Translations under genes and position numbers: made by a program | Notes under the pieces: generated by a model | Seen by the model: only the letters and a program-made list of their open reading frames with translations | The model's database searches: none | What the model was told of the DNA's origin: nothing | NCBI GenBank assembly: GCA_022767285.1 | Contig: JALENY010000025.1 | Location: 1-64,000, forward strand | DNA: 64,000 nt | Direction of reading: 5' to 3' | Source: Lachnospiraceae bacterium | GTDB lineage: Bacteria; Bacillota; Clostridia; Lachnospirales; Lachnospiraceae | Shown: positions 1 to 64,000 of the stretch, piece after piece | Layout of the letters: the number at the start of each line of letters is the position of its first letter | Position numbering within the stretch: the first letter of the stretch is position 1

Positions 1-90
1 TCATCCCAAAGTCACTTCCAGACTGTATTTCGCAAGATCACAGGTGAGACCCCCATGACCTATCGACGACGGACAAAAATTACGGTATAA
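1..90 (+). CDS. AraC-family regulator, C-terminal end only
   Basis: The window opens inside a reading frame that ends in a stop at 88-90. The last 29 residues match the end of the second helix-turn-helix of AraC/XylS regulators: a SHFQTVFRKITGETPMTYRR-like stretch in which the SxFxxxFKKxxGxTPxxYR pattern is clear. The rest of the gene lies upstream of the window. It reads toward the GH3 glycosidase that starts about 180 bases later, so it is a plausible local regulator of that enzyme; that link is inference from position. The gap to the glycosidase holds no other gene. Confidence 0.8.
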   Translation, partial: SSQSHFQTVFRKITGETPMTYRRRTKITV

Positions 91-273
91 AAGCTACGAT
101 AAAAGCTATGTGCATATTCACAATTATATGTCTATCGACACTGGCAATTTTATATAGTTTGTCGAGAGAAACCGAATATTGTGAAATGAATCAATAAAAT
201 CTGCAATCCTTTGCGAACGGAGTCTGCTATGATAAGATCAGAAAACCGAAAACAGAAGAAAGGAAGAAAAATC

Positions 274-2679
274 ATGGCAAATGAAGCAGCACAAAAAGCA
301 AGAGATCTGGTAGCACAGATGACCCTGGAGGAAAAGGCATCCTTGTGCTCCGGCAAGAACTTCTGGGAAACCAAGGCGGTGGAGCGGCTGGGCGTGGCCT
401 CTTTCATGGTTACAGACGGCCCTCACGGTCTGCGAAAGCAGGCGGGGGAATCCGACCATCTGGGTCTGAACGCCTCCGTGCCCGCAACCTGCTTCCCCAC
501 GGCAGCGGCAACGGCATGCAGCTTTGACCCGTCCCTGATGCATCGGATGGGTGCAGCTCTGGGTGAGGAGTGCCGGGCAGAGCAGGTTGGCATCATCCTT
601 GGCCCAGCTGTCAACATCAAGCGCAGTCCTCTGTGCGGTCGGAATTTCGAGTACTTTTCCGAGGATCCCCTGCTCACCGGAGAGATTGCCGCAGGACTGA
701 TTGCGGGCATTCAGAGTCAGAACGTAGGAACCAGCATGAAGCACTACCTTGCCAACAACCAGGAGCGGGCCCGTGTCAGCTCCAATTCCGTGGTGGACGA
801 GCGGGCCCTGCGGGAGATTTATCTGGCAGGCTTCGAGACAGCCATCAAGAAATCCCAGCCCTGGACGTTGATGTGCTCCTACAACAAGATTAACGGCACC
901 TACGCTTCGGACAACAAACGGCTTATGAGCGATGTCCCCCGGGGAGAATGGGGCTTTGAAGGCGCTATCATGACCGACTGGGGTGCCATGAATGACCGGG
1001 TGGAAGCAATCAAAGCGGGGCTGGATCTGGAAATGCCCGGCCCCTGCGACGGTAACGATGCCCTGATCGTTCAAGCAGTCCGGGAGGGCACACTTACAGA
1101 AGCACAGGTCGACGCCTGCGCCGCGCGCATAACGGAGCTGGCCCTGCGGGTTACGCAAAATAAAGTCACCGCTTATGACCAGGCCGCTCATCACGAGCTG
1201 GCCCGGCAGATTGCCCGGGAAAGCGCCGTGCTCCTGCGCAAGGGAACGGCTCTGCCGCTCAAAAAGGGCGCGAAGCTGGCCGTGATTGGCGACTTTGCCA
1301 AGCATCCCCGGTATCAGGGCGCCGGCTCCAGCAAGATCAATCCGCCCCGGATTACCAGCCTGTGCGACGCCATGGCCGAACGGAAAATTGAATATACTTA
1401 TGCCCAGGGTTTTGCGGCGGAAGGGAAACCGGATGACGCACTGGTAAGCGAAGCAGTCAAGAGCGCAAAGGGAGCCGATGTGGTCATTGTGATGCTGGGT
1501 CTTCCCGACAGCTTTGAAAGCGAGGGCTTTGACCGGGCCCATATGAATCTGCCGGAAAATCAGAACCTGTTGATGGCAGAACTGACGAAAACCGGAAAGC
1601 CCATAGTTGCGGTTCTCAGCGCCGGCGCGGCAGTGGTATTGCCCTGGCGGGAACAGGTGGACAGCATTCTGCTGATGTACCTGGCCGGACAGAACAGCGG
1701 CAGCGCGGTTTTGGACCTGCTGCTGGGGGATGCAAACCCTTGCGGCAAGTTGGCGGAAACCTGGCCACTAGCGCTGGAGGATACCCCGTGCCATGGTTTT
1801 TTTGGCAATAAGGGCAATGTGGAATACCGGGAGAGTATCTATGTGGGCTACCGCTATTACGACAAGGCGAGCAAAGGAGTAGCCTATCCCTTCGGCCACG
1901 GGCTGAGCTATACGGAGTTTGTCTATTCCGATCTGAAGCTTTCTACATCCGAACTGGGAGAAACGGACACAGTAGATGTTTGTGTGACTGTTACAAATAC
2001 CGGCAACCAAGCTGGCAAGGAAGTCGTTCAGCTTTATGTAGCGCCTCCAATGGAGGGTATCTTCCGCCCTATGCGGGAGCTGCGTGCCTTTGCCAAGGTT
2101 TCGTTGGAACCTGGTGAGAGTAAAAATGTTTCCATGACTTTAAACAGCCGCGCTTTTGCGTATTATGATGTGAATTCCAAGGATTGGAGAGTGGACAGCG
2201 GTGTATATGCGATCCAAATCGGCGCTTCCAGCCGGGACATCCGCCTGACCCAGTGCGTTACCGTCCACGGTGCGCAGCCAAATCCTGCCATTAACGCCGA
2301 CGTTCCCACTTACTGCAATCCCGGTTCTGTATGGCCTGTTCCCAAGGAGCAGTTTGAGCGCGTTCTGGGGCACCCTGTTCCTCCAAAGCGGAGCATCCGT
2401 CCCTTCTCCGCCAACTCCACGCTGGGCGAGGTTCAAGCCAGTTTTGCGGGACGCATGTTCTATAAGATAATCAGGAAAAACATGGCAAAGCAGTTCGGCG
2501 GCGGAAACAGCGAGGGCATGGAGGAATTTATCAAAATTATCGATGCTATGCTGGAGGATATGCCCATCCGTCAGCTTGCCATGATGTCCGGCGGTGCCAT
2601 GACACCTGCGGTGGTGGCGGGACTGGTGGAAATGATGAACGGCCACTACCTCCGGGGTCTGAAGAAGATGAAGGGATGA
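274..2679 (+). CDS. Glycoside hydrolase family 3 beta-glycosidase
   Basis: A cytoplasmic enzyme of 801 residues, with no signal peptide, predicted to hydrolyse beta-linked glucosides or xylosides. The GH3 N-terminal barrel carries KHYLANNQE near residue 160 and the nucleophile motif MTDWGAM, with the catalytic aspartate at about residue 235. The GH3 C-terminal alpha/beta domain follows, then a fibronectin-III-like domain from about residue 560 (VTNTGNQAGKEVVQLYV). The last 80 residues form a helical, methionine-rich tail after the Fn3 domain that I do not recognise from the core family. The frame is open from 211, but the ATG at 274 has AGAAAGGAAGA in front and is the better start. It follows an AraC-family gene. 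The substrate cannot be read from sequence. Confidence 0.93.
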   Translation: MANEAAQKARDLVAQMTLEEKASLCSGKNFWETKAVERLGVASFMVTDGPHGLRKQAGESDHLGLNASVPATCFPTAAATACSFDPSLMHRMGAALGEECRAEQVGIILGPAVNIKRSPLCGRNFEYFSEDPLLTGEIAAGLIAGIQSQNVGTSMKHYLANNQERARVSSNSVVDERALREIYLAGFETAIKKSQPWTLMCSYNKINGTYASDNKRLMSDVPRGEWGFEGAIMTDWGAMNDRVEAIKAGLDLEMPGPCDGNDALIVQAVREGTLTEAQVDACAARITELALRVTQNKVTAYDQAAHHELARQIARESAVLLRKGTALPLKKGAKLAVIGDFAKHPRYQGAGSSKINPPRITSLCDAMAERKIEYTYAQGFAAEGKPDDALVSEAVKSAKGADVVIVMLGLPDSFESEGFDRAHMNLPENQNLLMAELTKTGKPIVAVLSAGAAVVLPWREQVDSILLMYLAGQNSGSAVLDLLLGDANPCGKLAETWPLALEDTPCHGFFGNKGNVEYRESIYVGYRYYDKASKGVAYPFGHGLSYTEFVYSDLKLSTSELGETDTVDVCVTVTNTGNQAGKEVVQLYVAPPMEGIFRPMRELRAFAKVSLEPGESKNVSMTLNSRAFAYYDVNSKDWRVDSGVYAIQIGASSRDIRLTQCVTVHGAQPNPAINADVPTYCNPGSVWPVPKEQFERVLGHPVPPKRSIRPFSANSTLGEVQASFAGRMFYKIIRKNMAKQFGGGNSEGMEEFIKIIDAMLEDMPIRQLAMMSGGAMTPAVVAGLVEMMNGHYLRGLKKMKG

Positions 2680-2785
2680 TTCTTAACATTCCCTCTTGGT
2701 AACAGAAAATCAGTAAGCCAAAATAAAATATGTAAATGAAGTAAAATATCAACAGATTTTAAATAAAACTTAAACAAAATAGTTT

Positions 2786-2830
2786 GAGCCAACTTTCCTT
2801 TATTTTCAAGGGAAATTGGCTCTTACTTTT
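2786..2830 (+). terminator. Rho-independent terminator after the GH3 gene
   Basis: The arms GAGCCAACTTTCC (2786-2798) and GGAAATTGGCTC (2811-2822) form a stem with a short A/T-rich loop, followed by a T-rich run. It ends the glycosidase transcript and isolates it from the toxin gene downstream. Confidence 0.8.
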
Positions 2831-2949
2831 TGCCCGTGATGTTAGGATAAAATATTTGTACTTTTCATACCCTGAAATTGGATATTATCGAAATCCGTAA
2901 AATGACGTGATAGAATACCTTTACGGAAAGTACCCATGACAGGGTGGTA

Positions 2950-2996
2950 GCCTCCCGAGCCCAATGCAACCGGTTCGCCGGAATACATAGGGAGGT
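2950..2996 (+). promoter_or_regulatory. Leader hairpin that hides the toxin ribosome site
   Basis: CCTCCC at 2951-2956 is the exact complement of GGGAGG at 2990-2995, which is the Shine-Dalgarno of the small membrane gene starting at 3004. Between them, CCGG-TTCG-CCGG (2970-2981) makes a UUCG tetraloop hairpin. The folded leader would block translation of the toxin until it is opened or processed, an arrangement known from type I toxin mRNAs. Confidence 0.6.
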
Positions 2997-3003
2997 GGCG
3001 CAT

Positions 3004-3147
3004 ATGACTGACTACGAAATCATTATGGTTTTCCTCGGGATATTGGCTCTGCTGATATCTTCAGGTAGTTTGATTATTGCGTTGCTTACCTTTCTCGACA
3101 AGAGAAATAAGCGAAAAAACAATGCCTATCCTGTCTGGCCGCCGTAG
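3004..3147 (+). CDS. Small holin-like membrane toxin (Hol_Tox type)
   Basis: A 47-residue protein: a short acidic N-terminus (MTDYEIIMV), one hydrophobic helix of about 22 residues (residues 6-30), then a basic DKRNKRK tail. This is the layout of the putative holin-like toxins of Firmicutes, thought to be type I toxin-antitoxin peptides that damage the membrane. GGGAGG eight bases before the ATG is a strong ribosome site, but it is complementary to an upstream CCTCCC. The 3' end overlaps, on the opposite strand, the end of an integrase remnant. The family assignment rests on length, topology and the DKRNKRK-type tail; no antitoxin RNA could be identified. Confidence 0.65.
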   Translation: MTDYEIIMVFLGILALLISSGSLIIALLTFLDKRNKRKNNAYPVWPP

Positions 3148-3282
3148 CCTGTTCAATACTCCGGCCAGTTTCTTAGCTTTATCTGGATACAGGTGAGAAT
3201 ATGTGTCCAGCGTCGTTTTTACAGATTCATCTTTCAATCTCGCAGATATTTCCAGCACATCAAATCCCATTTCAATAAGCAT
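3061..3282 (-). pseudogene. Tyrosine recombinase (integrase) C-terminal remnant
   Basis: Read on the minus strand, the sequence starting near 3282 gives LIEMGFDVLEISARL followed by TTLDTYSHLYPDK. This is the end of phage/ICE-type tyrosine integrases, including the region of the catalytic tyrosine (TYSHLYP). The catalytic Arg and His boxes and everything before them are missing. In frame upstream of 3283 the homology stops abruptly, so the gene is cut at its 5' side. It is a relic of a lost mobile element. The last 26 codons run antisense to the toxin gene and need not belong to the original protein. Confidence 0.7.
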
Positions 3283-3289
3283 ACGTTCT

Positions 3290-3433
3290 GCAGGCCGGAA
3301 TTGGAGCTACAGTCCTACAGCCCAGATTTCACATGTGCACTTTACAGCACCGATCACGGTTCTGCTTCTTGTATTCCTGCTGGGTATCTGCGGCGCAGGC
3401 TATACGGTATTTGCCAGAAAAAGGCAGAAATAA
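3290..3433 (+). pseudogene. Possible C-terminal remnant of a membrane-anchored protein
   Basis: The frame ending at 3433 encodes a polar stretch, one strongly hydrophobic helix (APITVLLLVFLLGICGAGY) and a basic ARKRQK tail, as in C-terminal membrane anchors. It begins exactly where the integrase remnant on the other strand ends (about 3283-3295), which looks like a deletion junction. No start codon or ribosome site belongs to it. I do not recognise the family. The rest of the gap to 3638 holds nothing I can identify. Confidence 0.3.
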
Positions 3434-3638
3434 GAGGAAACCGAAAGAGGGCCGGGAGGAATATGGATGCCGCAGGAGAATGCGGCGGAAGTAAATTCAC
3501 CAAGACATAAGCGGTTCAGAAATTTTAAGAGAGGCAGTGTGCTGCCAAATTATTATTAAACCACAAACTATTTGTCTTACTTATAGGTAACGCCGAACCC
3601 CTTGTCATGTACATTTATACTGCCGTGAATAATTCAGG

Positions 3639-5498
3639 TTAATTAAGGCACTCATTAATCCATGAAATAAAGTTCTCTGTCGAATCGCCTGTCCGCTCTG
3701 CTTCTACATGTCCCTGTCCCCAAACAGTTTCAAAGTCCACGTTTGCACCATAGCTTTCCAGGGCAAGAGCAAGATTGATTTCCGTTGTAAGGGCTGTATC
3801 TCCTTGATTTATTCCTGTACGAATCCGCCAATACCGGGCTACATTTGAAGTCTGATAACCTTCATAATAATCTTCGAGATAATACATTGGGTTATACATA
3901 TTAACTCGTATAGCTACTGTATTTCCCTGTGCATCTGTCTTTTCCAGATCTTCCGCATATGCTGCAGCGTAACTTTCATTGTCTGTTAACAGTTCTGCCA
4001 TAATAGGATCAAAATGTGCACCATTTCCGTCACCATAGCCAAACAATACATTTTCCCCCTGTATTGCATCTAAATCATCAAAAGCACCAACATTTTTAGA
4101 GGCATTCTTCAACGCCTTAACAAAATCAGCAACATTTGTAATAGTTGCGGTATTTGTAACACTATCATAAGTTACCCATTCATTTTCCGCATTCAGAGCA
4201 TCAATATAATCCTGCGCTGTTTCATAGCTTCCGGATAAAGTCAATCCACTTTCGGTTATATTACGCTGAATATCATCCCGTTCTGTAATATCCTGCGTCT
4301 GATTTCCTGTTGGTATTTCTCCCTGTGTCCCTTCTCTGTCTGGCTTCATTTCATCTTTCGGCTCTTCTCCAATCGGCTTCATATCACCTTCTGGCAATGC
4401 TCCATCCGGTAATTCCTCAGGTCTTTCGCCACGCATCATACCTGAGGCAAATCCTCCATTATTATTTGCCTCATATGGGAATGTGGTATCTGTAAGAAAA
4501 TTATTTAAAGAATTCTCGATGACTTCTTTTATATAATCATAGTAGCTTCCCGCCTGATAAATTCCTTCTTCAGATTCTGTCAACACTAAAACATTTCCAT
4601 TTACATCAGTCAATCCAAGCTCATTTATATATTGTGCAAAGGTTTCTGACATTTCGTCAGAAAGCTTTTGTGTATCTTCATCCAGACCGGTACGTGTTAC
4701 ACCAAGATTCCATTCATAAGCTTCATTTGCATAATCCAGATTCGTGATCGGGCACCAGCACATGGAGCCGGCTACAGCGTCGCTTACACCACTGACAGCA
4801 CCGATTGCTTCCAGATATGGTATATACAGTTCACTATCACCTGTTGCCCCGATTAATGCACTCTGTGCTCCGCCACCACTCATGCCAAAGGAGAAAATGC
4901 GATCCGTACTACCTGGAATACTCTCTTCACTATAACGAATGTAACGTATTGCTGCCTTTAAATCTGTTACACCTGCCGGTGCACCTGCATCCCTTCCTCT
5001 GCAGCCTGCACTTACATAGATTATTCCATCTTTTGTATAATCGGCGTTGCTAGCCACATAATCTGTCGGCGCTGTCATTGCCGAATATCCCGGAGTATCT
5101 ACAGGGATTACAATTGGTGCTGTTTCTGCATTGTAATTTCCTATTGTATTTTCTGTATTTACTTCACAGGTGTATGTTCCGTCTGCATTTTCAACACCAT
5201 TCATATATGCTCCGGGTACAAAAATACCCAATGTTTCATATTTCTCATCGGCAGGATTCTCACAATATGAAATGCCTACTTGCCAGTACACATCATCTTC
5301 TGCATTATAGTTCCACTTCGTTGTTTCAATCTTTGCCAAAGAGCTTTCGATATTCTCCTGTGTTACTTCCTGTGGCTCTGCTTCTTGTGCCGGATCCTCT
5401 GTTGCTGTCGTTTCTGCCCCTTCCTCTGTAATGCCACAGCCGGTTAATACTAATGCTGTTGATAGTCCTAAGCTTACTACTGTTCGTTTAAATTGCAT
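3639..5498 (-). CDS. Secreted lipoprotein esterase, tannase-like
   Basis: A 619-residue lipoprotein: the signal peptide ends in a lipobox LVLTGC, then comes an acidic TEEGAETTATEDPAQEAEP linker. The body is an alpha/beta hydrolase with the nucleophile elbow GMSGGGAQSAL (serine near residue 207) and a C-terminal histidine in VWGQGHVEAERTGD. The size, the GxSxGG elbow and the WxxGHVE end fit bacterial extracellular tannases, which cleave galloyl esters of plant polyphenols, but a related carboxylesterase is possible. Residues about 350-410 form a low-complexity Glu/Pro/Gly/Asp insert (PEELPDGALPEGDMKP) that interrupts the hydrolase. AAGAAAGGATAAT precedes the ATG. It stands alone between decayed regions. 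Confidence 0.6.
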   Translation of the reverse strand: MQFKRTVVSLGLSTALVLTGCGITEEGAETTATEDPAQEAEPQEVTQENIESSLAKIETTKWNYNAEDDVYWQVGISYCENPADEKYETLGIFVPGAYMNGVENADGTYTCEVNTENTIGNYNAETAPIVIPVDTPGYSAMTAPTDYVASNADYTKDGIIYVSAGCRGRDAGAPAGVTDLKAAIRYIRYSEESIPGSTDRIFSFGMSGGGAQSALIGATGDSELYIPYLEAIGAVSGVSDAVAGSMCWCPITNLDYANEAYEWNLGVTRTGLDEDTQKLSDEMSETFAQYINELGLTDVNGNVLVLTESEEGIYQAGSYYDYIKEVIENSLNNFLTDTTFPYEANNNGGFASGMMRGERPEELPDGALPEGDMKPIGEEPKDEMKPDREGTQGEIPTGNQTQDITERDDIQRNITESGLTLSGSYETAQDYIDALNAENEWVTYDSVTNTATITNVADFVKALKNASKNVGAFDDLDAIQGENVLFGYGDGNGAHFDPIMAELLTDNESYAAAYAEDLEKTDAQGNTVAIRVNMYNPMYYLEDYYEGYQTSNVARYWRIRTGINQGDTALTTEINLALALESYGANVDFETVWGQGHVEAERTGDSTENFISWINECLN

Positions 5499-5521
5499 AA
5501 TTATTATCCTTTCTTATTTTG

Positions 5522-5578
5522 ATGATGCCAGGGTCAAAAGGTCATGATTTTCATGCTTGCATGAAAAATCATGACTTT
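5522..5578. repeat. Palindromic intergenic repeat, copy 1 (right end lost)
   Basis: ATGATGCCAGGGTCAAAAGG begins a unit that also occurs at 17152-17216. Its core is an inverted repeat (GTCATGATTTTCATGC against GCATGAAAAATCATGAC). In copy 2 the outer arms GGGTC and GACCC are both present; here the right outer arm is missing and the sequence runs straight into an acetyltransferase fragment. Confidence 0.8.
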
Positions 5579-5579
5579 C

Positions 5580-5741
5580 TCACGGAGAGCACTGGAAAAA
5601 GCTGGATTCAATTATGAAGGAACCATGAAAAACAATACCATGAAAAACAGAAAAGTTCTGGATATGGCAATGTATGCACGGACAAAAGAGCCATATACAC
5701 TTCGCCGGCTTACAACAGATGAGAGAGACACTGATCGGTGA
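5580..5741 (+). pseudogene. GNAT acetyltransferase, C-terminal fragment
   Basis: The frame reads SRRALEKAGFNYEGT followed by KNRKVLDMAMYAR and stops at 5741. SxRxLEKAGFxxEG is the acetyl-CoA-binding end of RimJ/RimL-like N-acetyltransferases, and KNGKxLDxxxYxL is the usual last strand. About the first 120 residues are absent. The fragment begins directly at the broken right edge of the palindromic repeat, so the deletion or insertion joint is at about 5579. It has no start codon and is certainly non-functional. Confidence 0.7.
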
Positions 5742-5990
5742 AATTGGGATTCGCCCCGAACAAAGGCTTTGATCGATGATGCGGATTCATATAGCAGAAA
5801 CGGATCGGCATATAGAAAAGAATGAAAGTGAGGCTTAAAAATTGACACAATGATCTTAATTATCTGCCTAGCTCGAGACTGACATATCGGCTATAATATA
5901 GGAAAAGAAGCAAAAATCCATAAGCTTCTTGGGATGGCAGGCGGTGAGACCATGGGCCTGCTGCCATCACCGACGAGGAGGACAGATAAA

Positions 5991-6290
5991 ATGAAAAAGC
6001 TGAGAGTATTGCTGGTGGATTAAAGGTCATTCAGCTCAGTCGGATCAAACACCCCCGAATCGCTTATGTGATTGTGTCAGGATATGATGATTTTTCCTAT
6101 TGTCAGCAGGCACTTCGTCTGCAGATTACAGACTATATTCTAAAGCCTGTGAATTATGAGGAGTTCGGGTCTTGCATTGATAACCTCAAAATCTCTATGT
6201 ATGAGCAGAAAGTGGTCTCCGCTCAGGAACCAAAAGAGCAGGAGGAGCGCGATAAGTCTGAACGTTCCGACCGTGGGCGTATGAACGCCC
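5991..6290 (+). pseudogene. Response regulator with internal deletion
   Basis: A good ribosome site (GAGGAGGACAG) and ATG at 5991 start MKKLRVLLVD, the first strand of a CheY-like receiver, which stops at once (TAA at 6021). From 6023 a shifted frame resumes with SRIKHPRIAYVIVSGYDDF and the switch-lysine region ITDYILKPVNYEEF. The residues in between, with the phospho-accepting aspartate, are deleted. The sequence after the receiver is lost too. By its YDDFSYCQQAL motif it was probably of the YesN/AraC-output type that works with sugar-sensing histidine kinases. The frame runs on to 6388 but is only antisense to pabC there. Confidence 0.75.
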
Positions 6291-6301
6291 ACCGCCTTCC
6301 A

Positions 6302-7060
6302 CTAAAGACCATAGACTCCGGATTTTTCCTGTCTTTTGCAGAAATCTCTGTATTTTTCAAGAAGCAGATGTCCCGTATCCCGGGATGAAAAGACTTGATT
6401 GCCCAGAGATACGACCGGCATCACACCCAAAAGTGAATTTGTCAAAAACATTTCTTCAAACGCTCCGATATCTTCCGGATATAATTCCGTTTCCTGAACT
6501 TCACTGATTCCGCAGATATATGCTCTCATAATGCCTGGCAGAATTCCGCAGGCAACAGAAGGGGTAAAGATACGGCTGCTTTTTACAAAAAACACATTGG
6601 TGGTGGCTCCTTCCGCTATCGCACCTTTCATATTCAGAAAAATGGGTTCCTGAAAGCCTCTGTCCTGTGCCAGGTGTTTTTCAATCAGACAATCTCCATA
6701 GTTCAGTGTTTTATGATAGGTGAAAGGCGAGGTTTCATTTCTCCTTACCAGGGAATAATCGGTTGCAAATCCTTTCTGATAGTCACTTTCGCTATATATG
6801 TTCTCACGGGTTGTTACCAGAAGGTTTTTTTCCGATGCAGTGATTTTCAGCACTTTACGTCCTGTTTTCATAGCAGGTGTATCCAGGGCTTTTTCAACCT
6901 TTTCCTCCAGTTCACCCGCAGATAGTTTCAGCCGGAAGAAATCCATGGCCTGAAAAAAACGTGCGTAATGCTCCTGTAAAAGAATGGGAGTTCCCTCTTC
7001 CACGGCTATGGTTTCAAATGCTCCTATACCAAAAAAATATCCGTTATCAGCTGTCAGCAT
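6302..7060 (-). CDS. pabC: Aminodeoxychorismate lyase (class IV aminotransferase fold)
   Basis: A 252-residue PLP enzyme that splits 4-amino-4-deoxychorismate into p-aminobenzoate and pyruvate for folate synthesis. Class IV aminotransferase features are present: the early GxGxFET motif (GIGAFETIAV), the PLP lysine in YHKTLNYGD near residue 140, EGATTNVFFV near 180, and GILPGIMR near 205. The frame is open from 7150, but the ATG at 7060 has AAAGGAGACAA before it and overlaps the end of pabB by 14 bases, so coupled translation is likely. D-amino acid or branched-chain aminotransferase activity is the alternative; the pab context settles it. Confidence 0.88.
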   Translation of the reverse strand: MLTADNGYFFGIGAFETIAVEEGTPILLQEHYARFFQAMDFFRLKLSAGELEEKVEKALDTPAMKTGRKVLKITASEKNLLVTTRENIYSESDYQKGFATDYSLVRRNETSPFTYHKTLNYGDCLIEKHLAQDRGFQEPIFLNMKGAIAEGATTNVFFVKSSRIFTPSVACGILPGIMRAYICGISEVQETELYPEDIGAFEEMFLTNSLLGVMPVVSLGNQVFSSRDTGHLLLEKYRDFCKRQEKSGVYGL

Positions 7061-8426
7061 GTTCTTTGTCTCCTTTTTCCCAAATAGCTTCCAGTACCGC
7101 CCGTGCTTTTTGAAGCGTTTCCTCATATTCAAATTCCGGTTCAGATTCACAGGTGATTCCTCCGCCTACGCCGAGGTGATATACCCCATTCTGATATACG
7201 GCTGTCCGGATTACGATATTCAGATCACAGTTTCCGTCCAGAGACAGAAAGCCCATAGAACCGGTATACAATCCCCGTCTGTCATGTTCCAGTTCATCGA
7301 TGATTTCCATCGCACGGATTTTGGGTGCTCCCGTAATAGAACCGCCCGGGAATGCAGCCTGAATCAGTTCCATAATCGGAAGATTTTTCTTCAGTTTTCC
7401 CACGATAGTAGTTACCAGGTGAAAAACGGTTGCGTATGTTTCGACTGCAAAGTGCTCAGTCACCTCTACTGTCCCCGGTTCGCATACATGGTTCAGATCA
7501 TTCCTTTCCAGATCTACGATCATCAGAAGTTCACTTCTGTCTTTGGAGGAATCCTGCAGTTCTTGTTTCAGAGCAGCATCCTCCTCCGTTGTAGCCCCTC
7601 TTTTTCTGGTACCTTTTATCGGTCTTGTCTCAACGATTCCCTGTTTTACCTGCAAAAATCGTTCCGGTGAAGCACTGACGATCTGAAAGTCTCCGTAATT
7701 GAAATACCCTGCGAAAGGTGCCGGATTGTGCGTTCGCAGATAGCGGTAAACCTCATAGGGATCCTTTCGGCTGGCTGCCTCCAGCTGCTGGGTCATATTT
7801 GCAATATAAATGTCTCCCTCTATAATATAGGAAATCATGCGATCGATTGTCTGCTTATATTCTTCTTTTTCAAAATTCGGGCAGAAATCAATTATTTTTC
7901 CGTGCTTTTCCGGTCTTCGGGTAACTTTGCATCTGCGGATAGCTTCCTCCACGCGATCCAGGATCTGCTCAGTGTTACCGGTTTGTCCTCTTGCGGTAAG
8001 ATAGAGGGCTTTTTGCTTTTTATCTTCTATGATAAGCACATCATAAAAAGCGAAAAGTGCTTCCGGCATGGATATTTTCTTCGGATGACGGCTCTCTATC
8101 TGCTCAAACTTTCGACCGTAGTCATAGGAAAAATAGCCGATGGCACCTGCCGCCAGCGGCAATTCTGTGGGATTTTCTTCATATTGTTCCTTAAGCTGTC
8201 GGTTCATTTCCGCTTCAAAGGATATCGCAAGCGGCTCATCATTCCGGTAACAGATGCCGTCTTCTTCTTTTATGACCATATATGGAAAAAGTCCGATGAT
8301 GGAATACTGTCCCAGATTGTTTTCTAAAGAGGAATCAAGAAAGACTGCCATTTTATGTTCCTTATATATTTCAAAAATATCTGCTGTCTCTTTATATACA
8401 GACAGCTTTCGAAGTGTTGTTTTCAT
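7047..8426 (-). CDS. pabB: Aminodeoxychorismate synthase component I
   Basis: A 459-residue chorismate-utilising enzyme that, with ammonia from PabA, makes 4-amino-4-deoxychorismate. The key sign is RPIKGTRKRG near residue 266: PabB has the lysine in PIKGT, whereas anthranilate synthase TrpE usually has PIAGT. The C-terminal chorismate-binding block contains ERNDLNHVCEPG, FPGGSITGAPK and GLYTGSMGF. The protein is of the short PabB type with a compact N-terminal domain. Its start overlaps the end of pabA by 35 bases, and its end overlaps pabC. Confidence 0.92.
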   Translation of the reverse strand: MKTTLRKLSVYKETADIFEIYKEHKMAVFLDSSLENNLGQYSIIGLFPYMVIKEEDGICYRNDEPLAISFEAEMNRQLKEQYEENPTELPLAAGAIGYFSYDYGRKFEQIESRHPKKISMPEALFAFYDVLIIEDKKQKALYLTARGQTGNTEQILDRVEEAIRRCKVTRRPEKHGKIIDFCPNFEKEEYKQTIDRMISYIIEGDIYIANMTQQLEAASRKDPYEVYRYLRTHNPAPFAGYFNYGDFQIVSASPERFLQVKQGIVETRPIKGTRKRGATTEEDAALKQELQDSSKDRSELLMIVDLERNDLNHVCEPGTVEVTEHFAVETYATVFHLVTTIVGKLKKNLPIMELIQAAFPGGSITGAPKIRAMEIIDELEHDRRGLYTGSMGFLSLDGNCDLNIVIRTAVYQNGVYHLGVGGGITCESEPEFEYEETLQKARAVLEAIWEKGDKEHADS

Positions 8427-9021
8427 ATGTTTTCCACCAATCTCTGCATATTATTGTAAAATTTTCCAGAAGTTCATGTCCATATTCTGTCAGCACGGCT
8501 TCCGGATGAAACTGGACACCGTATATGGGAAGTTCCCTGTGGCTGAGTGCCATGATGGTGCCGTCCTCCGCCCGTGCGTTTACCTGAAGCTCTTCCGGAA
8601 AATTCTCCTCACTGACGATTAAAGAGTGATACCTGGTAACCTGATATGTTCGGGGCAGATGGCGAAAAAGACCGGTTCCGTCTGTGAAAACAGAAGTTAT
8701 TTTTCCGTGCATGGGGCGCTTCCCTTTTTTTACTTCTGCTCCAAACACATGGCCTATGATCTGGTGTCCCAGACATACCCCGAGTACGGGAACTCTCCCT
8801 GCCGTTTTTCGAAGAATTTCCTTGCAGCTGCCGCAGTCTGCAGGACTTTTCGGACCGGGAGACAGAATGATTCCCTCAAGATTTCCTGCGGATAACATGG
8901 CTTCCAGTTGCTCTATGGTTATCTGATCATTCCGTACCAGTTCCAAATGTTCTCCCAGCTCTTCCAGATATCTTGCCAGGTTGTATACAAAGGAATCATA
9001 ATTATCAATCATTAAATACAT
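8392..9021 (-). CDS. pabA: Aminodeoxychorismate synthase glutamine amidotransferase
   Basis: A 209-residue class I glutamine amidotransferase that supplies ammonia to PabB. The triad motifs are clear: GVCLGHQ with the nucleophile cysteine near residue 80, and QFHPEA with His and Glu near 170; MIDNYDSFVYNL is the usual N-terminus. An ATG at 9153 is in frame, but the start at 9021 matches family length and has AGAGGAC upstream. It leads the pabA-pabB-pabC operon. In many Firmicutes the same subunit also serves anthranilate synthase; no trp genes are near. Confidence 0.92.
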   Translation of the reverse strand: MYLMIDNYDSFVYNLARYLEELGEHLELVRNDQITIEQLEAMLSAGNLEGIILSPGPKSPADCGSCKEILRKTAGRVPVLGVCLGHQIIGHVFGAEVKKGKRPMHGKITSVFTDGTGLFRHLPRTYQVTRYHSLIVSEENFPEELQVNARAEDGTIMALSHRELPIYGVQFHPEAVLTEYGHELLENFTIICRDWWKTYENNTSKAVCI

Positions 9022-9049
9022 AGATATTGTCCTCTTCTTTCTGATACCC

Positions 9050-9108
9050 GAAAAAAAAAGACTGCCAAAACAAATCCCATTTTTACGGGATTTTGTATTG
9101 GCAGTCTT
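9050..9108 (-). terminator. Intrinsic terminator in the pab leader (possible attenuator)
   Basis: On the minus strand an about 20-base stem (AAGACTGCCAATACAAAATCCC against its near-perfect complement, 9058-9108) is followed by nine Ts, about 30 bases before pabA. No gene upstream on this strand needs a terminator, and a promoter-like TAGAAT lies near 9150. It therefore probably sits inside the pab leader. Confidence 0.65.
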
Positions 9109-9386
9109 CCTGATTTGCTTATCCGGGCACACCTTACATTCGATTTTGTCCATTCTATCATAATTCTTATGCTGCGTCTATGAAAAAATATCCGATGGTA
9201 TATTTTTCATAAACAAATTGTAGCTGTCCGGAACCGCCATGAACTGACATATGTTATTTTGAAATAATTTAAATAGATACAGATGCTTTTTCTATGGTAT
9301 AGTATAAATATGAAACGAAGAAATATTGTTAAAAAAAGATGTGAGAAGTCAAAGAAACATGGAAAATGGAAAGGAAGAGATTGACA

Positions 9387-9950
9387 ATGGATAAAAAAAT
9401 CGCAGTGGTTTTTCCGGGAATTGGCTATCACGCGGATAAACCGCTCTTATATTATAGCAGTAAACTGGCGAGACAATATGGATATGAAATAAGCTGTGCG
9501 GAATATGGCACGCTGCCTGCCGGCGTTAAGGGCGATGCAAAGAAAATGTATGCTGCTTATGAAATGGCCCTGGAATATGTAACCATGCAGCTTGCAAAAA
9601 TGGACTTCACTTCATGCAGCCGTGTGCTGTTTATATCCAAAAGTATGGGAACCGCGGTGGCTGCCACCTATGATACAAAGAATCAGATCGGAGCCGGACA
9701 TATTTATTATACGCCGGTGGAAGCCTCTTTTCAGGCGATTGGGACCACCGGAATCGTCTTTCATGGCACGGCTGATGATTGGGCAAAGACAGAAGTGATC
9801 AAAGAAGAATGTAAAAGGCGGGGACTTCCACTGTTTTTGACGGAAAATGCAAATCATTCTATGGAGACGGGAGATGCCCTGCGAGATCTGGAAATCATGC
9901 GAGAGATCATGAGGGAAACGGATCATTATATAAAGGCGTTTTCCATTTAA
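9387..9950 (+). CDS. Small alpha/beta hydrolase, function unknown
   Basis: 187 residues with the plan of a compact alpha/beta hydrolase: a first strand KIAVVFPGIGYH, a nucleophile elbow-like SKSMGTAVA near residue 91 (serine in the middle of KSM), a strand ending in FHGTADD with a candidate acid near 133, and NANHSME with a candidate histidine near 156. There is no signal peptide, so it should act in the cytoplasm. The substrate is not identifiable. The start at 9387 has AGGAAGAG at the right distance; a longer start at 9366 has nothing. It precedes a TetR regulator by 137 bases on the same strand. Confidence 0.75.
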   Translation: MDKKIAVVFPGIGYHADKPLLYYSSKLARQYGYEISCAEYGTLPAGVKGDAKKMYAAYEMALEYVTMQLAKMDFTSCSRVLFISKSMGTAVAATYDTKNQIGAGHIYYTPVEASFQAIGTTGIVFHGTADDWAKTEVIKEECKRRGLPLFLTENANHSMETGDALRDLEIMREIMRETDHYIKAFSI

Positions 9951-10087
9951 AATTGCTTGAAGAAAATAACAGAAGATGAGATTGCTTATAAGATGATGCT
10001 GCTTCCCGGATCTCAGAAAGTATTCTGGATTTTTACAGGAAGAGGACATATTACACAGCCAGAACAAAAATATGTGGAGAAAATTCG

Positions 10088-10621
10088 ATGGGAATTGACA
10101 TGAAAGAAGTGATTGCAGAGGCTGCAGCCACTCTGCTGTTTGAAAAAAAGGTAAAAAAACTGACAGTGAAGGATATCGTGGAAGAATGCCATATCACACG
10201 TCAGGCTTTTTACTATCATTTTGAAGATATACCGGAGCTTTTGAACTGGGTTTTGGAAAAAGACATGGGAAAATTGCTTAAAGAGTGCCAGGCTCGGGAA
10301 AATATGGAAAGCAGTTTGAGCTTTTTCCTGTCCGCAGCCGTGGCTTTGCGGCCTTATGTACAGCGGAGTGTGCAATCCAATTATGGAGAAGAAATCGGGA
10401 GATTGCTGAATGAATTTACTTATCGTTTTTTTGAGCAGACGATGGAACAGGCCGAAATGTTCAAAGATTATGATCTCGTGGAGAGAAAGCTGATCATGCG
10501 ATATCATTGTCAGGCAATTTTAGGAATCCTGCGTGGATGGACTCAAGAGGATACACAGAATATCGATAAGATTGCTCATCAGATCTGTCTGCTGATAAAG
10601 GGAGAAATTCACCCCTATTAA
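10088..10621 (+). CDS. TetR-family transcriptional regulator
   Basis: 177 residues. The N-terminal helix-turn-helix is LTVKDIVEECHITRQAFYYHF (about residues 20-41), with the FYYHFxDxxEL signature of TetR regulators. The C-terminal half is helical and ends in QAILGILRGWTQE, as in the DhaS-like subgroup. It probably represses itself and perhaps the alpha/beta hydrolase upstream; the ligand is unknown. GTGGAGA lies eight bases before the ATG. A terminator follows. Confidence 0.88.
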   Translation: MGIDMKEVIAEAAATLLFEKKVKKLTVKDIVEECHITRQAFYYHFEDIPELLNWVLEKDMGKLLKECQARENMESSLSFFLSAAVALRPYVQRSVQSNYGEEIGRLLNEFTYRFFEQTMEQAEMFKDYDLVERKLIMRYHCQAILGILRGWTQEDTQNIDKIAHQICLLIKGEIHPY

Positions 10622-10648
10622 TTGAAAGCAAAAAGCCAATTGTTTTAC

Positions 10649-10691
10649 AAAAACGTCGGAGTGTAAAGAAATTTGACACTTCGGCGTTTTT
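10649..10691 (+). terminator. Terminator after the TetR gene
   Basis: AAAAACGTCGGAGTGT (10649-10664) pairs with ACACTTCGGCGTTTTT (10676-10691), with one G-U pair and one weak position. The right arm ends in the T run. Confidence 0.75.
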
Positions 10692-10762
10692 GACTATGGA
10701 GACCGGAGATAGGGAACGATAAAATAACAATTGAGAGAGGAAAAGCGGAAAGGAGAAGAAAA

Positions 10763-11188
10763 ATGGCACATGAGATACTCACCGTAAAATTGTATGAACT
10801 GGATAAAAAAATTGCACAGATTCACAGCAGAATTCAGTTAAGTGAGATGGCAGATCGAAAACAGATCGAGGCGGACCTTAAAGTATTTCAACGAGAATGT
10901 GCGGAAAACAGGATGGTGCTCAGGAACCGGCTTAAATACAGCAAAGCAGAGAAAGTAAGACAGATTTATGAGTCTTATGAGAAAATAGAGAATATTATCC
11001 GGGAAACAAAAGATAAGATCTGTGGGAGTGCTACTGAGAAAATGCAGGAGGATCTGCCAATAGAAGAAAGAATACTGCTGGCGGAGTATATCCTTGATTT
11101 TGCCATGCAGGCAGCCGATGAAGCGCTGTTGATATCTATGGAAGCAATTTGTATCCAAATGAAGCAGGAGGAGAGAAACGATGATTGA
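10763..11188 (+). CDS. Hypothetical coiled-coil protein coupled to FtsH
   Basis: 141 residues, almost entirely helical and charged, with heptad-like runs at about residues 5-45 and 55-85 (IEADLKVFQRECAENR and RQIYESYEKIENIIRETK). No signal peptide or membrane segment. I do not recognise the family. AAAGGAGAAG precedes the ATG. Its last eight bases overlap the start of ftsH, so the two are very likely translated together. A role as adaptor, regulator or substrate of FtsH is possible but rests on position only. Confidence 0.7.
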   Translation: MAHEILTVKLYELDKKIAQIHSRIQLSEMADRKQIEADLKVFQRECAENRMVLRNRLKYSKAEKVRQIYESYEKIENIIRETKDKICGSATEKMQEDLPIEERILLAEYILDFAMQAADEALLISMEAICIQMKQEERNDD

Positions 11189-13016
11189 ACACCACGACAA
11201 AAAGCCCAGTAAGAAACCTTTTATTTTTTACTATTCTATTGTGCTTCTTATTGTTATGCTGTTAAATGCACTGCTGTTTCCCGCTGTTCTTCAGTCAAGA
11301 GTAAAGGAAGTTGAGTACAGTACATTTCTGGAAATGGTGGACAGCGGAAAAGTAACAAACGTGGCAGTGGAAGAGGATGCGAACCAGATTGTTTTTATCA
11401 CGGAGGAAGAAGGAAAAACCGGTTATTACAAAACCGGAATCTTCCCGGATGACGGCCTTCGCGAACGTTTGGAAAATGCGGGAGTAGGATTCAGTGCGGA
11501 GATTCCGACCCAGAACTCCCCTCTTCTGAACTTTATTCTGACCTGGATACTGCCGTTGGCATTGTTTGCAGGCTTCGGGCAGCTCATGTTTCATATGGTT
11601 CAGAAACGAAGCAGCAACATGCCTGGAAATGCTATGAGTTTCGGAAAATCCAATGCGAAAATATACGCGGAGACAGAAACCGGAAAGACCTTTGCGGATG
11701 TTGCCGGCCAGGATGAGGCAAAAGAGGCGCTGACTGAGATCGTGGATTTTTTGCATAACCCGGAGAAGTATTCCAAAATCGGTGCAAAGCTTCCCAAAGG
11801 TGCACTTCTTGTAGGCCCTCCCGGAACCGGAAAAACACTTCTGGCAAAAGCAGTGGCAGGAGAAGCTCATGTTCCGTTTTTCTCAATTTCCGGCTCGGAC
11901 TTTGTGGAAATGTTCGTAGGTATGGGCGCAGCAAAAGTGCGTGATCTGTTCAAACAGGCAAATGAAAAAGCACCCTGCATCATATTTATTGATGAGATTG
12001 ATACCATTGGTAAAAAGCGTGATAATGGAGGCATGGGCGGAAATGATGAGCGCGAACAGACGTTGAACCAGCTTTTGACGGAAATGGATGGATTTGATGG
12101 AACCAAAGGTGTTGTAATTCTCGGTGCGACAAACCGCCCGGAATCCCTTGACCCGGCACTTTTAAGACCGGGACGCTTTGACCGGCGTGTACCGGTACAG
12201 CTTCCGGACCTCAATGGCCGTGTGGCAATCCTGAAGGTTCATGCAAAGGATGTCCGTCTTGATTCCGATGTCGATTTTGCAGCGGTCGCGCGGGCTACTT
12301 CCGGAGCATCAGGAGCGGAGCTTGCTAACATGGTCAATGAGGCGGCGCTGCGGGCAGTTCGGATGGGCAGAGACCGAGTTACTCAGGCAGATCTGGAAGA
12401 GAGCGTGGAAACGGTAATCGCAGGCTATCAGAGAAAGAATGCGGTGATGTCAGAGAAGGAGAGAAGGATTGTCTCTTATCACGAGATTGGGCATGCGCTG
12501 GTTGCGGCAAAACAGAGCAATTCCGCACCTGTCACGAAAATTACCATTATTCCCAGAACGTCCGGTGCATTAGGCTATACCATGCAGGTGGATGAAGGGG
12601 AACACTATCTCATGAGCAAAGAAGAAATTACTAATAAAATTGTCACTTACACCGGTGGACAGGCAGCAGAGCAGCTGGTATTCGGCAGCATCACAACCGG
12701 TGCCTCCAATGATATTGAACAGGCTACCAAACTTGCAAGGGGCATGGTGTCCAGATATGGTATGAGCAATGATTTTGGCATGGTGGCGCTGGAAACCGTA
12801 TCCAATCAGTATCTTGGCGGCGATACTTCCCTGGCCTGCTCAGAACATACTTCTGCCAAAATCGATGAACAGGTTATAAAAATCGTAAAAGAAGCCAGAG
12901 AAAAGGCAGATGAAATTCTGCGTGAAAATGAAGGAAAACTCCATGAACTGGCTGAATACCTCATTGAAAAAGAGACGATAACCGGTGAGGAATTTATGGA
13001 TATTTTGAACCGTTGA
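11181..13016 (+). CDS. ftsH: ATP-dependent zinc metalloprotease FtsH
   Basis: A membrane-anchored AAA+ protease of 611 residues that degrades misfolded membrane proteins and short-lived regulators. Two membrane helices (about residues 14-36 and 112-135) flank a small external domain. The AAA domain has Walker A GPPGTGKT (about 212), Walker B IIFIDEID and the arginine-finger region RPGRFDRR. The protease has the zinc site HEIGH (about 434, where HEAGH is usual) and the third ligand in SNDIEQAT near 510. The C-terminus is shorter than in E. coli. It overlaps the upstream coiled-coil gene. The HflK/HflC pair that controls FtsH lies 2 kb downstream. Confidence 0.97.
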
Positions 13017-13048
13017 CATATATCAGAAAAGAAATCAAGTGTTTAAAA

Positions 13049-13090
13049 AATGGACCCGGAGAACTGAAAAGTAATCTGGGTCTATTTTTC
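13049..13090 (+). terminator. Terminator after ftsH
   Basis: TGGACCCGGA and TCTGGGTCTA form a short stem with an A-rich loop, followed by TTTTT. Confidence 0.6.
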
Positions 13091-13378
13091 GATTATATTC
13101 TGCCGGGCTATCGTTCAGGTTATTTGTGCTGTGGATAAGCAGTATTCAAAAAGAAAGACAGAAAAGAAATTTCGCGGGGAGTGCACGGAGGCCGACTTGA
13201 ATCGGCATCGTTTTTTCCGCTGGAATAAATACCAAAATAATTACAAAAATCCTGATTTTATTCCTAGTATAAAGATAGGAATAATAGTATAGTATGAGCA
13301 TGAAGGAACAACACAGATGGTGGAATTTCGGAAATATAATGTAAACGAACTGTGATAGGAATATAGGAGGTATCGGAC
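13091..13378 (+). promoter_or_regulatory. Upstream region of the MtaA/HemE-like gene
   Basis: No gene is seen in this stretch. ATTCCTA (13260-13266) and TAGGAAT (13276-13282) form a 7-base inverted repeat around GTATAAAGA, next to the TATAGTAT near 13287, so it could be an operator overlapping the promoter. The ribosome site AGGAGGTATC for the next gene ends the region. Confidence 0.4.
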
Positions 13379-14416
13379 ATGACTGGAAAAGAAATCGTAT
13401 TAAAAGCAATGAATTTTGAAAAAACCCCACGGCTGCCGGTTGCAATTCTGGATGGATATGTATGGATTTTGAGAAACAACGGGCTGTCTTTCCGGGAACT
13501 GATCGACATGGAAGACTGCGGTGCAAAAATAGTGGAAAAAGCATTTGACGATTTCGGAACGGATATTGTATATCCGAATATTCATGCTTTTAACTTTTTG
13601 TTTGAAATTATGGGAGGAAGTGTAAGCTGTGATAAAAAGGGTGAGGCATTTGAAGTAACGAAGGCACCTTTATCAGAAATCTCTGACATCGGAAAGTACG
13701 ATGTTGACCAGCTATTTACGCAACTGGAGCAGAAAAAGGAATTTGCATCGGGAATGAAGTTGCTGGAATCATTGAAACAGTATTATGGAGATGAAAAACT
13801 TGTTGCTGCTGCAGGAGTGGCACCTTTAACCCTTGCGGGTATGATGCTGGGCGTACAGAATTTTATGATGCAGCTTTATGATGATGAGGATGGAACAGCT
13901 GCCCTGCTTGAATTTGCTACGGAATTTATCGTTCGGCAATGTGAGAGCCAAATTGCCCGAGGTGCGGATGCACTGTTGATTGCGGATCCGGTGTCTTCCG
14001 GCGACCTCATCAGTCCGGCCATGTTTGAGGAATATTCGCTTCCTTATTTAAAGAAAGTAACGGAACGGTTGAAAAAATACAACATTCCGATTATTCTGCA
14101 TATATGCGGTCACACGAAGGCGCGTCTGGAACCTCTGAAAGAAGCCGGTATTGATGGATTTTCGTTAGCTGCAGTTGACCTGAAAGAGGCTCTGGAGACT
14201 GCAAGAGGCCACTATGCGATTTTCGGCAATATGGATCCATTTGAAGTTATGCAGTCCATGACACCGGAAGGAGTATATCAGACATGCAAAGATCTTGGAG
14301 AGATTGCCGGCCTTGACGGCGGTTATGTGATGATGCCCGGCTGTGATCTGCCGCCCGCAGCTCCCCTGGCCAATATACAGGCGATGATCAGAGCGGCACA
14401 TGATAAAACAGAATAG
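13379..14416 (+). CDS. MtaA/uroporphyrinogen decarboxylase-family methyltransferase-like protein
   Basis: 345 residues of the HemE/MtaA/CmuA barrel superfamily. It keeps the zinc-thiolate ligands of the corrinoid-methyltransferase branch: LHICGH near residue 240 (His-x-Cys) and a further cysteine in MMPGCDLPP near 320. True heme-pathway HemE lacks these and has a different N-terminus. Members move methyl groups from a methylated corrinoid protein to a thiol such as coenzyme M or tetrahydrofolate. No corrinoid protein or substrate-specific methyltransferase gene is next to it, so the physiological partner is unknown. Strong AGGAGG ribosome site. Confidence 0.8.
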   Translation: MTGKEIVLKAMNFEKTPRLPVAILDGYVWILRNNGLSFRELIDMEDCGAKIVEKAFDDFGTDIVYPNIHAFNFLFEIMGGSVSCDKKGEAFEVTKAPLSEISDIGKYDVDQLFTQLEQKKEFASGMKLLESLKQYYGDEKLVAAAGVAPLTLAGMMLGVQNFMMQLYDDEDGTAALLEFATEFIVRQCESQIARGADALLIADPVSSGDLISPAMFEEYSLPYLKKVTERLKKYNIPIILHICGHTKARLEPLKEAGIDGFSLAAVDLKEALETARGHYAIFGNMDPFEVMQSMTPEGVYQTCKDLGEIAGLDGGYVMMPGCDLPPAAPLANIQAMIRAAHDKTE

Positions 14417-14436
14417 CTGACAATATAGAAAAGGAT

Positions 14437-14479
14437 GCGCCCGCCTGCAGATGTGCTTTTCCCATCTGCAGGCGGGCGC
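14437..14479. terminator. Perfect 17-bp hairpin after the MtaA-like gene
   Basis: GCGCCCGCCTGCAGATG (14437-14453) and its exact complement (14463-14479) enclose a 9-base loop. It is very GC-rich and lies 20 bases past the stop codon. No T run follows on the plus strand (AAACG). It may stop transcription by strength alone or stabilise the mRNA end. Confidence 0.6.
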
Positions 14480-14534
14480 AAACGATTCGTTTCCGGTAAA
14501 GAATATCCATGTAAGAAAAAAATGGGGAAATATA

Positions 14535-14563
14535 TTGACAAATAAATAACAAAGTGTTATATT
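14535..14563 (+). promoter_or_regulatory. Promoter of the manganese-type leader RNA
   Basis: TTGACA (14535-14540), a 17-base spacer, then TATATT (14558-14563). The expected start of transcription is near 14570, just before the first arm of the RNA element. Confidence 0.75.
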
Positions 14564-14574
14564 ATATCCAACAA

Positions 14575-14671
14575 ATAAAAGGGAGTAGCTGAACATCTGA
14601 ACAGGATGGATTTGCGACCGTCAACCGATGCCGAGAAGCATCCGTAACAAATGAGATAGCAAGACTTTTAT
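14575..14671 (+). ncRNA. yybP-ykoY-like (manganese) riboswitch
   Basis: The element starts with ATAAAAG (14575-14581), which pairs perfectly with CTTTTAT (14665-14671) as the closing P1 helix. Right after the first arm comes GGGAGTAGC, close to the GGGGAGUAGC hallmark of yybP-ykoY RNAs. Inside are small hairpins (CATC/GATG; GATGC-CGAGAA-GCATC), and GCAAGA lies before the last arm. The last arm is shared with the following terminator, as expected of a switch in which bound Mn2+ keeps P1 and lets transcription continue. The family call is from memory of the consensus; a covariance-model search would decide. Confidence 0.62.
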
Positions 14672-14703
14672 TGTGGCAGACGTCATGATAAGGGTCTTTT
14701 TTT
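14659..14703 (+). terminator. Terminator of the manganese-type riboswitch
   Basis: AAGACTTTTAT (14661-14671) pairs with ATAAGGGTCTT (14688-14698, two G-U pairs), followed by seven Ts. Its left arm overlaps the P1 closing strand, giving a mutually exclusive fold. Confidence 0.75.
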
Positions 14704-14736
14704 ATTTCACAGGAAATTTCTTTCCTGTGAAATAAA
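14701..14736. terminator. Perfect 16-bp hairpin with four-base loop
   Basis: TTTATTTCACAGGAAA (14701-14716) and its exact complement (14721-14736) surround a TTTC loop; Ts precede it and As follow it. It could terminate in both directions or be a scar of a lost element. The next 400 bases, up to hflK, contain no recognisable gene. An open frame at 14740-15018 and a 12-codon ORF with a fine AAGGAGGAG site at 14886 are both unconvincing. Confidence 0.6.
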
Positions 14737-15143
14737 AAAATGCTTCACCTGGATTGCACTGCGGCAGAGTGGAATATGCCGTTAATGTGCTTCACCGCAG
14801 GCGTAGAATCTGCGGGCAGGATTCTTATTTGTAACTGGAATGTAATGACAGCTGCCACAGACAACTTGCAGAAAAGGAGGAGAAAATGCGAAACAAAATC
14901 TTCAAAATATCTGGTTCAAAGTAAAATTGCGGACACCCGTCAGCAGTTGGCTGAGGCAGCCAGTCGGGTAGAAAAGATACTGACCGATTTGAAATTTCAA
15001 TATGGATACATATCATAGTCATGGTATAGTATTTATATGAGCAATGTGTCAGGTTGCGAGAAACAAAAACGGATGTATGCGGAGTGTGCTGCGATCTGGT
15101 AGTGAAATGGCATAATATTTACAAAAAGAAAGGAAGAAAAACT

Positions 15144-16148
15144 ATGTTTGGAAGAAAAAAACAACATGTTGCACAGGAACCGGAAAATCTGAATAAGAGC
15201 CAAAAGATGCCGGAGCTGCGTAAACTGAAAAAAATTATTATCGGTGTGTTTATTGGGGCATTTGCAATTATCACAATTCTTCAGTCTCTCTATTCTCTAC
15301 AGGAAGATGAATACGCCGTGGTTCAGACTTTTGGATATGTGCAGGTGGTGGAAACGCCCGGTATTAAGTTTAAAATCCCTTATGTTCAGACAGTTCACAA
15401 AGTGAGCAAAGCATCAAAACAGTTTGCGGTAGGATATGATCTGGATACAGACGAATCCATTGACAAAGAGTCATTTATGATCACCAGCGATTATAATTTT
15501 GTAAATGTTGATTTTTACTTTGAATATCAGATTGTGGATCCCATAAAATATTTTTATGCATCAGAGGAACCGGAAGTTATTGTAAAAAATCTGGCACAGA
15601 GCTACATACGTGATACAGTGGGAAGCCATGGGGTAGATGAAGTTCTGACCACCGGAAAATATGCGATTCAGTCAGAAATCAAGACGAAACTTCAGGAGAG
15701 GATGGAACTGGAAGATATTGGTATTCAGATTACAAACGCGGTAATTCAGGATGCAGAAGTGCCTACTGTGGAAGTCGCCCAGGCTTTTAAGAATGTGGAA
15801 GATGCAAAACAGGGTATGGAAACCGCCATCAACAATGCAAATGCTGACGCGAACACCAGAATACCGGCAGCAAATGCGGAGGCGGATAAGATTATAAAAG
15901 ATGCACAGGCGCAGAAAGAGGCTCTGATTGCGGAGGCAGAAGGACAGGTTGCCCGTTTCAATTCTCTCTATGAAGAGTATATCAAGTTCCCGTTGATTAC
16001 AAAACAGCGTATGTTCTATGAAACGCTTGAAGAAGTGCTGCCGAATATGGAGATCTATATTACGGATGGTTCCACACAGACCTTGCTTCCGCTGGAATCA
16101 TTCAGCACAATTGATGTTAACAATGGATCCGGTACAAAGGAGGAATAA
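15144..16148 (+). CDS. hflK: HflK-like SPFH/band 7 membrane protein
   Basis: 334 residues: a basic cytoplasmic N-terminus, one membrane helix (about residues 30-52), then a stomatin/prohibitin domain starting EDEYAVVQTFGYVQVVETPGI, and a long Ala/Glu-rich coiled coil (about 215-290). HflK and HflC form a membrane ring that encloses FtsH and restrains its proteolysis. The frame is open from 15054, but GAAAGGAAG precedes the ATG at 15144 and that start gives the normal N-terminus. hflC follows after 2 bases. The ftsH gene is 2 kb upstream, supporting the assignment. Confidence 0.88.
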   Translation: MFGRKKQHVAQEPENLNKSQKMPELRKLKKIIIGVFIGAFAIITILQSLYSLQEDEYAVVQTFGYVQVVETPGIKFKIPYVQTVHKVSKASKQFAVGYDLDTDESIDKESFMITSDYNFVNVDFYFEYQIVDPIKYFYASEEPEVIVKNLAQSYIRDTVGSHGVDEVLTTGKYAIQSEIKTKLQERMELEDIGIQITNAVIQDAEVPTVEVAQAFKNVEDAKQGMETAINNANADANTRIPAANAEADKIIKDAQAQKEALIAEAEGQVARFNSLYEEYIKFPLITKQRMFYETLEEVLPNMEIYITDGSTQTLLPLESFSTIDVNNGSGTKEE

Positions 16149-16150
16149 TC

Positions 16151-17023
16151 ATGAAGAAAAAAGCTATTATCATCCCGTGTGTCATTATTATTTTATTATT
16201 GTCGTTGTCATCCGCTGTGGTAACGAAGCCGGGTGAATATCGTGTTATCAAACAATTCGGTAAAATTGTTCGAGTAGAAGAAAATGACGGTTCCACATAT
16301 GGATTAAGCTGGAAAATACCGTTTATTCAGACCGAAACCGCGATCAGTTCCAAAATGAAGCTCAGTGACCTTCCGGCCAGCGATGTTATGACTTCAGACA
16401 AAAAGTCCATGATTTCCGACTGTTTTGTGCTGTGGAAGATTGAAGATCCGGTAAAATTCATCCAGAAACTGAGCGGATCCGAGCAGAATGCGGAATCCCG
16501 CATCAGCTCCAATGTTTACAATGCACTGAAAAATGTAATCAGCAGCCTCTCCCAGGAAGAAGTAATTTCAGGAAGGGACGGGGAACTGGCAAACCTTCTG
16601 ACCGAAAAGCTGGGTACCAATTTGGAATCCTACGGCATTAAAGTAGAGAAAATCGAGACGAAGATGCTGGATCTGCCAAGTGAAAACAAAGATGCAGTGT
16701 ACAACCGTATGATCTCTGAAAGGAACAATATTGCCGCATCCTATACCGCTCAGGGCGAACAGCAGGCTCAGGAAATCAAGAATGACACCAACGAGCAGGT
16801 TACGGTCCTCCTGGCACAGGCTCAGAAACAGGCAGATACAACCATCGCCGAAGGGGAAGCGGAGTACATGAGGATCTTAAGCAGCGCTTACAATGATGAG
16901 AGCAAAGCAGATTTCTATGGGTTTGTAAGACAACTGGATGCAGTGAAAGCGACGCTGAAAAACGGTGATAACACCATCGTTCTCGATAAGGATTCACCGA
17001 TTGCGGAAGTTTTCTATGAATAA
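16151..17023 (+). CDS. hflC: HflC-like SPFH/band 7 membrane protein
   Basis: 290 residues: an N-terminal membrane helix (residues 4-22) directly followed by the SPFH domain (KPGEYRVIKQFGKIVRV), then a helical region with AQKQADTTIAEGEAEYMRIL near residues 220-240, which is typical of HflC. It completes the HflKC complex with the preceding gene; GGAGGAATAATC before the ATG overlaps the end of hflK. A terminator lies 25 bases after the stop. It is somewhat shorter than E. coli HflC. Confidence 0.88.
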   Translation: MKKKAIIIPCVIIILLLSLSSAVVTKPGEYRVIKQFGKIVRVEENDGSTYGLSWKIPFIQTETAISSKMKLSDLPASDVMTSDKKSMISDCFVLWKIEDPVKFIQKLSGSEQNAESRISSNVYNALKNVISSLSQEEVISGRDGELANLLTEKLGTNLESYGIKVEKIETKMLDLPSENKDAVYNRMISERNNIAASYTAQGEQQAQEIKNDTNEQVTVLLAQAQKQADTTIAEGEAEYMRILSSAYNDESKADFYGFVRQLDAVKATLKNGDNTIVLDKDSPIAEVFYE

Positions 17024-17049
17024 AAAACGTGAATAACTAATGAATGGAA

Positions 17050-17094
17050 AGGCACCCTGCAGGGCAATTGCGCAGGGTGTCTTTTACATTAAGG
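17050..17094 (+). terminator. Terminator after hflC
   Basis: GGCACCCTGC pairs with GCAGGGTGTC around an 11-base loop, followed by TTTT. Confidence 0.75.
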
Positions 17095-17151
17095 TAAATG
17101 TGGCAGAAAATTCCTTCCTATTTGAATACATTTCGATTATAATAAAATAGT

Positions 17152-17216
17152 ATGATGCCAGGGTCAAAAGGTCATGATTTTCATGCAAGCATGAAAAAAT
17201 CATGACTTTGGGACCC
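17152..17216. repeat. Palindromic intergenic repeat, copy 2 (complete)
   Basis: Same unit as at 5522-5578. Here both outer arms are present (GGGTC at 17161, GACCC ending at 17216) around the GTCATGATTTTCATGC inverted repeat, giving a hairpin of about 56 bases. It lies just before the RsmH paralogue. Confidence 0.85.
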
Positions 17217-17244
17217 GCTAAACATGAAAAAGCAGGAGGCAGTT

Positions 17245-18297
17245 ATGGAAAATCAGGAAAAACCGCACAAGCGCCGGGTTCGTTACTCCGGTACTCATCC
17301 GAAGAATTATAAAGAAAAATACAAGGAACATCAGCCGGAAAAGTATGCAGACACCATTGAAAAAATAATTCAAAAAGGAAGTACCCCTGCCGGAATGCAT
17401 ATTTCGATCATGGTAAAGGAAATCCTTGATTTTCTGCAGATAAAACCGGGCATGATCGGGTTGGATGCCACTTTGGGATATGGCGGACACACAAAGGAAA
17501 TGCTGAAGTGTCTGGAAGGCCAGGGACACATCTATGGATTGGATGTAGACCCCATAGAATCGGAAAAAACCAAGCAGCGTCTGGCCAGGCAGGGATTTGG
17601 GGAGGATATCCTGACTGTCCGGCTGCAAAATTTTGCAGATATCGATCTGGTGGCAAAAGAAGTCGGAAAAAAATTTGATTTTATCCTTGCCGATCTTGGA
17701 GTCTCTTCCATGCAGATCGACAATCCGGATCGGGGATTTTCCTACAAAGTGGAAGGCCCTTTGGATCTGCGCATGAACCCCCGGAAGGGAATCGGCGCTG
17801 CGGAGCGTCTGAAAAATATAGATTATGAAGAACTGGTAGGTATGCTGGTGGAAAATTCCGATGAACCCTATGCGGAAGAAATCGCAGAAACTGTGTTTGA
17901 CTGGAAGCGAAAAGGCAAACCGATCGAAACCACAACTCAGTTAAAGAATGCTATTGAGGAGGCGCTTCGCTGCCTGCCGGAAAAAGAGCGGAAGGAAAGC
18001 GTGAAAAAATCGTGCCAGAGAACTTTTCAGGCTCTGCGCATAGATGTAAACAACGAATTTGAAGTGTTGTATGCATTCCTTGAAAAACTGCCGGATGTGC
18101 TGGCTCCCGCCGGAAGGACGGCGATTCTGACTTTCCACTCCGGAGAGGATCGTCTGGTTAAAAAATCCTTTAAAGAAATGCAGCGGGCAGGTCTTTACGC
18201 AGAAGTGTCCAAAGACGTAATACGCCCATCAGCAGAGGAGTGTGCGAGAAATCCCAGGGCAAAATCCACGAAGATGCGCTGGGCTGTGCGGGCATAG
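17245..18297 (+). CDS. rsmH: RsmH/MraW-family methyltransferase paralogue
   Basis: 350 residues. The SAM-dependent methyltransferase fold and RsmH signatures are clear: GLDATLGYGGHTKEML (motif I), GLDVDP, LADLGVSSMQIDNPDRGFSY and LDLRMNP, then TFQALRIDVNNE and FHSGEDRLVKKSF. RsmH N4-methylates C1402 of 16S rRNA. Unlike the usual gene it is not in a mraZ-ftsL-ftsI cluster. It has a basic N-terminal extension of about 45 residues (KPHKRRVRYSGTHPKNYKEK), and FHSGEDR replaces the usual FHSLEDR. The start at 17245 is chosen for GCAGGAGG just before. It may be a second paralogue with a different target. Confidence 0.8.
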   Translation: MENQEKPHKRRVRYSGTHPKNYKEKYKEHQPEKYADTIEKIIQKGSTPAGMHISIMVKEILDFLQIKPGMIGLDATLGYGGHTKEMLKCLEGQGHIYGLDVDPIESEKTKQRLARQGFGEDILTVRLQNFADIDLVAKEVGKKFDFILADLGVSSMQIDNPDRGFSYKVEGPLDLRMNPRKGIGAAERLKNIDYEELVGMLVENSDEPYAEEIAETVFDWKRKGKPIETTTQLKNAIEEALRCLPEKERKESVKKSCQRTFQALRIDVNNEFEVLYAFLEKLPDVLAPAGRTAILTFHSGEDRLVKKSFKEMQRAGLYAEVSKDVIRPSAEECARNPRAKSTKMRWAVRA

Positions 18298-18353
18298 AAG
18301 CCGGATTGCCATGAGAAAAATGCAAAAAAGCGCAGACGGCAAAGGGGCATCGT

Positions 18354-18434
18354 ATGAGAACGGTCAATGGAAGACTGCCGATGCATGTAAAAGCGATTAT
18401 GACAGAAATCAGGTTGAAACATGAAAAATTGTAA
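18354..18434 (+). CDS. Possible 26-residue ORF before the radical SAM gene
   Basis: AAAGGGG lies eight bases before an ATG that opens 26 codons and stops 14 bases inside the radical SAM gene, whose own ribosome site is weak. Its reading could carry ribosomes to that start (translational coupling). The peptide (MRTVNGRLPMHVKAIM start) is not recognised and may not be functional. Confidence 0.25.
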   Translation: MRTVNGRLPMHVKAIMTEIRLKHEKL

Positions 18435-19317
18435 TTTATGTCCCAGAAACTGCAATGCAGACCGACGTAATGGGCAGAGCGGTGTCTGCGGTGTAACAGG
18501 TACCGGTATCCTGGCTGCACGGGCGGCGCTCCATATGTGGGAAGAACCCTGTATTTCCGGAGAAAATGGCTCCGGAGCAGTGTTTTTCAGCGGATGTCCT
18601 CTGCGCTGTATTTACTGCCAGAACTATCATATTGCCCATGCTGAAGTACAAAAGATGATTACTCCGGAGCGGCTGGCCGATATTTTCCTGGAATTGCAGG
18701 AAAAAAATGCGTCAAACATTAATCTTGTGACACCGACTCACTACACCCCTGAGATCATATGGGCTGTGAATCGGGCCAGAGAGCGGGGGCTTGTGCTTCC
18801 GATTGTTTATAACTGCAGTGGTTATGAAAAAGTGGAAACTCTGAAGAACCTGGAGGGTATAGTCGATATTTATCTGACTGATTTTAAATACATGGATCGG
18901 GAAATTGCTGCACGCTATTCAAAAGCAGCGGATTATCCTGAGGCAGCTAAGGCTGCTCTGGCAGAAATGGTGCGCCAGATAAAGGAGGCGGACTTCGATC
19001 GTCAAGGGATGATGAAAAGAGGTGTGATCGTAAGACACCTTTTACTTCCGAATCACGTGAAAAATGCAAAAAGTGTAGTAAAATATGTCTATGAAACCTA
19101 TGGGGACCGGGTGTACCTGAGCTTGATGAATCAGTATACGCCGCTGGTGCAGGTAAAAGACATTCCGGATCTGAACCGGCGCGTCACTGAGCGGGAATAC
19201 GAAAAACTGGTATCTTATGCCATTTCACTCGGTGTAACGCATGGATTCATCCAGGAGGGAAAGACTGCAAAGGAAAGCTTCATACCGGAATTCAACTATG
19301 AAGGATTGCTTCCATAA
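18421..19317 (+). CDS. Radical SAM protein, PflX/PflA-like
   Basis: 298 residues. The N-terminal cysteines CNLCPRNC and the radical SAM motif CPLRCIYCQN (about residues 61-70) ligate a 4Fe-4S cluster that cleaves SAM. The preceding GAVFFSG and the later NLVTPTHYTPEI and IVDIYLTDFKY match the pyruvate-formate-lyase-activating-enzyme-like family (COG1313) found in many anaerobes. Its substrate protein is not known, and no glycyl radical enzyme lies nearby. It may be translated from the small ORF upstream. The gap to the next gene has a strong promoter. Confidence 0.85.
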   Translation: MKNCNLCPRNCNADRRNGQSGVCGVTGTGILAARAALHMWEEPCISGENGSGAVFFSGCPLRCIYCQNYHIAHAEVQKMITPERLADIFLELQEKNASNINLVTPTHYTPEIIWAVNRARERGLVLPIVYNCSGYEKVETLKNLEGIVDIYLTDFKYMDREIAARYSKAADYPEAAKAALAEMVRQIKEADFDRQGMMKRGVIVRHLLLPNHVKNAKSVVKYVYETYGDRVYLSLMNQYTPLVQVKDIPDLNRRVTEREYEKLVSYAISLGVTHGFIQEGKTAKESFIPEFNYEGLLP

Positions 19318-19423
19318 ATGGGAATACAAGGTTAAAATTGACAAAAAAGCGATTTTTCCACGAAAACAGTATTGAAATAACTCAAAAATGTAAAAAAAAA
19401 GTTACAAAAATATTACGACGCAC

Positions 19424-19452
19424 TTGCCAAAATGTAATGATAAAGGTATAAT
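19424..19452 (+). promoter_or_regulatory. Promoter of the GW-repeat NlpC/P60 gene
   Basis: TTGCCA (19424-19429), a 17-base spacer, TATAAT (19447-19452). Upstream, TGTAA (19389-19393) and TTACA (19402-19406) form an inverted repeat on an A-rich tract. Confidence 0.75.
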
Positions 19453-19488
19453 ACAGACATACTGTAATTAATTTGGGAGAGAATGCTT

Positions 19489-21813
19489 ATGGGGAAGAGA
19501 TGCATTAAAAAGTCAATCCTATGTCTGTTTCTTGCAGTAACCATGCTTTTTACGAGCAGTGCTGCATACGCTGCGGAAGCGACTGAGATTGATCGGGGGA
19601 GCAATCCCGTCGTTCAGACCGCACAGGAAAATCCGGATGCGGTGATGACGGCGGAAGAAAAAACAGATTCCGGACAGGAACGCAACGAGGAATCTGCGAT
19701 GTTTGAAAAATCGGACATCCAGGAGGTTCAGACATCGGAGTCGGAAAAAAAGAATCCGGGCTGGGAGGCTCATGACGATGGAACCTGGTCTTATTACGAT
19801 GAAGACGGAAATCCGGTGACCGGATGGATCAAAAGCGGAAGCAACTGGTATTACATAAAGCCTGAAACAAATCGGACGGCAAAAAGTGAGACCCTTAAGA
19901 TAAAAGATGCACTTTATTTCTTTAAAGAAAACTGTGTTATGGCCGCGAATGGCTGGGTTAAGGAAAATGATACCTGGTATCTGGCTTCTGAAAGCGGAGC
20001 GCTTCTGACCGGATGGCAGAAGCGGGGCAGCGTTTGGTATTATCTGGAACCGGAAGAGGGGAAGATGCTGACCGGGCTGCAGGAGATTGAGGGCGATACG
20101 TATCTTCTGGCTGATTCCGGAGCTATGCAGACGGGTTGGAAGACTATTGATGGATACAGTTACTTTTTCTCTTCAAACGGGAAAATGAAGAAAAACGCGT
20201 GGGAGGCCTGGAATGGAGGATGGTACTATCTTCTGGAAGACGGAAAAATGGCTCCGGCAGGCTGGCTCACGATCGGAGAAAGCAAAAAATATTATCTGGA
20301 TGAGAAATGCCGGATGGTATCCGGTTGGCAAAAGTTGGTCGAAAAATGGTATTATTTCGGAGCGGCAAGCGATGGAGCCATGAAAACCGGCTGGCAGAAG
20401 ATCAAGCAGAAATGGTATTACTTCAGTCCGGAAGACGGAACGATGACTTACGGATGGCAGAAGATCGATGGCCTCTGGTACTATCTGGGCCCTGATCCGG
20501 ATGACGGCGTCATGCGCAAGGGCTGGATAAAGCTGAAAGATGTCTGGTATTACCTGAAACCGGACGGAGCTGCAAGTGTCGGCTGGCAGACGATTTCCGA
20601 TAAGTTATACTATTTTGACCAGAACTGCAAAATGCAGACCGGATGGATCACCCTGGAGAATATAAAATATTTATTGGGTGAAGACGGAGCTGCGAAGCTG
20701 GGCTGGCTGCAGATTGAGGATGACTGGTACTATTTCGACAAGACTACCGGTGCCATGATGACCGGTTGGCAAAAAATAGGCAACGGGACTTATTATTTCG
20801 GGGATGAGAACGATGGTGTTGCGAAGACCGGCTGGCAAAAGATCGATGGCATTTGGTACTATTTCAGTCCGAGTACCTGTGCCATGAAAACCGGCTGGCT
20901 GAAAGATCAGGGGAAATGGTACTATCTTGATCCGGCCAATAAGGGTGCGATGGCAGTGGGCTGGCTGCAGATCAGCGGAAAGTGGTATTATTTTTACTCC
21001 AACGGCGAGATGGCGGCAAACACGATCATTGATGGAAAATACTATGTGGACAGCAATGGCGTCTGGATTGAAGATGCTGTGCTGGAAAACCGGTTTACAC
21101 CGCTGGACGGCGGGCAGAAAACCATAAAGAACCTGCTTCAGAATGCCATGAAACCGGTGGGGAGCACTCTGTATATCTGGGGCGGCGGCCATGATACCGG
21201 GGAAAACGGCGATGCGCGCCGCTACGGGGTAAATCCTCAGTGGGCGGAATTTTACCGTTCACAGGATTCCAGTTACGATTATGAAGATCACATGTGGGAA
21301 TATGGAAACGGATTGGATTGTTCCGGGTTTGTGTGCTGGGCTGTTTACAACACAGTCAATAATAAGAGCAATCAGTCCTGGAAAATATCAACGTCTTCCG
21401 GAGTTGCATCGTTATATGCAAGTGAATATGGATGGGGAACATTGCTGAGTAATCCCAGTAGTTTTAAACCGGGTGACCTGGTCAGCATGAGCGGACACAC
21501 TTATATTGTGATCGGGCAGTGCAGTGATAACAGTTTGGTGCTTGTGCATTCAACACCGCAGGCGGTACAGATCAGCGGGACATGTACTCCAAGCGGATCC
21601 TGGAGCAGCGAAGCCCGTGAGCTGGCTCAGCATTATATGGATAAGTATTATCCGGACTGGTATTTTACTTCCCAGGGATGTGGTACAAGTTATATGAGCG
21701 ACATCAAAGTGAATCGATGGAGTGTGAATGGTTCCGGCATTATGACGGATCCGGATGGCTATCAGAGTATGTCTGCCAAAGAAGTGCTGGCAGATCTGTT
21801 TGGCGAAAATTAG
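19489..21813 (+). CDS. Secreted GW-repeat cell-wall protein with NlpC/P60-like domain
   Basis: 774 residues. The signal peptide ends near ASAYAAEA, followed by an acidic low-complexity stretch. About 20 choline-binding-type repeats (GWxxxxxxWYYxxxxGxMxTGW) fill residues 90-530. The C-terminal domain has the NlpC/P60 cysteine in LDCSGFVCW (Cys 611) and the histidine in SGHTYIVIG (His 670), plus YIWGGGHD. It is thus a likely peptidoglycan endopeptidase or amidase held on the surface by teichoic-acid or glycan binding. The start at 19489 has GGGAGAG at a normal distance; the ATG at 19483 is too close. A BMP-type lipoprotein follows after 20 bases. Confidence 0.88.
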   Translation: MGKRCIKKSILCLFLAVTMLFTSSAAYAAEATEIDRGSNPVVQTAQENPDAVMTAEEKTDSGQERNEESAMFEKSDIQEVQTSESEKKNPGWEAHDDGTWSYYDEDGNPVTGWIKSGSNWYYIKPETNRTAKSETLKIKDALYFFKENCVMAANGWVKENDTWYLASESGALLTGWQKRGSVWYYLEPEEGKMLTGLQEIEGDTYLLADSGAMQTGWKTIDGYSYFFSSNGKMKKNAWEAWNGGWYYLLEDGKMAPAGWLTIGESKKYYLDEKCRMVSGWQKLVEKWYYFGAASDGAMKTGWQKIKQKWYYFSPEDGTMTYGWQKIDGLWYYLGPDPDDGVMRKGWIKLKDVWYYLKPDGAASVGWQTISDKLYYFDQNCKMQTGWITLENIKYLLGEDGAAKLGWLQIEDDWYYFDKTTGAMMTGWQKIGNGTYYFGDENDGVAKTGWQKIDGIWYYFSPSTCAMKTGWLKDQGKWYYLDPANKGAMAVGWLQISGKWYYFYSNGEMAANTIIDGKYYVDSNGVWIEDAVLENRFTPLDGGQKTIKNLLQNAMKPVGSTLYIWGGGHDTGENGDARRYGVNPQWAEFYRSQDSSYDYEDHMWEYGNGLDCSGFVCWAVYNTVNNKSNQSWKISTSSGVASLYASEYGWGTLLSNPSSFKPGDLVSMSGHTYIVIGQCSDNSLVLVHSTPQAVQISGTCTPSGSWSSEARELAQHYMDKYYPDWYFTSQGCGTSYMSDIKVNRWSVNGSGIMTDPDGYQSMSAKEVLADLFGEN

Positions 21814-21833
21814 TTAGAAAAGGAAAGCACAGT

Positions 21834-22883
21834 ATGAAGAAAAAATTGGCGGTTCTGCTTCTGGGCGGGCTGGCGCTGTTAAACCTGACTGCCTGCGGAG
21901 AAGATCCGGATGCAAAAAAATATGCATTGATAGTAAATAAAGGCACAGAAGAATATGAACAGTATTCCGGGCAGGCCTGGGAGGGAATAGAGAAGTTCTC
22001 AGGGGAGCAGGGCGTCAAGTGCGGAAAATATGAGCCGGAGGGAAATGAAGTCAGCGCAGTCACTACAGTTATAGATCAGGCTGTGGATGAGGGGGCAGAA
22101 GTTGTTTTTTGTATCGGTGAAGATGCAGCGGAAGCGGTCTATAAGGCACAGAAAAGTCATAAAAAGGTACATTTTTATTTGATCGGCGCCGAACCTCATA
22201 AGGAAAAATCAGAAGAGCCTTCGATCCGGGAAAATACAAGTGCTGTTTATTTTGATGAAGTGGAACAGGGATTTCTGGCCGGTTATGCGGCCGTATCGGA
22301 AGGCGCCCGCAGTGTTGGATTTCTGGCGGGAGAAAAAAGTGAGAGAAATGAAAAACTTCTGAGCGGATTTATTCAGGGGGCGGAAGCGGCAGCTTCGGAA
22401 GCCGGATTAAACGCCGGTGCGGTTACTCTGTATCAGAAATATACCGGTGAAAACAAATTGTCTCCGGCCTATATGGCAGATGCAATCGAGTGGTATAAGA
22501 ACAACTGCGAGATTATCTTTGCTCCGGATGATAAGGTTGCGGCATCGGTGGCAAAAGCAGCTGAAAATCAGAACCGGGAGCTGATCTGTGCGGATGCGGA
22601 TGGGACTGCGATTTCGGCGCAGGTGTTGACCAGTGCCAATAAGGATTATGCAGGATTTGCCTATTATGCGCTGAAACAATATGTAAATGAGTCCTTTGCC
22701 GGTGAGACAACAACGATTGCGGGAGCAAAGGAAAGTGCGGTTTCTCTGGACATGGAGCATGCCTCTTTTACTGCATTTCCACAGGAAGCTTACCTGGCCA
22801 TGTATCAGAAACTGTGTGATGGTTCTTATGCATTGACCGAGACTGCACCCACAACTACAATCGTAACAATTGTGGCAGAATAA
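21834..22883 (+). CDS. BMP-family substrate-binding lipoprotein
   Basis: 349 residues with the lipobox LNLTAC (Cys 21). The mature part has the two-lobed periplasmic-binding fold of the basic membrane protein family (nucleoside and similar ligands): YALIVNKGTEEYEQYSGQAW, SARSVGF-like GARSVGFLAGE and ELICADADG. The usual ATPase and permease genes are absent on both sides, so it is either an orphan binding protein or a surface sensor. It lies 20 bases after the NlpC/P60 gene, with AAAGGAAAG as ribosome site, and is probably cotranscribed. A strong terminator follows. The ligand is unknown. Confidence 0.75.
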   Translation: MKKKLAVLLLGGLALLNLTACGEDPDAKKYALIVNKGTEEYEQYSGQAWEGIEKFSGEQGVKCGKYEPEGNEVSAVTTVIDQAVDEGAEVVFCIGEDAAEAVYKAQKSHKKVHFYLIGAEPHKEKSEEPSIRENTSAVYFDEVEQGFLAGYAAVSEGARSVGFLAGEKSERNEKLLSGFIQGAEAAASEAGLNAGAVTLYQKYTGENKLSPAYMADAIEWYKNNCEIIFAPDDKVAASVAKAAENQNRELICADADGTAISAQVLTSANKDYAGFAYYALKQYVNESFAGETTTIAGAKESAVSLDMEHASFTAFPQEAYLAMYQKLCDGSYALTETAPTTTIVTIVAE

Positions 22884-22914
22884 TAATACTGTTTTTTGAA
22901 AAAAAGCTGAGATT

Positions 22915-22964
22915 AAAAAAGCATTCCGAAAATCGGTTTTGACTGATATTCGGAATGCTTTTTT
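22915..22964. terminator. Bidirectional terminator between lipoprotein and MATE genes
   Basis: AAAAAAGCATTCCGAA pairs with TTCGGAATGCTTTTTT around an 18-base loop; it serves the lipoprotein on plus and the MATE gene on minus. Confidence 0.85.
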
Positions 22965-22972
22965 AGGTTTTG

Positions 22973-24307
22973 TCAGGATATGGCTGTGTTTTTCCAGGAT
23001 TCTTTGCGATAAAAAACAATTGACAGAACCGTTCCCAGTGTCCAGCCGATAGGCCAGGAACACCAGATGCCCAGAGAACCGAAAAATCCGGACAGGACGA
23101 TGGACAGAACGACACGCAATATCAGGTCCGTAAATGTGGAAATCATAAACATGGTCATCTGACCGGAACCTCTTAAAATACCGTCTGCTGCCAATTTTAC
23201 GGCCACTACGAAGTAAAAAGGTGAGACAATGTGCAGAAACTGGATGCCTGTCTGTACCGCAGTTCCGGTGGGCTCATCCAGAAAGAGCAGCAGCAGATAT
23301 TTTCCTGCAAAGAAGTAGCCAAAGGCCAGAGGAATGCATAAAATCCAGACCATTTTGATTCCGGCGCGAAAACCGCTCTTGATTCGGTCAAATTTTATAG
23401 CGCCTATATTCTGAGCCGTATAGTTTGAAATACCGTTTCCGACTGTGGTCAGGGATGTGATGACCAGATTGTTGAGTTTTATTGCGGCGGAATAGCCGGC
23501 GATTACACTGGGACCAAAGCCGTTGATTACACTCTGAATGACAATATTTCCTACGGATACAAAACTCTGCTGCAGAATGCTTGGAACGGCAATGACAACA
23601 ATTTTAGTGAAAATACTCAAGGAAAATAAGACAACTTTCTCGTCGCTTTTGATTGAATGAATCCGTCGAAGGACAACAAGAACTGCCAGAACAGCGCTGA
23701 CCCCCTGACAGAGAAAAGTTGCCCATGCAACACCGGCTACGCCCATATGAAAAGCTGTCACAAACAGAATATCTACTGCGATGTTGCAGGTGGAAGAGAT
23801 GGCCAGGAAAATAAACGGTGTCCTGGAGTCACCGAGGGCAGAAAAAATACCGGTTGATATATTATAAAAGAATAAAAACGGCAGCCCCAGTATGTAGATT
23901 CTCAGATACAGCAGAGAATCTGCCATGATCTCTTCCGGTGTACGGATCAGAGTAAGGAGCAGTTTAGAGGTTCCGAAGCCGAATATCATAAGAGTCGCAC
24001 AGAGTACGGCCACTGAGATTAAAGAAGTAAAGATGGCTGTTTTCATCTCGGAATATTTTTTGGCCCCAAAAAACTGTGAGACAATAACAGAACATCCGAT
24101 GTTACACCCAAATGCAAAAGCGATAAATATTAAAGTGATTTCGTAACTGTTTCCTACGGCAGCCAGTGCTTGTTCACCGATAAACTTTCCTGCCACAAGG
24201 CTGTCCGCAATGTTATATAGCTGCTGGAAAATTACGCTGCCGAACAAGGGCAGGCAAAACTGCCAGAGTACTTTCGACGGTCTTCCGATCGTAAGATCCC
24301 GATTCAT
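22973..24307 (-). CDS. MATE-family efflux transporter
   Basis: 444 residues with about twelve membrane helices in two homologous halves. The N-terminus LTIGRPSKVLWQFCLPLFGS and the repeated patterns (NIADSLVAGKFIGEQALAAVGN; NGFGPSVIAGYSAAIKL) are typical of MATE antiporters, which expel drugs or metabolites using Na+ or H+. The start at 24307 has GGGAGGG in front; the frame begins at 24325. It is separated by about 210 bases of apparently empty DNA from the next gene on the same strand, so it likely has its own promoter. The substrate is unknown. Confidence 0.9.
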   Translation of the reverse strand: MNRDLTIGRPSKVLWQFCLPLFGSVIFQQLYNIADSLVAGKFIGEQALAAVGNSYEITLIFIAFAFGCNIGCSVIVSQFFGAKKYSEMKTAIFTSLISVAVLCATLMIFGFGTSKLLLTLIRTPEEIMADSLLYLRIYILGLPFLFFYNISTGIFSALGDSRTPFIFLAISSTCNIAVDILFVTAFHMGVAGVAWATFLCQGVSAVLAVLVVLRRIHSIKSDEKVVLFSLSIFTKIVVIAVPSILQQSFVSVGNIVIQSVINGFGPSVIAGYSAAIKLNNLVITSLTTVGNGISNYTAQNIGAIKFDRIKSGFRAGIKMVWILCIPLAFGYFFAGKYLLLLFLDEPTGTAVQTGIQFLHIVSPFYFVVAVKLAADGILRGSGQMTMFMISTFTDLILRVVLSIVLSGFFGSLGIWCSWPIGWTLGTVLSIVFYRKESWKNTAIS

Positions 24308-24520
24308 ATATATCCCTCCCTGCATGTTCTAATGTTTTGATCCAGATGGAAATTAACCCCTCGGACATTATACGCTTCATAAAATAAGAATTCAAATCTT
24401 TTTTGCTTTATTTATTGGGAAGAAAAATATGTTCGGAAGTCATTGGCAGCTGAGGGAGCACAACCTGACAACATCATCAACAAGTTGTGTTATATGCAGA
24501 TGCAGACAGCGGATTAATTG

Positions 24521-25549
24521 TCACAGTTTTGCAATATCATCAATAAGTGCGTCAATTTCTTCCGGTTTCGTGCTCCAGCTGGTACAGAAACGGATACAGT
24601 GATGATCTGCATCGATTTTTTCTTCATATTCAAATATGTATTTTTGGGCCAATTGATTCATCTGCTTTTCTGTTACAACCACAAACTGCTGATTCGTGGG
24701 GCTCTCGATATAAGCGGGAATGCCCTTTTGGGCAAAAGCTTCTTTGATCTTCATGGCGTATGCTACCGCTTTTTTGGTGATGTCAAAATAAAGGCCACCG
24801 TTGAATAAGGTATAGAACTGCAGACCTAAAAGCCATCCTTTTGCCAGCATGGCACCGTTTTGTTTCATATAGCTCCGGAAATCAACCTTAAGTGCCGGAT
24901 TGGTGATTACAACTGCTTCCCCAAACATAGCGCCGCATTTGGTTCCGCCGCAGTAAAATACATCTGCAAGGCGGGCAAGATCAGCCAGTGTCACATCGGA
25001 AGCGCCCAGACCATAACCCAGGCGAGCTCCGTCAATAAACAGGTAGAGGCCATATTTTTTACAGACAGTATGGATGTCTTCCAGTTCTTTTTTGGAGTAG
25101 ACGGTTCCGTATTCCGTAGGGAAAGAGAGATATACCATTTTAGGCTGCGTGATGTGTTCCTGAATGCCGCTGTCTGCGTAGCGTTTCGCGATTGCTGCAA
25201 TTTGTGCTGCGGATATTTTCCCGTTGACAGCGGGCAGGGTCTGTATTTTGTGACCGCAGTTCTCCACTGCGCCGGTTTCGTGCACATGGATATGACCGGA
25301 ATCGGCACTTATAACACTCTGATAAGGCCGAAGAGCTGCAGTGATCACAGTAAAATTTGTTTGAGTGCCGCCTACCAGAAAATGAATCGCGGCATTTTCG
25401 CAGTTCAGATATTTTTTGATCTCGGCAGCAGCCTTTTCGCACCAGGGATCCAAGCCGTAACCGCTGTAGCTGTCATTATTTGTACTGGCCAGTGCCTCCA
25501 GAATGGCCGGATGGGCGCCGTGGTTATAATCGTTGTTGAATCGTATCAT
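24521..25549 (-). CDS. Threonine aldolase-like PLP enzyme
   Basis: 342 residues of the beta-eliminating lyase/threonine aldolase family. Seen: the N-terminal FNNDYNHGAHPAI, HVHETGAVE (ring-stacking histidine), PTEYGTVYS, LFIDGARLGYGL (Asp and Arg that hold PLP), and FYCGGTKCGAMFGE with the PLP lysine near residue 202. Members split L-threonine or allo-threonine to glycine and acetaldehyde; other beta-hydroxy amino acids are possible. AAAGGAGAGC precedes the ATG. The start shares four bases (ATGA) with the stop of the AraC-type regulator upstream, so the pair is translationally coupled. Confidence 0.85.
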   Translation of the reverse strand: MIRFNNDYNHGAHPAILEALASTNNDSYSGYGLDPWCEKAAAEIKKYLNCENAAIHFLVGGTQTNFTVITAALRPYQSVISADSGHIHVHETGAVENCGHKIQTLPAVNGKISAAQIAAIAKRYADSGIQEHITQPKMVYLSFPTEYGTVYSKKELEDIHTVCKKYGLYLFIDGARLGYGLGASDVTLADLARLADVFYCGGTKCGAMFGEAVVITNPALKVDFRSYMKQNGAMLAKGWLLGLQFYTLFNGGLYFDITKKAVAYAMKIKEAFAQKGIPAYIESPTNQQFVVVTEKQMNQLAQKYIFEYEEKIDADHHCIRFCTSWSTKPEEIDALIDDIAKL

Positions 25550-26409
25550 TTTTGCTCTCCTTTTACTGTACCGTTCTGATTTCTCCATGTTCTTGGGGAA
25601 ACTCCGTAGACATTTTTGAATGCGCGGGAAAAATGCAGAGGGTTGGGATAACCGACTGCGTTTCCGATATCCGCCACGGATAAGGAAGTAAGTTTCAATA
25701 GTTCAGTGGCCTTGATCATGCGGTAATTCAAAAGAAATTCCTGGGGTGATCTGCCCACAGAATCATGGAAGATTTTTCCGAAATAGCTTCTGTTCAGGCC
25801 GCAGACGGCAGCAATATCTTCCACAGAAATATCATTTTGAAAATTCTGTTCAATATAAGTTAATGCTTCTTTTATGTAAAAATCCCGCAGTTTGCTGTGC
25901 TTCGGTGTATACAACTGTGCCGAAGAGCGTGTGAGATAGTCAAGAAAAAGGTATAGATGTCCGATCAGATGGATTGGTGAGGCCTCACTGTGGTGTGCAA
26001 TATACAGCATCTCATTCATCATTTCTTCACGCAGATCTCTTGCACGGGTATGATAAATGGGATTGTCCCGGGAAAGTCCGGCAATCTCAACAGCCTCTTT
26101 GACCCGGAGCCCGTCAAATTCCAACCAGGTGTATTCCCAGGGAATTTCTTTTGAAGCCATGTACATGGCAACCTGGCCGGGAAAAAGCAGGAACCCCTGA
26201 CCGCTTTTGATGGAATAGGTCTGTGTCACGCCTCTTGAATCATCGGCGGTCAGTGTACCGGTACCCGAGATGACATAGTGAAACAGATAGTGATTGCGGG
26301 TAGCGGGGCCGAAGGAGTGGCCGGGGGTACATTTTTCCCAGCCGTATTGGTAAAGACCAAGATCGACAAAATATTCATTGGGGAATATGGAAAAAAGATA
26401 GTTATTCAT
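25546..26409 (-). CDS. AraC-family regulator of the alpha-galactoside locus
   Basis: 287 residues: an N-terminal cupin-type sensing domain (HYLFHYVISGTGTL, GFLLFPGQ, WEYTWLEFDG) and a C-terminal pair of helix-turn-helix motifs (ISVEDIAAVCGLNRSYFGKIF; LSVADIGNAVGYPNPLHFSRAF). This is the MsmR/RafR-like layout of regulators that activate sugar uptake operons. The start at 26409 has GGAGGTTTC; a longer frame from 26463 lacks one. It is divergent from an ABC importer with alpha-galactosidase, and the shared gap carries repeated GCATTATGGTAT sites. It also heads a two-gene operon with the aldolase. Confidence 0.88.
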   Translation of the reverse strand: MNNYLFSIFPNEYFVDLGLYQYGWEKCTPGHSFGPATRNHYLFHYVISGTGTLTADDSRGVTQTYSIKSGQGFLLFPGQVAMYMASKEIPWEYTWLEFDGLRVKEAVEIAGLSRDNPIYHTRARDLREEMMNEMLYIAHHSEASPIHLIGHLYLFLDYLTRSSAQLYTPKHSKLRDFYIKEALTYIEQNFQNDISVEDIAAVCGLNRSYFGKIFHDSVGRSPQEFLLNYRMIKATELLKLTSLSVADIGNAVGYPNPLHFSRAFKNVYGVSPRTWRNQNGTVKGEQK

Positions 26410-26456
26410 GTGAAACCTCCATAGATTCCTTTGTATACCCATTCGGGCACATAATA

Positions 26457-26507
26457 ATACCATAATGCATGCTAAGCGGGCGGGTGCTCCGTACCATAAA
26501 GTATACC
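26457..26507. repeat. Intergenic repeat shared with the thiM leader
   Basis: Partner of 48247-48299. It overlaps the first of the three AraC operator-like sites, so that site may belong to the repeat rather than to the regulator. Confidence 0.5.
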
Positions 26508-26611
26508 CTAAAATATACCAAAATGCTAGATCATTTTCATTTAAAACAGAAAAGAATGCATTATGGTATAAAAACTACAATATGGCGGTATTTATAGACG
26601 CATAATGGTAT
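26457..26611. promoter_or_regulatory. Operator-like sites in the AraC/ABC divergent region
   Basis: Three near-copies of ATGCATTATGGTAT occur: inverted at 26457-26470, direct at 26556-26569 and at 26598-26611 (ACGCATAATGGTAT). The last two start 42 bases apart, about four helical turns, on one face of the DNA. The third ends three bases before TATAAT (26614-26619) and so covers the -35 region, as for AraC activators. Confidence 0.65.
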
Positions 26612-26681
26612 GATATAATCTTAATAGTTATAAAACGCAAGCGACGAGAAGCTTGATAATGAGAAGAGAGGAGGGTTTTTC

Positions 26682-28001
26682 ATGAAAACTCACGTGAAAG
26701 CTGCCGGACTGTTGATTGCAGCCATGACAGCAGTGACAGCACTGCTCGGTGGATGTGGTGCGAATGAAAGTGCCGATGGAAAGACTGTGGTTGAGATCGT
26801 CCAGTATAAACCGGAAGCAGTCAAGGCATTTGAAGCATTGGAGGAGAAGTTTAATGCGACTCACGATGATATTGAACTAAAGATTGATTCTCCAAACGAT
26901 GCGATGACGATTCTGAAAACAAGATTTATCAGAGAGGATTACCCGGATATTATCGGTATTGGCGGGGACATTAACTACTCCAATTTCCTGGATTCCGATA
27001 TGCTTATGGACATTTCTGATTATGCTGGACTGGCAGATATCAAGGAATCTTATCTGAGAAATGCCAAGGAACTGGAGTTTGTTCCGATGGATGGTACATA
27101 TGCGGTCCCCTATATGGCCAATGCTGCCGGTGTTCTGTATAATAAGGATATTTTTGACGAACACGGCTGGACGATTCCCACAACTCTGGACGAATTTTAT
27201 GCATTGTGCGAAGACATTCAGGCAGCCGGTATTCAGCCGCTGTATTTTGGGTTTAAGGATACATGGACCTGCCTTGCACCGTGGAACGCAATCTGTATCG
27301 ATCTGGCTCCGTCCGACATCTGCGCTCAGGTTAATGCGGGAACAGCTAAATTTGCGGATGCTTATCGACCGGTGGCAGAAGTTACAAAATCCCTGCTGCA
27401 GTATGCGCAGCCGGATCCCTATGCATACAGTTATAACGATGCCTGTACGGCTTTCGCAAGGGGCGAATCGGCGATGTATGTGATTGGAAGTTACGCAGTT
27501 CCTCAGATCAAATCCGTAAATCCGGACATGAACATTGATTCCTTTGTTTTCCCGGCAAGCAATGACGCCGACGCGAACATTCTGAATTCCGGTAACGATC
27601 TTCAGTGGTCTGTGATGGCGGGAAAAGAAGACAAAAAAGAAGCAATTTATGAAGTGCTTGATTTCCTGTATGAAGACGAAAACATTCAGACTTATCTGGA
27701 TGATCAGAGTGCGGTTCCCTGTAAAACAGGTGATTTTGAACTGCCGTCAATGCTTGATGGTATGAAGTCTTACATCGAAAACGACAAGATGGCCGATTAT
27801 CAGGATCACCACTATCCGTCAGAGATGGCAGTGGATGCCATGATTCAGACATTCCTGATGGATGACAGTGATAATGATCTGGATACATTCCTTGAAAAAT
27901 TCGATACAGAATGGGTTCGCTACAACCGTGACCTGATTGCGAAAGTGCAGAAGTTTTATGAGGAAAATCCGGACAAACTGACGGAAGGAGGAAATGAATA
28001 A
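26682..28001 (+). CDS. Sugar ABC transporter substrate-binding lipoprotein
   Basis: 439 residues; signal peptide with lipobox LLGGC (Cys 25), then a family 1 extracellular solute-binding protein (VEIVQYKPEAVKAFEALEEKFN; MDGTYAVPYMANAAGVLYNK; AFARGESAMYVIGSYAVPQI). It captures an oligosaccharide at the surface and passes it to the two permeases downstream. Given the GH36 enzyme that ends the operon, alpha-galactosides such as raffinose or melibiose are the likely cargo. The ATPase is missing here, as is common when a shared MsmK-type ATPase is used. The stop overlaps the next start (TAATG). Confidence 0.93.
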   Translation: MKTHVKAAGLLIAAMTAVTALLGGCGANESADGKTVVEIVQYKPEAVKAFEALEEKFNATHDDIELKIDSPNDAMTILKTRFIREDYPDIIGIGGDINYSNFLDSDMLMDISDYAGLADIKESYLRNAKELEFVPMDGTYAVPYMANAAGVLYNKDIFDEHGWTIPTTLDEFYALCEDIQAAGIQPLYFGFKDTWTCLAPWNAICIDLAPSDICAQVNAGTAKFADAYRPVAEVTKSLLQYAQPDPYAYSYNDACTAFARGESAMYVIGSYAVPQIKSVNPDMNIDSFVFPASNDADANILNSGNDLQWSVMAGKEDKKEAIYEVLDFLYEDENIQTYLDDQSAVPCKTGDFELPSMLDGMKSYIENDKMADYQDHHYPSEMAVDAMIQTFLMDDSDNDLDTFLEKFDTEWVRYNRDLIAKVQKFYEENPDKLTEGGNE

Positions 28002-28879
28002 TGAAATCCAAAGGCGCACAGGAAAGAAAACGGACTTTTCTTTTGATTTCGATTCCGGTAATTGCGTTGTTCTTCTGCTTCAATACGTTACCGTTGATCA
28101 AAGGTTTTATCTACAGTTTTACAAACTTTAAAGGATATGGTTCTTATGAATGGGTAGGTCTACGAAACTATATAGATCTTTTCCAGGATGCCCGTGTAGG
28201 AAAATCTTATCTGTTTACATTTAAATATGCGATTGTTGGTACTATTCTCACAAATATAATCAGTTTGGTTCTTGCTCTTGGTCTGAACAGCAAGATCCGT
28301 TGCAAGAGTGCCCTGCGTGGTATTTACTTTATTCCTAACGTACTGGGCGGATTGGTAATCGGCTACATTTTCAGCTTTATCTTTACTTATGTACTTCCGA
28401 CTGTTGCCCAGAATCTTGGAATCGAGGCACTCAGCAGCAGTATGCTTTCCAGCACAGGCAAGGCATGGATCGCCATCGTGATCGTTGGATGCTGGCAGGC
28501 AATTGCTATGAATACGATTATTTATATTTCCGGTCTGCAGACCGTTCCGGAAGATGTTTATGAGGCTGGTTCCCTGGACGGGGTTACCGGCTGGAAAAAG
28601 TTCCGGTATCTGACCATGCCGCTGATCATTCCGTTTTTCTCAACAAACATGGTGCTGTCCATGAAAAACTTCCTTATGGTATTTGATCAGATCATGGCTT
28701 TGACAAAAGGTGGTCCGTCCCAGAGTACAGAGTCTATCTCATACCTGATCTACAACAATGGTATGAGCGGCGGACAGTTTGGTTTCCAGAGTGCGAACGC
28801 ATTTCTATTCTTTGTAGTGATTGTTGCAGTTTCTGTCTTCCAGATGACAGTGACAAATAAGAAGGAGGAGCAGTTATGA
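28001..28879 (+). CDS. Sugar ABC transporter permease (MalF type)
   Basis: 292 residues with six membrane helices. The cytoplasmic EAA loop, which binds the ATPase, reads EAGSLDGVTGWKKFRYLTMP (about residue 190). The N-terminal FLLISIPVIALFFCFNTLPL is the usual first helix of MalF/UgpA-like carbohydrate permeases. It overlaps the binding-protein gene by one base at the start and the second permease by four bases at the end, so all three are coupled. Confidence 0.93.
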   Translation: MKSKGAQERKRTFLLISIPVIALFFCFNTLPLIKGFIYSFTNFKGYGSYEWVGLRNYIDLFQDARVGKSYLFTFKYAIVGTILTNIISLVLALGLNSKIRCKSALRGIYFIPNVLGGLVIGYIFSFIFTYVLPTVAQNLGIEALSSSMLSSTGKAWIAIVIVGCWQAIAMNTIIYISGLQTVPEDVYEAGSLDGVTGWKKFRYLTMPLIIPFFSTNMVLSMKNFLMVFDQIMALTKGGPSQSTESISYLIYNNGMSGGQFGFQSANAFLFFVVIVAVSVFQMTVTNKKEEQL

Positions 28880-29721
28880 GTCAGGTTAGAGATAAAGAAA
28901 GATATAACTGGCCGATTACGATATTACTTTTTATCGGCTGCTTAACCATATTCTTCCCGCTGTATATGGCGGTTGTGATCGCATTCAAACAGCCGTCTGA
29001 GATGACAAATGATATTGCCGGTGCTCTGTCTCTTCCGGCACAGTGGAGCCTTTCCAATTTCCAGGAAGCAATGAGAGTAACCGATTTCTGGAATTCTCTC
29101 GGCAACAGTCTTTTGATTACAGTATCGACGGTGGTTCTGGCTGTTGTTATTCACGGCATTGCGGGCTACGCCATCGGCCGCAGTATGAAAAACAGCAAGT
29201 TTTATAGTTTTGCATTTCTGTACATTGTCAGTGGTATGTTTGTGCCTTTTGCAATTCTGATGATGCCATTGGTAAAACAGACTGCTCAGATGGGAATTGC
29301 CAACCACTTTGGTGTTATTGTTTTATATACGGTATTCTATATGCCGCTGAACCTTATGCTGTACAAGGGCTATCTGGCAAACATTCCGATCGCACTGGAG
29401 GAAGCTGCCCGTGTGGACGGTGCATCCACTTGGAGAACCTACTGGTCAATCCTGTTTCCGATTATGAAACCCATGCACGCAACTGTTGCTGTATTAACCG
29501 CCATGAGCACCTGGAATGATGTAATGACCCCGCTGGTAATCATGTCCGGAACCGGAAAAAACACACTGCCGTTGGCACAGCTGAATTTCCAGACACAGTT
29601 CGGTACAAACTATAACCTAGCTTTTGCTTCCTACCTGCTGGCTTTGATACCGATTCTTCTGTTCTATATTATCTGCCAGAAACAGATCCTGAATGGTGTT
29701 GTAAACGGCGCGGTTAAATAG
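28876..29721 (+). CDS. Sugar ABC transporter permease (MalG type)
   Basis: 281 residues, six membrane helices, with the EAA loop EEAARVDGASTWRTYWSILFP near residue 177. It forms the heterodimeric channel with the preceding permease. The typical MalG ending (ILNGVVNGAVK) is present. The ATG overlaps the previous stop. A 140-base gap with a small AAAACG/CGTTTT hairpin (29787-29807) separates it from the alpha-galactosidase. Confidence 0.93.
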   Translation: MSQVRDKERYNWPITILLFIGCLTIFFPLYMAVVIAFKQPSEMTNDIAGALSLPAQWSLSNFQEAMRVTDFWNSLGNSLLITVSTVVLAVVIHGIAGYAIGRSMKNSKFYSFAFLYIVSGMFVPFAILMMPLVKQTAQMGIANHFGVIVLYTVFYMPLNLMLYKGYLANIPIALEEAARVDGASTWRTYWSILFPIMKPMHATVAVLTAMSTWNDVMTPLVIMSGTGKNTLPLAQLNFQTQFGTNYNLAFASYLLALIPILLFYIICQKQILNGVVNGAVK

Positions 29722-29861
29722 TATTATATTTGTATTACTGTGATTTCGCCGGCTTGAGTTGGTGAAACTGGTGATTATTATGAATAACGTTTTGTTGATA
29801 AAACGGAGGAATACGCGGAATATCGGCAAAGCGTTATTCTGGAATTATGAAAGGATATACT

Positions 29862-32054
29862 ATGGCAATCAGATTCGACAGCAAATCAAAAACCTTTACA
29901 ATGCATACATCAAAAAGCACATATCAGATTAAAATTGATGACCAGAATGTGCTTCTTCATACTTACTTTGGTTCGCGGACCGATGAAAGTGATTTTTCTT
30001 ACCGGATTGTTCCGGATGATCACGGCTTTTGCAGTCAGCCTGCGGAAAATGCCTGGGATCGAACGTATTCTCTGGATTTTTATCCCCAGGAATATTCCGT
30101 GCACGGGAACGGTGATTTCCGGATCAAAGCTCTGCGTGCCGGGCTTTCGGATGGCGTGCCGGCACTCGATCTGAGATATGATTCCCATCGGATTACCGAT
30201 GGCAAATATGGATTGCCGGGGCTTCCCGCCTTTTTTGCCGGAAAAGATGATTCGGTGCAGACGCTGGAAATCATTTTGAAGGACTTATATGAAGAAGTAT
30301 ATGTGAGCCTGCTGTATGGTGTATTTGAAGAAAAGAATATCATTACACGCGCTGCCATTATTGAAAACCGTGGGGAAAATCCACTGAAAATCCGGCGTGC
30401 CATGAGCATGGAGCTTGATTTTATGGACGGAGAAAAAGAACTGATCAGTTTCCCGGGAAAACATACCGGTGAGCGGCAGTTTGACCGTCGAACGCTCCAT
30501 CACGGAATCACAGAAATCAGCAGTACCAGGGGAACCTCAAGCCACCAGCAGAACCCTGTCGTAATTATCTGCGATAAGGGTACAACAGAGTCATACGGAG
30601 CATGTTGTGCCATCTCTCTTCTGTACAGCGGAAGCTTTCAGATACAGGCGGAGATGGATCAGTTTGACAGTGTGCGAATCGTGTGCGGCATTAATGACGA
30701 TGAGTTTCGCTGGATTCTGGCAAAAGGGGAGTCCTTTGCTACACCGGAAACGGTTATTTCTTATACGGATAACGGGTTTTCTGATCTGACGAACGGTCTT
30801 CAGGATGCAATGTGGAGTAATTTGATCCGAAGCGTGTGGAAAAACAGGAAACGTCCCACCCTGGTAAACAATTGGGAAGCGACCTATTTCAATTTTACTG
30901 GTGAAAAACTGCTCCAGATTGCCAGCCAGGCGGCAGAGATCGGCCTGGATATGCTGGTGCTGGATGATGGATGGTTCGGAAAACGGGACGATGACAATTC
31001 AGGTCTGGGAGACTGGGGCGTTAATGAAAAGAAACTTGGCTGTACTTTGAAGGAACTGGTGGATCAGGTCAATCGTCTGGGACTGAAGTTTGGTATCTGG
31101 ATCGAGCCGGAGATGATATCTGAGGACAGCGACCTTTATCGGGAACATCCGGAGTGGGCTATGGTCATTCCGGGAAGAGATCCGATACGCGGCAGGAACC
31201 AGCTGATTCTGGATTTGTCCAGAGCAGAAGTGATCGAATACATGAAGCAAGCCATTGACAGGCTTCTGAGCATTGCCCATATTGAGTATATAAAATGGGA
31301 TATGAACCGCAGTGTTGACAACGTTTTCAGCGCAGCAAACCCCCATCTTAGTCAGGGGGCAGTACGCCACAAATATGTTCTGGGGCTCTATGATGTAATG
31401 GAGCATGTGGTGACAAACTATCCGGAGATACTTATTGAAGGCTGCAGTGGAGGCGGCGGACGATACGATGCCGGCATGCTTTATTATGTGCCGCAGATCT
31501 GGTGCAGCGATAATACGGATGCCATTGAACGGCTGCGTATTCATTACGGAACTTCCTTTGGCTATCCCATGTCTACCGTATCAGCTCATGTTTCTGTGTG
31601 CCCCAACCATCAGAACGGACGGACAACGCCTTTTAAAACCAGAGGCATCTGCGCTATGCAGGGATCCTTCGGTTACGAACTGGATCTGGGGAAAATGACG
31701 GAAGAGGAAATGGAAGAAGCCCGGGAGCAGATCGCGCTGTATAACAAGCATTATGAGCTGTTTCAGCGGGGGGATTATTATCGGCTCACTTCACCTATGG
31801 ATAACCATGATTTCACAGCATGGAGTTATGTGCTGCCGGATGGCAGTAAGGCATCACTGAGTGTGGTATACACGGACCTTCATGCCAACCCGAAACCGCT
31901 GCGTGTTAAGTGGAAAGGACTGGTTAAAGATGGGGTATATGATTTGGATGGCAAAGAATATACGGGAACGGCCTTAATGCAGGGCGGAATAGTGTTGCCG
32001 AAGCCCCAGTGCAATTACGATTCTTATATGGCAGTGATTGAACGGATAAAATAA
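29862..32054 (+). CDS. Alpha-galactosidase, glycoside hydrolase family 36
   Basis: 730 residues without a signal peptide: a cytoplasmic enzyme that frees galactose from raffinose-type sugars and melibiose. An N-terminal beta-sandwich is followed by a barrel containing VNNWEATYFNFTGE, LVLDDGWFGKRDD, the nucleophile in YIKWDMNRSV (Asp 480) and the acid/base in WCSDNTDAIERL (Asp 550), preceded by the GCSGGGGRYD substrate loop. Length and motif spacing match family I GH36 enzymes of lactobacilli and clostridia. The start at 29862 has AAAGGATA in front. It closes the operon of the sugar importer and supports an alpha-galactoside role for the whole locus. Confidence 0.95.
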   Translation: MAIRFDSKSKTFTMHTSKSTYQIKIDDQNVLLHTYFGSRTDESDFSYRIVPDDHGFCSQPAENAWDRTYSLDFYPQEYSVHGNGDFRIKALRAGLSDGVPALDLRYDSHRITDGKYGLPGLPAFFAGKDDSVQTLEIILKDLYEEVYVSLLYGVFEEKNIITRAAIIENRGENPLKIRRAMSMELDFMDGEKELISFPGKHTGERQFDRRTLHHGITEISSTRGTSSHQQNPVVIICDKGTTESYGACCAISLLYSGSFQIQAEMDQFDSVRIVCGINDDEFRWILAKGESFATPETVISYTDNGFSDLTNGLQDAMWSNLIRSVWKNRKRPTLVNNWEATYFNFTGEKLLQIASQAAEIGLDMLVLDDGWFGKRDDDNSGLGDWGVNEKKLGCTLKELVDQVNRLGLKFGIWIEPEMISEDSDLYREHPEWAMVIPGRDPIRGRNQLILDLSRAEVIEYMKQAIDRLLSIAHIEYIKWDMNRSVDNVFSAANPHLSQGAVRHKYVLGLYDVMEHVVTNYPEILIEGCSGGGGRYDAGMLYYVPQIWCSDNTDAIERLRIHYGTSFGYPMSTVSAHVSVCPNHQNGRTTPFKTRGICAMQGSFGYELDLGKMTEEEMEEAREQIALYNKHYELFQRGDYYRLTSPMDNHDFTAWSYVLPDGSKASLSVVYTDLHANPKPLRVKWKGLVKDGVYDLDGKEYTGTALMQGGIVLPKPQCNYDSYMAVIERIK

Positions 32055-32060
32055 AAATAG

Positions 32061-32121
32061 ATTCCGGCCCCTGGCTGATTGAGAATATAAATCAGCCAGG
32101 GGTCGGAATGCTCATTTTTTT
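32061..32121. terminator. Bidirectional terminator between alpha-galactosidase and PPK2 genes
   Basis: ATTCCGGCCCCTGGCTGATT pairs with AATCAGCCAGGGGTCGGAAT (32090-32109) around a short A/T loop; a T run follows. It serves both converging genes. Confidence 0.88.
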
Positions 32122-33592
32122 AATCCAGAGCTTTTTCCAGTTCTTTTATTACGATTTCCAATGCCTTAATGCGGGCATATTTTTTGTCCGCCGATTCAAG
32201 AATATGCCATGGCGCATATGTAGTGCTGGTTTTCTGCAGCATTTCGTTTATGGCATCTTCATACAGATCCCATTTCTCACGATTTCGCCAGTCTTCATCC
32301 GTGATCTTCCACTGCTTTTCCGGGTTGTTCTGGCGGTCGGTAAAACGCACAAGCTGTGTGTCTTTATCGATGTGTACCCAGAACTTGATGATGACAGCAC
32401 CCCAGTCTGAGAGTTCTTTCTCAAATTCGTTGATCTCGTTGTAAGCGCGTCTCCAGTCATTTTCTGAGCAGAATCCCTCCAGACGTTCTACCATTACGCG
32501 GCCATACCAGGTCCGGTCGAAGATGGCAATGTGTCCGTCTTTCGGAAGCCTGGTCCAGAAACGCCACAGGTAATGGCGGGCTTTTTCATGAGGTTCCGGA
32601 CTGGCAATGGGATGTACCTCAAAGCCTCTCGGATCCAGTGCCTCTGTAATCCGTTTGATGTTGCCGCCCTTACCGGCAGCATCCCATCCTTCATAAGTAA
32701 TAATGACCGGAACCCGTTTCCGGTATAACCGGTTATGCAGACCGCTCAGTTTTTTCTGAAGTTTTTTCAGCTTGATTTTGTACTCGTCGGTTTCAATCAC
32801 TTTCCCTTCAAGTTTAACATCCTCCAGTTTCGGTATTTTTACCAATGGGAAGACGTTTTGCAGAAGAGGAACGGAATGGGCACTGTTTTGCAGAGCTACT
32901 TCGATGCCGCTCACCAGGGTTTCGAGAACCTGAAGTTCTGCCCACTTTTTATTTTTTGCATCCACGATATACCATGGGGAGGTGGACATATTGGTGTCGG
33001 ACAGATAGCGATCAAATACCTTGCTGCATTTTTTATAATGCTCATTCTGCCATTTATCAAATTCAGCCACTCTCCACTGTGTGTCCTTACTGGAAAGCAG
33101 TTTTGAAATTCGTTCATCCTGCTCTTTTTTGTCAATCTGCATAAAGAATTTCAGAAGCAGATATCCGTTATCCGTAAGCTGACGCTCAAAACGTTTGATA
33201 CTGGTAATCCGATTTGCATATGCTTCTTCCGATAATTTGTCGTGCAGGCAGTCTTTTGTAGTTTCTTCCATCCAGCCGGAATCCAGAAACGTAAATTTTC
33301 CGTTCTCCGGAATCTGTTTCATATAACGATACAGGAATGGCTTGCGCAGTTCCTCCTCAGTCGGAGCAGACATAGTCGCTACTTTGAAAAATCTGGGATC
33401 AATATTTTTGATCACTTTTCCGATTGTGCTTCCTTTTCCGGAAGCACCCCAGCCCTCAAACAGTACCAGCACCGGGAGTTTATGCTCCTTGATCTTCATC
33501 TGGAGCTCATAAAGCCTGCCCCGGGCCCTGTCCAAACGCTCCCTGATTTCCTCTTCCCCGGGAACTTCTCCGGGATTCCAATTCTTTAACAT
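32120..33592 (-). CDS. pap: Two-domain PPK2 polyphosphate kinase (poly-P:AMP phosphotransferase)
   Basis: 490 residues made of two tandem PPK2 domains. Each has a Walker A (FEGWGASGKGS near residue 47; YEGWDAAGKGG near 300) and a lid/Walker B region (FLDSGWME; IFDRTWYGR). In known two-domain PPK2 enzymes the C-terminal copy is catalytic and uses polyphosphate to turn AMP into ADP, while the N-terminal copy is degenerate. Here also only the second copy has the canonical DRTWYGR, which fits. It stands alone, convergent with the alpha-galactosidase. The ribosome site is GAAGAGGTG, somewhat far from the ATG. Confidence 0.88.
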   Translation of the reverse strand: MLKNWNPGEVPGEEEIRERLDRARGRLYELQMKIKEHKLPVLVLFEGWGASGKGSTIGKVIKNIDPRFFKVATMSAPTEEELRKPFLYRYMKQIPENGKFTFLDSGWMEETTKDCLHDKLSEEAYANRITSIKRFERQLTDNGYLLLKFFMQIDKKEQDERISKLLSSKDTQWRVAEFDKWQNEHYKKCSKVFDRYLSDTNMSTSPWYIVDAKNKKWAELQVLETLVSGIEVALQNSAHSVPLLQNVFPLVKIPKLEDVKLEGKVIETDEYKIKLKKLQKKLSGLHNRLYRKRVPVIITYEGWDAAGKGGNIKRITEALDPRGFEVHPIASPEPHEKARHYLWRFWTRLPKDGHIAIFDRTWYGRVMVERLEGFCSENDWRRAYNEINEFEKELSDWGAVIIKFWVHIDKDTQLVRFTDRQNNPEKQWKITDEDWRNREKWDLYEDAINEMLQKTSTTYAPWHILESADKKYARIKALEIVIKELEKALD

Positions 33593-33824
33593 GGCATATC
33601 ACCTCTTCTTCCTTGTTGGCTGCTTAATTGGTAATATTATACCATATTTTTCAGAATATGGAGAATATATTCTCTAATTTTACAAAAAATAGTGTGGATT
33701 TGACGTTTTGTATATGCGGGAGATCGGTGACCTTAAACCTTGGCATCTATTTTTTATCTGGAAGTGTCTTGATTTATAAGTCATTCGGAAACGGTGTAAA
33801 AATTCATAATATTTTATAAAAAAA

Positions 33825-33851
33825 TTAGCACTCAACACTTGACAGTGCTAA
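33825..33851 (+). promoter_or_regulatory. CIRCE element (HrcA operator) of clpB
   Basis: TTAGCACTC-AACACTTGA-CAGTGCTAA: the nine-base inverted arms and nine-base spacer of CIRCE, with one deviation (C for G) at the start of the right arm. It lies about 75 bases before clpB, so heat-inducible control by HrcA is expected. The rest of the 33593-33927 gap is A/T-rich with no gene. Confidence 0.92.
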
Positions 33852-33927
33852 CAATCAATGTTATATTTGACCTAGAACATGAAAAGGATTTACTATTTCC
33901 ACTATTTTATTAGAGGAGGTAATTATT

Positions 33928-36525
33928 ATGAATATCAGCAAGTTTACACAAAAATCAATTGAAGCCATTCAGAATTTGGAAAAGGTTGCCTATGACTTCG
34001 GTAACCAGGAAGTGGAGCAGGAGCATTTGCTATACAATCTGCTGCACCAGGAAGATAGTCTGATTCTCAAATTAATCGAGAAAATGGGTATTGATCCCCA
34101 AACTTTTCAGGATGCAGTGGAGCAGGCTCTGAATGCCAGAGTTAAAGTATCCGGCGGCAATCCATATATCGGACAGGATTTGAATAAAGCTCTGATTAAA
34201 GCAGAAGACGAAGCCAAAGCAATGGGCGACGAATATGTTTCTGTGGAGCATCTCTTCCTATCTCTGATCCATAATGCCAGCAAGACAATGAAATCACTGT
34301 TTAAGCAGTTTGGAATCAATCGTGAGTCTTTCCTGCAGGCACTCAGCACGGTTCGGGGCAACCAGCGCGTGACCACGGATAATCCGGAGGCAACTTATGA
34401 TACCCTGAACAAATACGGTCAGGATCTGGTGGAGAAAGCAAGAAAACAGCAGCTGGATCCGGTTATTGGCCGTGATGCGGAAATACGAAATGTAATCCGT
34501 ATCCTTTCCAGAAAAACAAAGAATAATCCGGTTCTGATCGGTGAGCCTGGTGTCGGAAAAACGGCAGCCGTAGAAGGTCTTGCCCAGCGTATTGTGCGTG
34601 GTGATGTACCGGAGGGACTGAAAGACAAAAGAATCTTTGCTCTGGATATGGGCGCGCTCGTAGCTGGTGCAAAATACCGCGGCGAGTTTGAGGAACGTCT
34701 GAAAGCGGTACTGGAAGAAGTCAGAAAGAGCGAAGGTGAGATTATTCTTTTCATCGATGAGCTGCATCTGATCGTAGGTGCCGGAAAAACGGACGGTGCC
34801 ATGGATGCCGGCAATATGCTGAAACCTATGCTGGCCCGTGGCGAGCTGCATTGTATTGGTGCAACTACATTAGATGAATACCGAAAATATATCGAAAAAG
34901 ACCCGGCTCTGGAACGCCGTTTCCAGCCGGTGCTGGTGGATGAACCCACCGTGGAAGACACCATATCCATTCTGCGTGGCCTGAAAGAACGCTATGAAGT
35001 ATATCACGGCGTAAAAATTACGGATGCCGCACTGGTGACAGCTGCAACCCTGTCTCAGCGCTATATTACGGACCGGTTTCTTCCGGATAAGGCCATTGAC
35101 CTGGTGGATGAGGCCTGTGCGCTGATCAAAACAGAATTGGATTCTCTGCCCACTGAGCTGGATGAGATGCAGAGAAAGATTATGCAGATGGAGATTGAGG
35201 AGGCTGCTTTGAAAAAAGAGAAAGACCGTCTCAGTCAGGATCGGCTGGCAGATCTGCAAAAAGAACTGGCAGAACTGCGCGATGTGTTTAACACACAGAA
35301 AGCACAGTGGGATAATGAAAAGACCGCTGTCGACAGAGTTCATAAATATAGAGAGCAGATTGAAGAACTGAATCGTGAGATTCAGATGGCACAGCAGCAT
35401 TACGATCTGGAAAAGGCGGCCCAATTGCAGTATGGTGAATTGCCGAAAGTGCAAAAGGAACTGGCAGAAGCCGAAGCGCAGATGAAAAAAGGCGATCAGT
35501 CACTGGTACACGAAAAAGTGACGGATGAAGAGATTGCCAGAATCATTTCCAGATGGACCGGTATTCCGGTGGCAAAACTGACAGAGGGAGAAAGGGAGAA
35601 AATCCTCGGTCTGGAAGACCAGCTCCATGAGCGTGTGGTTGGTCAGGATGAAGGGGTTAAAATGGTAACGGAGGCTATTCTCCGTTCCAAAGCAGGTATC
35701 AAAGACCCCACAAAGCCTATTGGTTCTTTCCTGTTCCTTGGCCCTACCGGTGTCGGTAAAACAGAACTTGCAAAAACTCTGGCTCAGAGCCTGTTTGACG
35801 ATGAGAACAACATGGTTCGTATCGATATGAGCGAATACATGGAGAAGCATTCCGTGTCCAGACTGATCGGAGCGCCTCCCGGATATGTGGGTTACGATGA
35901 GGGCGGCCAGCTGACAGAAGCAGTCAGAAGAAAGCCGTACAGCGTTGTACTGTTTGATGAAATTGAAAAAGCCCATCCGGATGTATTTAACGTATTGCTG
36001 CAGGTACTGGATGACGGGCGGATTACCGATTCACAGGGCCGCACGGTGGATTTTAAGAATACGATACTGATTATGACCTCTAATATTGGGGCTTCCTATC
36101 TGTTGGACGGTATCAATGAGGAGGGAGAGATCAGTCAGGAAGCAGAAGATATGGTCATGGGTGACCTACGGAACCACTTCCGGCCGGAGTTTTTGAACCG
36201 CTTGGATGAAATTATTCTATTTAAACCCTTGACAAAATCCAACATTGGTAAGATAGTAGATTTGTTGGTAAAAGAACTGAGCAAGCGTCTGGAAAGTCAG
36301 GAGCTTGCATTGGAGCTCACAGACAATGCGAAAATGATGGTGATCGATAACGGTTATGATCCGGTTTACGGAGCAAGGCCGCTGAAGCGTTACCTCCAGA
36401 AATATGTGGAGACACTGGCAGCAAAATGTATTTTGTCCGGTCAGGTGGGCGCAGGAGATACGATTGTGTTGGATGTGGCTCAGGATCAGTTTGTTACAAG
36501 AGTGAAAAAAGGAGAAGCTTCATGA
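33928..36525 (+). CDS. clpB: ATP-dependent disaggregase ClpB
   Basis: 865 residues: the Clp N-domain repeat ([17 protein letters not shown]), AAA-1 with GEPGVGKT (about 206), a long coiled-coil middle domain (about 405-525, [20 protein letters not shown] and onward) that marks ClpB rather than ClpC or ClpA, and AAA-2 with GPTGVGKT (about 606). It threads aggregated proteins through its hexameric pore and works with DnaK. The GAGGAGGTAATT ribosome site and upstream CIRCE are as expected for class I heat-shock genes. A DUF4250 gene is coupled to its end. Confidence 0.97.
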
Positions 36526-36695
36526 TACCAAAGGATCCTGTGATTCTGCTAAGCTATGTGAATACCCAACTCAGGGACTATTATGATTCTCTGGAGGCAC
36601 TGTGTTCCTGCCGCGGTCTGAAAAAAGACTGGCTTCTGGAAACGTTAGGGAAAATAGACTATTATTATGATGAAAAACAGAATCAGTTTATCTGA
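36522..36695 (+). CDS. DUF4250 family small protein
   Basis: 57 residues: [20 protein letters not shown] at the start and a YDEKQNQFI end match the DUF4250 family of clostridia. It is soluble, with no cysteine motif or membrane helix. AAAGGAGAAG sits inside the end of clpB and its ATG overlaps the clpB stop (ATGA), so it is made together with ClpB and should be heat-inducible. Its function is unknown; coupling to ClpB hints at a role in proteostasis, which is inference. Confidence 0.85.
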
Positions 36696-37110
36696 TTAAC
36701 TGAGGGTGATTTGTGAAATGTCTTTTAATAAAGGTGCCCTCTCCGCTTGAAAACGAAATATATTTGAGAGAATAACTCAAAGGAACCTCCTTAAGCTGAA
36801 ATGTATAACCGCAGGGTATACGTATCAACTCAAGGAGGTGTTTTCGTCTGATTCTTTTGTGTCTATTATACCGGGGATTATATGATCTCGTAGTGCTGAT
36901 TTTTGCTGCTGTATTTTGACCTTGTGTTTTGCGATATGGCCAGTTCCTTGCATCTGACCGGCTGTGAGCAAGATATAAGGTCTTTCTTTGTATATAAAAA
37001 GATTAGTTGCATAATTTTATAATAGTAAAATTCCACAATATAATTATCTTATAATTTTATAAAATCACTATATATAGGTTGAAAATGTAAAAAAATAGGG
37101 TTAAAATAAA
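36696..37110 (+). other. Gene-free region with a hairpin and A/T repeats
   Basis: No gene was found. ACCTCCTTAAG (from 36785) and CTCAAGGAGGT (36831-36841) form a stem with an inner GTATA/TATAC stem; the following TTTTCG makes it a weak terminator candidate for clpB. Further on, ATAATTTTATAA occurs twice (37011-37022 and 37051-37062), 40 bases apart, in the presumed promoter of the MarR operon. Confidence 0.4.
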
Positions 37111-37126
37111 TTAGTCGACGAACTAA
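37111..37126 (+). promoter_or_regulatory. Operator-like palindrome before marR
   Basis: TTAGT-CGACGA-ACTAA: an inverted repeat immediately upstream of the ribosome site AAAGGAGGAG. It fits autorepression by the MarR protein encoded next. Confidence 0.6.
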
Positions 37127-37141
37127 AAGGAGGAGAATGAT

Positions 37142-37582
37142 TTGTTGGATGAACTAATCCGGGATTCGGTTCAGGGATGCCTTATGGATGTGTCACATAA
37201 GTTTTTTCTCAAGAATTTCGAGCGTGTATCAAAACTGGAAGTGCATCCGGGGCAGATACCGATCATACGATTGCTGGGATCCATTGAAGGGCTTAGTCAG
37301 AAAGAAATCGCTGGGAAATTAAATATTAAGCCGCCTACCGTAAATGTTTCTGTTCAGAGAATGGAAAAAGCCGGCTTAGCATATCGCCGGGCTGATAAGA
37401 AAGATCAGCGGATCACACGAATTTATCTGACCGATAAAGGAAAAGAGATTAATGAAAGAATCGCAGCCATGATGGAAGAGAACGAAAGCATCATAACCGC
37501 TAATTTTACAGAGAGTGAGCTCTGCCTGCTGAAACGAATGCTGCGGCAGGTATCGAAAAATCTGGAGGATGCATCCAGATAA
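37142..37582 (+). CDS. MarR-family regulator of the ABC exporter
   Basis: 146 residues with the winged helix of MarR: LSQKEIAGKLNIKPPTVNVSVQRMEKAGL, then the wing ADKKDQRITRIYLTDKGKE. It probably represses its own operon, which encodes an ABC exporter, and is released by a toxic ligand. The start is a TTG at 37142, eight bases after AAAGGAGGAG; an ATG at 37137 is out of frame and stops after six codons. The exporter gene follows after 21 bases. Confidence 0.9.
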   Translation: MLDELIRDSVQGCLMDVSHKFFLKNFERVSKLEVHPGQIPIIRLLGSIEGLSQKEIAGKLNIKPPTVNVSVQRMEKAGLAYRRADKKDQRITRIYLTDKGKEINERIAAMMEENESIITANFTESELCLLKRMLRQVSKNLEDASR

Positions 37583-37603
37583 AAAAGAAAAAAGGAGATT
37601 CAT

Positions 37604-39763
37604 ATGCATAAAATAATGAAATATCTAAAACGTTCAGCGGGATTTATCGTTATGATTATTCTGCTTTTATTCCTGCAGGCATATTGTGAACTTTCTTTGC
37701 CTGCTTACACATCGAACATTGTCAATGTTGGAATACAGCAAAAAGGTATCGAAGACGGTGTCCCGGAACAGATAAGCAGTGAGACCATGGAACGGCTGAT
37801 GCTGTTCATAGATGCGGCAGATCAGAAAAGAGTTGCGGATTCTTATGAAGAAGAGGACGGAATCCTGCAGCTGAAAAAAATGAATGAGGATGACCGGGCA
37901 GAGCTGAACAATATTCTGGGAAAACCGGAATTGATCGTGTATAATCTGACGGCGGATGAAGAAAATGCAGCAGCTATTAAGGAACAGATGCAGCTGCCGG
38001 AAGATGCAGACCTGTTTGGGGTCATTGCAAATATGCCAGAGGAAATGAAAAACCAGATGTTTGGAGAGGTGACTGAGAAAATTGATCAGATGCCGGACAG
38101 TATCGTTACCCAGACCGCAGTGCTTTTTGTACAGAATGAGTATCAGGCTTTGGGAGAAAATCTGGATAAAATACAGATGGGATATCTGTTGCACACCGGC
38201 CTTCTCATGCTGGGACTGGCTTTCCTTGGTATGGCGGCAGCAATTAGTGTGACCTTTTTATCCGCGCGGGTGGCAGCAGCGTTAGGCCATGATCTTCGTG
38301 ATGCGGTATACCGCAAGGTGATCGGCTTTTCAAGTGGCGAATTTAATCAGTTTTCAACAGCATCCCTGATTACCAGAAGTACAAATGATATTCAGCAGGT
38401 ACAGGTTATGATGACCATGCTGTTCCGTATTGCATGTTTCGCACCTATTATGGGTATCGGAGGCATACTGAAAGCGCTGAGGACCGATGTGTCCATGAGC
38501 TGGATTATTGCCCTGGCGGTTATTGTTATCCTTGCTGTGATCAGCCTGCTGCTTGCGGTTGCCATGCCGCGGTTCAAAAAACTTCAGACATTGATTGACC
38601 GGATGAATCTGGTTACAAGGGAGCTTCTTACCGGCATTATGGTTACCCGGGCATTCAGCCGGGAAAAACATGAGGAGGAGCGTTTTGAAAAGGCTAATCG
38701 TGATCTGATGAAGACCAATCTTTTTGTGAATCGCTGTATGACATTTATGATGCCGGTTATTATGCTCATTATGAATGGAGTATCGCTCCTGATCGTATAC
38801 AAAGGTTCCTATGCGATTGATGCGGGAACCATGCAGGTCGGTGACATGATGGCATTTATTCAGTATGCGATGCAGATCATCATGTCATTCCTGATGCTGA
38901 CCATGCTGTCGATCATGCTGCCGAGAGCCAGTGTATCAGCGGGGCGTATTGGAGAAGTGCTGGATACACAGTCGACCATTCATGATCCGGAACAGCCGCA
39001 GACACCGGATGAGTCTGTCAAAGGGAAAGTTGAATTTGACCATGTATCTTTTGCTTATCCGGATGCGGAGGAGCAGGTCCTGACGGATATCCATTTTACC
39101 GCAGAAAAAGGTGAGACGGTTGCAATCATCGGAAGTACCGGAAGCGGAAAGAGTACACTGATCAACCTTATACCGAGATTTTTCGATGTAACGGAGGGAG
39201 CAGTACGGGTCGATGGTATGGATGTGCGTCAGATGACACAAAAAGACTTGCGGAGCCGTTTGGGATATGTTCCTCAGAAGGGCGTTCTGTTTTCCGGAAC
39301 GATAGATTCCAACATTCGATTCGGACGACCGGATGCTTCGCCGGAAGAAGTGGAAAAGGCCGCGCAGATCGCGCAGGCGGAAGAGTTCATTCTGGCGAAA
39401 CCGGACGGATATCAGTCAAGGATCGCCCAAGGCGGAACAAATGTATCCGGCGGCCAGAAACAGCGTTTATCCATTGCCCGTGCCATTGAGAAAAAACCGG
39501 AGATCCTGATTTTTGACGACAGTTTTTCTGCATTGGACTATAAAACGGATGTTGCTGTGCGCAAAGCTCTGAAAGAGGCAACGGCCGAAACGACGACCCT
39601 GATTGTAGCGCAGCGGATCAGTACCATTCTCCACGCGGATAAAATTATAGTCCTGGACGATGGTGCGATGGTCGGCATTGGAACCCATAGAGAACTTATG
39701 AAGAACTGTGAAGTATATCAGCAGATTGCAAAATCACAGCTTTCAGAGGAGGAATTGGCATAA
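37604..39763 (+). CDS. ABC exporter half-transporter, degenerate ATP site
   Basis: 719 residues: a type IV exporter membrane domain and an ATPase. The first helix pair is split by a large external loop (about residues 35-190, rich in Glu and Met). Walker A is GSTGSGKST (near 512); the signature is the canonical NVSGGQKQ, but after Walker B comes ILIFDDSFSALD, with Asp where the catalytic Glu should be. This is the degenerate half of heterodimeric exporters such as BmrC or LmrC. The stop overlaps the start of the partner (TAATG). It is regulated by the MarR just upstream. Confidence 0.92.
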   Translation: MHKIMKYLKRSAGFIVMIILLLFLQAYCELSLPAYTSNIVNVGIQQKGIEDGVPEQISSETMERLMLFIDAADQKRVADSYEEEDGILQLKKMNEDDRAELNNILGKPELIVYNLTADEENAAAIKEQMQLPEDADLFGVIANMPEEMKNQMFGEVTEKIDQMPDSIVTQTAVLFVQNEYQALGENLDKIQMGYLLHTGLLMLGLAFLGMAAAISVTFLSARVAAALGHDLRDAVYRKVIGFSSGEFNQFSTASLITRSTNDIQQVQVMMTMLFRIACFAPIMGIGGILKALRTDVSMSWIIALAVIVILAVISLLLAVAMPRFKKLQTLIDRMNLVTRELLTGIMVTRAFSREKHEEERFEKANRDLMKTNLFVNRCMTFMMPVIMLIMNGVSLLIVYKGSYAIDAGTMQVGDMMAFIQYAMQIIMSFLMLTMLSIMLPRASVSAGRIGEVLDTQSTIHDPEQPQTPDESVKGKVEFDHVSFAYPDAEEQVLTDIHFTAEKGETVAIIGSTGSGKSTLINLIPRFFDVTEGAVRVDGMDVRQMTQKDLRSRLGYVPQKGVLFSGTIDSNIRFGRPDASPEEVEKAAQIAQAEEFILAKPDGYQSRIAQGGTNVSGGQKQRLSIARAIEKKPEILIFDDSFSALDYKTDVAVRKALKEATAETTTLIVAQRISTILHADKIIVLDDGAMVGIGTHRELMKNCEVYQQIAKSQLSEEELA

Positions 39764-41601
39764 TGAGTGAAACGAGAAGACCGAGAATGCATGGACCGGG
39801 ACATGGACCCGGAATGCGGGGCGGGGAAAAAGCCAAAGACTTCGGAACTGCCATGAAAAAACTGATTCAATACATGAAACGTTACAAATTCCGTATTTTA
39901 ATCATGCTGATTTTTGCGGTTGCCAGTACCGTATTTAGTATTGTGGGACCGAAAATCCTGGGAAAAGCCACAACGGAGCTGTTCAACGGTCTTGTGGCAA
40001 AAATTCAGGGGACAGGCGCGATTCATTTCGATAAAATTGCACAGATCCTGTTGTTTTTGCTGTGCATCTATCTGTGCAGTGCACTGTTTTCTTTCATACA
40101 GGGATTTATTATGAGCGGAATCGCCAATGATGTTTCCTACAGTCTCAGAAAAGAGATATCGAAAAAGATCAATCGGATGCCGCTGAAATATTTTGAGAGC
40201 AAAACGACCGGTGAGGTATTGTCACGTGTGACAAATGATGTAGATACGCTTCAGCAAAGCCTCAATCAGAGTATCACACAGATGATCACTTCAGTAACAA
40301 CACTGATCGGTGTGTTTATCATGATGTTGAGCATCAATGTATGGATGACGCTGTGTGCGCTTCTGATTCTCCCTGTATCCATGGGAATCATGGGTCAGGT
40401 TATGCAGCATTCTCAGAAATATTTCCAGCGTCAGCAGAAATATTTGGGCGAAGTAAATGGCCAGATTGAAGAAGTGTATGGCGGACATAACATCGTAAAA
40501 GTCTTTAATAAGGAAGAAGACACCATTGCGCAGTTTGAGGAGACGAATAAAAAACTGTATGATTCTGCGTGGAAATCTCAGGCATTTTCCGGCATTATGA
40601 TGCCGATCATGCAGTTTATCGGAAACGTGGGATATGTTATGGTGGCCCTTCTTGGCGGTGTCTTTGTAATCAAAGGAACGATTCAGGTGGGAGATATTCA
40701 GTCTTTCTTTCAGTATATTCGAAATTTCACCCAGCCGGTTCAACAGATCGCCCAGGTGACAAATATGCTTCAGATGGCAGCTGCCGCATCGGAGCGTGTG
40801 TTTGAGTTCCTGGAGGAGGAAGAGGAAGATCAGACTGTGAAAAATCCGGTTAAGATTGATCAGTTAAAAGGAAATGTGCAGTTTGAGCATGTATCTTTCG
40901 GATACAATCCGGACAAAATTATTGTACATGATTTTTCGGCTGATATTAAGGACGGACAGAAAATCGCCATCGTCGGTCCGACCGGTGCAGGAAAGACCAC
41001 TATGGTAAAACTGTTAATGCGTTATTATGATATCAATAGCGGATCGATAAAAATCGATGGGCATGATGTCAGGGATTTTAACCGGAGCGAACTTCGCGAA
41101 ATGTTCGGCATGGTGCTGCAGGATACCTGGCTGTTTAACGGAACGATCATGGATAATATTCGATATGGACGTTTGGATGCAACGGACGAGGAAGTTATTG
41201 CGGCGGCGAAGGCGGCCCACATTCACAAATTTATCATGTCACAGCCCGGCGGTTACAATATGGTTTTAAATGAAGAGACAAATAATGTGTCCCAGGGTCA
41301 GAAGCAGCTGCTGACGATTGCCAGAGCCATTCTGGCGGACAATCAGATCCTGATTTTAGATGAGGCTACTTCCTCTGTCGATACCCGCACAGAGGAGCGG
41401 ATCCAGAAAGCTATGGATAACCTGATGAAAGGAAGAACCAGTTTTGTTATTGCCCACCGATTATCCACCATTCGCGACGCAGATTTGATTCTCGTCATGA
41501 AAGACGGTGATATCATTGAACAGGGAAGCCATGAAGAATTGATGAAGCAGGGAGGATTCTACGCAGGGCTTTATAACAGCCAGTTTGAAAAGGCGGTATA
41601 A
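39763..41601 (+). CDS. ABC exporter half-transporter, catalytic partner
   Basis: 612 residues: a glycine/proline/histidine-rich start (HGPGHGPGMRGG), six membrane helices and an ATPase with Walker A GPTGAGKTT. Walker B has the proper glutamate (ILILDEATSSVD), but the signature reads NVSQGQKQ instead of LSGGQ. Together with the preceding protein this gives one competent ATP site (this Walker B with the partner's SGGQ) and one degenerate site. It probably exports a drug, lipid or peptide. A terminator follows. Confidence 0.92.
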   Translation: MSETRRPRMHGPGHGPGMRGGEKAKDFGTAMKKLIQYMKRYKFRILIMLIFAVASTVFSIVGPKILGKATTELFNGLVAKIQGTGAIHFDKIAQILLFLLCIYLCSALFSFIQGFIMSGIANDVSYSLRKEISKKINRMPLKYFESKTTGEVLSRVTNDVDTLQQSLNQSITQMITSVTTLIGVFIMMLSINVWMTLCALLILPVSMGIMGQVMQHSQKYFQRQQKYLGEVNGQIEEVYGGHNIVKVFNKEEDTIAQFEETNKKLYDSAWKSQAFSGIMMPIMQFIGNVGYVMVALLGGVFVIKGTIQVGDIQSFFQYIRNFTQPVQQIAQVTNMLQMAAAASERVFEFLEEEEEDQTVKNPVKIDQLKGNVQFEHVSFGYNPDKIIVHDFSADIKDGQKIAIVGPTGAGKTTMVKLLMRYYDINSGSIKIDGHDVRDFNRSELREMFGMVLQDTWLFNGTIMDNIRYGRLDATDEEVIAAAKAAHIHKFIMSQPGGYNMVLNEETNNVSQGQKQLLTIARAILADNQILILDEATSSVDTRTEERIQKAMDNLMKGRTSFVIAHRLSTIRDADLILVMKDGDIIEQGSHEELMKQGGFYAGLYNSQFEKAV

Positions 41602-41605
41602 ATAA

Positions 41606-41655
41606 TAAAAAAGCATGTGATGTCAAATTTTAATTGACAGACACACGCTTTTTTC
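41606..41655. terminator. Terminator after the ABC exporter
   Basis: AAAAAAGCATGTGATGTCAA pairs, with a small mismatch, with TTGACAGACACACGCTTTTTT. Confidence 0.75.
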
Positions 41656-41791
41656 ATAGGAAATTACTTTCCTGGTTGCGATCCTGTATCTGTTCGCACA
41701 AAAGAGTTTTGTCGCAGGCTTGACTTCAGGTGCGTTGAAGGGATAATTGAAAAAGGACAATTGAAAAATGTCAAGATATCTCTGGAAGCCC

Positions 41792-41821
41792 TTGACAATA
41801 TTTTTATCTGTGGTATATAAT
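41792..41821 (+). promoter_or_regulatory. Promoter of the aspS leader
   Basis: TTGACA (41792-41797), an 18-base spacer, TATAAT (41816-41821). Transcription should begin near 41828, just before the T-box. Confidence 0.8.
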
Positions 41822-41827
41822 TTCTTC

Positions 41828-42170
41828 AAATGGCGATGACGAAGAGAAGTAGCGCATTTTATCGCTTCCAGAGAGCAGGGGACGGTGGAAGCCCTGCAGA
41901 ATGAATCTGCGTGAATAACACTTTACCAGCCGCGATCTGAACACCGGGAATTGCAGGTTAGATAGTTGCCTGTCAGAGAAAATGCCTGTGGCGGAAACGC
42001 CATATGTAACAGGAAAATTAAAATGATATCCGGTCAGTAGGTGAGCCGTCAGCTGTGCGAGAAACAGCTGGGTTTTCATGAACCCGTAAGAGACTGCCGC
42101 AGGCAGTAATTCAGGTGGTACCGCGGACTATATGTTCGTCCTGAACGAGTGACGTTTGGGACGGGCATTT
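41828..42170 (+). ncRNA. T-box leader of aspS with terminator
   Basis: A 340-base tRNA-sensing leader. Stem I carries GAAGAGAAGTAG on the 5' side, AGAGAGC and GGTGGAAG in the distal loop, and the specifier region around 41931-41945. GAT, an aspartate codon, is at 41934-41936; AAC at 41940-41942 is an alternative reading. The conserved T-box AATTCAGGTGGTACCGCGG (42108-42126) is the antiterminator arm. The terminator CGTCC...GGGACG (42137-42163) with TTTTTT follows. Uncharged tRNA should turn on aspS. Confidence 0.93.
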
Positions 42171-42227
42171 TTTATTTCCCTAAACGTAAAAGCGCAGCAA
42201 AATGAAGGAAAGTGAGGAGATTATTAC

Positions 42228-43979
42228 ATGACGATCGGAACAACTTACCGTGACAAGACCCTGGACCAGTTCGGCGAAGGTGATGTGGGGGCAAATCTGA
42301 AAGTGTCCGGATGGGTGGAAAACATCCGTGACCATGGCGGCGTATCTTTTATTGACTTAAGAGATATGTATGGTGTGCTGCAGGTGGTACTGCGCGACAC
42401 AAGCCTTTTAAATGGAATCAACAAAGAAGACTGTATTATGGTAGAGGGTGTGGTAGATCACCGCGATGAGGAAACCTACAACCCGAAGATCCCTACCGGA
42501 ACCATTGAGCTGGAGGCTCATAAGATCGAGATACTTGGAAAAGTATACAAACAGCTTCCCTTTGAAGTGATGACTTCAAAGGAGATTCGTGAAGATCTGA
42601 GACTGAAATATCGATATCTGGATCTGAGAAATAAAAAAGTAAAGGATAACATGATCTTCCGCTCTAACGTAATCAGCTTTTTGAGAGAAAAAATGACTGA
42701 GATGGGATTCCTGGAGATTCAGACTCCGATTCTGTGTGCATCCTCCCCGGAAGGTGCCCGCGATTACATCGTTCCATCCCGTAAATTTAAAGGCAAATTT
42801 TACGCTCTGCCTCAGGCTCCGCAGCAGTATAAACAGCTTCTGATGGTGTCTGGTTTTGACAAATACTTCCAGATCGCACCGTGTTTCCGTGATGAGGATG
42901 CCCGTGCAGACCGTTCTCCGGGTGAGTTTTATCAGCTGGACTTTGAGATGAGCTTTGCGACTCAGGAAGATGTATTCCGTGTGGGTGAGGAAGTGCTGAC
43001 CGCTACATTCGAAAAATTTGCTCCGGAAGGTGCTGCTGTAACGCAGGCTCCTTATCCGGTGATCAGCTATAAACAGGCAATGCTGGAATTTGGTACGGAT
43101 AAACCGGATCTGAGAAATCCGCTGCGCATCATCGATGTGACTGATTTCTTCCAGAGATGTACCTTCAAACCCTTCCATAACAAGACTGTTCGCGCAATCA
43201 AAGTACATGCAAACATGTCAAAAGGCTTCCATGAGAAACTGCTGAAATTTGCGCAGTCGATCGGTATGGGCGGTCTGGGATATCTGGAAGTAAAAGAAGA
43301 CCTGTCCTACAAAGGCCCTATCGACAAATTTATTCCGGACGATATGAAAGTTGAAATTCGTGATCTTGCCGGTTTGGAAGCCGGTGATACGATCTTCTTT
43401 ATTGCGGACAGAGAGAGCCAGGCAGCAGTTTATGCAGGACAGATCCGTACAGAACTTGGTCAGAAACTTGGTTTGATTGAGGAAAATGCATATCGATTCT
43501 GCTTTGTAAATGATTTCCCGATGTTCGAGTATGATCCGGAAGAGAAGAAGATGATCTTCACTCACAATCCGTTCTCTATGCCGCAGGGTGGTCTGGAAGC
43601 GCTGAATACAAAGAATCCGGAAGATATTCTGGCTTATCAGTACGACATTGTATGCAATGGTGTGGAACTCTCCTCCGGAGCAGTTCGTAATCATAACCTG
43701 GATATCATGGTAAAGGCATTTGAGATTGCCGGATATACGGAAGAGGATCTGAAACAGAAATTTGGAGCGCTTTACAATGCATTCCAGTTCGGAGCGCCGC
43801 CACATGCAGGTATGGCACCGGGCGTTGACCGAATGATCATGCTGCTGCGCAACGAGGAAAATATTCGTGAGGTAATTCCGTTCCCGATGAACGGAAATGC
43901 ACAGGATCTTATGTGCGGAGCTCCGAATGAAGTATCGGAAATGCAGCTGCGAGAGGTTCATATTAAAGTGAGAGCGTAA
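42228..43979 (+). CDS. aspS: Aspartate-tRNA ligase
   Basis: 583 residues, the long bacterial type. An N-terminal OB-fold anticodon domain (VSGWVENIRDHGGVSFIDLR) is followed by a class II catalytic core with motif 2 CFRDEDARADR, QLDFEMSF and motif 3 GVDRMIMLL; the bacterial GAD insertion lies in between (about 290-420). It charges tRNA-Asp in the cytoplasm; whether it also charges tRNA-Asn cannot be told by eye. The gene is controlled by the T-box upstream; GTGAGGAGAT is its ribosome site. Confidence 0.97.
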   Translation: MTIGTTYRDKTLDQFGEGDVGANLKVSGWVENIRDHGGVSFIDLRDMYGVLQVVLRDTSLLNGINKEDCIMVEGVVDHRDEETYNPKIPTGTIELEAHKIEILGKVYKQLPFEVMTSKEIREDLRLKYRYLDLRNKKVKDNMIFRSNVISFLREKMTEMGFLEIQTPILCASSPEGARDYIVPSRKFKGKFYALPQAPQQYKQLLMVSGFDKYFQIAPCFRDEDARADRSPGEFYQLDFEMSFATQEDVFRVGEEVLTATFEKFAPEGAAVTQAPYPVISYKQAMLEFGTDKPDLRNPLRIIDVTDFFQRCTFKPFHNKTVRAIKVHANMSKGFHEKLLKFAQSIGMGGLGYLEVKEDLSYKGPIDKFIPDDMKVEIRDLAGLEAGDTIFFIADRESQAAVYAGQIRTELGQKLGLIEENAYRFCFVNDFPMFEYDPEEKKMIFTHNPFSMPQGGLEALNTKNPEDILAYQYDIVCNGVELSSGAVRNHNLDIMVKAFEIAGYTEEDLKQKFGALYNAFQFGAPPHAGMAPGVDRMIMLLRNEENIREVIPFPMNGNAQDLMCGAPNEVSEMQLREVHIKVRA

Positions 43980-44113
43980 AGCGCAGTTATGGAAAAAGGA
44001 TGGTCCTGTGGGAATGAGATCTTGCGGAATATGAAAGTTCTGTGCTTGTGATAGCTCATAGAATTTTTGCCTGAAAACGGGACTTTATAATGTAATGATG
44101 AAAGAAATTCGAA

Positions 44114-44150
44114 GGGGGCAGTTGGGAAACCGACATGCTCCCGTCTTTTT
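44114..44150 (+). terminator. Terminator downstream of aspS
   Basis: GGGGGCAGTTGGG and CCGACATGCTCCC fold around AAA, followed by TTTTT. The preceding 130 bases after aspS contain no gene. Confidence 0.65.
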
Positions 44151-44231
44151 ATCCATTTATGTTACGTTCCTGAATCTATCTGAATTTTATCATCCTTTTT
44201 TGCACCGGACAATAATTCCTTCACTTTTCCT

Positions 44232-44260
44232 TTTACAGATTTGTTCCTTTGGGATATAAT
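44232..44260 (+). promoter_or_regulatory. Promoter of the methyltransferase-hslO operon
   Basis: TTTACA (44232-44237), a 17-base spacer, TATAAT (44255-44260). Because transcription would start near 44267, the first ATG at 44277 has almost no leader, which favours the start at 44289. Confidence 0.75.
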
Positions 44261-44288
44261 TTAAAGGTAAAAGAAAATGAAGGAAACA

Positions 44289-45065
44289 ATGAAAATGGGA
44301 AAAAATGATCAGGGAGCATATCAGAGTTTTGCCAGAGTGTATGATATGTTTATGAATGATGTGCCTTACAGAGAATGGGCGGATTACATTCAGTCACTTC
44401 TTTTGGAGTACGGCGTAGAGGATGGCCTGGTGCTGGAACTGGGCTGCGGCACCGGTTCACTTACAGAAATTTTGAGCGCCCGGGGCTATGATATGATCGG
44501 TGTGGATAATTCGGAAGATATGCTGGAGATTGCGCTGGATAAAAAGACGGAATCCGGACAGGATATCCTGTATCTGCTGCAGGATATGCGGGCATTTGAA
44601 CTCTATGGCACAGTCCGGGCCGTAATCAGCATTTGTGATTCGATGAATTATATCACGGAGGAAACGGATCTGCTGGAAGTGTTCCGTCTGGTTAATAATT
44701 ATCTGGATCCGGGCGGAGTGTTTATTTTTGATTTGAATACTCTGTTTAAATACAGGGAAGTGATGGGTGAGTGTACCATTGCGGAGAACCGGGAGGACGG
44801 AAGCTTTATCTGGGATAACTATTTTGATGAAGAAACCAATATAAATGAATATGACCTGACACTTTTCATAGCGGAAGGCGAAGAGGGACTATTCCGTAAG
44901 TATGAGGAGACTCATTATCAGAGAGGATATGAGTTGAAAAGGATAAAATCACTGCTTGAAGAGGCCGGCATGATTTATGTGGCGGCTTATGATGCCTTTA
45001 CAAGAGAGAACCCGAGGGAAGACAGTGAGCGGATTTACGTGATAGCAAGGGAGAATGGAAAATGA
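44289..45065 (+). CDS. SAM-dependent methyltransferase, class I
   Basis: 258 residues. Motif I is VLELGCGTGSLTEIL (about residue 42), then DMIGVDNSEDML, and VISICDSMNYITE as motif post I. The N-terminus AYQSFARVYDMFMNDVPY is common in small-molecule methyltransferases of clostridia, whose substrates are mostly unknown. It is cytoplasmic. The start is put at 44289 for GAAGGAAAC before it and because of the promoter position. The stop overlaps hslO by four bases, a gene order seen elsewhere in Lachnospiraceae as far as I recall. Confidence 0.85.
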   Translation: MKMGKNDQGAYQSFARVYDMFMNDVPYREWADYIQSLLLEYGVEDGLVLELGCGTGSLTEILSARGYDMIGVDNSEDMLEIALDKKTESGQDILYLLQDMRAFELYGTVRAVISICDSMNYITEETDLLEVFRLVNNYLDPGGVFIFDLNTLFKYREVMGECTIAENREDGSFIWDNYFDEETNINEYDLTLFIAEGEEGLFRKYEETHYQRGYELKRIKSLLEEAGMIYVAAYDAFTRENPREDSERIYVIARENGK

Positions 45066-45940
45066 AAGACTATATTGTAAGAGCTACTGCAGCGCAGGGG
45101 CAGATTCGTGCATTTGCAGCGACAACAAAAGAAATGGTGGAGACAGCCCGGAGAGCGCATGACACAAGTCCGGTTGCAACAGCGGCCCTTGGCCGTCTGA
45201 TGACGGCAGGTGCTATGATGGGGATTATGATGAAGGGTGACAGGAACATTTTGACTCTTCAGATAAAAGGAGATGGCCCCATCGGCGGGATTACGGTTAC
45301 GGCGGATTCCCACGGCGATGTGAAAGGTTATGTGCTCAATCCTGAGGTTATGCTTCCTCCAAGCGCAGCTGGAAAGCTGGATGTGGGAGGTGCCGTGGGC
45401 AGCGGTGTATTGAGCGTCATCAGAGATCTGGGGCTTAAGGATCCGTATGTGGGTCAGATTGAGCTGCAGACAGGCGAGATCGGGGATGATCTGACCTATT
45501 ATTTTGCAGTCAGTGAGCAGACGCCTTCTGTTGTGGGCCTTGGTGTGCTGATGGAAAAAGATAATACGGTGAAACAGGCCGGAGGTTTTATCATTCAGTT
45601 AATGCCGGATGCAGCGGAAGAAGTGATCAGCAATCTGGAACAGAAGATTGCCGGTGTGCATTCGGTAACGGCACTTCTGGAAGCAGGAAATACACCGGAA
45701 ATGATATTGGAACAGCTGTTAGGTGATATGGATCTGGAAATCCTGGAACATCACGGTACGCGTTTTTATTGCAACTGTGATAAGGATCGCGTGGCGAAAG
45801 CCCTGATCAGTATTGGCAGAGAGGAATTGCAGAAGCTGATCGATGAGGGAGAAAAGGTTGAATTGAATTGTCATTTCTGTAATTCGAATTATGTTTTTTC
45901 TGTGGATGAAGTGAAAGAGCTCTATCAGCAGAGCAGATAA
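45062..45940 (+). CDS. hslO: Redox-regulated chaperone Hsp33
   Basis: 292 residues. The N-terminal beta domain begins MKDYIVRATAAQGQIRAFAATT and has HDTSPVATAALGRLMTAGAMM. The C-terminal zinc switch is complete: YCNCDKDR near residue 238 and CHFCNSNY near 270, the CxC and CxxC pairs. Oxidation releases zinc and turns Hsp33 into a holdase for unfolding proteins. It is translated right after the methyltransferase (ATGA overlap). Confidence 0.97.
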   Translation: MKDYIVRATAAQGQIRAFAATTKEMVETARRAHDTSPVATAALGRLMTAGAMMGIMMKGDRNILTLQIKGDGPIGGITVTADSHGDVKGYVLNPEVMLPPSAAGKLDVGGAVGSGVLSVIRDLGLKDPYVGQIELQTGEIGDDLTYYFAVSEQTPSVVGLGVLMEKDNTVKQAGGFIIQLMPDAAEEVISNLEQKIAGVHSVTALLEAGNTPEMILEQLLGDMDLEILEHHGTRFYCNCDKDRVAKALISIGREELQKLIDEGEKVELNCHFCNSNYVFSVDEVKELYQQSR

Positions 45941-46052
45941 CGATATATAAATTCCAGCACATAAGGCGTGCAAACAAAGCAGGGAAGAACCAAAAGGCTT
46001 GCAGAAATAGAAAGAGAATAGCAGCAGAATAATAAACAGATGAGGTAGAAAA

Positions 46053-47963
46053 ATGAGAGACGGATTTGTAAAAGTGGCGGCAGGAACGCCGGATATAAAA
46101 GTAGCGGACTGTATTTTTAACCGGGAGCAGATTGTGAAAAATATCCGGGAGATGGAAGCGCAGGGTGCAAAAATCATGGTATTTCCGGAATTGTGTCTGA
46201 CCGGTTATACCTGCAGTGACCTGTTCTGGCAGGAACAGCTTCTTACTTCTGCAGTGGATCAGCTGCTGATCCTGAAAAAAGAAACGGCAAATACGGAAGG
46301 GCTGATTTTCGTCGGACTGCCCTATGAGCACGGCGGAAAATTGTATAATGCAGCGGCTGTGCTGCATCGTGGAAAGATACTCGGCATGATCCCCAAATCC
46401 TATCTGCCGAATTATAATGAGTTTTATGAGGAGCGGCACTTTTATCCGGGAAGTTTTGAAAAGCAGGAGACCCTTATTGGCGGCGAACGTGTTCCGTTCC
46501 ACACGAATATTTTATTTACCTGCAATCAGATGCCCCGTCTGATCGTAGCCGGAGAAATATGCGAGGATCTCTGGGCACCGGTTCCGCCCAGCACAGACCA
46601 TGCACTGGCCGGGGCAACGGTTCTGGTCAATCTTTCTGCCAGCGATGAGATGACGGGAAAGGACACATATCGGAGAAAATTGGTAAGTGGACAGTCAGCG
46701 CGGCTGATCAGCGCTTATATTTATGCTACAGCAGGAGATGGCGAGTCAACAACAGATCTGGTATTCGGCGGACAGAATATGATTGCGGAAAATGGAGTTC
46801 TCCTCGCGGAAGCAAAGCGATTTGTCAATCAGAATATATATGCTGATATCGATATCAATCGGTTGGTTAGTGAAAGAAGAAGAAATACGACATATCCGGC
46901 AGCTGATGCGGAAGAGTATGAAATTGTTCCTTTTGATCTGGATATGACAGAGACAAAACTGACGCGATTTTTTGATCCGAAACCTTTCGTTCCCAGCGGG
47001 AAATCGGATCGTGAGAAACGATGCGATGAGATCCTTATGATGCAGGCTATGGGGCTGAAAAAGCGTCTCCTTCACACCAACTGCAAATCGGCGGTCATCG
47101 GTCTGTCGGGAGGCCTGGACTCGACCCTTGCACTGCTTGTTACGGCAAGAGCCTTTGATCTGGCGGGGATTTCCAGAGAACATATTCTGGCAGTGACAAT
47201 GCCGTGTTTCGGTACCACGGACCGCACCTACAATAATGCATGTACTCTGGCAAAATGTATTGGTGCTCAGTTAAAAGAAGTGCGGATTCAGGAGGCGGTT
47301 CGCCTGCATTTCCGTGACATCGGTCAGGATGAGGAGAATCATGATGTGACCTATGAAAACAGTCAGGCCAGAGAACGAACCCAGATTCTTATGGATCTGG
47401 CGAATCAGAGCGGCGGCATGGTAATCGGCACCGGAGATTTGTCGGAACTGGCTCTTGGTTGGGCAACCTACAATGGAGATCACATGTCTATGTATGCTGT
47501 CAATACTTCAGTACCTAAGACACTGGTACGTCATCTGGTTCAGTATTATGCAGATACATGTAATGACAAAAAACTGGAGGAAATTCTTCTGGATGTTCTG
47601 GATACCCCGGTAAGCCCTGAACTGCTTCCGCCAAAGGACGGAGAGATATCTCAGAAAACGGAAGATCTTGTGGGTCCCTATGAACTTCATGACTTTTTCC
47701 TGTACTATATGCTGCGTGTCGGATATCCGCCGAAAAAGATTTTCCGCGTGGCAAAAGAAGCTTTTCGGGGTGAGTATGACGATGAAACGATCCTGAAATG
47801 GCTGAAGAAGTTCTATTGGAGATTTTTCTCTCAGCAGTTCAAGCGTTCCTGTCTGCCGGATGGACCGAAAGTCGGTAGTGTGGCCGTATCACCACGAGGT
47901 GACTTGAGAATGCCAAGTGATGCCTGTGTGCGCATTTGGATCCGCGAGCTGGAGGAACTGTAG
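46053..47963 (+). CDS. nadE: Glutamine-dependent NAD+ synthetase
   Basis: 636 residues in two domains. The N-terminal nitrilase-type glutaminase has the Glu-Lys-Cys triad in MVFPELCLTGYT (about 47), IPKSYLPNYNEFYE (about 114) and AGEICEDLW (Cys about 170). The C-terminal NAD synthetase has the PP-loop VIGLSGGLDST (about 350) and GTGDLSELALGW. It makes NAD+ from deamido-NAD, ATP and glutamine-derived ammonia. The start has GATGAGGTAG in front. It is not overlapped by neighbours and is followed by the TPP riboswitch region. Confidence 0.97.
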   Translation: MRDGFVKVAAGTPDIKVADCIFNREQIVKNIREMEAQGAKIMVFPELCLTGYTCSDLFWQEQLLTSAVDQLLILKKETANTEGLIFVGLPYEHGGKLYNAAAVLHRGKILGMIPKSYLPNYNEFYEERHFYPGSFEKQETLIGGERVPFHTNILFTCNQMPRLIVAGEICEDLWAPVPPSTDHALAGATVLVNLSASDEMTGKDTYRRKLVSGQSARLISAYIYATAGDGESTTDLVFGGQNMIAENGVLLAEAKRFVNQNIYADIDINRLVSERRRNTTYPAADAEEYEIVPFDLDMTETKLTRFFDPKPFVPSGKSDREKRCDEILMMQAMGLKKRLLHTNCKSAVIGLSGGLDSTLALLVTARAFDLAGISREHILAVTMPCFGTTDRTYNNACTLAKCIGAQLKEVRIQEAVRLHFRDIGQDEENHDVTYENSQARERTQILMDLANQSGGMVIGTGDLSELALGWATYNGDHMSMYAVNTSVPKTLVRHLVQYYADTCNDKKLEEILLDVLDTPVSPELLPPKDGEISQKTEDLVGPYELHDFFLYYMLRVGYPPKKIFRVAKEAFRGEYDDETILKWLKKFYWRFFSQQFKRSCLPDGPKVGSVAVSPRGDLRMPSDACVRIWIRELEEL

Positions 47964-48076
47964 ATAAAAAAGAGACAGAAAACAATGTAACGAAGATTGT
48001 GGAATGAAAATCCTGACAAGATCCGCACTTGTATTTTAAAAAGAATCGTAGTACAATCAATATGACAATCGAACAA

Positions 48077-48154
48077 AGGGGAGCTCGCAGACGGGCTGAG
48101 AGGAAGGTGTGACCTTCGACCCATAACCTGATTTGGATAATGCCAACGTAGGGA
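48077..48154 (+). ncRNA. TPP riboswitch (THI element)
   Basis: Hallmarks: GGGGAGC, GGGCTGAGAGG, GACCCATAACCTGATTTGGA and AATGCCAACGTAGGGA. A promoter TTGTAT-17-TACAAT (48029-48057) precedes it. It senses thiamine pyrophosphate and controls the thiM operon. Confidence 0.97.
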
Positions 48155-48172
48155 TATATTGAGTAGTTAATT

Positions 48173-48208
48173 CAGCGAATATACCTTGAGTGGTATGTTC
48201 GCTGTTTT
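48173..48208 (+). terminator. Expression-platform terminator of the TPP riboswitch
   Basis: CAGCGAATATACC pairs with GGTATGTTCGCTG around six bases, then TTTT. It stops transcription when TPP is bound. From here to 48389 there is no gene; the stretch holds a repeat-like sequence. Confidence 0.8.
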
Positions 48209-48246
48209 GGTTATACGGCAGAAATCATAATGTATACCCATGGGGC

Positions 48247-48299
48247 ATACCGAAATGCATGCCCTTCGGGAGGAGGTGCTTTGCACTATAAGGTATACC
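48247..48299. repeat. Intergenic repeat shared with the AraC/ABC gap
   Basis: ATACCGAAATGCATGC, then CGGGAGGAGGTGCT and ACTATAAGGTATACC. The same order occurs at 26457-26507 (ATACCATAATGCATGC, CGGGCGGGTGCT, ACCATAAAGTATACC). Roughly three quarters of the bases agree, with one two-base gap. Confidence 0.55.
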
Positions 48300-48389
48300 G
48301 CAATACATGCTTTCCTGCAGGAATGCCCCGTATTAAAATATATATCCACAGGACGGTTGCCGAATAATTACCTGAGGAGGACTTAAAAA

Positions 48390-49211
48390 ATGATGAAAGA
48401 ATGCGTGGAAAACGTAAGAAAAAATGTTCCGCTGGTTCACAACATTACAAATTACGTGACCGTAAATGATGTGGCAAATGTACTTTTAGCCTGTGGCGGA
48501 AGCCCCATCATGTCAGATGAACCGGAAGATGTGGAAGATATCACATCGATCTGCGGCGGTTTGAACATCAACATCGGAACACTGAACAAACGTACCATCG
48601 AGGGCATGTTTGTGGCAGGAAGAAAAGCAAACGAGCTGAATCATGTGGTCCTGTTGGATCCGGTCGGAGCTGGCGCAAGTGCCCTCCGCACAGACACAGC
48701 AGTAAAACTTATGGATGAAATTCGATTTGATGTAATTCGCGGCAATGTATCTGAGATTAAAACGCTGGCACTTGGAAGCGGAACAACAAAGGGTGTCGAT
48801 GCAGATGCAGCGGATGCTGTGACAGATGAAAATCTGGACTATATGGTGTCTTTTGCAAAATCGTTCTCTGAGAAATCCGGAAGTATCGTGGCCATCACAG
48901 GTGCCATCGATCTGGTTGCAGATAAGGAAAAATGTTATGTGATCAGAAACGGCCGTCCTGAAATGGGACGCATAACCGGTACCGGATGTCAGTTGTCCGG
49001 TCTGATGACTGCTTTTGTTGTAGCGAATCCGGAGAATAAGCTGGAAGCAGCAGCTGCATCTGTCTGCGTCATGGGTCTTGCCGGAGAAATTGGTTTTGCA
49101 GCGATGAAAGAGGGCGAGGGCAATTCCACTTACCGTAACCGCATCATTGATGCTATCTACAATATGGATGGAGAAACACTTGAGGCAGGTGCAAAATATG
49201 AAGTGCGATAA
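48390..49211 (+). CDS. thiM: Hydroxyethylthiazole kinase
   Basis: 273 residues. It phosphorylates 4-methyl-5-hydroxyethylthiazole for thiamine salvage. Typical motifs: VPLVHNITNYVTVNDVAN, GGSPIMSDEPEDVED, DPVGAGAS (about 90) and the ATP-site GRITGTGCQLSGL near 200. The ribosome site is GAGGAGGAC. First gene of the TPP-controlled operon; thiE starts inside its last codons. Confidence 0.96.
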   Translation: MMKECVENVRKNVPLVHNITNYVTVNDVANVLLACGGSPIMSDEPEDVEDITSICGGLNINIGTLNKRTIEGMFVAGRKANELNHVVLLDPVGAGASALRTDTAVKLMDEIRFDVIRGNVSEIKTLALGSGTTKGVDADAADAVTDENLDYMVSFAKSFSEKSGSIVAITGAIDLVADKEKCYVIRNGRPEMGRITGTGCQLSGLMTAFVVANPENKLEAAAASVCVMGLAGEIGFAAMKEGEGNSTYRNRIIDAIYNMDGETLEAGAKYEVR

Positions 49212-49839
49212 AAAAGATCTGCTCTTGTATGCGGTGACAGACCGCTCATGGCTGAACGGTGCGACGCTCTATGAACAGGTGGAGCAGGCACTGAAAGGCG
49301 GTGCGACCTTTATTCAGCTGCGGGAAAAAGAGCTGGAGGAAAAGCAGTTTCTGGAAGAAGCAATTGAAATCAAGAAACTGTGCAAACGGTATCAGGTACC
49401 TTTTGTAATTAATGATAATGTGGATATAGCATTGGCCATGGATGCAGATGGTGTTCATGTAGGCCAGAGTGATATGGAAGCCGGAGATGTTCGGGAAAAA
49501 TTAGGTGAAGACAAGATTATTGGAGTCTCCGCTCAGACAGTGGAGCAGGCGGTACTGGCAGAAATGCGCGGTGCGGATTATCTGGGAGTCGGCGCAGTAT
49601 TTCCAACCGGTTCCAAGGCAGATGCGGATGATGTCAGTCACGAAACACTCAAAGCCATCTGTGAGGCAGTTCATATACCGGTAGTTGCCATCGGCGGTAT
49701 CAGCCGGAATAATGTGGAACAGCTGTCTGGCAGCGGAATTGACGGCATTGCTGTGATCAGTGCGATCTTTGCTCAGCCGGATATCGAACAGGCAACGGCG
49801 GAATTAAAAGCGCGAACGAAGAAAGCATTGAACCTGTAA
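49198..49839 (+). CDS. thiE: Thiamine-phosphate synthase
   Basis: 213 residues. It joins hydroxymethylpyrimidine pyrophosphate and thiazole phosphate to thiamine monophosphate. Seen: LYAVTDRSWL, FIQLREKELEE, VNDNVDIALA-like INDNVDIALAMDADGVHVGQ, GVGAVFPTGSK and VAIGGIS. Its start overlaps thiM by 14 bases, with GAGGCAGGTG as ribosome site, so translation is coupled. Confidence 0.96.
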   Translation: MKCDKKDLLLYAVTDRSWLNGATLYEQVEQALKGGATFIQLREKELEEKQFLEEAIEIKKLCKRYQVPFVINDNVDIALAMDADGVHVGQSDMEAGDVREKLGEDKIIGVSAQTVEQAVLAEMRGADYLGVGAVFPTGSKADADDVSHETLKAICEAVHIPVVAIGGISRNNVEQLSGSGIDGIAVISAIFAQPDIEQATAELKARTKKALNL

Positions 49840-49880
49840 TTGATGTTAGGATCAAGAAAAAGTAAGAATTGTGAGGAACT

Positions 49881-50525
49881 ATGATGATTAAAGGCGCCAT
49901 ATTTGACGTGGACGGTACGCTCCTGGATTCCATGGGAATCTGGGATAATCTCGCAGAGCGGTATCTTACGGAGCGGGGCATTGAACCGGAGGAACATCTT
50001 TCGGAAAAACTTGCGGTATTCAGTCTGGAAGAAAGCTCCGAATATCTGAAAAAGACGTATGGATTGGAAGAGGCTCCTGATGAGATACGCTCCGATATTA
50101 TGGGAATTGTAGCAAGCTTTTATAAATATGAGGTTGTGCTGAAGCCGGGTGCAAAGCAGCTGTTAGAAAAACTGAAAAAACAAAATATATTGATGAACAT
50201 CGCTACAACGGGTGACGTACGGCTGGTTCACGCGGCATTTCGGCGCCTTGGCATCGATGGATATTTTGAACATATCTTTACCTGCACGGAATTGAACACC
50301 ACAAAGCGGGAACCGTTTATTTATCAGAAAGCGGCGGAGGCGATGAACTGCAGGCCGGAAGAGACTCTTGTATTTGAAGATGCAGTGCACGCAGTGGAGA
50401 CTGCGGTAAATGCAGGTTTTGTGACGGTAGGCGTAGCGGAAATAGCAAATCAGCGTGACCGTGAAAAGATTAAAGAGTTTGCAGATTACTATCTGGAGTC
50501 TTTGGCTGACTGGAATATTACATGA
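49881..50525 (+). CDS. HAD-family phosphatase in the thiamine operon
   Basis: 214 residues of HAD subfamily IA: motif I IFDVDGTLLDS (nucleophile Asp about 10), motif II ATTGDVRL, motif III lysine in TTKREPFIYQKA, and motif IV LVFEDAVHAVETA. The cap is the small helical type of beta-phosphoglucomutase-like enzymes. Placed between thiE and thiD under TPP control, it may remove the phosphate of thiamine monophosphate, giving thiamine for a pyrophosphokinase; no thiL is present here. That role is inference. GAGGAACT precedes the ATG. Confidence 0.85.
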   Translation: MMIKGAIFDVDGTLLDSMGIWDNLAERYLTERGIEPEEHLSEKLAVFSLEESSEYLKKTYGLEEAPDEIRSDIMGIVASFYKYEVVLKPGAKQLLEKLKKQNILMNIATTGDVRLVHAAFRRLGIDGYFEHIFTCTELNTTKREPFIYQKAAEAMNCRPEETLVFEDAVHAVETAVNAGFVTVGVAEIANQRDREKIKEFADYYLESLADWNIT

Positions 50526-50608
50526 TGTTTTTAGATCCGTCAGAAAGCGGCCGATTGGGGGCACCACCTTTGGTCGCTATAAAAAATTAATGCGAGAGGA
50601 GAAAGAAT

Positions 50609-51403
50609 ATGAAGACAGCATTAACAATCGCTGGAAGCGATTCCAGCGGAGGCGCCGGTATTCAGGCAGATATCAAGACCATGACCATGAATGGTGTGTT
50701 TGCCATGAGTGCGATTACGGCATTGACCGCACAGAATACGACCGGCGTAACAGGAATTATGGAAGTAACACCGGAGTTTTTGAAAGAACAGATGGATGAT
50801 GTTTTTCAGGACATTTACCCGGATGCGGTGAAAATCGGTATGGTTTCATCGGGAGACCTGATTCGAACCATTGGAGAGCGCTTGAGACATTATGAGGCAA
50901 AGAATATTGTAGTGGATCCGGTTATGGTTGCCACCAGTGGTTCCAGACTGATCAGTGACGATGCGATTGCTGTTCTGAAAGAGGAACTGCTGCCGCTGGC
51001 TGCTGTACTCACCCCCAATATACCGGAGGCTGAGGTACTTGCAGGGATAGCGGTAACCAGTGAGGAGGATATGATTGCCGCTGCTAAGATCATCAGCGAA
51101 GCATATGGATGTGCTGTTTTATGCAAAGGCGGTCATAATCTGAGTGATGCTAACGATCTGTTGTATGCCGATGGTGCTTACCGGTGGTTCCGGGGAAAAC
51201 GGATCAATAATCCAAATACCCACGGAACCGGATGTACCCTGTCAAGTGCCATTGCATCCAATCTGGCCAAGGAATATGATCTTGAGACTTCCGTATCGCG
51301 GGCAAAAGACTACATATCCGGAGCACTGGCGGCAATGCTGGATTTGGGCGCGGGAAGCGGCCCGATGAATCATGCATTTGATCTGCAAGGCAGATTTGCG
51401 TAA
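50609..51403 (+). CDS. thiD: Hydroxymethylpyrimidine/phosphomethylpyrimidine kinase
   Basis: 264 residues. It phosphorylates HMP twice to give the pyrophosphate used by ThiE. Seen: ALTIAGSDSSGGAGIQADIKT, VVDPVMVATSG, LTPNIPEAEVLAG, KGGHNL and the anion-hole NTHGTGCTLSSAIA (Asn-x-HGTGC). GAGAGGAG precedes the ATG. It sits between the HAD gene and the transporter cytX, 14 bases before the latter. Confidence 0.96.
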   Translation: MKTALTIAGSDSSGGAGIQADIKTMTMNGVFAMSAITALTAQNTTGVTGIMEVTPEFLKEQMDDVFQDIYPDAVKIGMVSSGDLIRTIGERLRHYEAKNIVVDPVMVATSGSRLISDDAIAVLKEELLPLAAVLTPNIPEAEVLAGIAVTSEEDMIAAAKIISEAYGCAVLCKGGHNLSDANDLLYADGAYRWFRGKRINNPNTHGTGCTLSSAIASNLAKEYDLETSVSRAKDYISGALAAMLDLGAGSGPMNHAFDLQGRFA

Positions 51404-51417
51404 GGGGGTGCGGGATC

Positions 51418-52593
51418 ATGGAAGAAAAGAGAACCTCCGTATTTGAAAACGGGTTGATCTGGTTTGGAGCCGGTGTGTCAATTGCCGAGATTCTGACCGG
51501 TACCTATTTTGCACCGCTTGGGTTTGGAAAAGGACTTCTGGCGATTATCGTTGGTCATATAATCGGATGCCTGATGCTCTTTATGGCTGGATATATTGGC
51601 GGAAAAGGAAGAAAGAGCGCCATGGAAACGGTAAAGATGAGTTTTGGACAAAAAGGAAGTCTGCTGTTTTCCTGCCTGAATATTCTGCAGTTGGTAGGCT
51701 GGACTGCCATCATGATTTATGACGGTGCACTTGCCTCAAATGGAATCCTGCCGGTGGGCGCCTGGATATGGTGCCTGGTAATCGGCGGGCTGATCGTTAT
51801 CTGGATTGTGATCGGTATTAAGAATCTTGGAAAAGTCAACACTGTGGCTATGGCGGCGCTGTTTATTCTGACTTTGATTCTCTGTAAAGTGATTTTCAGC
51901 GGAGGAGCAAGTGTCGGCATAACCGATGAAAGCATGACTTTCGGCGCGGCAGTGGAACTGTCAGTTGCCATGCCGCTTTCCTGGCTGCCCCTGATCAGTG
52001 ATTATACAAGAAATGCAGAAAAACCGGTAAAAGCCACTGCGGTCAGTGCTATTGTGTATGGTTTGGTCAGCTGCTGGATGTATGTAATCGGAATGGGTGC
52101 TGCTATCTATACCGGTGAATATGATGTGGCACAGATTATGGTAAAAGCAGGCCTTGGTATTGCCGGACTTCTGATCATTGTGCTTTCTACTGTCACAACG
52201 ACGTTCCTCGATGCGTACTCCGCCGGTGTTTCCAGTGAGTCGGTCTGGAGCGGACTGAAAGGGAAATGGATAGCAGTTGCAGCAACGGTTCTTGGAACCA
52301 TAGGAGCGATCGTTTACCCGATGGATAATATTACAGATTTCCTTTATCTGATTGGTTCTGTTTTTGCACCGATGATTGCCATTCAGATTGCGGATTACTT
52401 CCTTTTGAAGAAAGACTGCAGCAACAAAGCATTCCATTTGTCCAATCTTGTGATTTGGGCAGTGGGGTTTGTGCTTTATCGCTATCTGATGACAGTAGAT
52501 ATTATTGTGGGAAATACATTGCCGGATATGGTGATTACAATTGCAATTTGCATTGCAGTGAATCTGGTGGGCAAGGCTGTGAAGAAATCATAG
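51418..52593 (+). CDS. cytX: Hydroxymethylpyrimidine transporter CytX
   Basis: 391 residues, about eleven or twelve membrane helices of the NCS1 nucleobase symporter family (GAGVSIAEILTGTYFAPLGF in helix 1; ELSVAMPLSWLPLISDYTRNAEKP in the middle). In riboswitch-controlled thiamine operons such a gene is CytX, which brings in the pyrimidine moiety HMP. With thiM, thiE and thiD it completes a salvage route. GGGGGTGCGGG upstream is the only ribosome-site candidate. It ends the operon. Confidence 0.9.
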   Translation: MEEKRTSVFENGLIWFGAGVSIAEILTGTYFAPLGFGKGLLAIIVGHIIGCLMLFMAGYIGGKGRKSAMETVKMSFGQKGSLLFSCLNILQLVGWTAIMIYDGALASNGILPVGAWIWCLVIGGLIVIWIVIGIKNLGKVNTVAMAALFILTLILCKVIFSGGASVGITDESMTFGAAVELSVAMPLSWLPLISDYTRNAEKPVKATAVSAIVYGLVSCWMYVIGMGAAIYTGEYDVAQIMVKAGLGIAGLLIIVLSTVTTTFLDAYSAGVSSESVWSGLKGKWIAVAATVLGTIGAIVYPMDNITDFLYLIGSVFAPMIAIQIADYFLLKKDCSNKAFHLSNLVIWAVGFVLYRYLMTVDIIVGNTLPDMVITIAICIAVNLVGKAVKKS

Positions 52594-52690
52594 GCTGTGT
52601 TTGCGCGAATCAATGACTGAGAGTCATAAGATGTAAAAAAGAAAAACGCATAAGTTATGAAACAACATAAATGTTTAAACTGTGGTGATA

Positions 52691-52753
52691 AACGATAAGA
52701 AGCTGCCGCCGGATTGATTTGTGAATAAAACCAATTCGGCGGCAGCCTTTTGA
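52691..52753. terminator. Terminator after cytX
   Basis: GCTGCCGCCGGATTG pairs with CAATTCGGCGGCAGC (52732-52746) around a 16-base loop; CTTTT follows. It also shields the converging gene on the minus strand. Confidence 0.85.
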
Positions 52754-52767
52754 ACAAAAAATTGCAA

Positions 52768-53205
52768 TCATTTTATTTTCGCTTTTTCCAGTGCTGATTT
52801 TACTGCTTTTAAAAGAAGCGTTGAGGTATACTGGCTGTCCTCGCTGAATACAATGTTTTCGGTTGATTGTGTGCTGTATATCTGATTGGCGATCTCCTCC
52901 AGAGCCGGTTCCATCAGCGGGTACATAGCAGCAGTTGTTTCACTTAAGTTTACCAGGGCAATGGACTTGATGCGGTCGCTGTCCACAGTTACTGCAACAT
53001 CAAAGGTGTTGTCATTTAACTGTATGGAAGATGCATATACACCGGGCTGATAAACTCCTGCCGAAGTTCCTGCCACGGAATCATTGTGCGAACGCCCGAA
53101 CATGATGAAAAGGAGAATGCCCAGCATAATGGCCAGTGCCAGAAAAATAATCGTATAGACAACCTCCTTTGTATGTAGCACTACAATTTTCGTTTTTGAA
53201 CTCAT
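52768..53205 (-). CDS. Membrane-anchored FMN-binding-like protein
   Basis: 145 residues: a short basic start, one membrane helix (about residues 16-36), then an external domain YQPGVYASSIQLNDNTFDVAVTV with the PGxYxxxxxLN and VxVDSDRI pattern of FMN_bind domains (Rnf/NqrC-like). It ends in SQYTSTLLLKAVKSALEKA, where such domains carry the flavinylated threonine region. FMN binding is plausible, not certain. GGGAGGGG precedes the ATG. Two 20-base direct repeats lie just upstream of its promoter. It is not near other redox genes. Confidence 0.65.
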   Translation of the reverse strand: MSSKTKIVVLHTKEVVYTIIFLALAIMLGILLFIMFGRSHNDSVAGTSAGVYQPGVYASSIQLNDNTFDVAVTVDSDRIKSIALVNLSETTAAMYPLMEPALEEIANQIYSTQSTENIVFSEDSQYTSTLLLKAVKSALEKAKIK

Positions 53206-53249
53206 CCGAAACCCCTCCCCATACTCTTTCTATAATTTATTACGAATCG

Positions 53250-53313
53250 ATTCGGAATATGAGTCGGAAATATAGAAGATGACTTAAACATTTGAATATG
53301 CGTCGGAAATGTA
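53250..53313 (-). promoter_or_regulatory. Promoter with two direct repeats before the FMN-binding-like gene
   Basis: On the minus strand TTCCGA, 17 bases, TATAGA forms a promoter near 53229-53257. GAATATGAGTCGGAAATATA (53255-53274) and GAATATGCGTCGGAAATGTA (53294-53313) match in 18 of 20 bases and are 39 bases apart; the near one touches the -35 box. Likely activator sites. Confidence 0.55.
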
Positions 53314-53330
53314 TGTGCAGCCCACTGCGA

Positions 53331-53394
53331 AAAACATCCTCGATGGAGGATCAGAGTTTTGTAAGTACTGATCCGATCGAGGATGTTTTTTGGC
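53331..53394. terminator. Terminator after prs
   Basis: AAAAACATCCTCGATGGAGGATCAG pairs across a 15-base loop with CTGATCCGATCGAGGATGTTTTTT. It is symmetrical and can work both ways. Confidence 0.85.
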
Positions 53395-53400
53395 CATACT

Positions 53401-54585
53401 TTAGATTTTTTCATGATTTCTATGTTTTGTGAGGATCTTATTGATTCGGTCAATAGGATTCAGAAGTTCACTAATGGAAAGATCATGATTTATTGTATCA
53501 ATGATCAATGCCATGAACTTGCACATATCACATTTTATATAGTATTCTTTTTCCATCAATTCCGGTGGCTGATAAACCAGGTTTGTGGTTACCAGGCAGT
53601 CAAAAAGTCCTTCTTTGTAAGCTTTGTCAAATTTTTCAATTCCGTTTGTGAACAGCCCGAAGGTAGAGCACATGAAGATTTTTCCGGCTTTTTTCTTTTT
53701 CAGGAGAGCTGCTACTTCCAGCATGCTGTCGCCGGAAGATATCATGTCATCAATAATGATCATGTTCTTGCCTTCCACATCGGCACCAAGAAATTCATGA
53801 GCAACGATCGGATTACGCCCATCGATGATGGTGGAGTAATCACGACGTTTGTAGAACATACCCATATCTACCCCCAGAACGTTTGCCATATAGATCGCTC
53901 TCGGCATACCGCCTTCGTCCGGGCTGATGACCATCAGATTGTCTTTATCAACTTTCAGATCCGGTTCGTGGCGCAGGATGTTTTTGATAAACTGATATGC
54001 CGGCTGAACCGTTTCAAATCCATGCAGAGGGATCGCATTCTGAACTCTGGCATCATGGGCATCAAAGGTGATGATATTTTCCACTCCCATATCAACCAGT
54101 TCCTGCAGGGCATTGGCGCAGTCCAGAGACTCCCGGCCATTGCGTTTGTGCTGACGACCTTCATACAGATAGGGCATAATTACATTGATACGGCGTGCTT
54201 TCCCGCCTGCAGCGGCAATGACACGCTTCAGATCCTGAAAATGATCGTCCGGGGACATATAATTGGTGTAACCGCATACGGAGTAGGTCAGGCTGTAGTT
54301 ACACACATCAACTAATATAAAGAGATCATCGCCACGTACGGATTTCGTAATCGAGCCTTTTGCCTCGCCGGAACCAAAACGCGGAACTTTTGCTTCTACA
54401 AGATAGGAATCACGCAGATAACCAAGTGACATAGGGTTATAGCTGTGTTCCTCCCGTTCCTTTCTCCACTGTACGATATATTCATCGATTTTTTTGCCTA
54501 ATTCCATGCAGCCGCTTAATGGGATAATACCAAGCCTTCCTACTGGAAGTGTATCAAGATCCGGGCTATTCGTTGGTTCGATCAT
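53401..54585 (-). CDS. prs: Ribose-phosphate pyrophosphokinase, long form
   Basis: 394 residues, longer than the classical 315-residue enzyme. It makes PRPP for nucleotides, His, Trp and NAD. Recognisable: NVIMPYLYEGRQHKR (ribose/ATP region), LDCANALQELVDMGVENIITFDAHD, VISPDEGGMPRAIYMAN and the PRPP loop MIIIDDMISSGDSM. The extra length is mostly at both ends and near YSLTYSVCGYTNYMSPDDHF. Such long Prs proteins are common in Lachnospiraceae beside a standard copy. It is coupled (ATGA) to the dnaI-like gene before it. Confidence 0.88.
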   Translation of the reverse strand: MIEPTNSPDLDTLPVGRLGIIPLSGCMELGKKIDEYIVQWRKEREEHSYNPMSLGYLRDSYLVEAKVPRFGSGEAKGSITKSVRGDDLFILVDVCNYSLTYSVCGYTNYMSPDDHFQDLKRVIAAAGGKARRINVIMPYLYEGRQHKRNGRESLDCANALQELVDMGVENIITFDAHDARVQNAIPLHGFETVQPAYQFIKNILRHEPDLKVDKDNLMVISPDEGGMPRAIYMANVLGVDMGMFYKRRDYSTIIDGRNPIVAHEFLGADVEGKNMIIIDDMISSGDSMLEVAALLKKKKAGKIFMCSTFGLFTNGIEKFDKAYKEGLFDCLVTTNLVYQPPELMEKEYYIKCDMCKFMALIIDTINHDLSISELLNPIDRINKILTKHRNHEKI

Positions 54586-55577
54586 TGTTTTCCTCCTAAT
54601 AGTCTTTTCTGAATTCGGATGTCATTACCGATCAGTTTTATCATAGTATAATGACTGGTTATGCGGGAAAATATACGCTCCGAATAGGTGTCGCTGAATT
54701 GATCGAGAGACAGATTTGTGGAAATAATCGTAGATTTCTTCCGCATAATTCTTTCGTTAATGCACTGAAATAGTGCGGATGCCACGAAACTGTTTGTCAG
54801 TTCGGTTCCAAGGTCGTCGATAATGAGAAGATCACACTCCAGAATATCATTTTGCGTATCGGCGATGCCGGATTCTCTCCGGAATGTATTTTTGGCCAGC
54901 TTATCAAAAAGATCAAATGCGGAAAAATAGATCACACAGTGAGCCTGATCGATCAGTTCCTTTGCAATGCAGTGTGACAAAAAGGTTTTTCCCACGCCGG
55001 TGTTTCCGTACAGAAAAAGATTCTGGAATCGGCGGTCAAAGTTATTGATAAACTGTCTGGCCTTGGCTACCGCATCTTCAGCGGTCTCCCGGGCAGTCAG
55101 ACCCGTGGCTTCGTTCCTTATTGTATCAGAATAAAACGAAAAAGAAAAGGAATCGAAGTTCTCTTTTTTCAAAATTTCTTCAAGATTAGACTGTTTGTAC
55201 AATAAATCGACGGCAGCCTTCCGAAAACATTGGCATTTTTGTCCATCCACATATCCGGTATCCTGACAAGTCGGGCAGTCATACTGCATGGACAGATAAT
55301 CTTCCGGATATCCATTGGCCCAAAGCAGCTGTCGACGCTCCTGAGCGAGAGCTGCGATTTCCTGTTTGTAAGCAAAGCTGGCAGAGGTGCGGCTGTTACC
55401 CAGCCGACGCCGAATGGCCTGAAGACTGACGGCTGTGATTTCCCGCTCAATTTCCCGAAGACGGGGAATTTTCTGATAGACTTCCTGTTTATGTTCTTCC
55501 AGAATATGGCGATGCATCAGCTGTTTGCGGTTATATTCCCGCATGATTGTATCATATTGTGAATTCTGTAATGGCAT
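54582..55577 (-). CDS. Helicase loader ATPase, DnaI/DnaC-like
   Basis: 331 residues. The N-terminal part has a zinc-binding-type set CPTCQDTGYVDGQKCQCF (about 117-134), as in DnaI proteins. The AAA ATPase has Walker A LYGNTGVGKTFL (about 194), Walker B LLIIDDLGTE and an arginine-finger region SRITSHYT. It loads the replicative helicase with the DnaD-like protein encoded just upstream. Transcribed on the minus strand in the order dnaD-like, dnaI-like, prs, with an 11-base gap before and a four-base overlap after. Confidence 0.9.
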   Translation of the reverse strand: MPLQNSQYDTIMREYNRKQLMHRHILEEHKQEVYQKIPRLREIEREITAVSLQAIRRRLGNSRTSASFAYKQEIAALAQERRQLLWANGYPEDYLSMQYDCPTCQDTGYVDGQKCQCFRKAAVDLLYKQSNLEEILKKENFDSFSFSFYSDTIRNEATGLTARETAEDAVAKARQFINNFDRRFQNLFLYGNTGVGKTFLSHCIAKELIDQAHCVIYFSAFDLFDKLAKNTFRRESGIADTQNDILECDLLIIDDLGTELTNSFVASALFQCINERIMRKKSTIISTNLSLDQFSDTYSERIFSRITSHYTMIKLIGNDIRIQKRLLGGKQ

Positions 55578-55588
55578 TCTATTCTCCT

Positions 55589-56842
55589 TTACTGGTTCAG
55601 AAGCTGACTTTCGAGGGAGTCAAAATCATAGGCGCGCTGATTAAAATTGGAAAACTTAGTGGCAGCCGGTTTGGGATTCCGCCGTGTCTTCTTTTCTGCT
55701 TTTGCCTGTTCGTGTGCGGTATCCAGTTTCCGAACATCCTGAATCGTACGTGCTCCCGCATTTTTCCAGCTTTCGAGAATGCCGTTTACGTAGGACAGCT
55801 CCGGCTGCTTTGTAGTCAGAATCGTCCGGGTGCATGCCTCAACGATCAGCTCCATGGAAAAGTCATTCAGCCATCTTTTCATGGTGTTGATTTCCGCATC
55901 AATGGGTGAGCGGTTGCGGATGCCAAGAGCCTTAAAAATAGTGTAGTATTCTTTTTGATAGCCGGACGAAGTTTTTTTGGCGGCCTCTACCGTAGAGATA
56001 CCTTCGCTTTTCCAGTTCAGGGCAACTTTTTCAATATAGTTCATACTGCGGTGATTGTTGCCCACACAGTATTCAATCAAATATTCAATCAAATCGGTAG
56101 AGAAATTCAGTTCGTCATAAAAATAAAGAATTTTCCCTGTCTCCATGGGACTTAAGGTTTTGCCCAGGTATTGCTCCGCAATAAACAGAAGCTGGGCGAT
56201 ATCTTCATTTTCCTTTAATTGCCGGATTTTATCTGCTGTTAATGTGTTTTTCCGGCTGGATACCTGCTTTTCAGCGGCAGTCTGTGCAGAAGCTGGCCCG
56301 CTCTTAAGCGTTTCCGTAGGATCATGGAATCCTGCGGGTTCTGCATTGGAGAAGATTTTACCGGAAACAGCCATATCGGAGTCGACAGTGCCCGGGACCG
56401 CTGTGTTGAAATTGCCAGCGTTGGCTGACGCATCGCCGGAACATGCGGCATCTGTGACTTTATCCGCAGAATCTGTTTTGTCAGATCCTGTGTCGGCGGA
56501 AATCTCCGGTCTGTTGGCTTGCGGAACCGCTGTGCGGGAAACCATGTCTGCGGTAGGCTCCAGAAAAGAGATTTGTTTCAGCTTTCTGCTGCCGTCAAAA
56601 TCCAGAGCCAGAAGTCCTTCTTTTGCCCAGTACCGCAGTGCCCGCAGAACGTCTTTTTCCGTACAGTTCATAGAATCGGCGATGGTACTCAGACTGAATT
56701 CCGGTAACTGGGTCGCGCGCAGAAGATACAGATAGATCTTCACGAACTCTCCGTTTGCCTGAGACATATAGTTATCCAGAAAGTAATTTGGTATTATGGT
56801 AAACCCTGTAGGGTGACTGGTATGTAGGGTAATATTGCTCAT
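55589..56842 (-). CDS. DnaD-domain primosome protein
   Basis: 417 residues. The N-terminal winged helix (FTIIPNYFLDNYMSQANGEF, LSTIADSMNCTEKDVLRALRYW) resembles DnaD/DnaB of Bacillus. Then comes an Ala/Ser/Thr/Asp-rich linker of about 75 residues, then two DnaD C-terminal domains (LSPMETGKILYFYDELNFS, about 228; APIDAEINTMKRWLNDFS-like, about 320) ending in YVNGILESWK, the YxxxILxxW signature. It remodels the origin and recruits the DnaI-like loader. It is first in its operon; a cluster of DnaA boxes lies directly upstream. Confidence 0.88.
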   Translation of the reverse strand: MSNITLHTSHPTGFTIIPNYFLDNYMSQANGEFVKIYLYLLRATQLPEFSLSTIADSMNCTEKDVLRALRYWAKEGLLALDFDGSRKLKQISFLEPTADMVSRTAVPQANRPEISADTGSDKTDSADKVTDAACSGDASANAGNFNTAVPGTVDSDMAVSGKIFSNAEPAGFHDPTETLKSGPASAQTAAEKQVSSRKNTLTADKIRQLKENEDIAQLLFIAEQYLGKTLSPMETGKILYFYDELNFSTDLIEYLIEYCVGNNHRSMNYIEKVALNWKSEGISTVEAAKKTSSGYQKEYYTIFKALGIRNRSPIDAEINTMKRWLNDFSMELIVEACTRTILTTKQPELSYVNGILESWKNAGARTIQDVRKLDTAHEQAKAEKKTRRNPKPAATKFSNFNQRAYDFDSLESQLLNQ

Positions 56843-56918
56843 TTTTTCACCTGCTTTTCATTCTGCAAGGATTATAACACAGTAATTTGGGAATGAAAAT
56901 AGGCAGTTTGCGCGGGGA

Positions 56919-57183
56919 AATCCACAGAAAAACCGAGGAAAACACTGTGGATAGTGTGAATATTGTGGATAACTTTTGGGCATGTGGATTATGCGAAACT
57001 GAGAATGTCGAATATATGCGGTTTCTGCAAGGAATCGTCGGAAAATCTTGTCGGATTATGTAAACAAAGATATGCACAAAAAAATCCACAGGTCGGTACA
57101 CACGAAAATGTGAATAAACCTGTGGATAATGTGGATAAGTGCCGCAGCACGGCATAAAATCAATATTTCACGGGTGTTGATAA
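56919..57183. promoter_or_regulatory. DnaA-box cluster
   Basis: Exact TGTGGATAA (TTATCCACA) boxes are at 56964-56972, 57121-57129 and 57130-57138, the last two in tandem. TGTGAATAA at 57109-57117 is also of the TTATNCACA class. Near matches lie at 56946, 56983 and 57175 in the same direction, and at 56919, 57070 and 57082 in the other. This makes about ten boxes in 265 bases, between murC and the dnaD-like operon. Confidence 0.8.
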
Positions 57184-57192
57184 CTTTTTTCG

Positions 57193-58572
57193 TTATTTCC
57201 CCAAAAGTTCCTCTCCGATATTTACCACATCTCCTGCTCCCATAGTGATCAGCAGATCACCCGGAACGCAGTTTTCCAGTAAATAATCCTCAATTTCACT
57301 GAAAGACGGAAGATAACATACCTCTGTCCCCTTTGCTTCGACCTCTTTGCGCAGGTCATCAGAGCTGATTCCCAGTTCATTTTTTTCGCGGGCGGCATAG
57401 ATGTCTGCAAGAACCACCCGGTCTGCCAGCGTCAGCGCTTCGGCGAACTCCGAAAGCAGCGCTTTGGTACGGGTGTAAGTGTGGGGCTGGAATACGCACC
57501 AGAGTGTCTTGTGTGGGTAATTTTTTGCCGCAGTCAGCGTTGCCCTGATCTCTGTTGGATGGTGGGCATAGTCATCGATGATGGTCACGCCGCCGACTTT
57601 TCCTTTGTACTGGAAACGGCGATCGGTTCCGGTGAAGTTTTCAAGGCCCTTTTTAAGAACATCGACGGGAATCTGCAGAACACAGCCCAGTGCAATGGTG
57701 GCGAGGGCATTTGAAATATTGTGTGCGCCCGGTACATGCAGGGAGAAACGGCCAAGCAGTTCGCCGCTGCGTATGCAGTCGAAAGAGCCGTAACCGGATT
57801 CATCATAGGTAATATTGGCTGCGGTAAAGTCAGCAGAATCTTGCATGGAATATGTGATCACCTGACAATCCAGATCTTTTATAATTTCGTCATATTTTGG
57901 TGTATCGGCATTGATGATCAGAGTTCCGTCGGAAGGGAGCAGTTTCGCAAATTGGCGGAAGGAATTGCGGATATCGTCAATGTCTTTGAAAAAGTCCAGA
58001 TGATCTGCATCTACATTTAAGATAATGCTGATCTTCGGGAAAAAGCTCAAGAAGCTGTTGGTGTATTCGCAGGCCTCCGTGATAAAATTTTCGGACTTGC
58101 CAACACGAATATTGCCGCCGATGGCGGGGAGAATACCGCCCACTGAAATGGTGGGATCCATGTCGGCCTGGAGCAGTATATGAGATGCCATGGAAGTGGT
58201 CGTGGTTTTTCCGTGTGTTCCGGAGACGGCGATTGGAGTTCTGTAATTGCGCATGATCTGTCCCAGAAGCTCAGCTCGGGTGAGCATGGGAATCTGTTTG
58301 GCTGCCGCATGGGCATATTCCGGGTTATCCGGGTGGATGGCAGCTGTATATACGATCAGATCGACGGAATCGCCGATATTCTCTGCCCGCTGCCCGATAT
58401 ATACTTTAGCTCCGAGACTTTCCAGGTGACGGGTCAGCTCGCTTTCTTTTGCATCAGAACCGGAAATCATAAAATCTTCTTTTAAAAGAATTTCAGCCAG
58501 ACCGCTCATGCTGATACCGCCAATCCCGATAAAGTGGACGTGAATCGGTTTATGAAAATCAATGGTATACAT
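57193..58572 (-). CDS. murC: UDP-N-acetylmuramate-L-alanine ligase
   Basis: 459 residues. It adds L-alanine to UDP-MurNAc in cell-wall precursor synthesis. Seen: HFIGIGGISMSGLAEIL at the start, ISGSD, the ATP loop VSGTHGKTTTTSM (about 110-122), ACEYTNSFL, LNVDADHLDFF, GAHNISNALA and DDYAHHPTEIRAT. The frame is open far upstream to 58800, but the ATG at 58572 gives the family's N-terminus and has GAAAGAAGGTAC before it. It is transcribed toward the DnaA-box cluster; its own promoter lies in the gap to glgC. Confidence 0.96.
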   Translation of the reverse strand: MYTIDFHKPIHVHFIGIGGISMSGLAEILLKEDFMISGSDAKESELTRHLESLGAKVYIGQRAENIGDSVDLIVYTAAIHPDNPEYAHAAAKQIPMLTRAELLGQIMRNYRTPIAVSGTHGKTTTTSMASHILLQADMDPTISVGGILPAIGGNIRVGKSENFITEACEYTNSFLSFFPKISIILNVDADHLDFFKDIDDIRNSFRQFAKLLPSDGTLIINADTPKYDEIIKDLDCQVITYSMQDSADFTAANITYDESGYGSFDCIRSGELLGRFSLHVPGAHNISNALATIALGCVLQIPVDVLKKGLENFTGTDRRFQYKGKVGGVTIIDDYAHHPTEIRATLTAAKNYPHKTLWCVFQPHTYTRTKALLSEFAEALTLADRVVLADIYAAREKNELGISSDDLRKEVEAKGTEVCYLPSFSEIEDYLLENCVPGDLLITMGAGDVVNIGEELLGK

Positions 58573-58818
58573 GAATATGTACCTTCTTTCCTGAATGATT
58601 TGATCTTTTCCAATTATACCCTGATTCGTAAAAAATGAAAAGTATTTCTTCGTTTTTACCCGGGAATTTCCGTGTTTGCAAAAAAATGGTATCAGAAAAA
58701 GGAAAAAACAGTTGCTTTTTGCAGAATCAACTGACAAAAACTGGGAAAATGTCATAAAAGGATTTGCTGTAACGGGGATTAATTTGTAAAAATTGTTCAC
58801 TTAAGTCCTTATGTATGT

Positions 58819-58824
58819 TATAAT
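58819..58824 (+). promoter_or_regulatory. -10 element of the glgC promoter
   Basis: TATAAT about 35 bases before glgC in an A/T-rich gap. The -35 box is weak (TTCACT at 58796 with 17 bases spacing). The gap from 58573 has no gene. Confidence 0.5.
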
Positions 58825-58859
58825 AATACAATAATAGAAAGGAAGCTGAGGTGAATGCA

Positions 58860-60140
58860 ATGATTAAAAAGGAAATGATTGCCATGCTTTTAGCAGGTGG
58901 TCAGGGCAGCCGGTTAGGAGTCTTAACCGAGAAGGTAGCAAAGCCAGCGGTAGCCTTTGGTGGGAAATATCGTATTATTGATTTTCCGCTCAGTAACTGC
59001 ATCAATTCCGGAATCGACACGGTGGGGGTACTGACTCAGTATCAGCCATTGCGTTTAAATACACATATAGGTATTGGCATTCCGTGGGATCTGGACCGTA
59101 ATGTAGGAGGTGTCACAATACTTCCGCCCTATGAAAAAACCAGTAATACAGACTGGTATACCGGTACAGCAAATGCAATTTATCAGAATATGGAATACAT
59201 GGAACAGTATAATCCGGATTATGTTCTGATTTTATCCGGTGATCATATCTACAAGATGGATTATGAAGTGATGCTGAACTATCACAAGGTGAACAAAGCA
59301 GATGTGACGATAGCAGTTATGCCGGTACCCATGGAGGAGGCCAGCCGGTTCGGCATCATGGTGACGGATGATGCAGGGCGTATTACGGATTTCCAGGAAA
59401 AACCGGAACATCCGGTGAGCAATCTGGCATCAATGGGAATTTATATTTTCAGTTGGCCGGTACTGAGGGATGCGCTGATCGCATTAAGAAATCAGAGCAA
59501 CTGCGATTTTGGCAAGCATATTATTCCTTACTGCCAGAATAAAGGCCAGCGTCTGTTTGCATATGAGTTTAATGGTTACTGGAAGGATGTCGGAACGCTT
59601 GGTTCTTATTGGGAAGCCAATATGGAACTGATCGATGTGATTCCTGAATTTAACCTTTATGAAGAATTCTGGAAAATATATACAAAAGGTGATATTATCC
59701 CGCCGGATTATATTGCAGATACGGCGGTTATTGACCGATGTATCATCGGAGAAGGTTCCGAGATCTACGGCGAAGTACATAATTCCGTGATCGGAGCGGA
59801 TGTACGCATAGAAGAAGGCGCGGTGGTTCGCGATTCCATTCTTATGCGGCATACTTATATAGGTAAGAATACAGTTGTTGATAAGGCAATCCTTGCGGAA
59901 GACGTAACCATCGGGGACGAATGCGTGATCGGAACCGGCGAGGAAGCAGAAAATGTATACAAACCGCAAGTATATGGCTTTGGTCTTGCTACAATCGGAG
60001 AAAAGAGTGTGGTGCCGAGCCATGTTACCGTGGGAAGAAATACCGCGATTATCGGCGAGACTGTGCCTGAGGATTATCCGGGCGGAGCTCTTCCAAGCGG
60101 CGGCGTGATCATTAAGGAAAAGGCAGGTGAAGAGGCATGA
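58860..60140 (+). CDS. glgC: Glucose-1-phosphate adenylyltransferase, catalytic subunit
   Basis: 426 residues. It makes ADP-glucose, the first step of glycogen synthesis. The pyrophosphorylase signature [36 protein letters not shown], the catalytic [18 protein letters not shown] with the substrate lysine, and [11 protein letters not shown] are all intact. A left-handed beta-helix follows (about 290 on). ATG at 58860 is chosen for GAGG eight bases upstream; GTG at 58851 is an alternative. glgD overlaps by four bases. Confidence 0.95.
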
Positions 60141-61252
60141 GAGCACTTGGTATCATTTTAGCCGGCGGTAATAACTATATGATGAAAGAACTGTCCCGAA
60201 AAAGGGCAATATCGGCAATGCCGGTGGCGGGAAGTTACCGTGCCATTGACTTTGCGCTGAGCAGTATGACCAATTCCCATATTCAGACCGTTGCGGTTCT
60301 GACGCAGTATAATTCTCGTTCCCTGAATGAACACCTGAGTTCTTCAAAATGGTGGGATTTCGGAAGAAAACAGGGTGGCATGTATGTTTTCCCGCCTACT
60401 ATCACACCGGACAACAGTTTCTGGTATCGCGGCACAGCTGATGCGATTTATCAGAATCTCCAATTCCTGAAACAGAGGCATGAGCCCTATGTGGTGATTG
60501 CATCCGGTGATGGTGTTTATAAAATGGACTTTAACAAAGTGCTTGAGTATCACATTGCCAAGCGGGCTGACGTTACCATCGTCTGCACGGAGAGCCGCGA
60601 GGCTGATCTCAGCCGTTTCGGTGTGCTGAAGATGAATGAGGACGGGCGCATTGAGGAATTTGAAGAGAAGCCCATGGTTTCCTCCTCCAATCTGATCTCC
60701 ACCGGTATTTATGTGATCCGCAGACGCCAGCTGATCGAGATGATCGAAAAGAGCGGAGAAGAAGACCGCTATGATTTTGTAAAAGATATTCTGATCCGGT
60801 ACAAGAATCTGAAGCGGATATACGGATATCGTATGGATACATATTGGAGCAATATTTCTACGGTTGAGTCCTATTACAAGACAAATATGGACTTTTTAAA
60901 ACCGGAAGTCCGTGACTATTTCTTCCGGCAGTATCCGAGTATTTATTCGAAGATCGATGATCTTCCGCCTGCAAAATATAATCCGGGTACCAACATAAAG
61001 AACAGTTTGATCTCCAGCGGCTGTATTATCAACGGACAGGTTGAAAATTCGGTCCTGTTCAAAAAAGTATTTGTCGGAAATAACTGTGTGATCAAAAATT
61101 CAGTCATTCTTAATGATGTGTATATCGGAGATAACACTCATATTGAGAATTGCGTTGTTGAAAGCCGCGACACCATTCGTGCAAACTCTTATCTTTGCGG
61201 CGAAGACGGAATTAAAATCGTAATCGAGGAAAATAACCGATACGTGATCTGA
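60137..61252 (+). CDS. glgD: Glucose-1-phosphate adenylyltransferase, GlgD subunit
   Basis: 371 residues. A paralogue of GlgC in which the nucleotide loop is altered ([15 protein letters not shown] in place of [11 protein letters not shown]), although [10 protein letters not shown] and [10 protein letters not shown] remain. In Gram-positive bacteria GlgD is a regulatory or weakly active partner that raises GlgC activity in a mixed tetramer. The C-terminal beta-helix is shorter. Its ATG overlaps the glgC stop, ensuring equal synthesis. No glycogen synthase or branching enzyme follows, so the rest of the pathway lies elsewhere. Confidence 0.93.
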
Positions 61253-61255
61253 TTT

Positions 61256-61292
61256 ACTATAAAATGGCACTGCCAGGCTATTTTATATAGAA
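61256..61292 (+). terminator. Possible terminator after glgD
   Basis: CTATAAAATGGC and GGCTATTTTATATAG form an imperfect A/T-rich stem. There is no clear T run, so the call is weak. Confidence 0.35.
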
Positions 61293-61390
61293 ATCCGGTA
61301 CTTCCGGATGAAGCCCAGAGGGCAAATCATACCGCGTACCCGTCAGGGAACGCAAATATAATATTAGATCTGTGAGAAAGGGGACTCAAT

Positions 61391-61681
61391 ATGAACATTA
61401 CCGATGTAAGAGTAAGGAAGGTGGCAAAAGAAGGAAAAATGAAAGCGGTTGTATCAATTACAATTGATGATGAATTTGTAGTTCATGACATCAAAGTAAT
61501 TGAAGGCGAGAAAGGTCTTTTTATTGCCATGCCGAGCAGAAAGGCAACGGATGGAGAATATCGTGATATTGCACATCCGATCAACTCTGAAACCAGAGAA
61601 TGCATTCAGAGCATCATTCTGAACAAATACGAGGAAGTAATTGCGCAGGAAGAGGCAGAGCTGGACTTGGCGGCAGAATAG
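61391..61681 (+). CDS. spoVG: SpoVG family regulator
   Basis: 96 residues: [40 protein letters not shown] and [12 protein letters not shown] are the standard SpoVG blocks. SpoVG is a small nucleic-acid-binding protein that affects sporulation, division and envelope genes in Firmicutes. The C-terminal Glu/Ala tail is typical of clostridia. GAAAGGGGAC precedes the ATG. It is monocistronic, with a terminator 25 bases after. Confidence 0.96.
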
Positions 61682-61703
61682 TCTGCATCCATTCACAAAA
61701 GAC

Positions 61704-61742
61704 AGGGCGTTTGTGACGAAAGTGTTGCAAACGTCCTTTTTA
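61704..61742 (+). terminator. Terminator after spoVG
   Basis: AGGGCGTTTGTGAC pairs with GTTGCAAACGTCCT around a short loop, followed by TTTTT. Confidence 0.8.
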
Positions 61743-61846
61743 TTGCCGGTTATTCTGAAAAACTGCCAGAAGCAGATTCTTTTTACATGTTCTTTTTAAA
61801 TTTTTTTCATGGGAAAAGCACAATATCTTGTGGAATAATATGGAAA

Positions 61847-61873
61847 TGTTACTATATGTTACATAAATGTTAC
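61847..61873 (+). promoter_or_regulatory. WalR-type boxes before the 3D-domain gene
   Basis: TGTTAC occurs three times: 61847-61852, 61857-61862 and 61868-61873. The last two are five bases apart, exactly TGTWAH-N5-TGTWAH, the WalR (YycF) box. They end 18 bases before a TTTATT/TATACT promoter (61891-61919). Confidence 0.6.
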
Positions 61874-61950
61874 AAAAATTAAAAAAGTGCTTTATTTTCT
61901 TAACAATATATGTTATACTATGAGAGGATTTAAGAAAGAGGAGACTTGTT

Positions 61951-63156
61951 ATGTGTAAAAAAGTAATGTGTGTTCTGCTTACGATTGTGATGAGTCTTTC
62001 TGTAGTACTGAATGTTTCGGCAAGTACGCAGGAAAAAATTACAGATGTACAGGCCGAGCAGGATGCTGCAGAATCGGATCTTGCAGATACTCAGAACAAG
62101 ATTACTGATTTGGAATCAAAAAAGTCTGAACTTGAAGATTATCTGAATAATCTGAATGTTCAGTTGACGGAACTTTCCGAGAGTCTGGAAAAGCTTCAGC
62201 AGCAGGTCAGCGATAAAGAGGTAGAACTGGAGATGCTGCAGGCAGCACTTGGACGTGCGAAAGAACAGGAGGCAAAACAGTACAAGGATATGAAGGTTCG
62301 TATCCGCTATATGTATGAGAATGCGAACACAAGCCTTCTTACCACGCTTTTGCAGTCAAAGAGTGTCACGGAATTTCTGAATCGGGCTGAAACAATTTCG
62401 CAGTTAACAGAATACGACAGAGAACAATTGAATACATACAAAGAAACAAAAGAAAGCATTGAAGAACAGGAACAGCAGATCAGCGAAGAAAAAACTGAGT
62501 TGGAAGAACTGAAAGAAGAAAGCGAACAGAAGCAGGCAGAGCTTGCCGAAGTTGCCAGAACAACCGATGAAAAAATCAGTGAGTATACTTCCCTGATCAG
62601 TAAAGAAGAACTGAATGCTTCGAATCTTCAGGATAAAATTGCCGCACAGCAGGTACAGCTGGAAAAACTGATCGCCCAGGCAGAGGCTGAGCGCAAAGCC
62701 GCAGAGGAAAAGGCCGCAGCGGAAGCGGAGGCAAAACGGCTGGCAGAACAAAAAGCAGCAGAAGAAGCGGAAGCAGCGAAGCAAAAAGAAAGTTCTTCAA
62801 ATGGGACAAGCGGTTCATCAGGCGGAGGCTCTGTAGGGGAGAGCGTAAGCGATTCTTCCAGCAACAGCAGTGCAGGAAAATACCTTGGCAAATTCAAGCT
62901 AACTGCATACTGCGCGTGCTCAAAATGTTGCGGTCAATGGTCAAATGGGATTACGGCCAGCGGTACAACTGCGACTCCGGGAAGAACGGTTGCGATGGCA
63001 GGCGTACCGTTTGGAACAAAATTGCTGATTAATGGTAATATCTATGTAGTTGAGGACAGAGGAACTCCGTACGGACATGTGGATATATTTTTTAACAACC
63101 ATAGTGCGGCTATTAAATTCGGTCTTCAGTATGCAGATGTTTATCAGCTGAACTAA
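61951..63156 (+). CDS. Secreted coiled-coil plus 3D-domain cell-wall protein
   Basis: 401 residues. The signal peptide ends near NVSASTQ. A long coiled coil (about 28-275) resembles the PcsB/CwlO N-terminal region that docks on FtsEX (MKVRIRYMYENANTSLLTTLLQSKS is typical), followed by a Ser/Gly-rich linker and a C-terminal 3D domain: KLTAYCACSKCCGQWSNG, ASGTTATPGRTVA, and VEDRGTPYGHVDIFF with the aspartates that name the domain. The 3D fold is related to MltA-type lytic transglycosylases, so the protein likely cuts glycan strands during growth. Upstream WalR-type boxes fit a wall-stress regulon. Confidence 0.88.
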   Translation: MCKKVMCVLLTIVMSLSVVLNVSASTQEKITDVQAEQDAAESDLADTQNKITDLESKKSELEDYLNNLNVQLTELSESLEKLQQQVSDKEVELEMLQAALGRAKEQEAKQYKDMKVRIRYMYENANTSLLTTLLQSKSVTEFLNRAETISQLTEYDREQLNTYKETKESIEEQEQQISEEKTELEELKEESEQKQAELAEVARTTDEKISEYTSLISKEELNASNLQDKIAAQQVQLEKLIAQAEAERKAAEEKAAAEAEAKRLAEQKAAEEAEAAKQKESSSNGTSGSSGGGSVGESVSDSSSNSSAGKYLGKFKLTAYCACSKCCGQWSNGITASGTTATPGRTVAMAGVPFGTKLLINGNIYVVEDRGTPYGHVDIFFNNHSAAIKFGLQYADVYQLN

Positions 63157-63164
63157 AGCACAAA

Positions 63165-63203
63165 AGAGGGGATGAAGAGCAGGTTCATCCCCTTGTTTTT
63201 CTT
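63165..63203 (+). terminator. Terminator after the 3D-domain gene
   Basis: AGAGGGGATGAA pairs with TTCATCCCCTTG-type arm around GAGCAGG, followed by TTTTT. Confidence 0.8.
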
Positions 63204-63270
63204 TAAAAGGGGTTATTTTACCGCGGGCTATTTCCGCAACAAAATCCAGTGAAAGAGAGATGTGTAGACG

Positions 63271-64000
63271 ATGAAAGGTTTGACAAAGCGATGTATGGGC
63301 ATTGTGATCGCGGCGATTACCTTATCTGTATTCTTCCGTCAGAATGTTCACGCTGCAGAAACAGCGGCAGATCATCAGGCAGTGTCTGAGTCGGAAGAAA
63401 AGGGGCAGGTATTGGATGTGGACGCTGAGCTTACAGAAGAAACGTCGGACGTATCAGATGATATTGCATCAGATGGAATAGACACTATTCTACCGACACA
63501 GGACGAAAGCGAAAACGGAGACGACGGCGAAGACGAGAGAAATTCAATTGGAGAAGGAACAAAAGAAGTTCAGAAAATCTGGGAAAAAATCGACGGATCC
63601 TGGTATTTGCTGGGAGGCGGAGAAAAACTGACCGGCTGGCAGCTGGTGAAGAATAAATGGTATTATCTGAACGAAAAAGGGGTAATGCAGAGCGGCTGGC
63701 TGAAACTCAAAGAAAACTGGTATTATCTCGGCGGATCCGAAGACGGAGCAAGAAAAAGCGGCTGGCAGTACCTGGGCGAAAACTGGTATTATCTGGATGA
63801 AGATGGTATTATGCTGACCGGCTGGCAGCAGATTCATGACGGCTGGTATTATCTGAACGGATCCGGAGCCATGCAGTATGGATGGAAGCGTCTGGAAGGA
63901 GAATGGTACTACTTTGGAAGTGCTGCAGACGGAGCCAGAAAGGACGGATGGTGCAAAGTAAGCGGAATCTGGTATTTTATGGATGACGAAGGCGTTATGC
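63271..64000 (+). CDS. Secreted GW-repeat protein, 5' part (runs off the window)
   Basis: The frame from the ATG at 63271 stays open to the window end: 243 residues so far. A signal peptide (MKGLTKRCMGIVIAAITLSV, cleavage near VHAAET) precedes an acidic Asp/Glu/Ser stretch (about 32-92). From about residue 105, choline-binding-type repeats of about 20 residues follow (GWQLVKNKWYYLNEKGVMQS; GWLKLKENWYYLGG; GWQYLGENWYYLDEDGIMLT). It is built like the protein at 19489-21813 but is not a copy. The catalytic or other C-terminal domain lies beyond the window. It follows the 3D-domain gene by 114 bases. Confidence 0.85.
   Translation, partial: MKGLTKRCMGIVIAAITLSVFFRQNVHAAETAADHQAVSESEEKGQVLDVDAELTEETSDVSDDIASDGIDTILPTQDESENGDDGEDERNSIGEGTKEVQKIWEKIDGSWYLLGGGEKLTGWQLVKNKWYYLNEKGVMQSGWLKLKENWYYLGGSEDGARKSGWQYLGENWYYLDEDGIMLTGWQQIHDGWYYLNGSGAMQYGWKRLEGEWYYFGSAADGARKDGWCKVSGIWYFMDDEGVM

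Follow-up and report, generated by a model that had tools for sequence, protein, structure and literature searches.

The 64,000-nucleotide stretch of Lachnospiraceae DNA analysed here (the window) carries an RNA element that we interpret, with good confidence, as the leader of the hflK-hflC operon: a predicted metal-responsive transcriptional ON-switch, probably for Mn2+, of a yybP-ykoY type lacking helix P4. That this RNA stands before hflK in the source genome (2.67 Mb, 41 contigs), and repeatedly in relatives, points to metal status as a regulator of membrane protein quality control.

Organization of the leader

The predicted aptamer lies between a near-consensus promoter and an intrinsic terminator (Table 1) and scored 114.6 bits with R1, a covariance model made from 4 sequences, and 98.3 bits with R2, a covariance model built from RNAs of this group only, without leaders detected by RF00080. 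As the complete 3' strand of P1 sits inside the 5' arm of the terminator stem, P1 and terminator are mutually exclusive, and the same overlap was seen in all 12 hflK-linked leaders that were folded (the window and 11 relatives). Folding gave a terminator strength of -18.0 kcal/mol, and in single-strand folds the terminator form reached -36.3 kcal/mol versus -21.0 kcal/mol with the aptamer pairs enforced. Since the terminator form wins in folding, termination would be the default and a ligand stabilizing P1 would be needed for read-through. The RNA folding z-score was -4.16, with none of 200 shuffled sequences folding equally well. An earlier interpretation of the same DNA (the sequence-only reading) had described a strong promoter, a perfect 7-bp P1 with an associated hallmark and a competing terminator; promoter, hallmark and terminator were all recovered, and P1 has 8 bp, one more than claimed.

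The second hairpin listed in Table 1 had been described as a perfect 16-bp hairpin at 14701 and as a possible scar of a lost gene. Its pairing is indeed perfect, whereas the trace of a lost gene was found elsewhere, in the remnant at 14902-15018. The hairpin could sequester the T-run within the read-through RNA. The idea that it belongs to the switch in general was rejected, with a stem of at least 12 pairs occupying this position in 3 of 130 loci, versus 0.5% in shuffles; hairpins resembling it occur in L121, L067 and, judged by eye, L230.

Table 1. Features of the leader, the spacer and the hflK-hflC genes (window positions).
Feature	Position	Strand	Basis
Sigma-70-type promoter TTGACA-17-TATATT with upstream TG	14535..14563	+	11/12 matches
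Predicted P4-less Mn-type riboswitch aptamer (P1, L1, P2, P3 with L3, P3.1)	14574..14672	+	model scores, covariation
P1 switch helix, 5' strand AATAAAAG	14574..14581	+	pairs with 14665-14672
P1 switch helix, 3' strand CTTTTATT	14665..14672	+	common to aptamer and terminator
L1 hallmark GGGAGTAGC	14581..14589	+	sequence; GGGAGTA (GGGAGUA in RNA) in 91/91 relatives
L3 hallmark CGTCA (CGUCA in RNA)	14619..14623	+	sequence; each base 93-99% conserved in A5 alignment
Intrinsic terminator: stem 14661-14698 (17 pairs), T-run 14697-14703 (seven T)	14661..14703	+	
Perfect hairpin, 5' arm holding the terminator's T-run, 3' arm ending in an A-run	14697..14740	+	
RBS-like AGGAGGAG and ATG in spacer	14875..14888	+	sequence
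Remnant of the 3' end of an orphan ~145-aa gene (14902-14994 and tail)	14902..15018	+	61% identity over 31 aa
hflK (334 aa)	15144..16148	+	TIGR01933 207.1 bits, cut-off 159.4
hflC (290 aa)	16151..17023	+	TIGR01932 165.8 bits, cut-off 134.4

Conservation and class assignment

A BLAST search of 61 genomes with 151 bases of the element gave matches in 7, its own genome counted. With R1, matches were obtained in 118 of 397 family genomes (E ≤ 0.01), a group of Mn-type leaders that spans the lineage yet escapes the standard Rfam model, and an order-wide search with R2 matched 121 of 295 genomes. The alignment of 91 relatives (A5) was fitted to the model, so its pair counts lean toward that model; 97.5% of its cells were paired, 20 of 25 pairs had changed on both sides, and its covariation score was 0.530, compared to 0.204 when shuffled and 0.03-0.09 when slid. 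A further 22 RNAs, picked up by R2 in the vicinity of HflK relatives, were 94.1% paired with both-side changes in 15 of 25 pairs, and scored 0.368 versus 0.189 when shuffled. Besides the L1 and L3 motifs of Table 1, conservation among the 91 relatives reaches 99-100% at most positions of GCAAGACUUUU, its C being kept in 76% and one A in 55%. GGGAGUA, CGUCA and GCAAGACUUUU are what we take to be the hallmarks of the yybP-ykoY class. Four leaders (L061, L062, L064, L068), otherwise typical and located before the orphan gene, have CGACA in place of CGUCA in L3 and are candidates for an altered metal preference.

The sequence-only reading had assigned the element to the yybP-ykoY type and had named the RF00080 covariance model as the test, a missing hit counting against it. 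RF00080 gave no match to the window RNA at E ≤ 10 (curated cut-off 45 bits), yet R2 recovered 17 of 17 RF00080-detected clostridial loci tested (E ≤ 0.001). Above its cut-off, RF00080 detected nothing in 245 class genomes or in 150 family genomes, clostridial leaders staying below it. Because the mntP leader of E. coli K-12 (L350, 1462-1558), with a score of 41.6, also falls below 45 bits, the RF00080 test is weak here and was set aside as a decisive yes/no test; R2 did not match this E. coli leader.

Among the features of the class, the window RNA contains the L1 core GGGAGUAGC with GCAAGA on the 3' side, CGUCA of L3 within P3, a P1 switch helix exclusive with the terminator and, through R2, homology to accepted members. 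Helix P4 and the four-way junction are absent, the linker between P3 and P1 measuring 5-6 nt in 91/91 sequences of A5 and 3-14 nt in 59/59 of another set. Some RF00080-detected clostridial leaders likewise look P4-less by eye, which suggests that P4 may be optional in the class. As the hallmarks are conserved, R2 finds 17/17 clostridial leaders and RF00080 misses the RNA, we class it, on sequence grounds, as a variant of the Mn2+ riboswitch class without P4 rather than as a scored member of RF00080. Mn2+ is probably the ligand, given this homology and the associated genes.

Genes downstream of the leader

The genes that follow the RNA were assigned with HMMs built in this work at 150 loci (149 among the R1 matches listed, and L007). 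Among these listed matches, the downstream gene encodes a P-type ATPase in 53/150 loci, an orphan protein and/or YccF in 36/150, and an SPFH-domain protein in 19/150 (HflK/HflC-like in 13, flotillin-like in 6); the 42/150 others include, by eye with representatives checked, Na/Ca exchangers, OadB, CNNM, a Na/Pi symporter and a CitMHS protein. The best NCBIfam match of a representative P-type ATPase was of the calcium-transporting type, below the full-length cut-off (the stretch is cut). Mostly by eye, members of the class were seen before sodium-pump decarboxylase beta subunits OadB (L115, PF03977; L131, L144, L172, L173, L182, L186) and CNNM proteins (L141, L151, L159, L184), both of which would be unexpected targets for a Mn2+ switch. 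With R2, three class RNAs were found in the source genome: that of the window, one before MntP (L247; PF02659, 151.6 bits) and one before a P-type ATPase (L248; a weak match, 19.7 bits, E 0.64), so the classical exporters keep switches of their own. At L285 (2251-5950), one class RNA precedes hflK-hflC and a second precedes a Na/Ca exchanger nearby.

HflK was found above the TIGR01933 cut-off in 128 of the 397 family genomes, and in 12 of these (G000, G315, G345, G417, G274, G169, G204, G385, G121, G071, G089, G305), among the matches listed, an R1 match lies closely upstream of hflK on the same strand, where roughly 0.03 such pairs would be expected at random. When 40 of the hflK loci from the other 116 genomes were checked with R1 and R2, the RNA was detected in 2 (L222, L230) and not in 38. 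Among 80 relatives of HflK taken from titled records, which are mostly Lachnospiraceae and overlap with the family set (for example L291/G305, L287/G089), 21 had the RNA upstream of hflK, 68-313 nt before the HflK match, including Parablautia muri, P. intestinalis and Lachnospiraceae bacterium 10-1; it was not found at 59. Most of the hflK genes examined thus lack the RNA, which counts against the preferred reading. About ten genera have this RNA in front of hflK, at spacings down to 68 nt. In L286, L283, L280, L279 and L150, the RBS and ATG of hflK stand almost directly behind the terminator; in L286 about 30 nt separate the T-run from them, which leaves no room for another promoter. On an HflK tree of the 52 family loci examined (the 12 and the 40), the presence of the RNA requires 8 changes, at least 6 of them forced by well-supported branches (shuffled mean 12.6), a scatter that could stem either from repeated acquisition or from repeated loss of an older state. 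From these arrangements, HflKC is a recurrent predicted target of the RNA class. The proposal that metal status controls HflKC is favoured by this comparison across genera and spacings, with Mn2+ assigned by homology and by the associated genes.

The 400 bases following the element had been called geneless, with hflK as the first gene. HflK is the first intact gene, 471 nt 3' of the aptamer, a longer spacing than in relatives, but the spacer is not devoid of gene sequence: it holds a remnant matching an orphan family (E 0.001 over 31 residues; orphan HMM 21-23 bits, E about 1e-7), which reads in frame with a 92-aa ORF that has no clear RBS. The RBS-like sequence and ATG upstream of it are perhaps left over from the same gene. 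Because the remnant matches the orphan family, the decayed gene was a usual target of the class and not a transporter. The earlier suggestion of a lost target gene thus held as to the loss; the lost transporter was rejected because the remnant fits the orphan family and because MntP and the P-type ATPase of the source genome have their own leaders. Neither an intact orphan elsewhere nor YccF was found in the source genome.

The orphan family itself (L059, 1752-2180, and 28 relatives; ~145 aa, often followed by YccF) has invariant or near-invariant motifs GG, KHS and F..D, and matched no Pfam or NCBIfam family at cut-off and no PDB sequence. A four-helix bundle was predicted (mean pLDDT 78), for which a structure search returned generic bundles only, none at E ≤ 0.001. 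A spurious second orphan match in L004, in a frame that overlaps YccF, was left out.

Two close relatives, L056 and L270, keep the promoter and RNA (83-85% identity) and hflK, share the promoter stretch TTGACAAATAAATAACAAAGTG with the window and differ in the spacer, where no recognisable orphan was found; the HflK of L056 (G315) is 82% identical to that of the window. The link between RNA and hflK has therefore outlived the orphan in these relatives. Promoter-like sequences before the window hflK (14989-15016 and 15003-15030) make a second start possible.

About 1.5 kb before the riboswitch and in the same orientation, the window contains an FtsH-like protease gene (by eye, 11181-13016), and a methyltransferase-like URO-D gene (13379-14416) lies between the two. 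A conserved module of FtsH adjoining HflKC was discarded, as no ftsH match was detected in 20 other hflKC neighbourhoods. A TPP riboswitch (61.8 bits) is located at 48067-48172.

Proposed mechanism, alternatives and known systems

According to the proposed mechanism, RNA polymerase would start near 14570, and abundant metal, probably Mn2+, would dock L1 onto L3 and stabilize P1. P1 would then hold CUUUUAUU; because the terminator 5' arm has this sequence as its core, the terminator would be blocked and hflKC transcribed; at low metal the terminator would form and hflKC expression would be low. The ON direction is inferred by analogy with Lactococcus lactis (PMC11087558). Such a switch may tune membrane quality control by FtsH to the metal load. 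Of the orphan gene, a putative former member of the transcript, just the 3' end is left between the leader and hflK.

The remnant in the spacer is also what would be expected if the switch had served the orphan, hflK had its own promoter and the RNA now controlled nothing in this genome. The promoter-like sites before hflK, the 471-nt spacer and the frequency of orphan and/or YccF behind the RNA (36/150, among the matches listed) agree with this idea, but promoter, P1, L1, L3 and terminator are all intact, RNA and hflK stay together in L056 and L270 without a recognisable orphan, and elsewhere hflK is a direct target; a vestigial leader is accordingly considered unlikely. The strong terminator and discrete promoter would also suit an independent small RNA with its 3' end at 14703 and a function in trans, its proximity to hflK being incidental. 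This is highly improbable in view of the P1/terminator overlap kept in 12/12 hflK-linked leaders folded, the window included, and of the 12 hflK pairs seen, among the matches listed, against about 0.03 expected by chance.

The loss of P4 (linker of 5-6 nt in 91/91 of A5), the unusual targets (SPFH proteins, YccF, OadB) and the CGACA of L3 in four loci raise another question, namely whether the RNA is a variant with an altered ligand (Ca2+ or another divalent ion, or a membrane-stress signal) controlling membrane organizers. This we judge quite improbable, as the L1 and L3 core is near-invariant, members of the class are also found ahead of Ca-type ATPases, Na/Ca exchangers and MntP, and P4 is missing, by eye, from some RF00080-detected clostridial leaders as well. 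The preferred reading of a probably Mn2+-responsive leader of hflK-hflC can be extended, with moderate confidence, to the family as a whole. Its Mn2+ riboswitch regulon would have, beside the exporters, a second arm of membrane organizers (HflKC, flotillin-like SPFH proteins, and YccF with the orphan four-helix protein), through which an RNA-level response to metal load would reset membrane quality control dependent on FtsH; recruitment of the leader to hflKC, or its loss there, would have happened several times, and the window would capture one lineage in which an intervening target is being erased, with hflKC becoming the first gene. If true, this would provide a concrete link from intracellular Mn2+ to HflKC-FtsH and flotillins, which is only indirect in B. 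subtilis, and the metal response would be the first functional handle on YccF and the orphan family.

In a literature search not covering Dambach 2015 and Price 2015, with which the class was founded, no paper was found joining yybP-ykoY with YccF, a Mn riboswitch with HflK or HflKC, or yybP-ykoY with Lachnospiraceae; six papers mention both a riboswitch and hflK, and in passages of one of them hflK appears only in a gene table. Available sections of work on B. subtilis describe that Mn2+ excess promotes YqgP-dependent cleavage of MgtE, YqgP being an FtsH adaptor (PMC7231995), and that strains without the TerC proteins MeeF and MeeY need FtsH, FloT/FloA being listed among the co-purifying proteins (PMC10246235). 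Both systems tie Mn2+ load to membrane proteolysis by FtsH, which makes metal control of HflKC-FtsH plausible, and meeY (ykoY) lies behind a Mn riboswitch that controls it; they differ from the window in that these sections report no riboswitch before HflK, HflC or flotillin genes.

The L. lactis riboswitch, as described in the accessible part of its report (PMC11087558), follows a logic that matches the window sequence: Mn2+ stabilizes P1.1, the terminator is blocked and read-through occurs. The yybP-ykoY layout given there comprises P1/P2, P3/P4, a four-way junction, L1 and L3, and a switch helix P1.1 competing with the terminator, and the L. lactis RNA has P4 and the four-way junction, whereas the window RNA has no P4 and so a three-way junction. 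Compared to yybP-ykoY as represented by RF00080, a model that misses it, the window RNA shares the L1 core GGGAGUAGC..GCAAGA, CGUCA of L3 in P3, the P1 switch helix competing with a terminator, the promoter-proximal position and the exporter targets of its group, whereas the targets of window-type leaders also include HflKC, flotillin-like proteins, YccF and the orphan family.

Follow-up and report, generated by a model that had tools for sequence, protein, structure and literature searches.

The locus described here raises the question of why a dense cluster of predicted DnaA boxes should lie between murC and the dnaD-dnaI-prs operon in a member of the Lachnospiraceae, a major gut family in which, to our knowledge, little is known about the control of initiation. 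The analysed stretch of 64,000 nucleotides, called the window below, is part of contig C37 of a draft genome of 2.67 Mb. A first-pass annotation of the window had drawn attention to the cluster and had proposed three possible roles: a DnaA-titrating site, a DnaA-controlled promoter of the helicase-loading genes, or an auxiliary origin. Gene identities were checked against NCBIfam and Pfam, and the features of the locus are collected in Table 1. The loader gene is also matched by the DnaI and DnaC models, at scores below their cut-offs. Both murC and the dnaD operon (53401-58575, minus strand) run counter to the GC skew, which is mostly positive in the window, and their transcription may be head-on to replication.

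Table 1. Genes, box arrays and transcription signals of the murC-dnaD region, in window positions
Feature	Position	Strand	Details
murC (upstream neighbour)	57193-58575	-	TIGR01082 485.6 bits (cut-off 335.1); stop codon 57193-57195
Array 1	57109-57138	-	abutting exact boxes 57130-57138 and 57121-57129, then TTATTCACA 57109-57117
murC intrinsic terminator	57078-57127	-	5' arm 57117-57127; 3' arm 57084-57094; T-tract 57078-57083
Array 2	56946-56991	-	TTATCCACA 56964-56972, ATATTCACA 56955-56963, CTATCCACA 56946-56954, all abutting; further upstream box TAATCCACA 56983-56991
Predicted dnaD promoter	56871-56899	-	-35 TTTTCA 56894-56899; 17 bp spacer; extended -10 TGTTATAAT, hexamer 56871-56876
dnaD-family primosomal protein, two DnaB_2/DnaD domains	55589-56842	-	TIGR01446 102.7 bits; PF07261 141.6 bits, two stretches
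dnaI/dnaC-like helicase loader, AAA+	54582-55577	-	NF005304 388.8 bits
prs-like ribose-phosphate pyrophosphokinase	53401-54585	-	NF005299 579.7 bits

The gap of about 350 bases between the murC stop codon (57193) and the dnaD ATG (56842) carries three exact TTATCCACA boxes, two of them in tandem, as had been reported. Besides the one-mismatch box TTATTCACA, the near matches of the annotation could be located as three more one-mismatch boxes starting at 56946, 56983 and 57175, the last being a weaker TTATCAACA box at 57175-57183 beside array 1, and as two-mismatch sites starting at 56918, 56955, 57070 and 57082. Every exact and one-mismatch box of the gap is on the minus strand, which is the sense strand of dnaD. 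The near match at 57082-57090 is inverted and falls within the 3' arm of the murC intrinsic terminator, and that at 56918 is likewise inverted. Exact boxes are expected by chance at 0.52 per 64 kb, or about 0.003 for the gap, in agreement with the earlier estimate of far below one. An open reading frame of 102 aa (56847-57155) was judged spurious because the gaps of relatives vary in length and carry T-tracts, so that the gap can be regarded as gene-free, as had been claimed. A comparison with Rfam revealed no RNA family here, apart from one sub-threshold chance match inside dnaD. Pattern searches of the whole genome found 60 exact boxes, compared with 10 occurrences of the reversed 9-mer used as a control. 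At least three exact boxes within 300 bases were found at only three sites, namely oriC on contig C13, the murC-dnaD gap, and C40:22301-22372, and clusters as dense as this one are thus not common in this genome.

The locus was compared with relatives and with 80 named loci from public genomes, including Blautia parvula, Roseburia hominis, Lactonifactor longoviformis, Anaerobium acetethylicum and Butyrivibrio fibrisolvens 16/4. Downstream of dnaD, dnaI is present in 80/80 loci and prs in 79/80. A set of 99 murC-dnaD gaps (33 kb) contained 254 exact boxes, 249 in the dnaD sense and 5 antisense, with at least one exact box in 90 of the gaps; the reversed 9-mer occurred twice in the same gaps, and the other 572 kb of these loci held 20 exact boxes. 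The abutting 18-mer was found in 89 of 150 genera of the Lachnospiraceae, its reversed control in none, and 18 of the 30 examined loci carrying it were murC-dnaD. The cluster is thus shared by relatives with the same gene order. Several further families of the order have boxes as well (L021, L023, L026), while a murC-anchored pattern searched in 291 genomes of the class matched in the same family only, and box clusters were lacking from 26 dnaD loci sampled in other families of this class. As far as sampled, then, the cluster is confined to the Lachnospiraceae together with some other families of that order. Boxes accompany dnaD where murC is not upstream (L121, L148) and where an insertion separates murC (L116); they are absent from two other loci lacking murC upstream (L081, L108), and have been lost in some relatives (L006, L008, L022, L077).

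Across relatives array 2 consists of two to four abutting boxes and lies mostly 140-190 bp beyond array 1, ahead of an extended -10 promoter of dnaD-dnaI-prs. Promoters were located by consensus match, the consensus across loci being TTCTCt-N17-TATAAT with TGC preceding the -10. Of 109 loci, 93 have a TGnTATAAT-like site following array 2, whereas shuffled sequences would give 5, and a box with at most one mismatch overlapped the core promoter in 1 of 69 loci. The spacing between array and promoter was analysed in these 69 de-duplicated loci. Distances from the start of array 2 to the -10 fell into groups with means of 75.8, 86.0 and 96.5 bp and few values in between, and the steps of 10.3 and 10.5 bp match a helical turn better than the 9-bp repeat of the boxes. 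The Rayleigh R was 0.83 at 10.5 bp (69 loci), with p ~1e-21, although such p-values overstate the significance because the loci share ancestry. This phasing exceeded that of 20,000 jittered nulls and held separately within two-box and three-box arrays. The distance from the -10 to the ATG showed no period (p 0.28 at 10.5); it served as the control in place of the motifs CCA and TTTT, which are not clean since they overlap boxes or box flanks. When the spacing classes were placed on a DnaD tree, about 22 changes were needed by parsimony; for the two largest classes, well-supported branches, which make up only part of the tree, forced at least seven changes each. This count limits the problem of shared ancestry without removing it, and is a better guide than the p-values. 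The distance from array 1 to array 2 was phased as well, with a period of about 11.35 bp (0 of 5000 nulls). The window itself was left out of the 69 loci, since two mismatches occur in one box of its array 2; array 2, starting at 56972, is 96 bp from the -10, which fits the classes of the relatives, and array 1 is 166 bp from array 2. As expected of a DnaA-controlled promoter, consensus boxes conserved in relatives therefore lie upstream of the promoter, in a constrained position relative to it. In several of the loci that kept only one array (L091, L099, L112, L118) it is still 85-98 bp from the -10. Five lineages (L007, L091, L094, L112, L118) have a gap of only about 130-150 bp with one array, in several of them at the usual distance from the -10, and look as if the DNA between the arrays had been deleted.

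In most relatives only a few bases separate the start of array 1 from the murC stop codon, and in the window the TTATTCACA box of the array is 12 bp from the second box. That second box makes up the 5' arm of the murC terminator. The hairpin of the window has a folding energy of -22 kcal/mol (z -6.6; 0 of 200 shuffles were equally good), and such a hairpin was found in 87 of 135 gaps. In those 87 gaps the inner stem positions just inside the box paired at 0.91, 0.87 and 0.77, compared with 0.47, 0.29 and 0.29 with shuffled partners. Just downstream of the terminator TTTACATAA is kept in 34 of 101 gaps (0.7 expected), and in the window near 57060-57068. An inverted TTATCAACA conserved within murC in relatives was discounted, since it represents codons of the LLIT motif of that gene.

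Related box arrangements were also encountered away from dnaD. The site on C40 (L032 9302-9373) belongs to a second recurrent element (further loci L203-L232), in which TTATCCACA is followed after about 53 bp by TTATRCACNRAN-TTATCCACA-TTATCCACA. In 37 of 150 genera the strict 3' part is present as a single copy per genome; the reversed control is found in none. Of 30 loci, 19 have the element upstream of an hpf-like gene, often beside secA; in the genome studied here it is located between trxB and ntpD, which encodes a V-type ATPase subunit. A search for a phased promoter at this element found none. Three genomes (G052, G155, G162) have tandem sites of abutting boxes 34-51 kb from dnaA, reminiscent of ori-proximal DnaA-box clusters, and a fourth (G063) has one at 985 kb.

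Boxes, conservation, phasing, terminator and gene order are established by the sequence, and the gap is probably a DnaA-responsive control region of the dnaD-dnaI-prs operon. Among the roles first proposed, the evidence strongly favours a DnaA-controlled promoter of the helicase-loading genes, since the arrays are conserved with dnaD and phased to its promoter, and whole-turn phasing would be needed by a protein acting on RNA polymerase from upstream and not by an origin or a sponge. We infer that DnaA would bind array 2 upstream of the extended -10, in most lineages on a constant face of the helix with respect to RNA polymerase. It would also bind array 1, which in most lineages is roughly 13-18 helical turns farther upstream, and the DNA between the arrays may form a loop. 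Array 1, as part of the murC terminator, would insulate dnaD from murC read-through, and the amount or nucleotide state of DnaA would set transcription of the helicase loader. In B. subtilis DnaD restrains cooperative DnaA binding (Bonilla and Grossman 2012, as cited in PMC4447404), and therefore a feedback loop on initiation could be closed. Against DnaA control speak the abutting boxes, which are unlike E. coli pairs and the dnaA loci, the loss of boxes in some relatives and their absence from two loci lacking murC upstream, and the B. subtilis direct DnaA regulon as known, from which dnaD is missing. The mode of binding is uncertain because the 9-bp repeat differs both from the E. coli pairs, 2-3 bp apart, and from the pairs at dnaA loci, 11-12 bp apart.

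The effect of DnaA on the promoter could be either activation from upstream or repression through a loop between array 1 and array 2. We lean somewhat towards activation, because the boxes leave the core promoter free. Repression, which would itself be a form of DnaA control, is less probable but is kept in consideration by the mutual phasing of the arrays. It is opposed by the several lineages in which only one array remains, at its customary spacing from the promoter, since a loop cannot be essential to what is conserved. Still more speculative, and on balance doubtful, is an extended reading in which the abutting boxes would be read in a binding mode not used at oriC, and the phased arrays would form a looped switch coupling both loader synthesis and the termination of murC to the DnaA cycle, as a feedback on initiation at the level of transcription that is specific to the Lachnospiraceae and their relatives.

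A locus that titrates or inactivates DnaA and thereby delays initiation, with no role at the promoter, would share with datA, DARS and the B. subtilis clusters the dense boxes outside oriC. B. subtilis has six such clusters, and their removal advances initiation (PMC13220808); dnaD is also 138-667 kb from dnaA in the eight relatives with both genes on one contig. However, titration needs neither promoter phasing nor the 249:5 orientation bias nor co-segregation with dnaD, and only 3 of the 60 exact boxes of the genome are in the gap. The known loci act on DnaA availability or nucleotide state (PMC13220808), whereas the cluster studied here is linked to a promoter. That the gap serves mainly for titration thus appears unlikely, though titration may occur as a side effect. 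It is less probable again that a DNA-binding protein other than DnaA reads the abutting 18-mer. This explanation draws on the zero spacing. Double boxes in E. coli (purH, polA, nrdA, DARS2) are likewise pairs of equally oriented boxes, found at promoters and regulatory loci, but E. coli DnaA prefers pairs 2-3 bp apart, one extra bp strongly lowering binding (PMC11317965), whereas the pairs here abut without a gap; close pairs in the tested dnaA loci are also spaced at 11-12 bp and not at 9. Yet the consensus for DnaA is this very 9-mer; the dnaD gaps contain, in addition, 52 same-strand pairs with the usual spacing of 12 bp, like the second and third boxes of array 1; and the DnaA of this genome has a Bac_DnaA_C domain. 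That the repeats are mainly terminator sequence, with an incidental likeness to DnaA boxes, is highly improbable: the second box of array 1 does build the stem, but the first box and the whole of array 2 lie outside the hairpin and keep the exact 9-mer, and in L116, with a gene-length insertion after murC, array 1 is still near array 2. Equally improbable is an auxiliary origin, to which dense DnaA boxes adjoining helicase-loader genes had pointed, since the GC skew has no sign change at the site, remaining positive between about 8 and 64 kb in the window, the box spacing is unlike that of dnaA loci, and oriC, in this lineage adjoining dnaA and dnaN, is on C13 (rnpA side, dnaA, dnaN, recF, gyrB, gyrA), away from the window.

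Control of dnaD-dnaI-prs by DnaA can be compared with known systems. Promoters regulated by DnaA in B. subtilis, sda among others, likewise have several boxes in the promoter region, and at sda mutations in single boxes lower expression (PMC4447404). Among the genes listed as the direct DnaA regulon of B. subtilis, dnaD is missing (PMC8203912), whereas the target here is the dnaD-dnaI operon, with boxes that abut at 9 bp, whole-turn phasing across the family, and one box that doubles as a terminator stem. Predicted DnaA boxes are likewise present upstream of Caulobacter dnaB, a helicase gene of the DnaA-dependent set (PMC8203912); that case differs in phylum, in concerning the helicase rather than its loader, and in that the boxes are predicted only. 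Searches of full-text articles, among which most subscription journals are missing, brought up no report linking DnaA to dnaD in Lachnospiraceae or Clostridia. The rows of predicted DnaA sites suggest that in these bacteria the initiator controls the supply of its own helicase loader. If true, this would be a direct and testable link between initiator level and helicase-loader supply, and the abutting boxes would bear on how DnaA packs on DNA.
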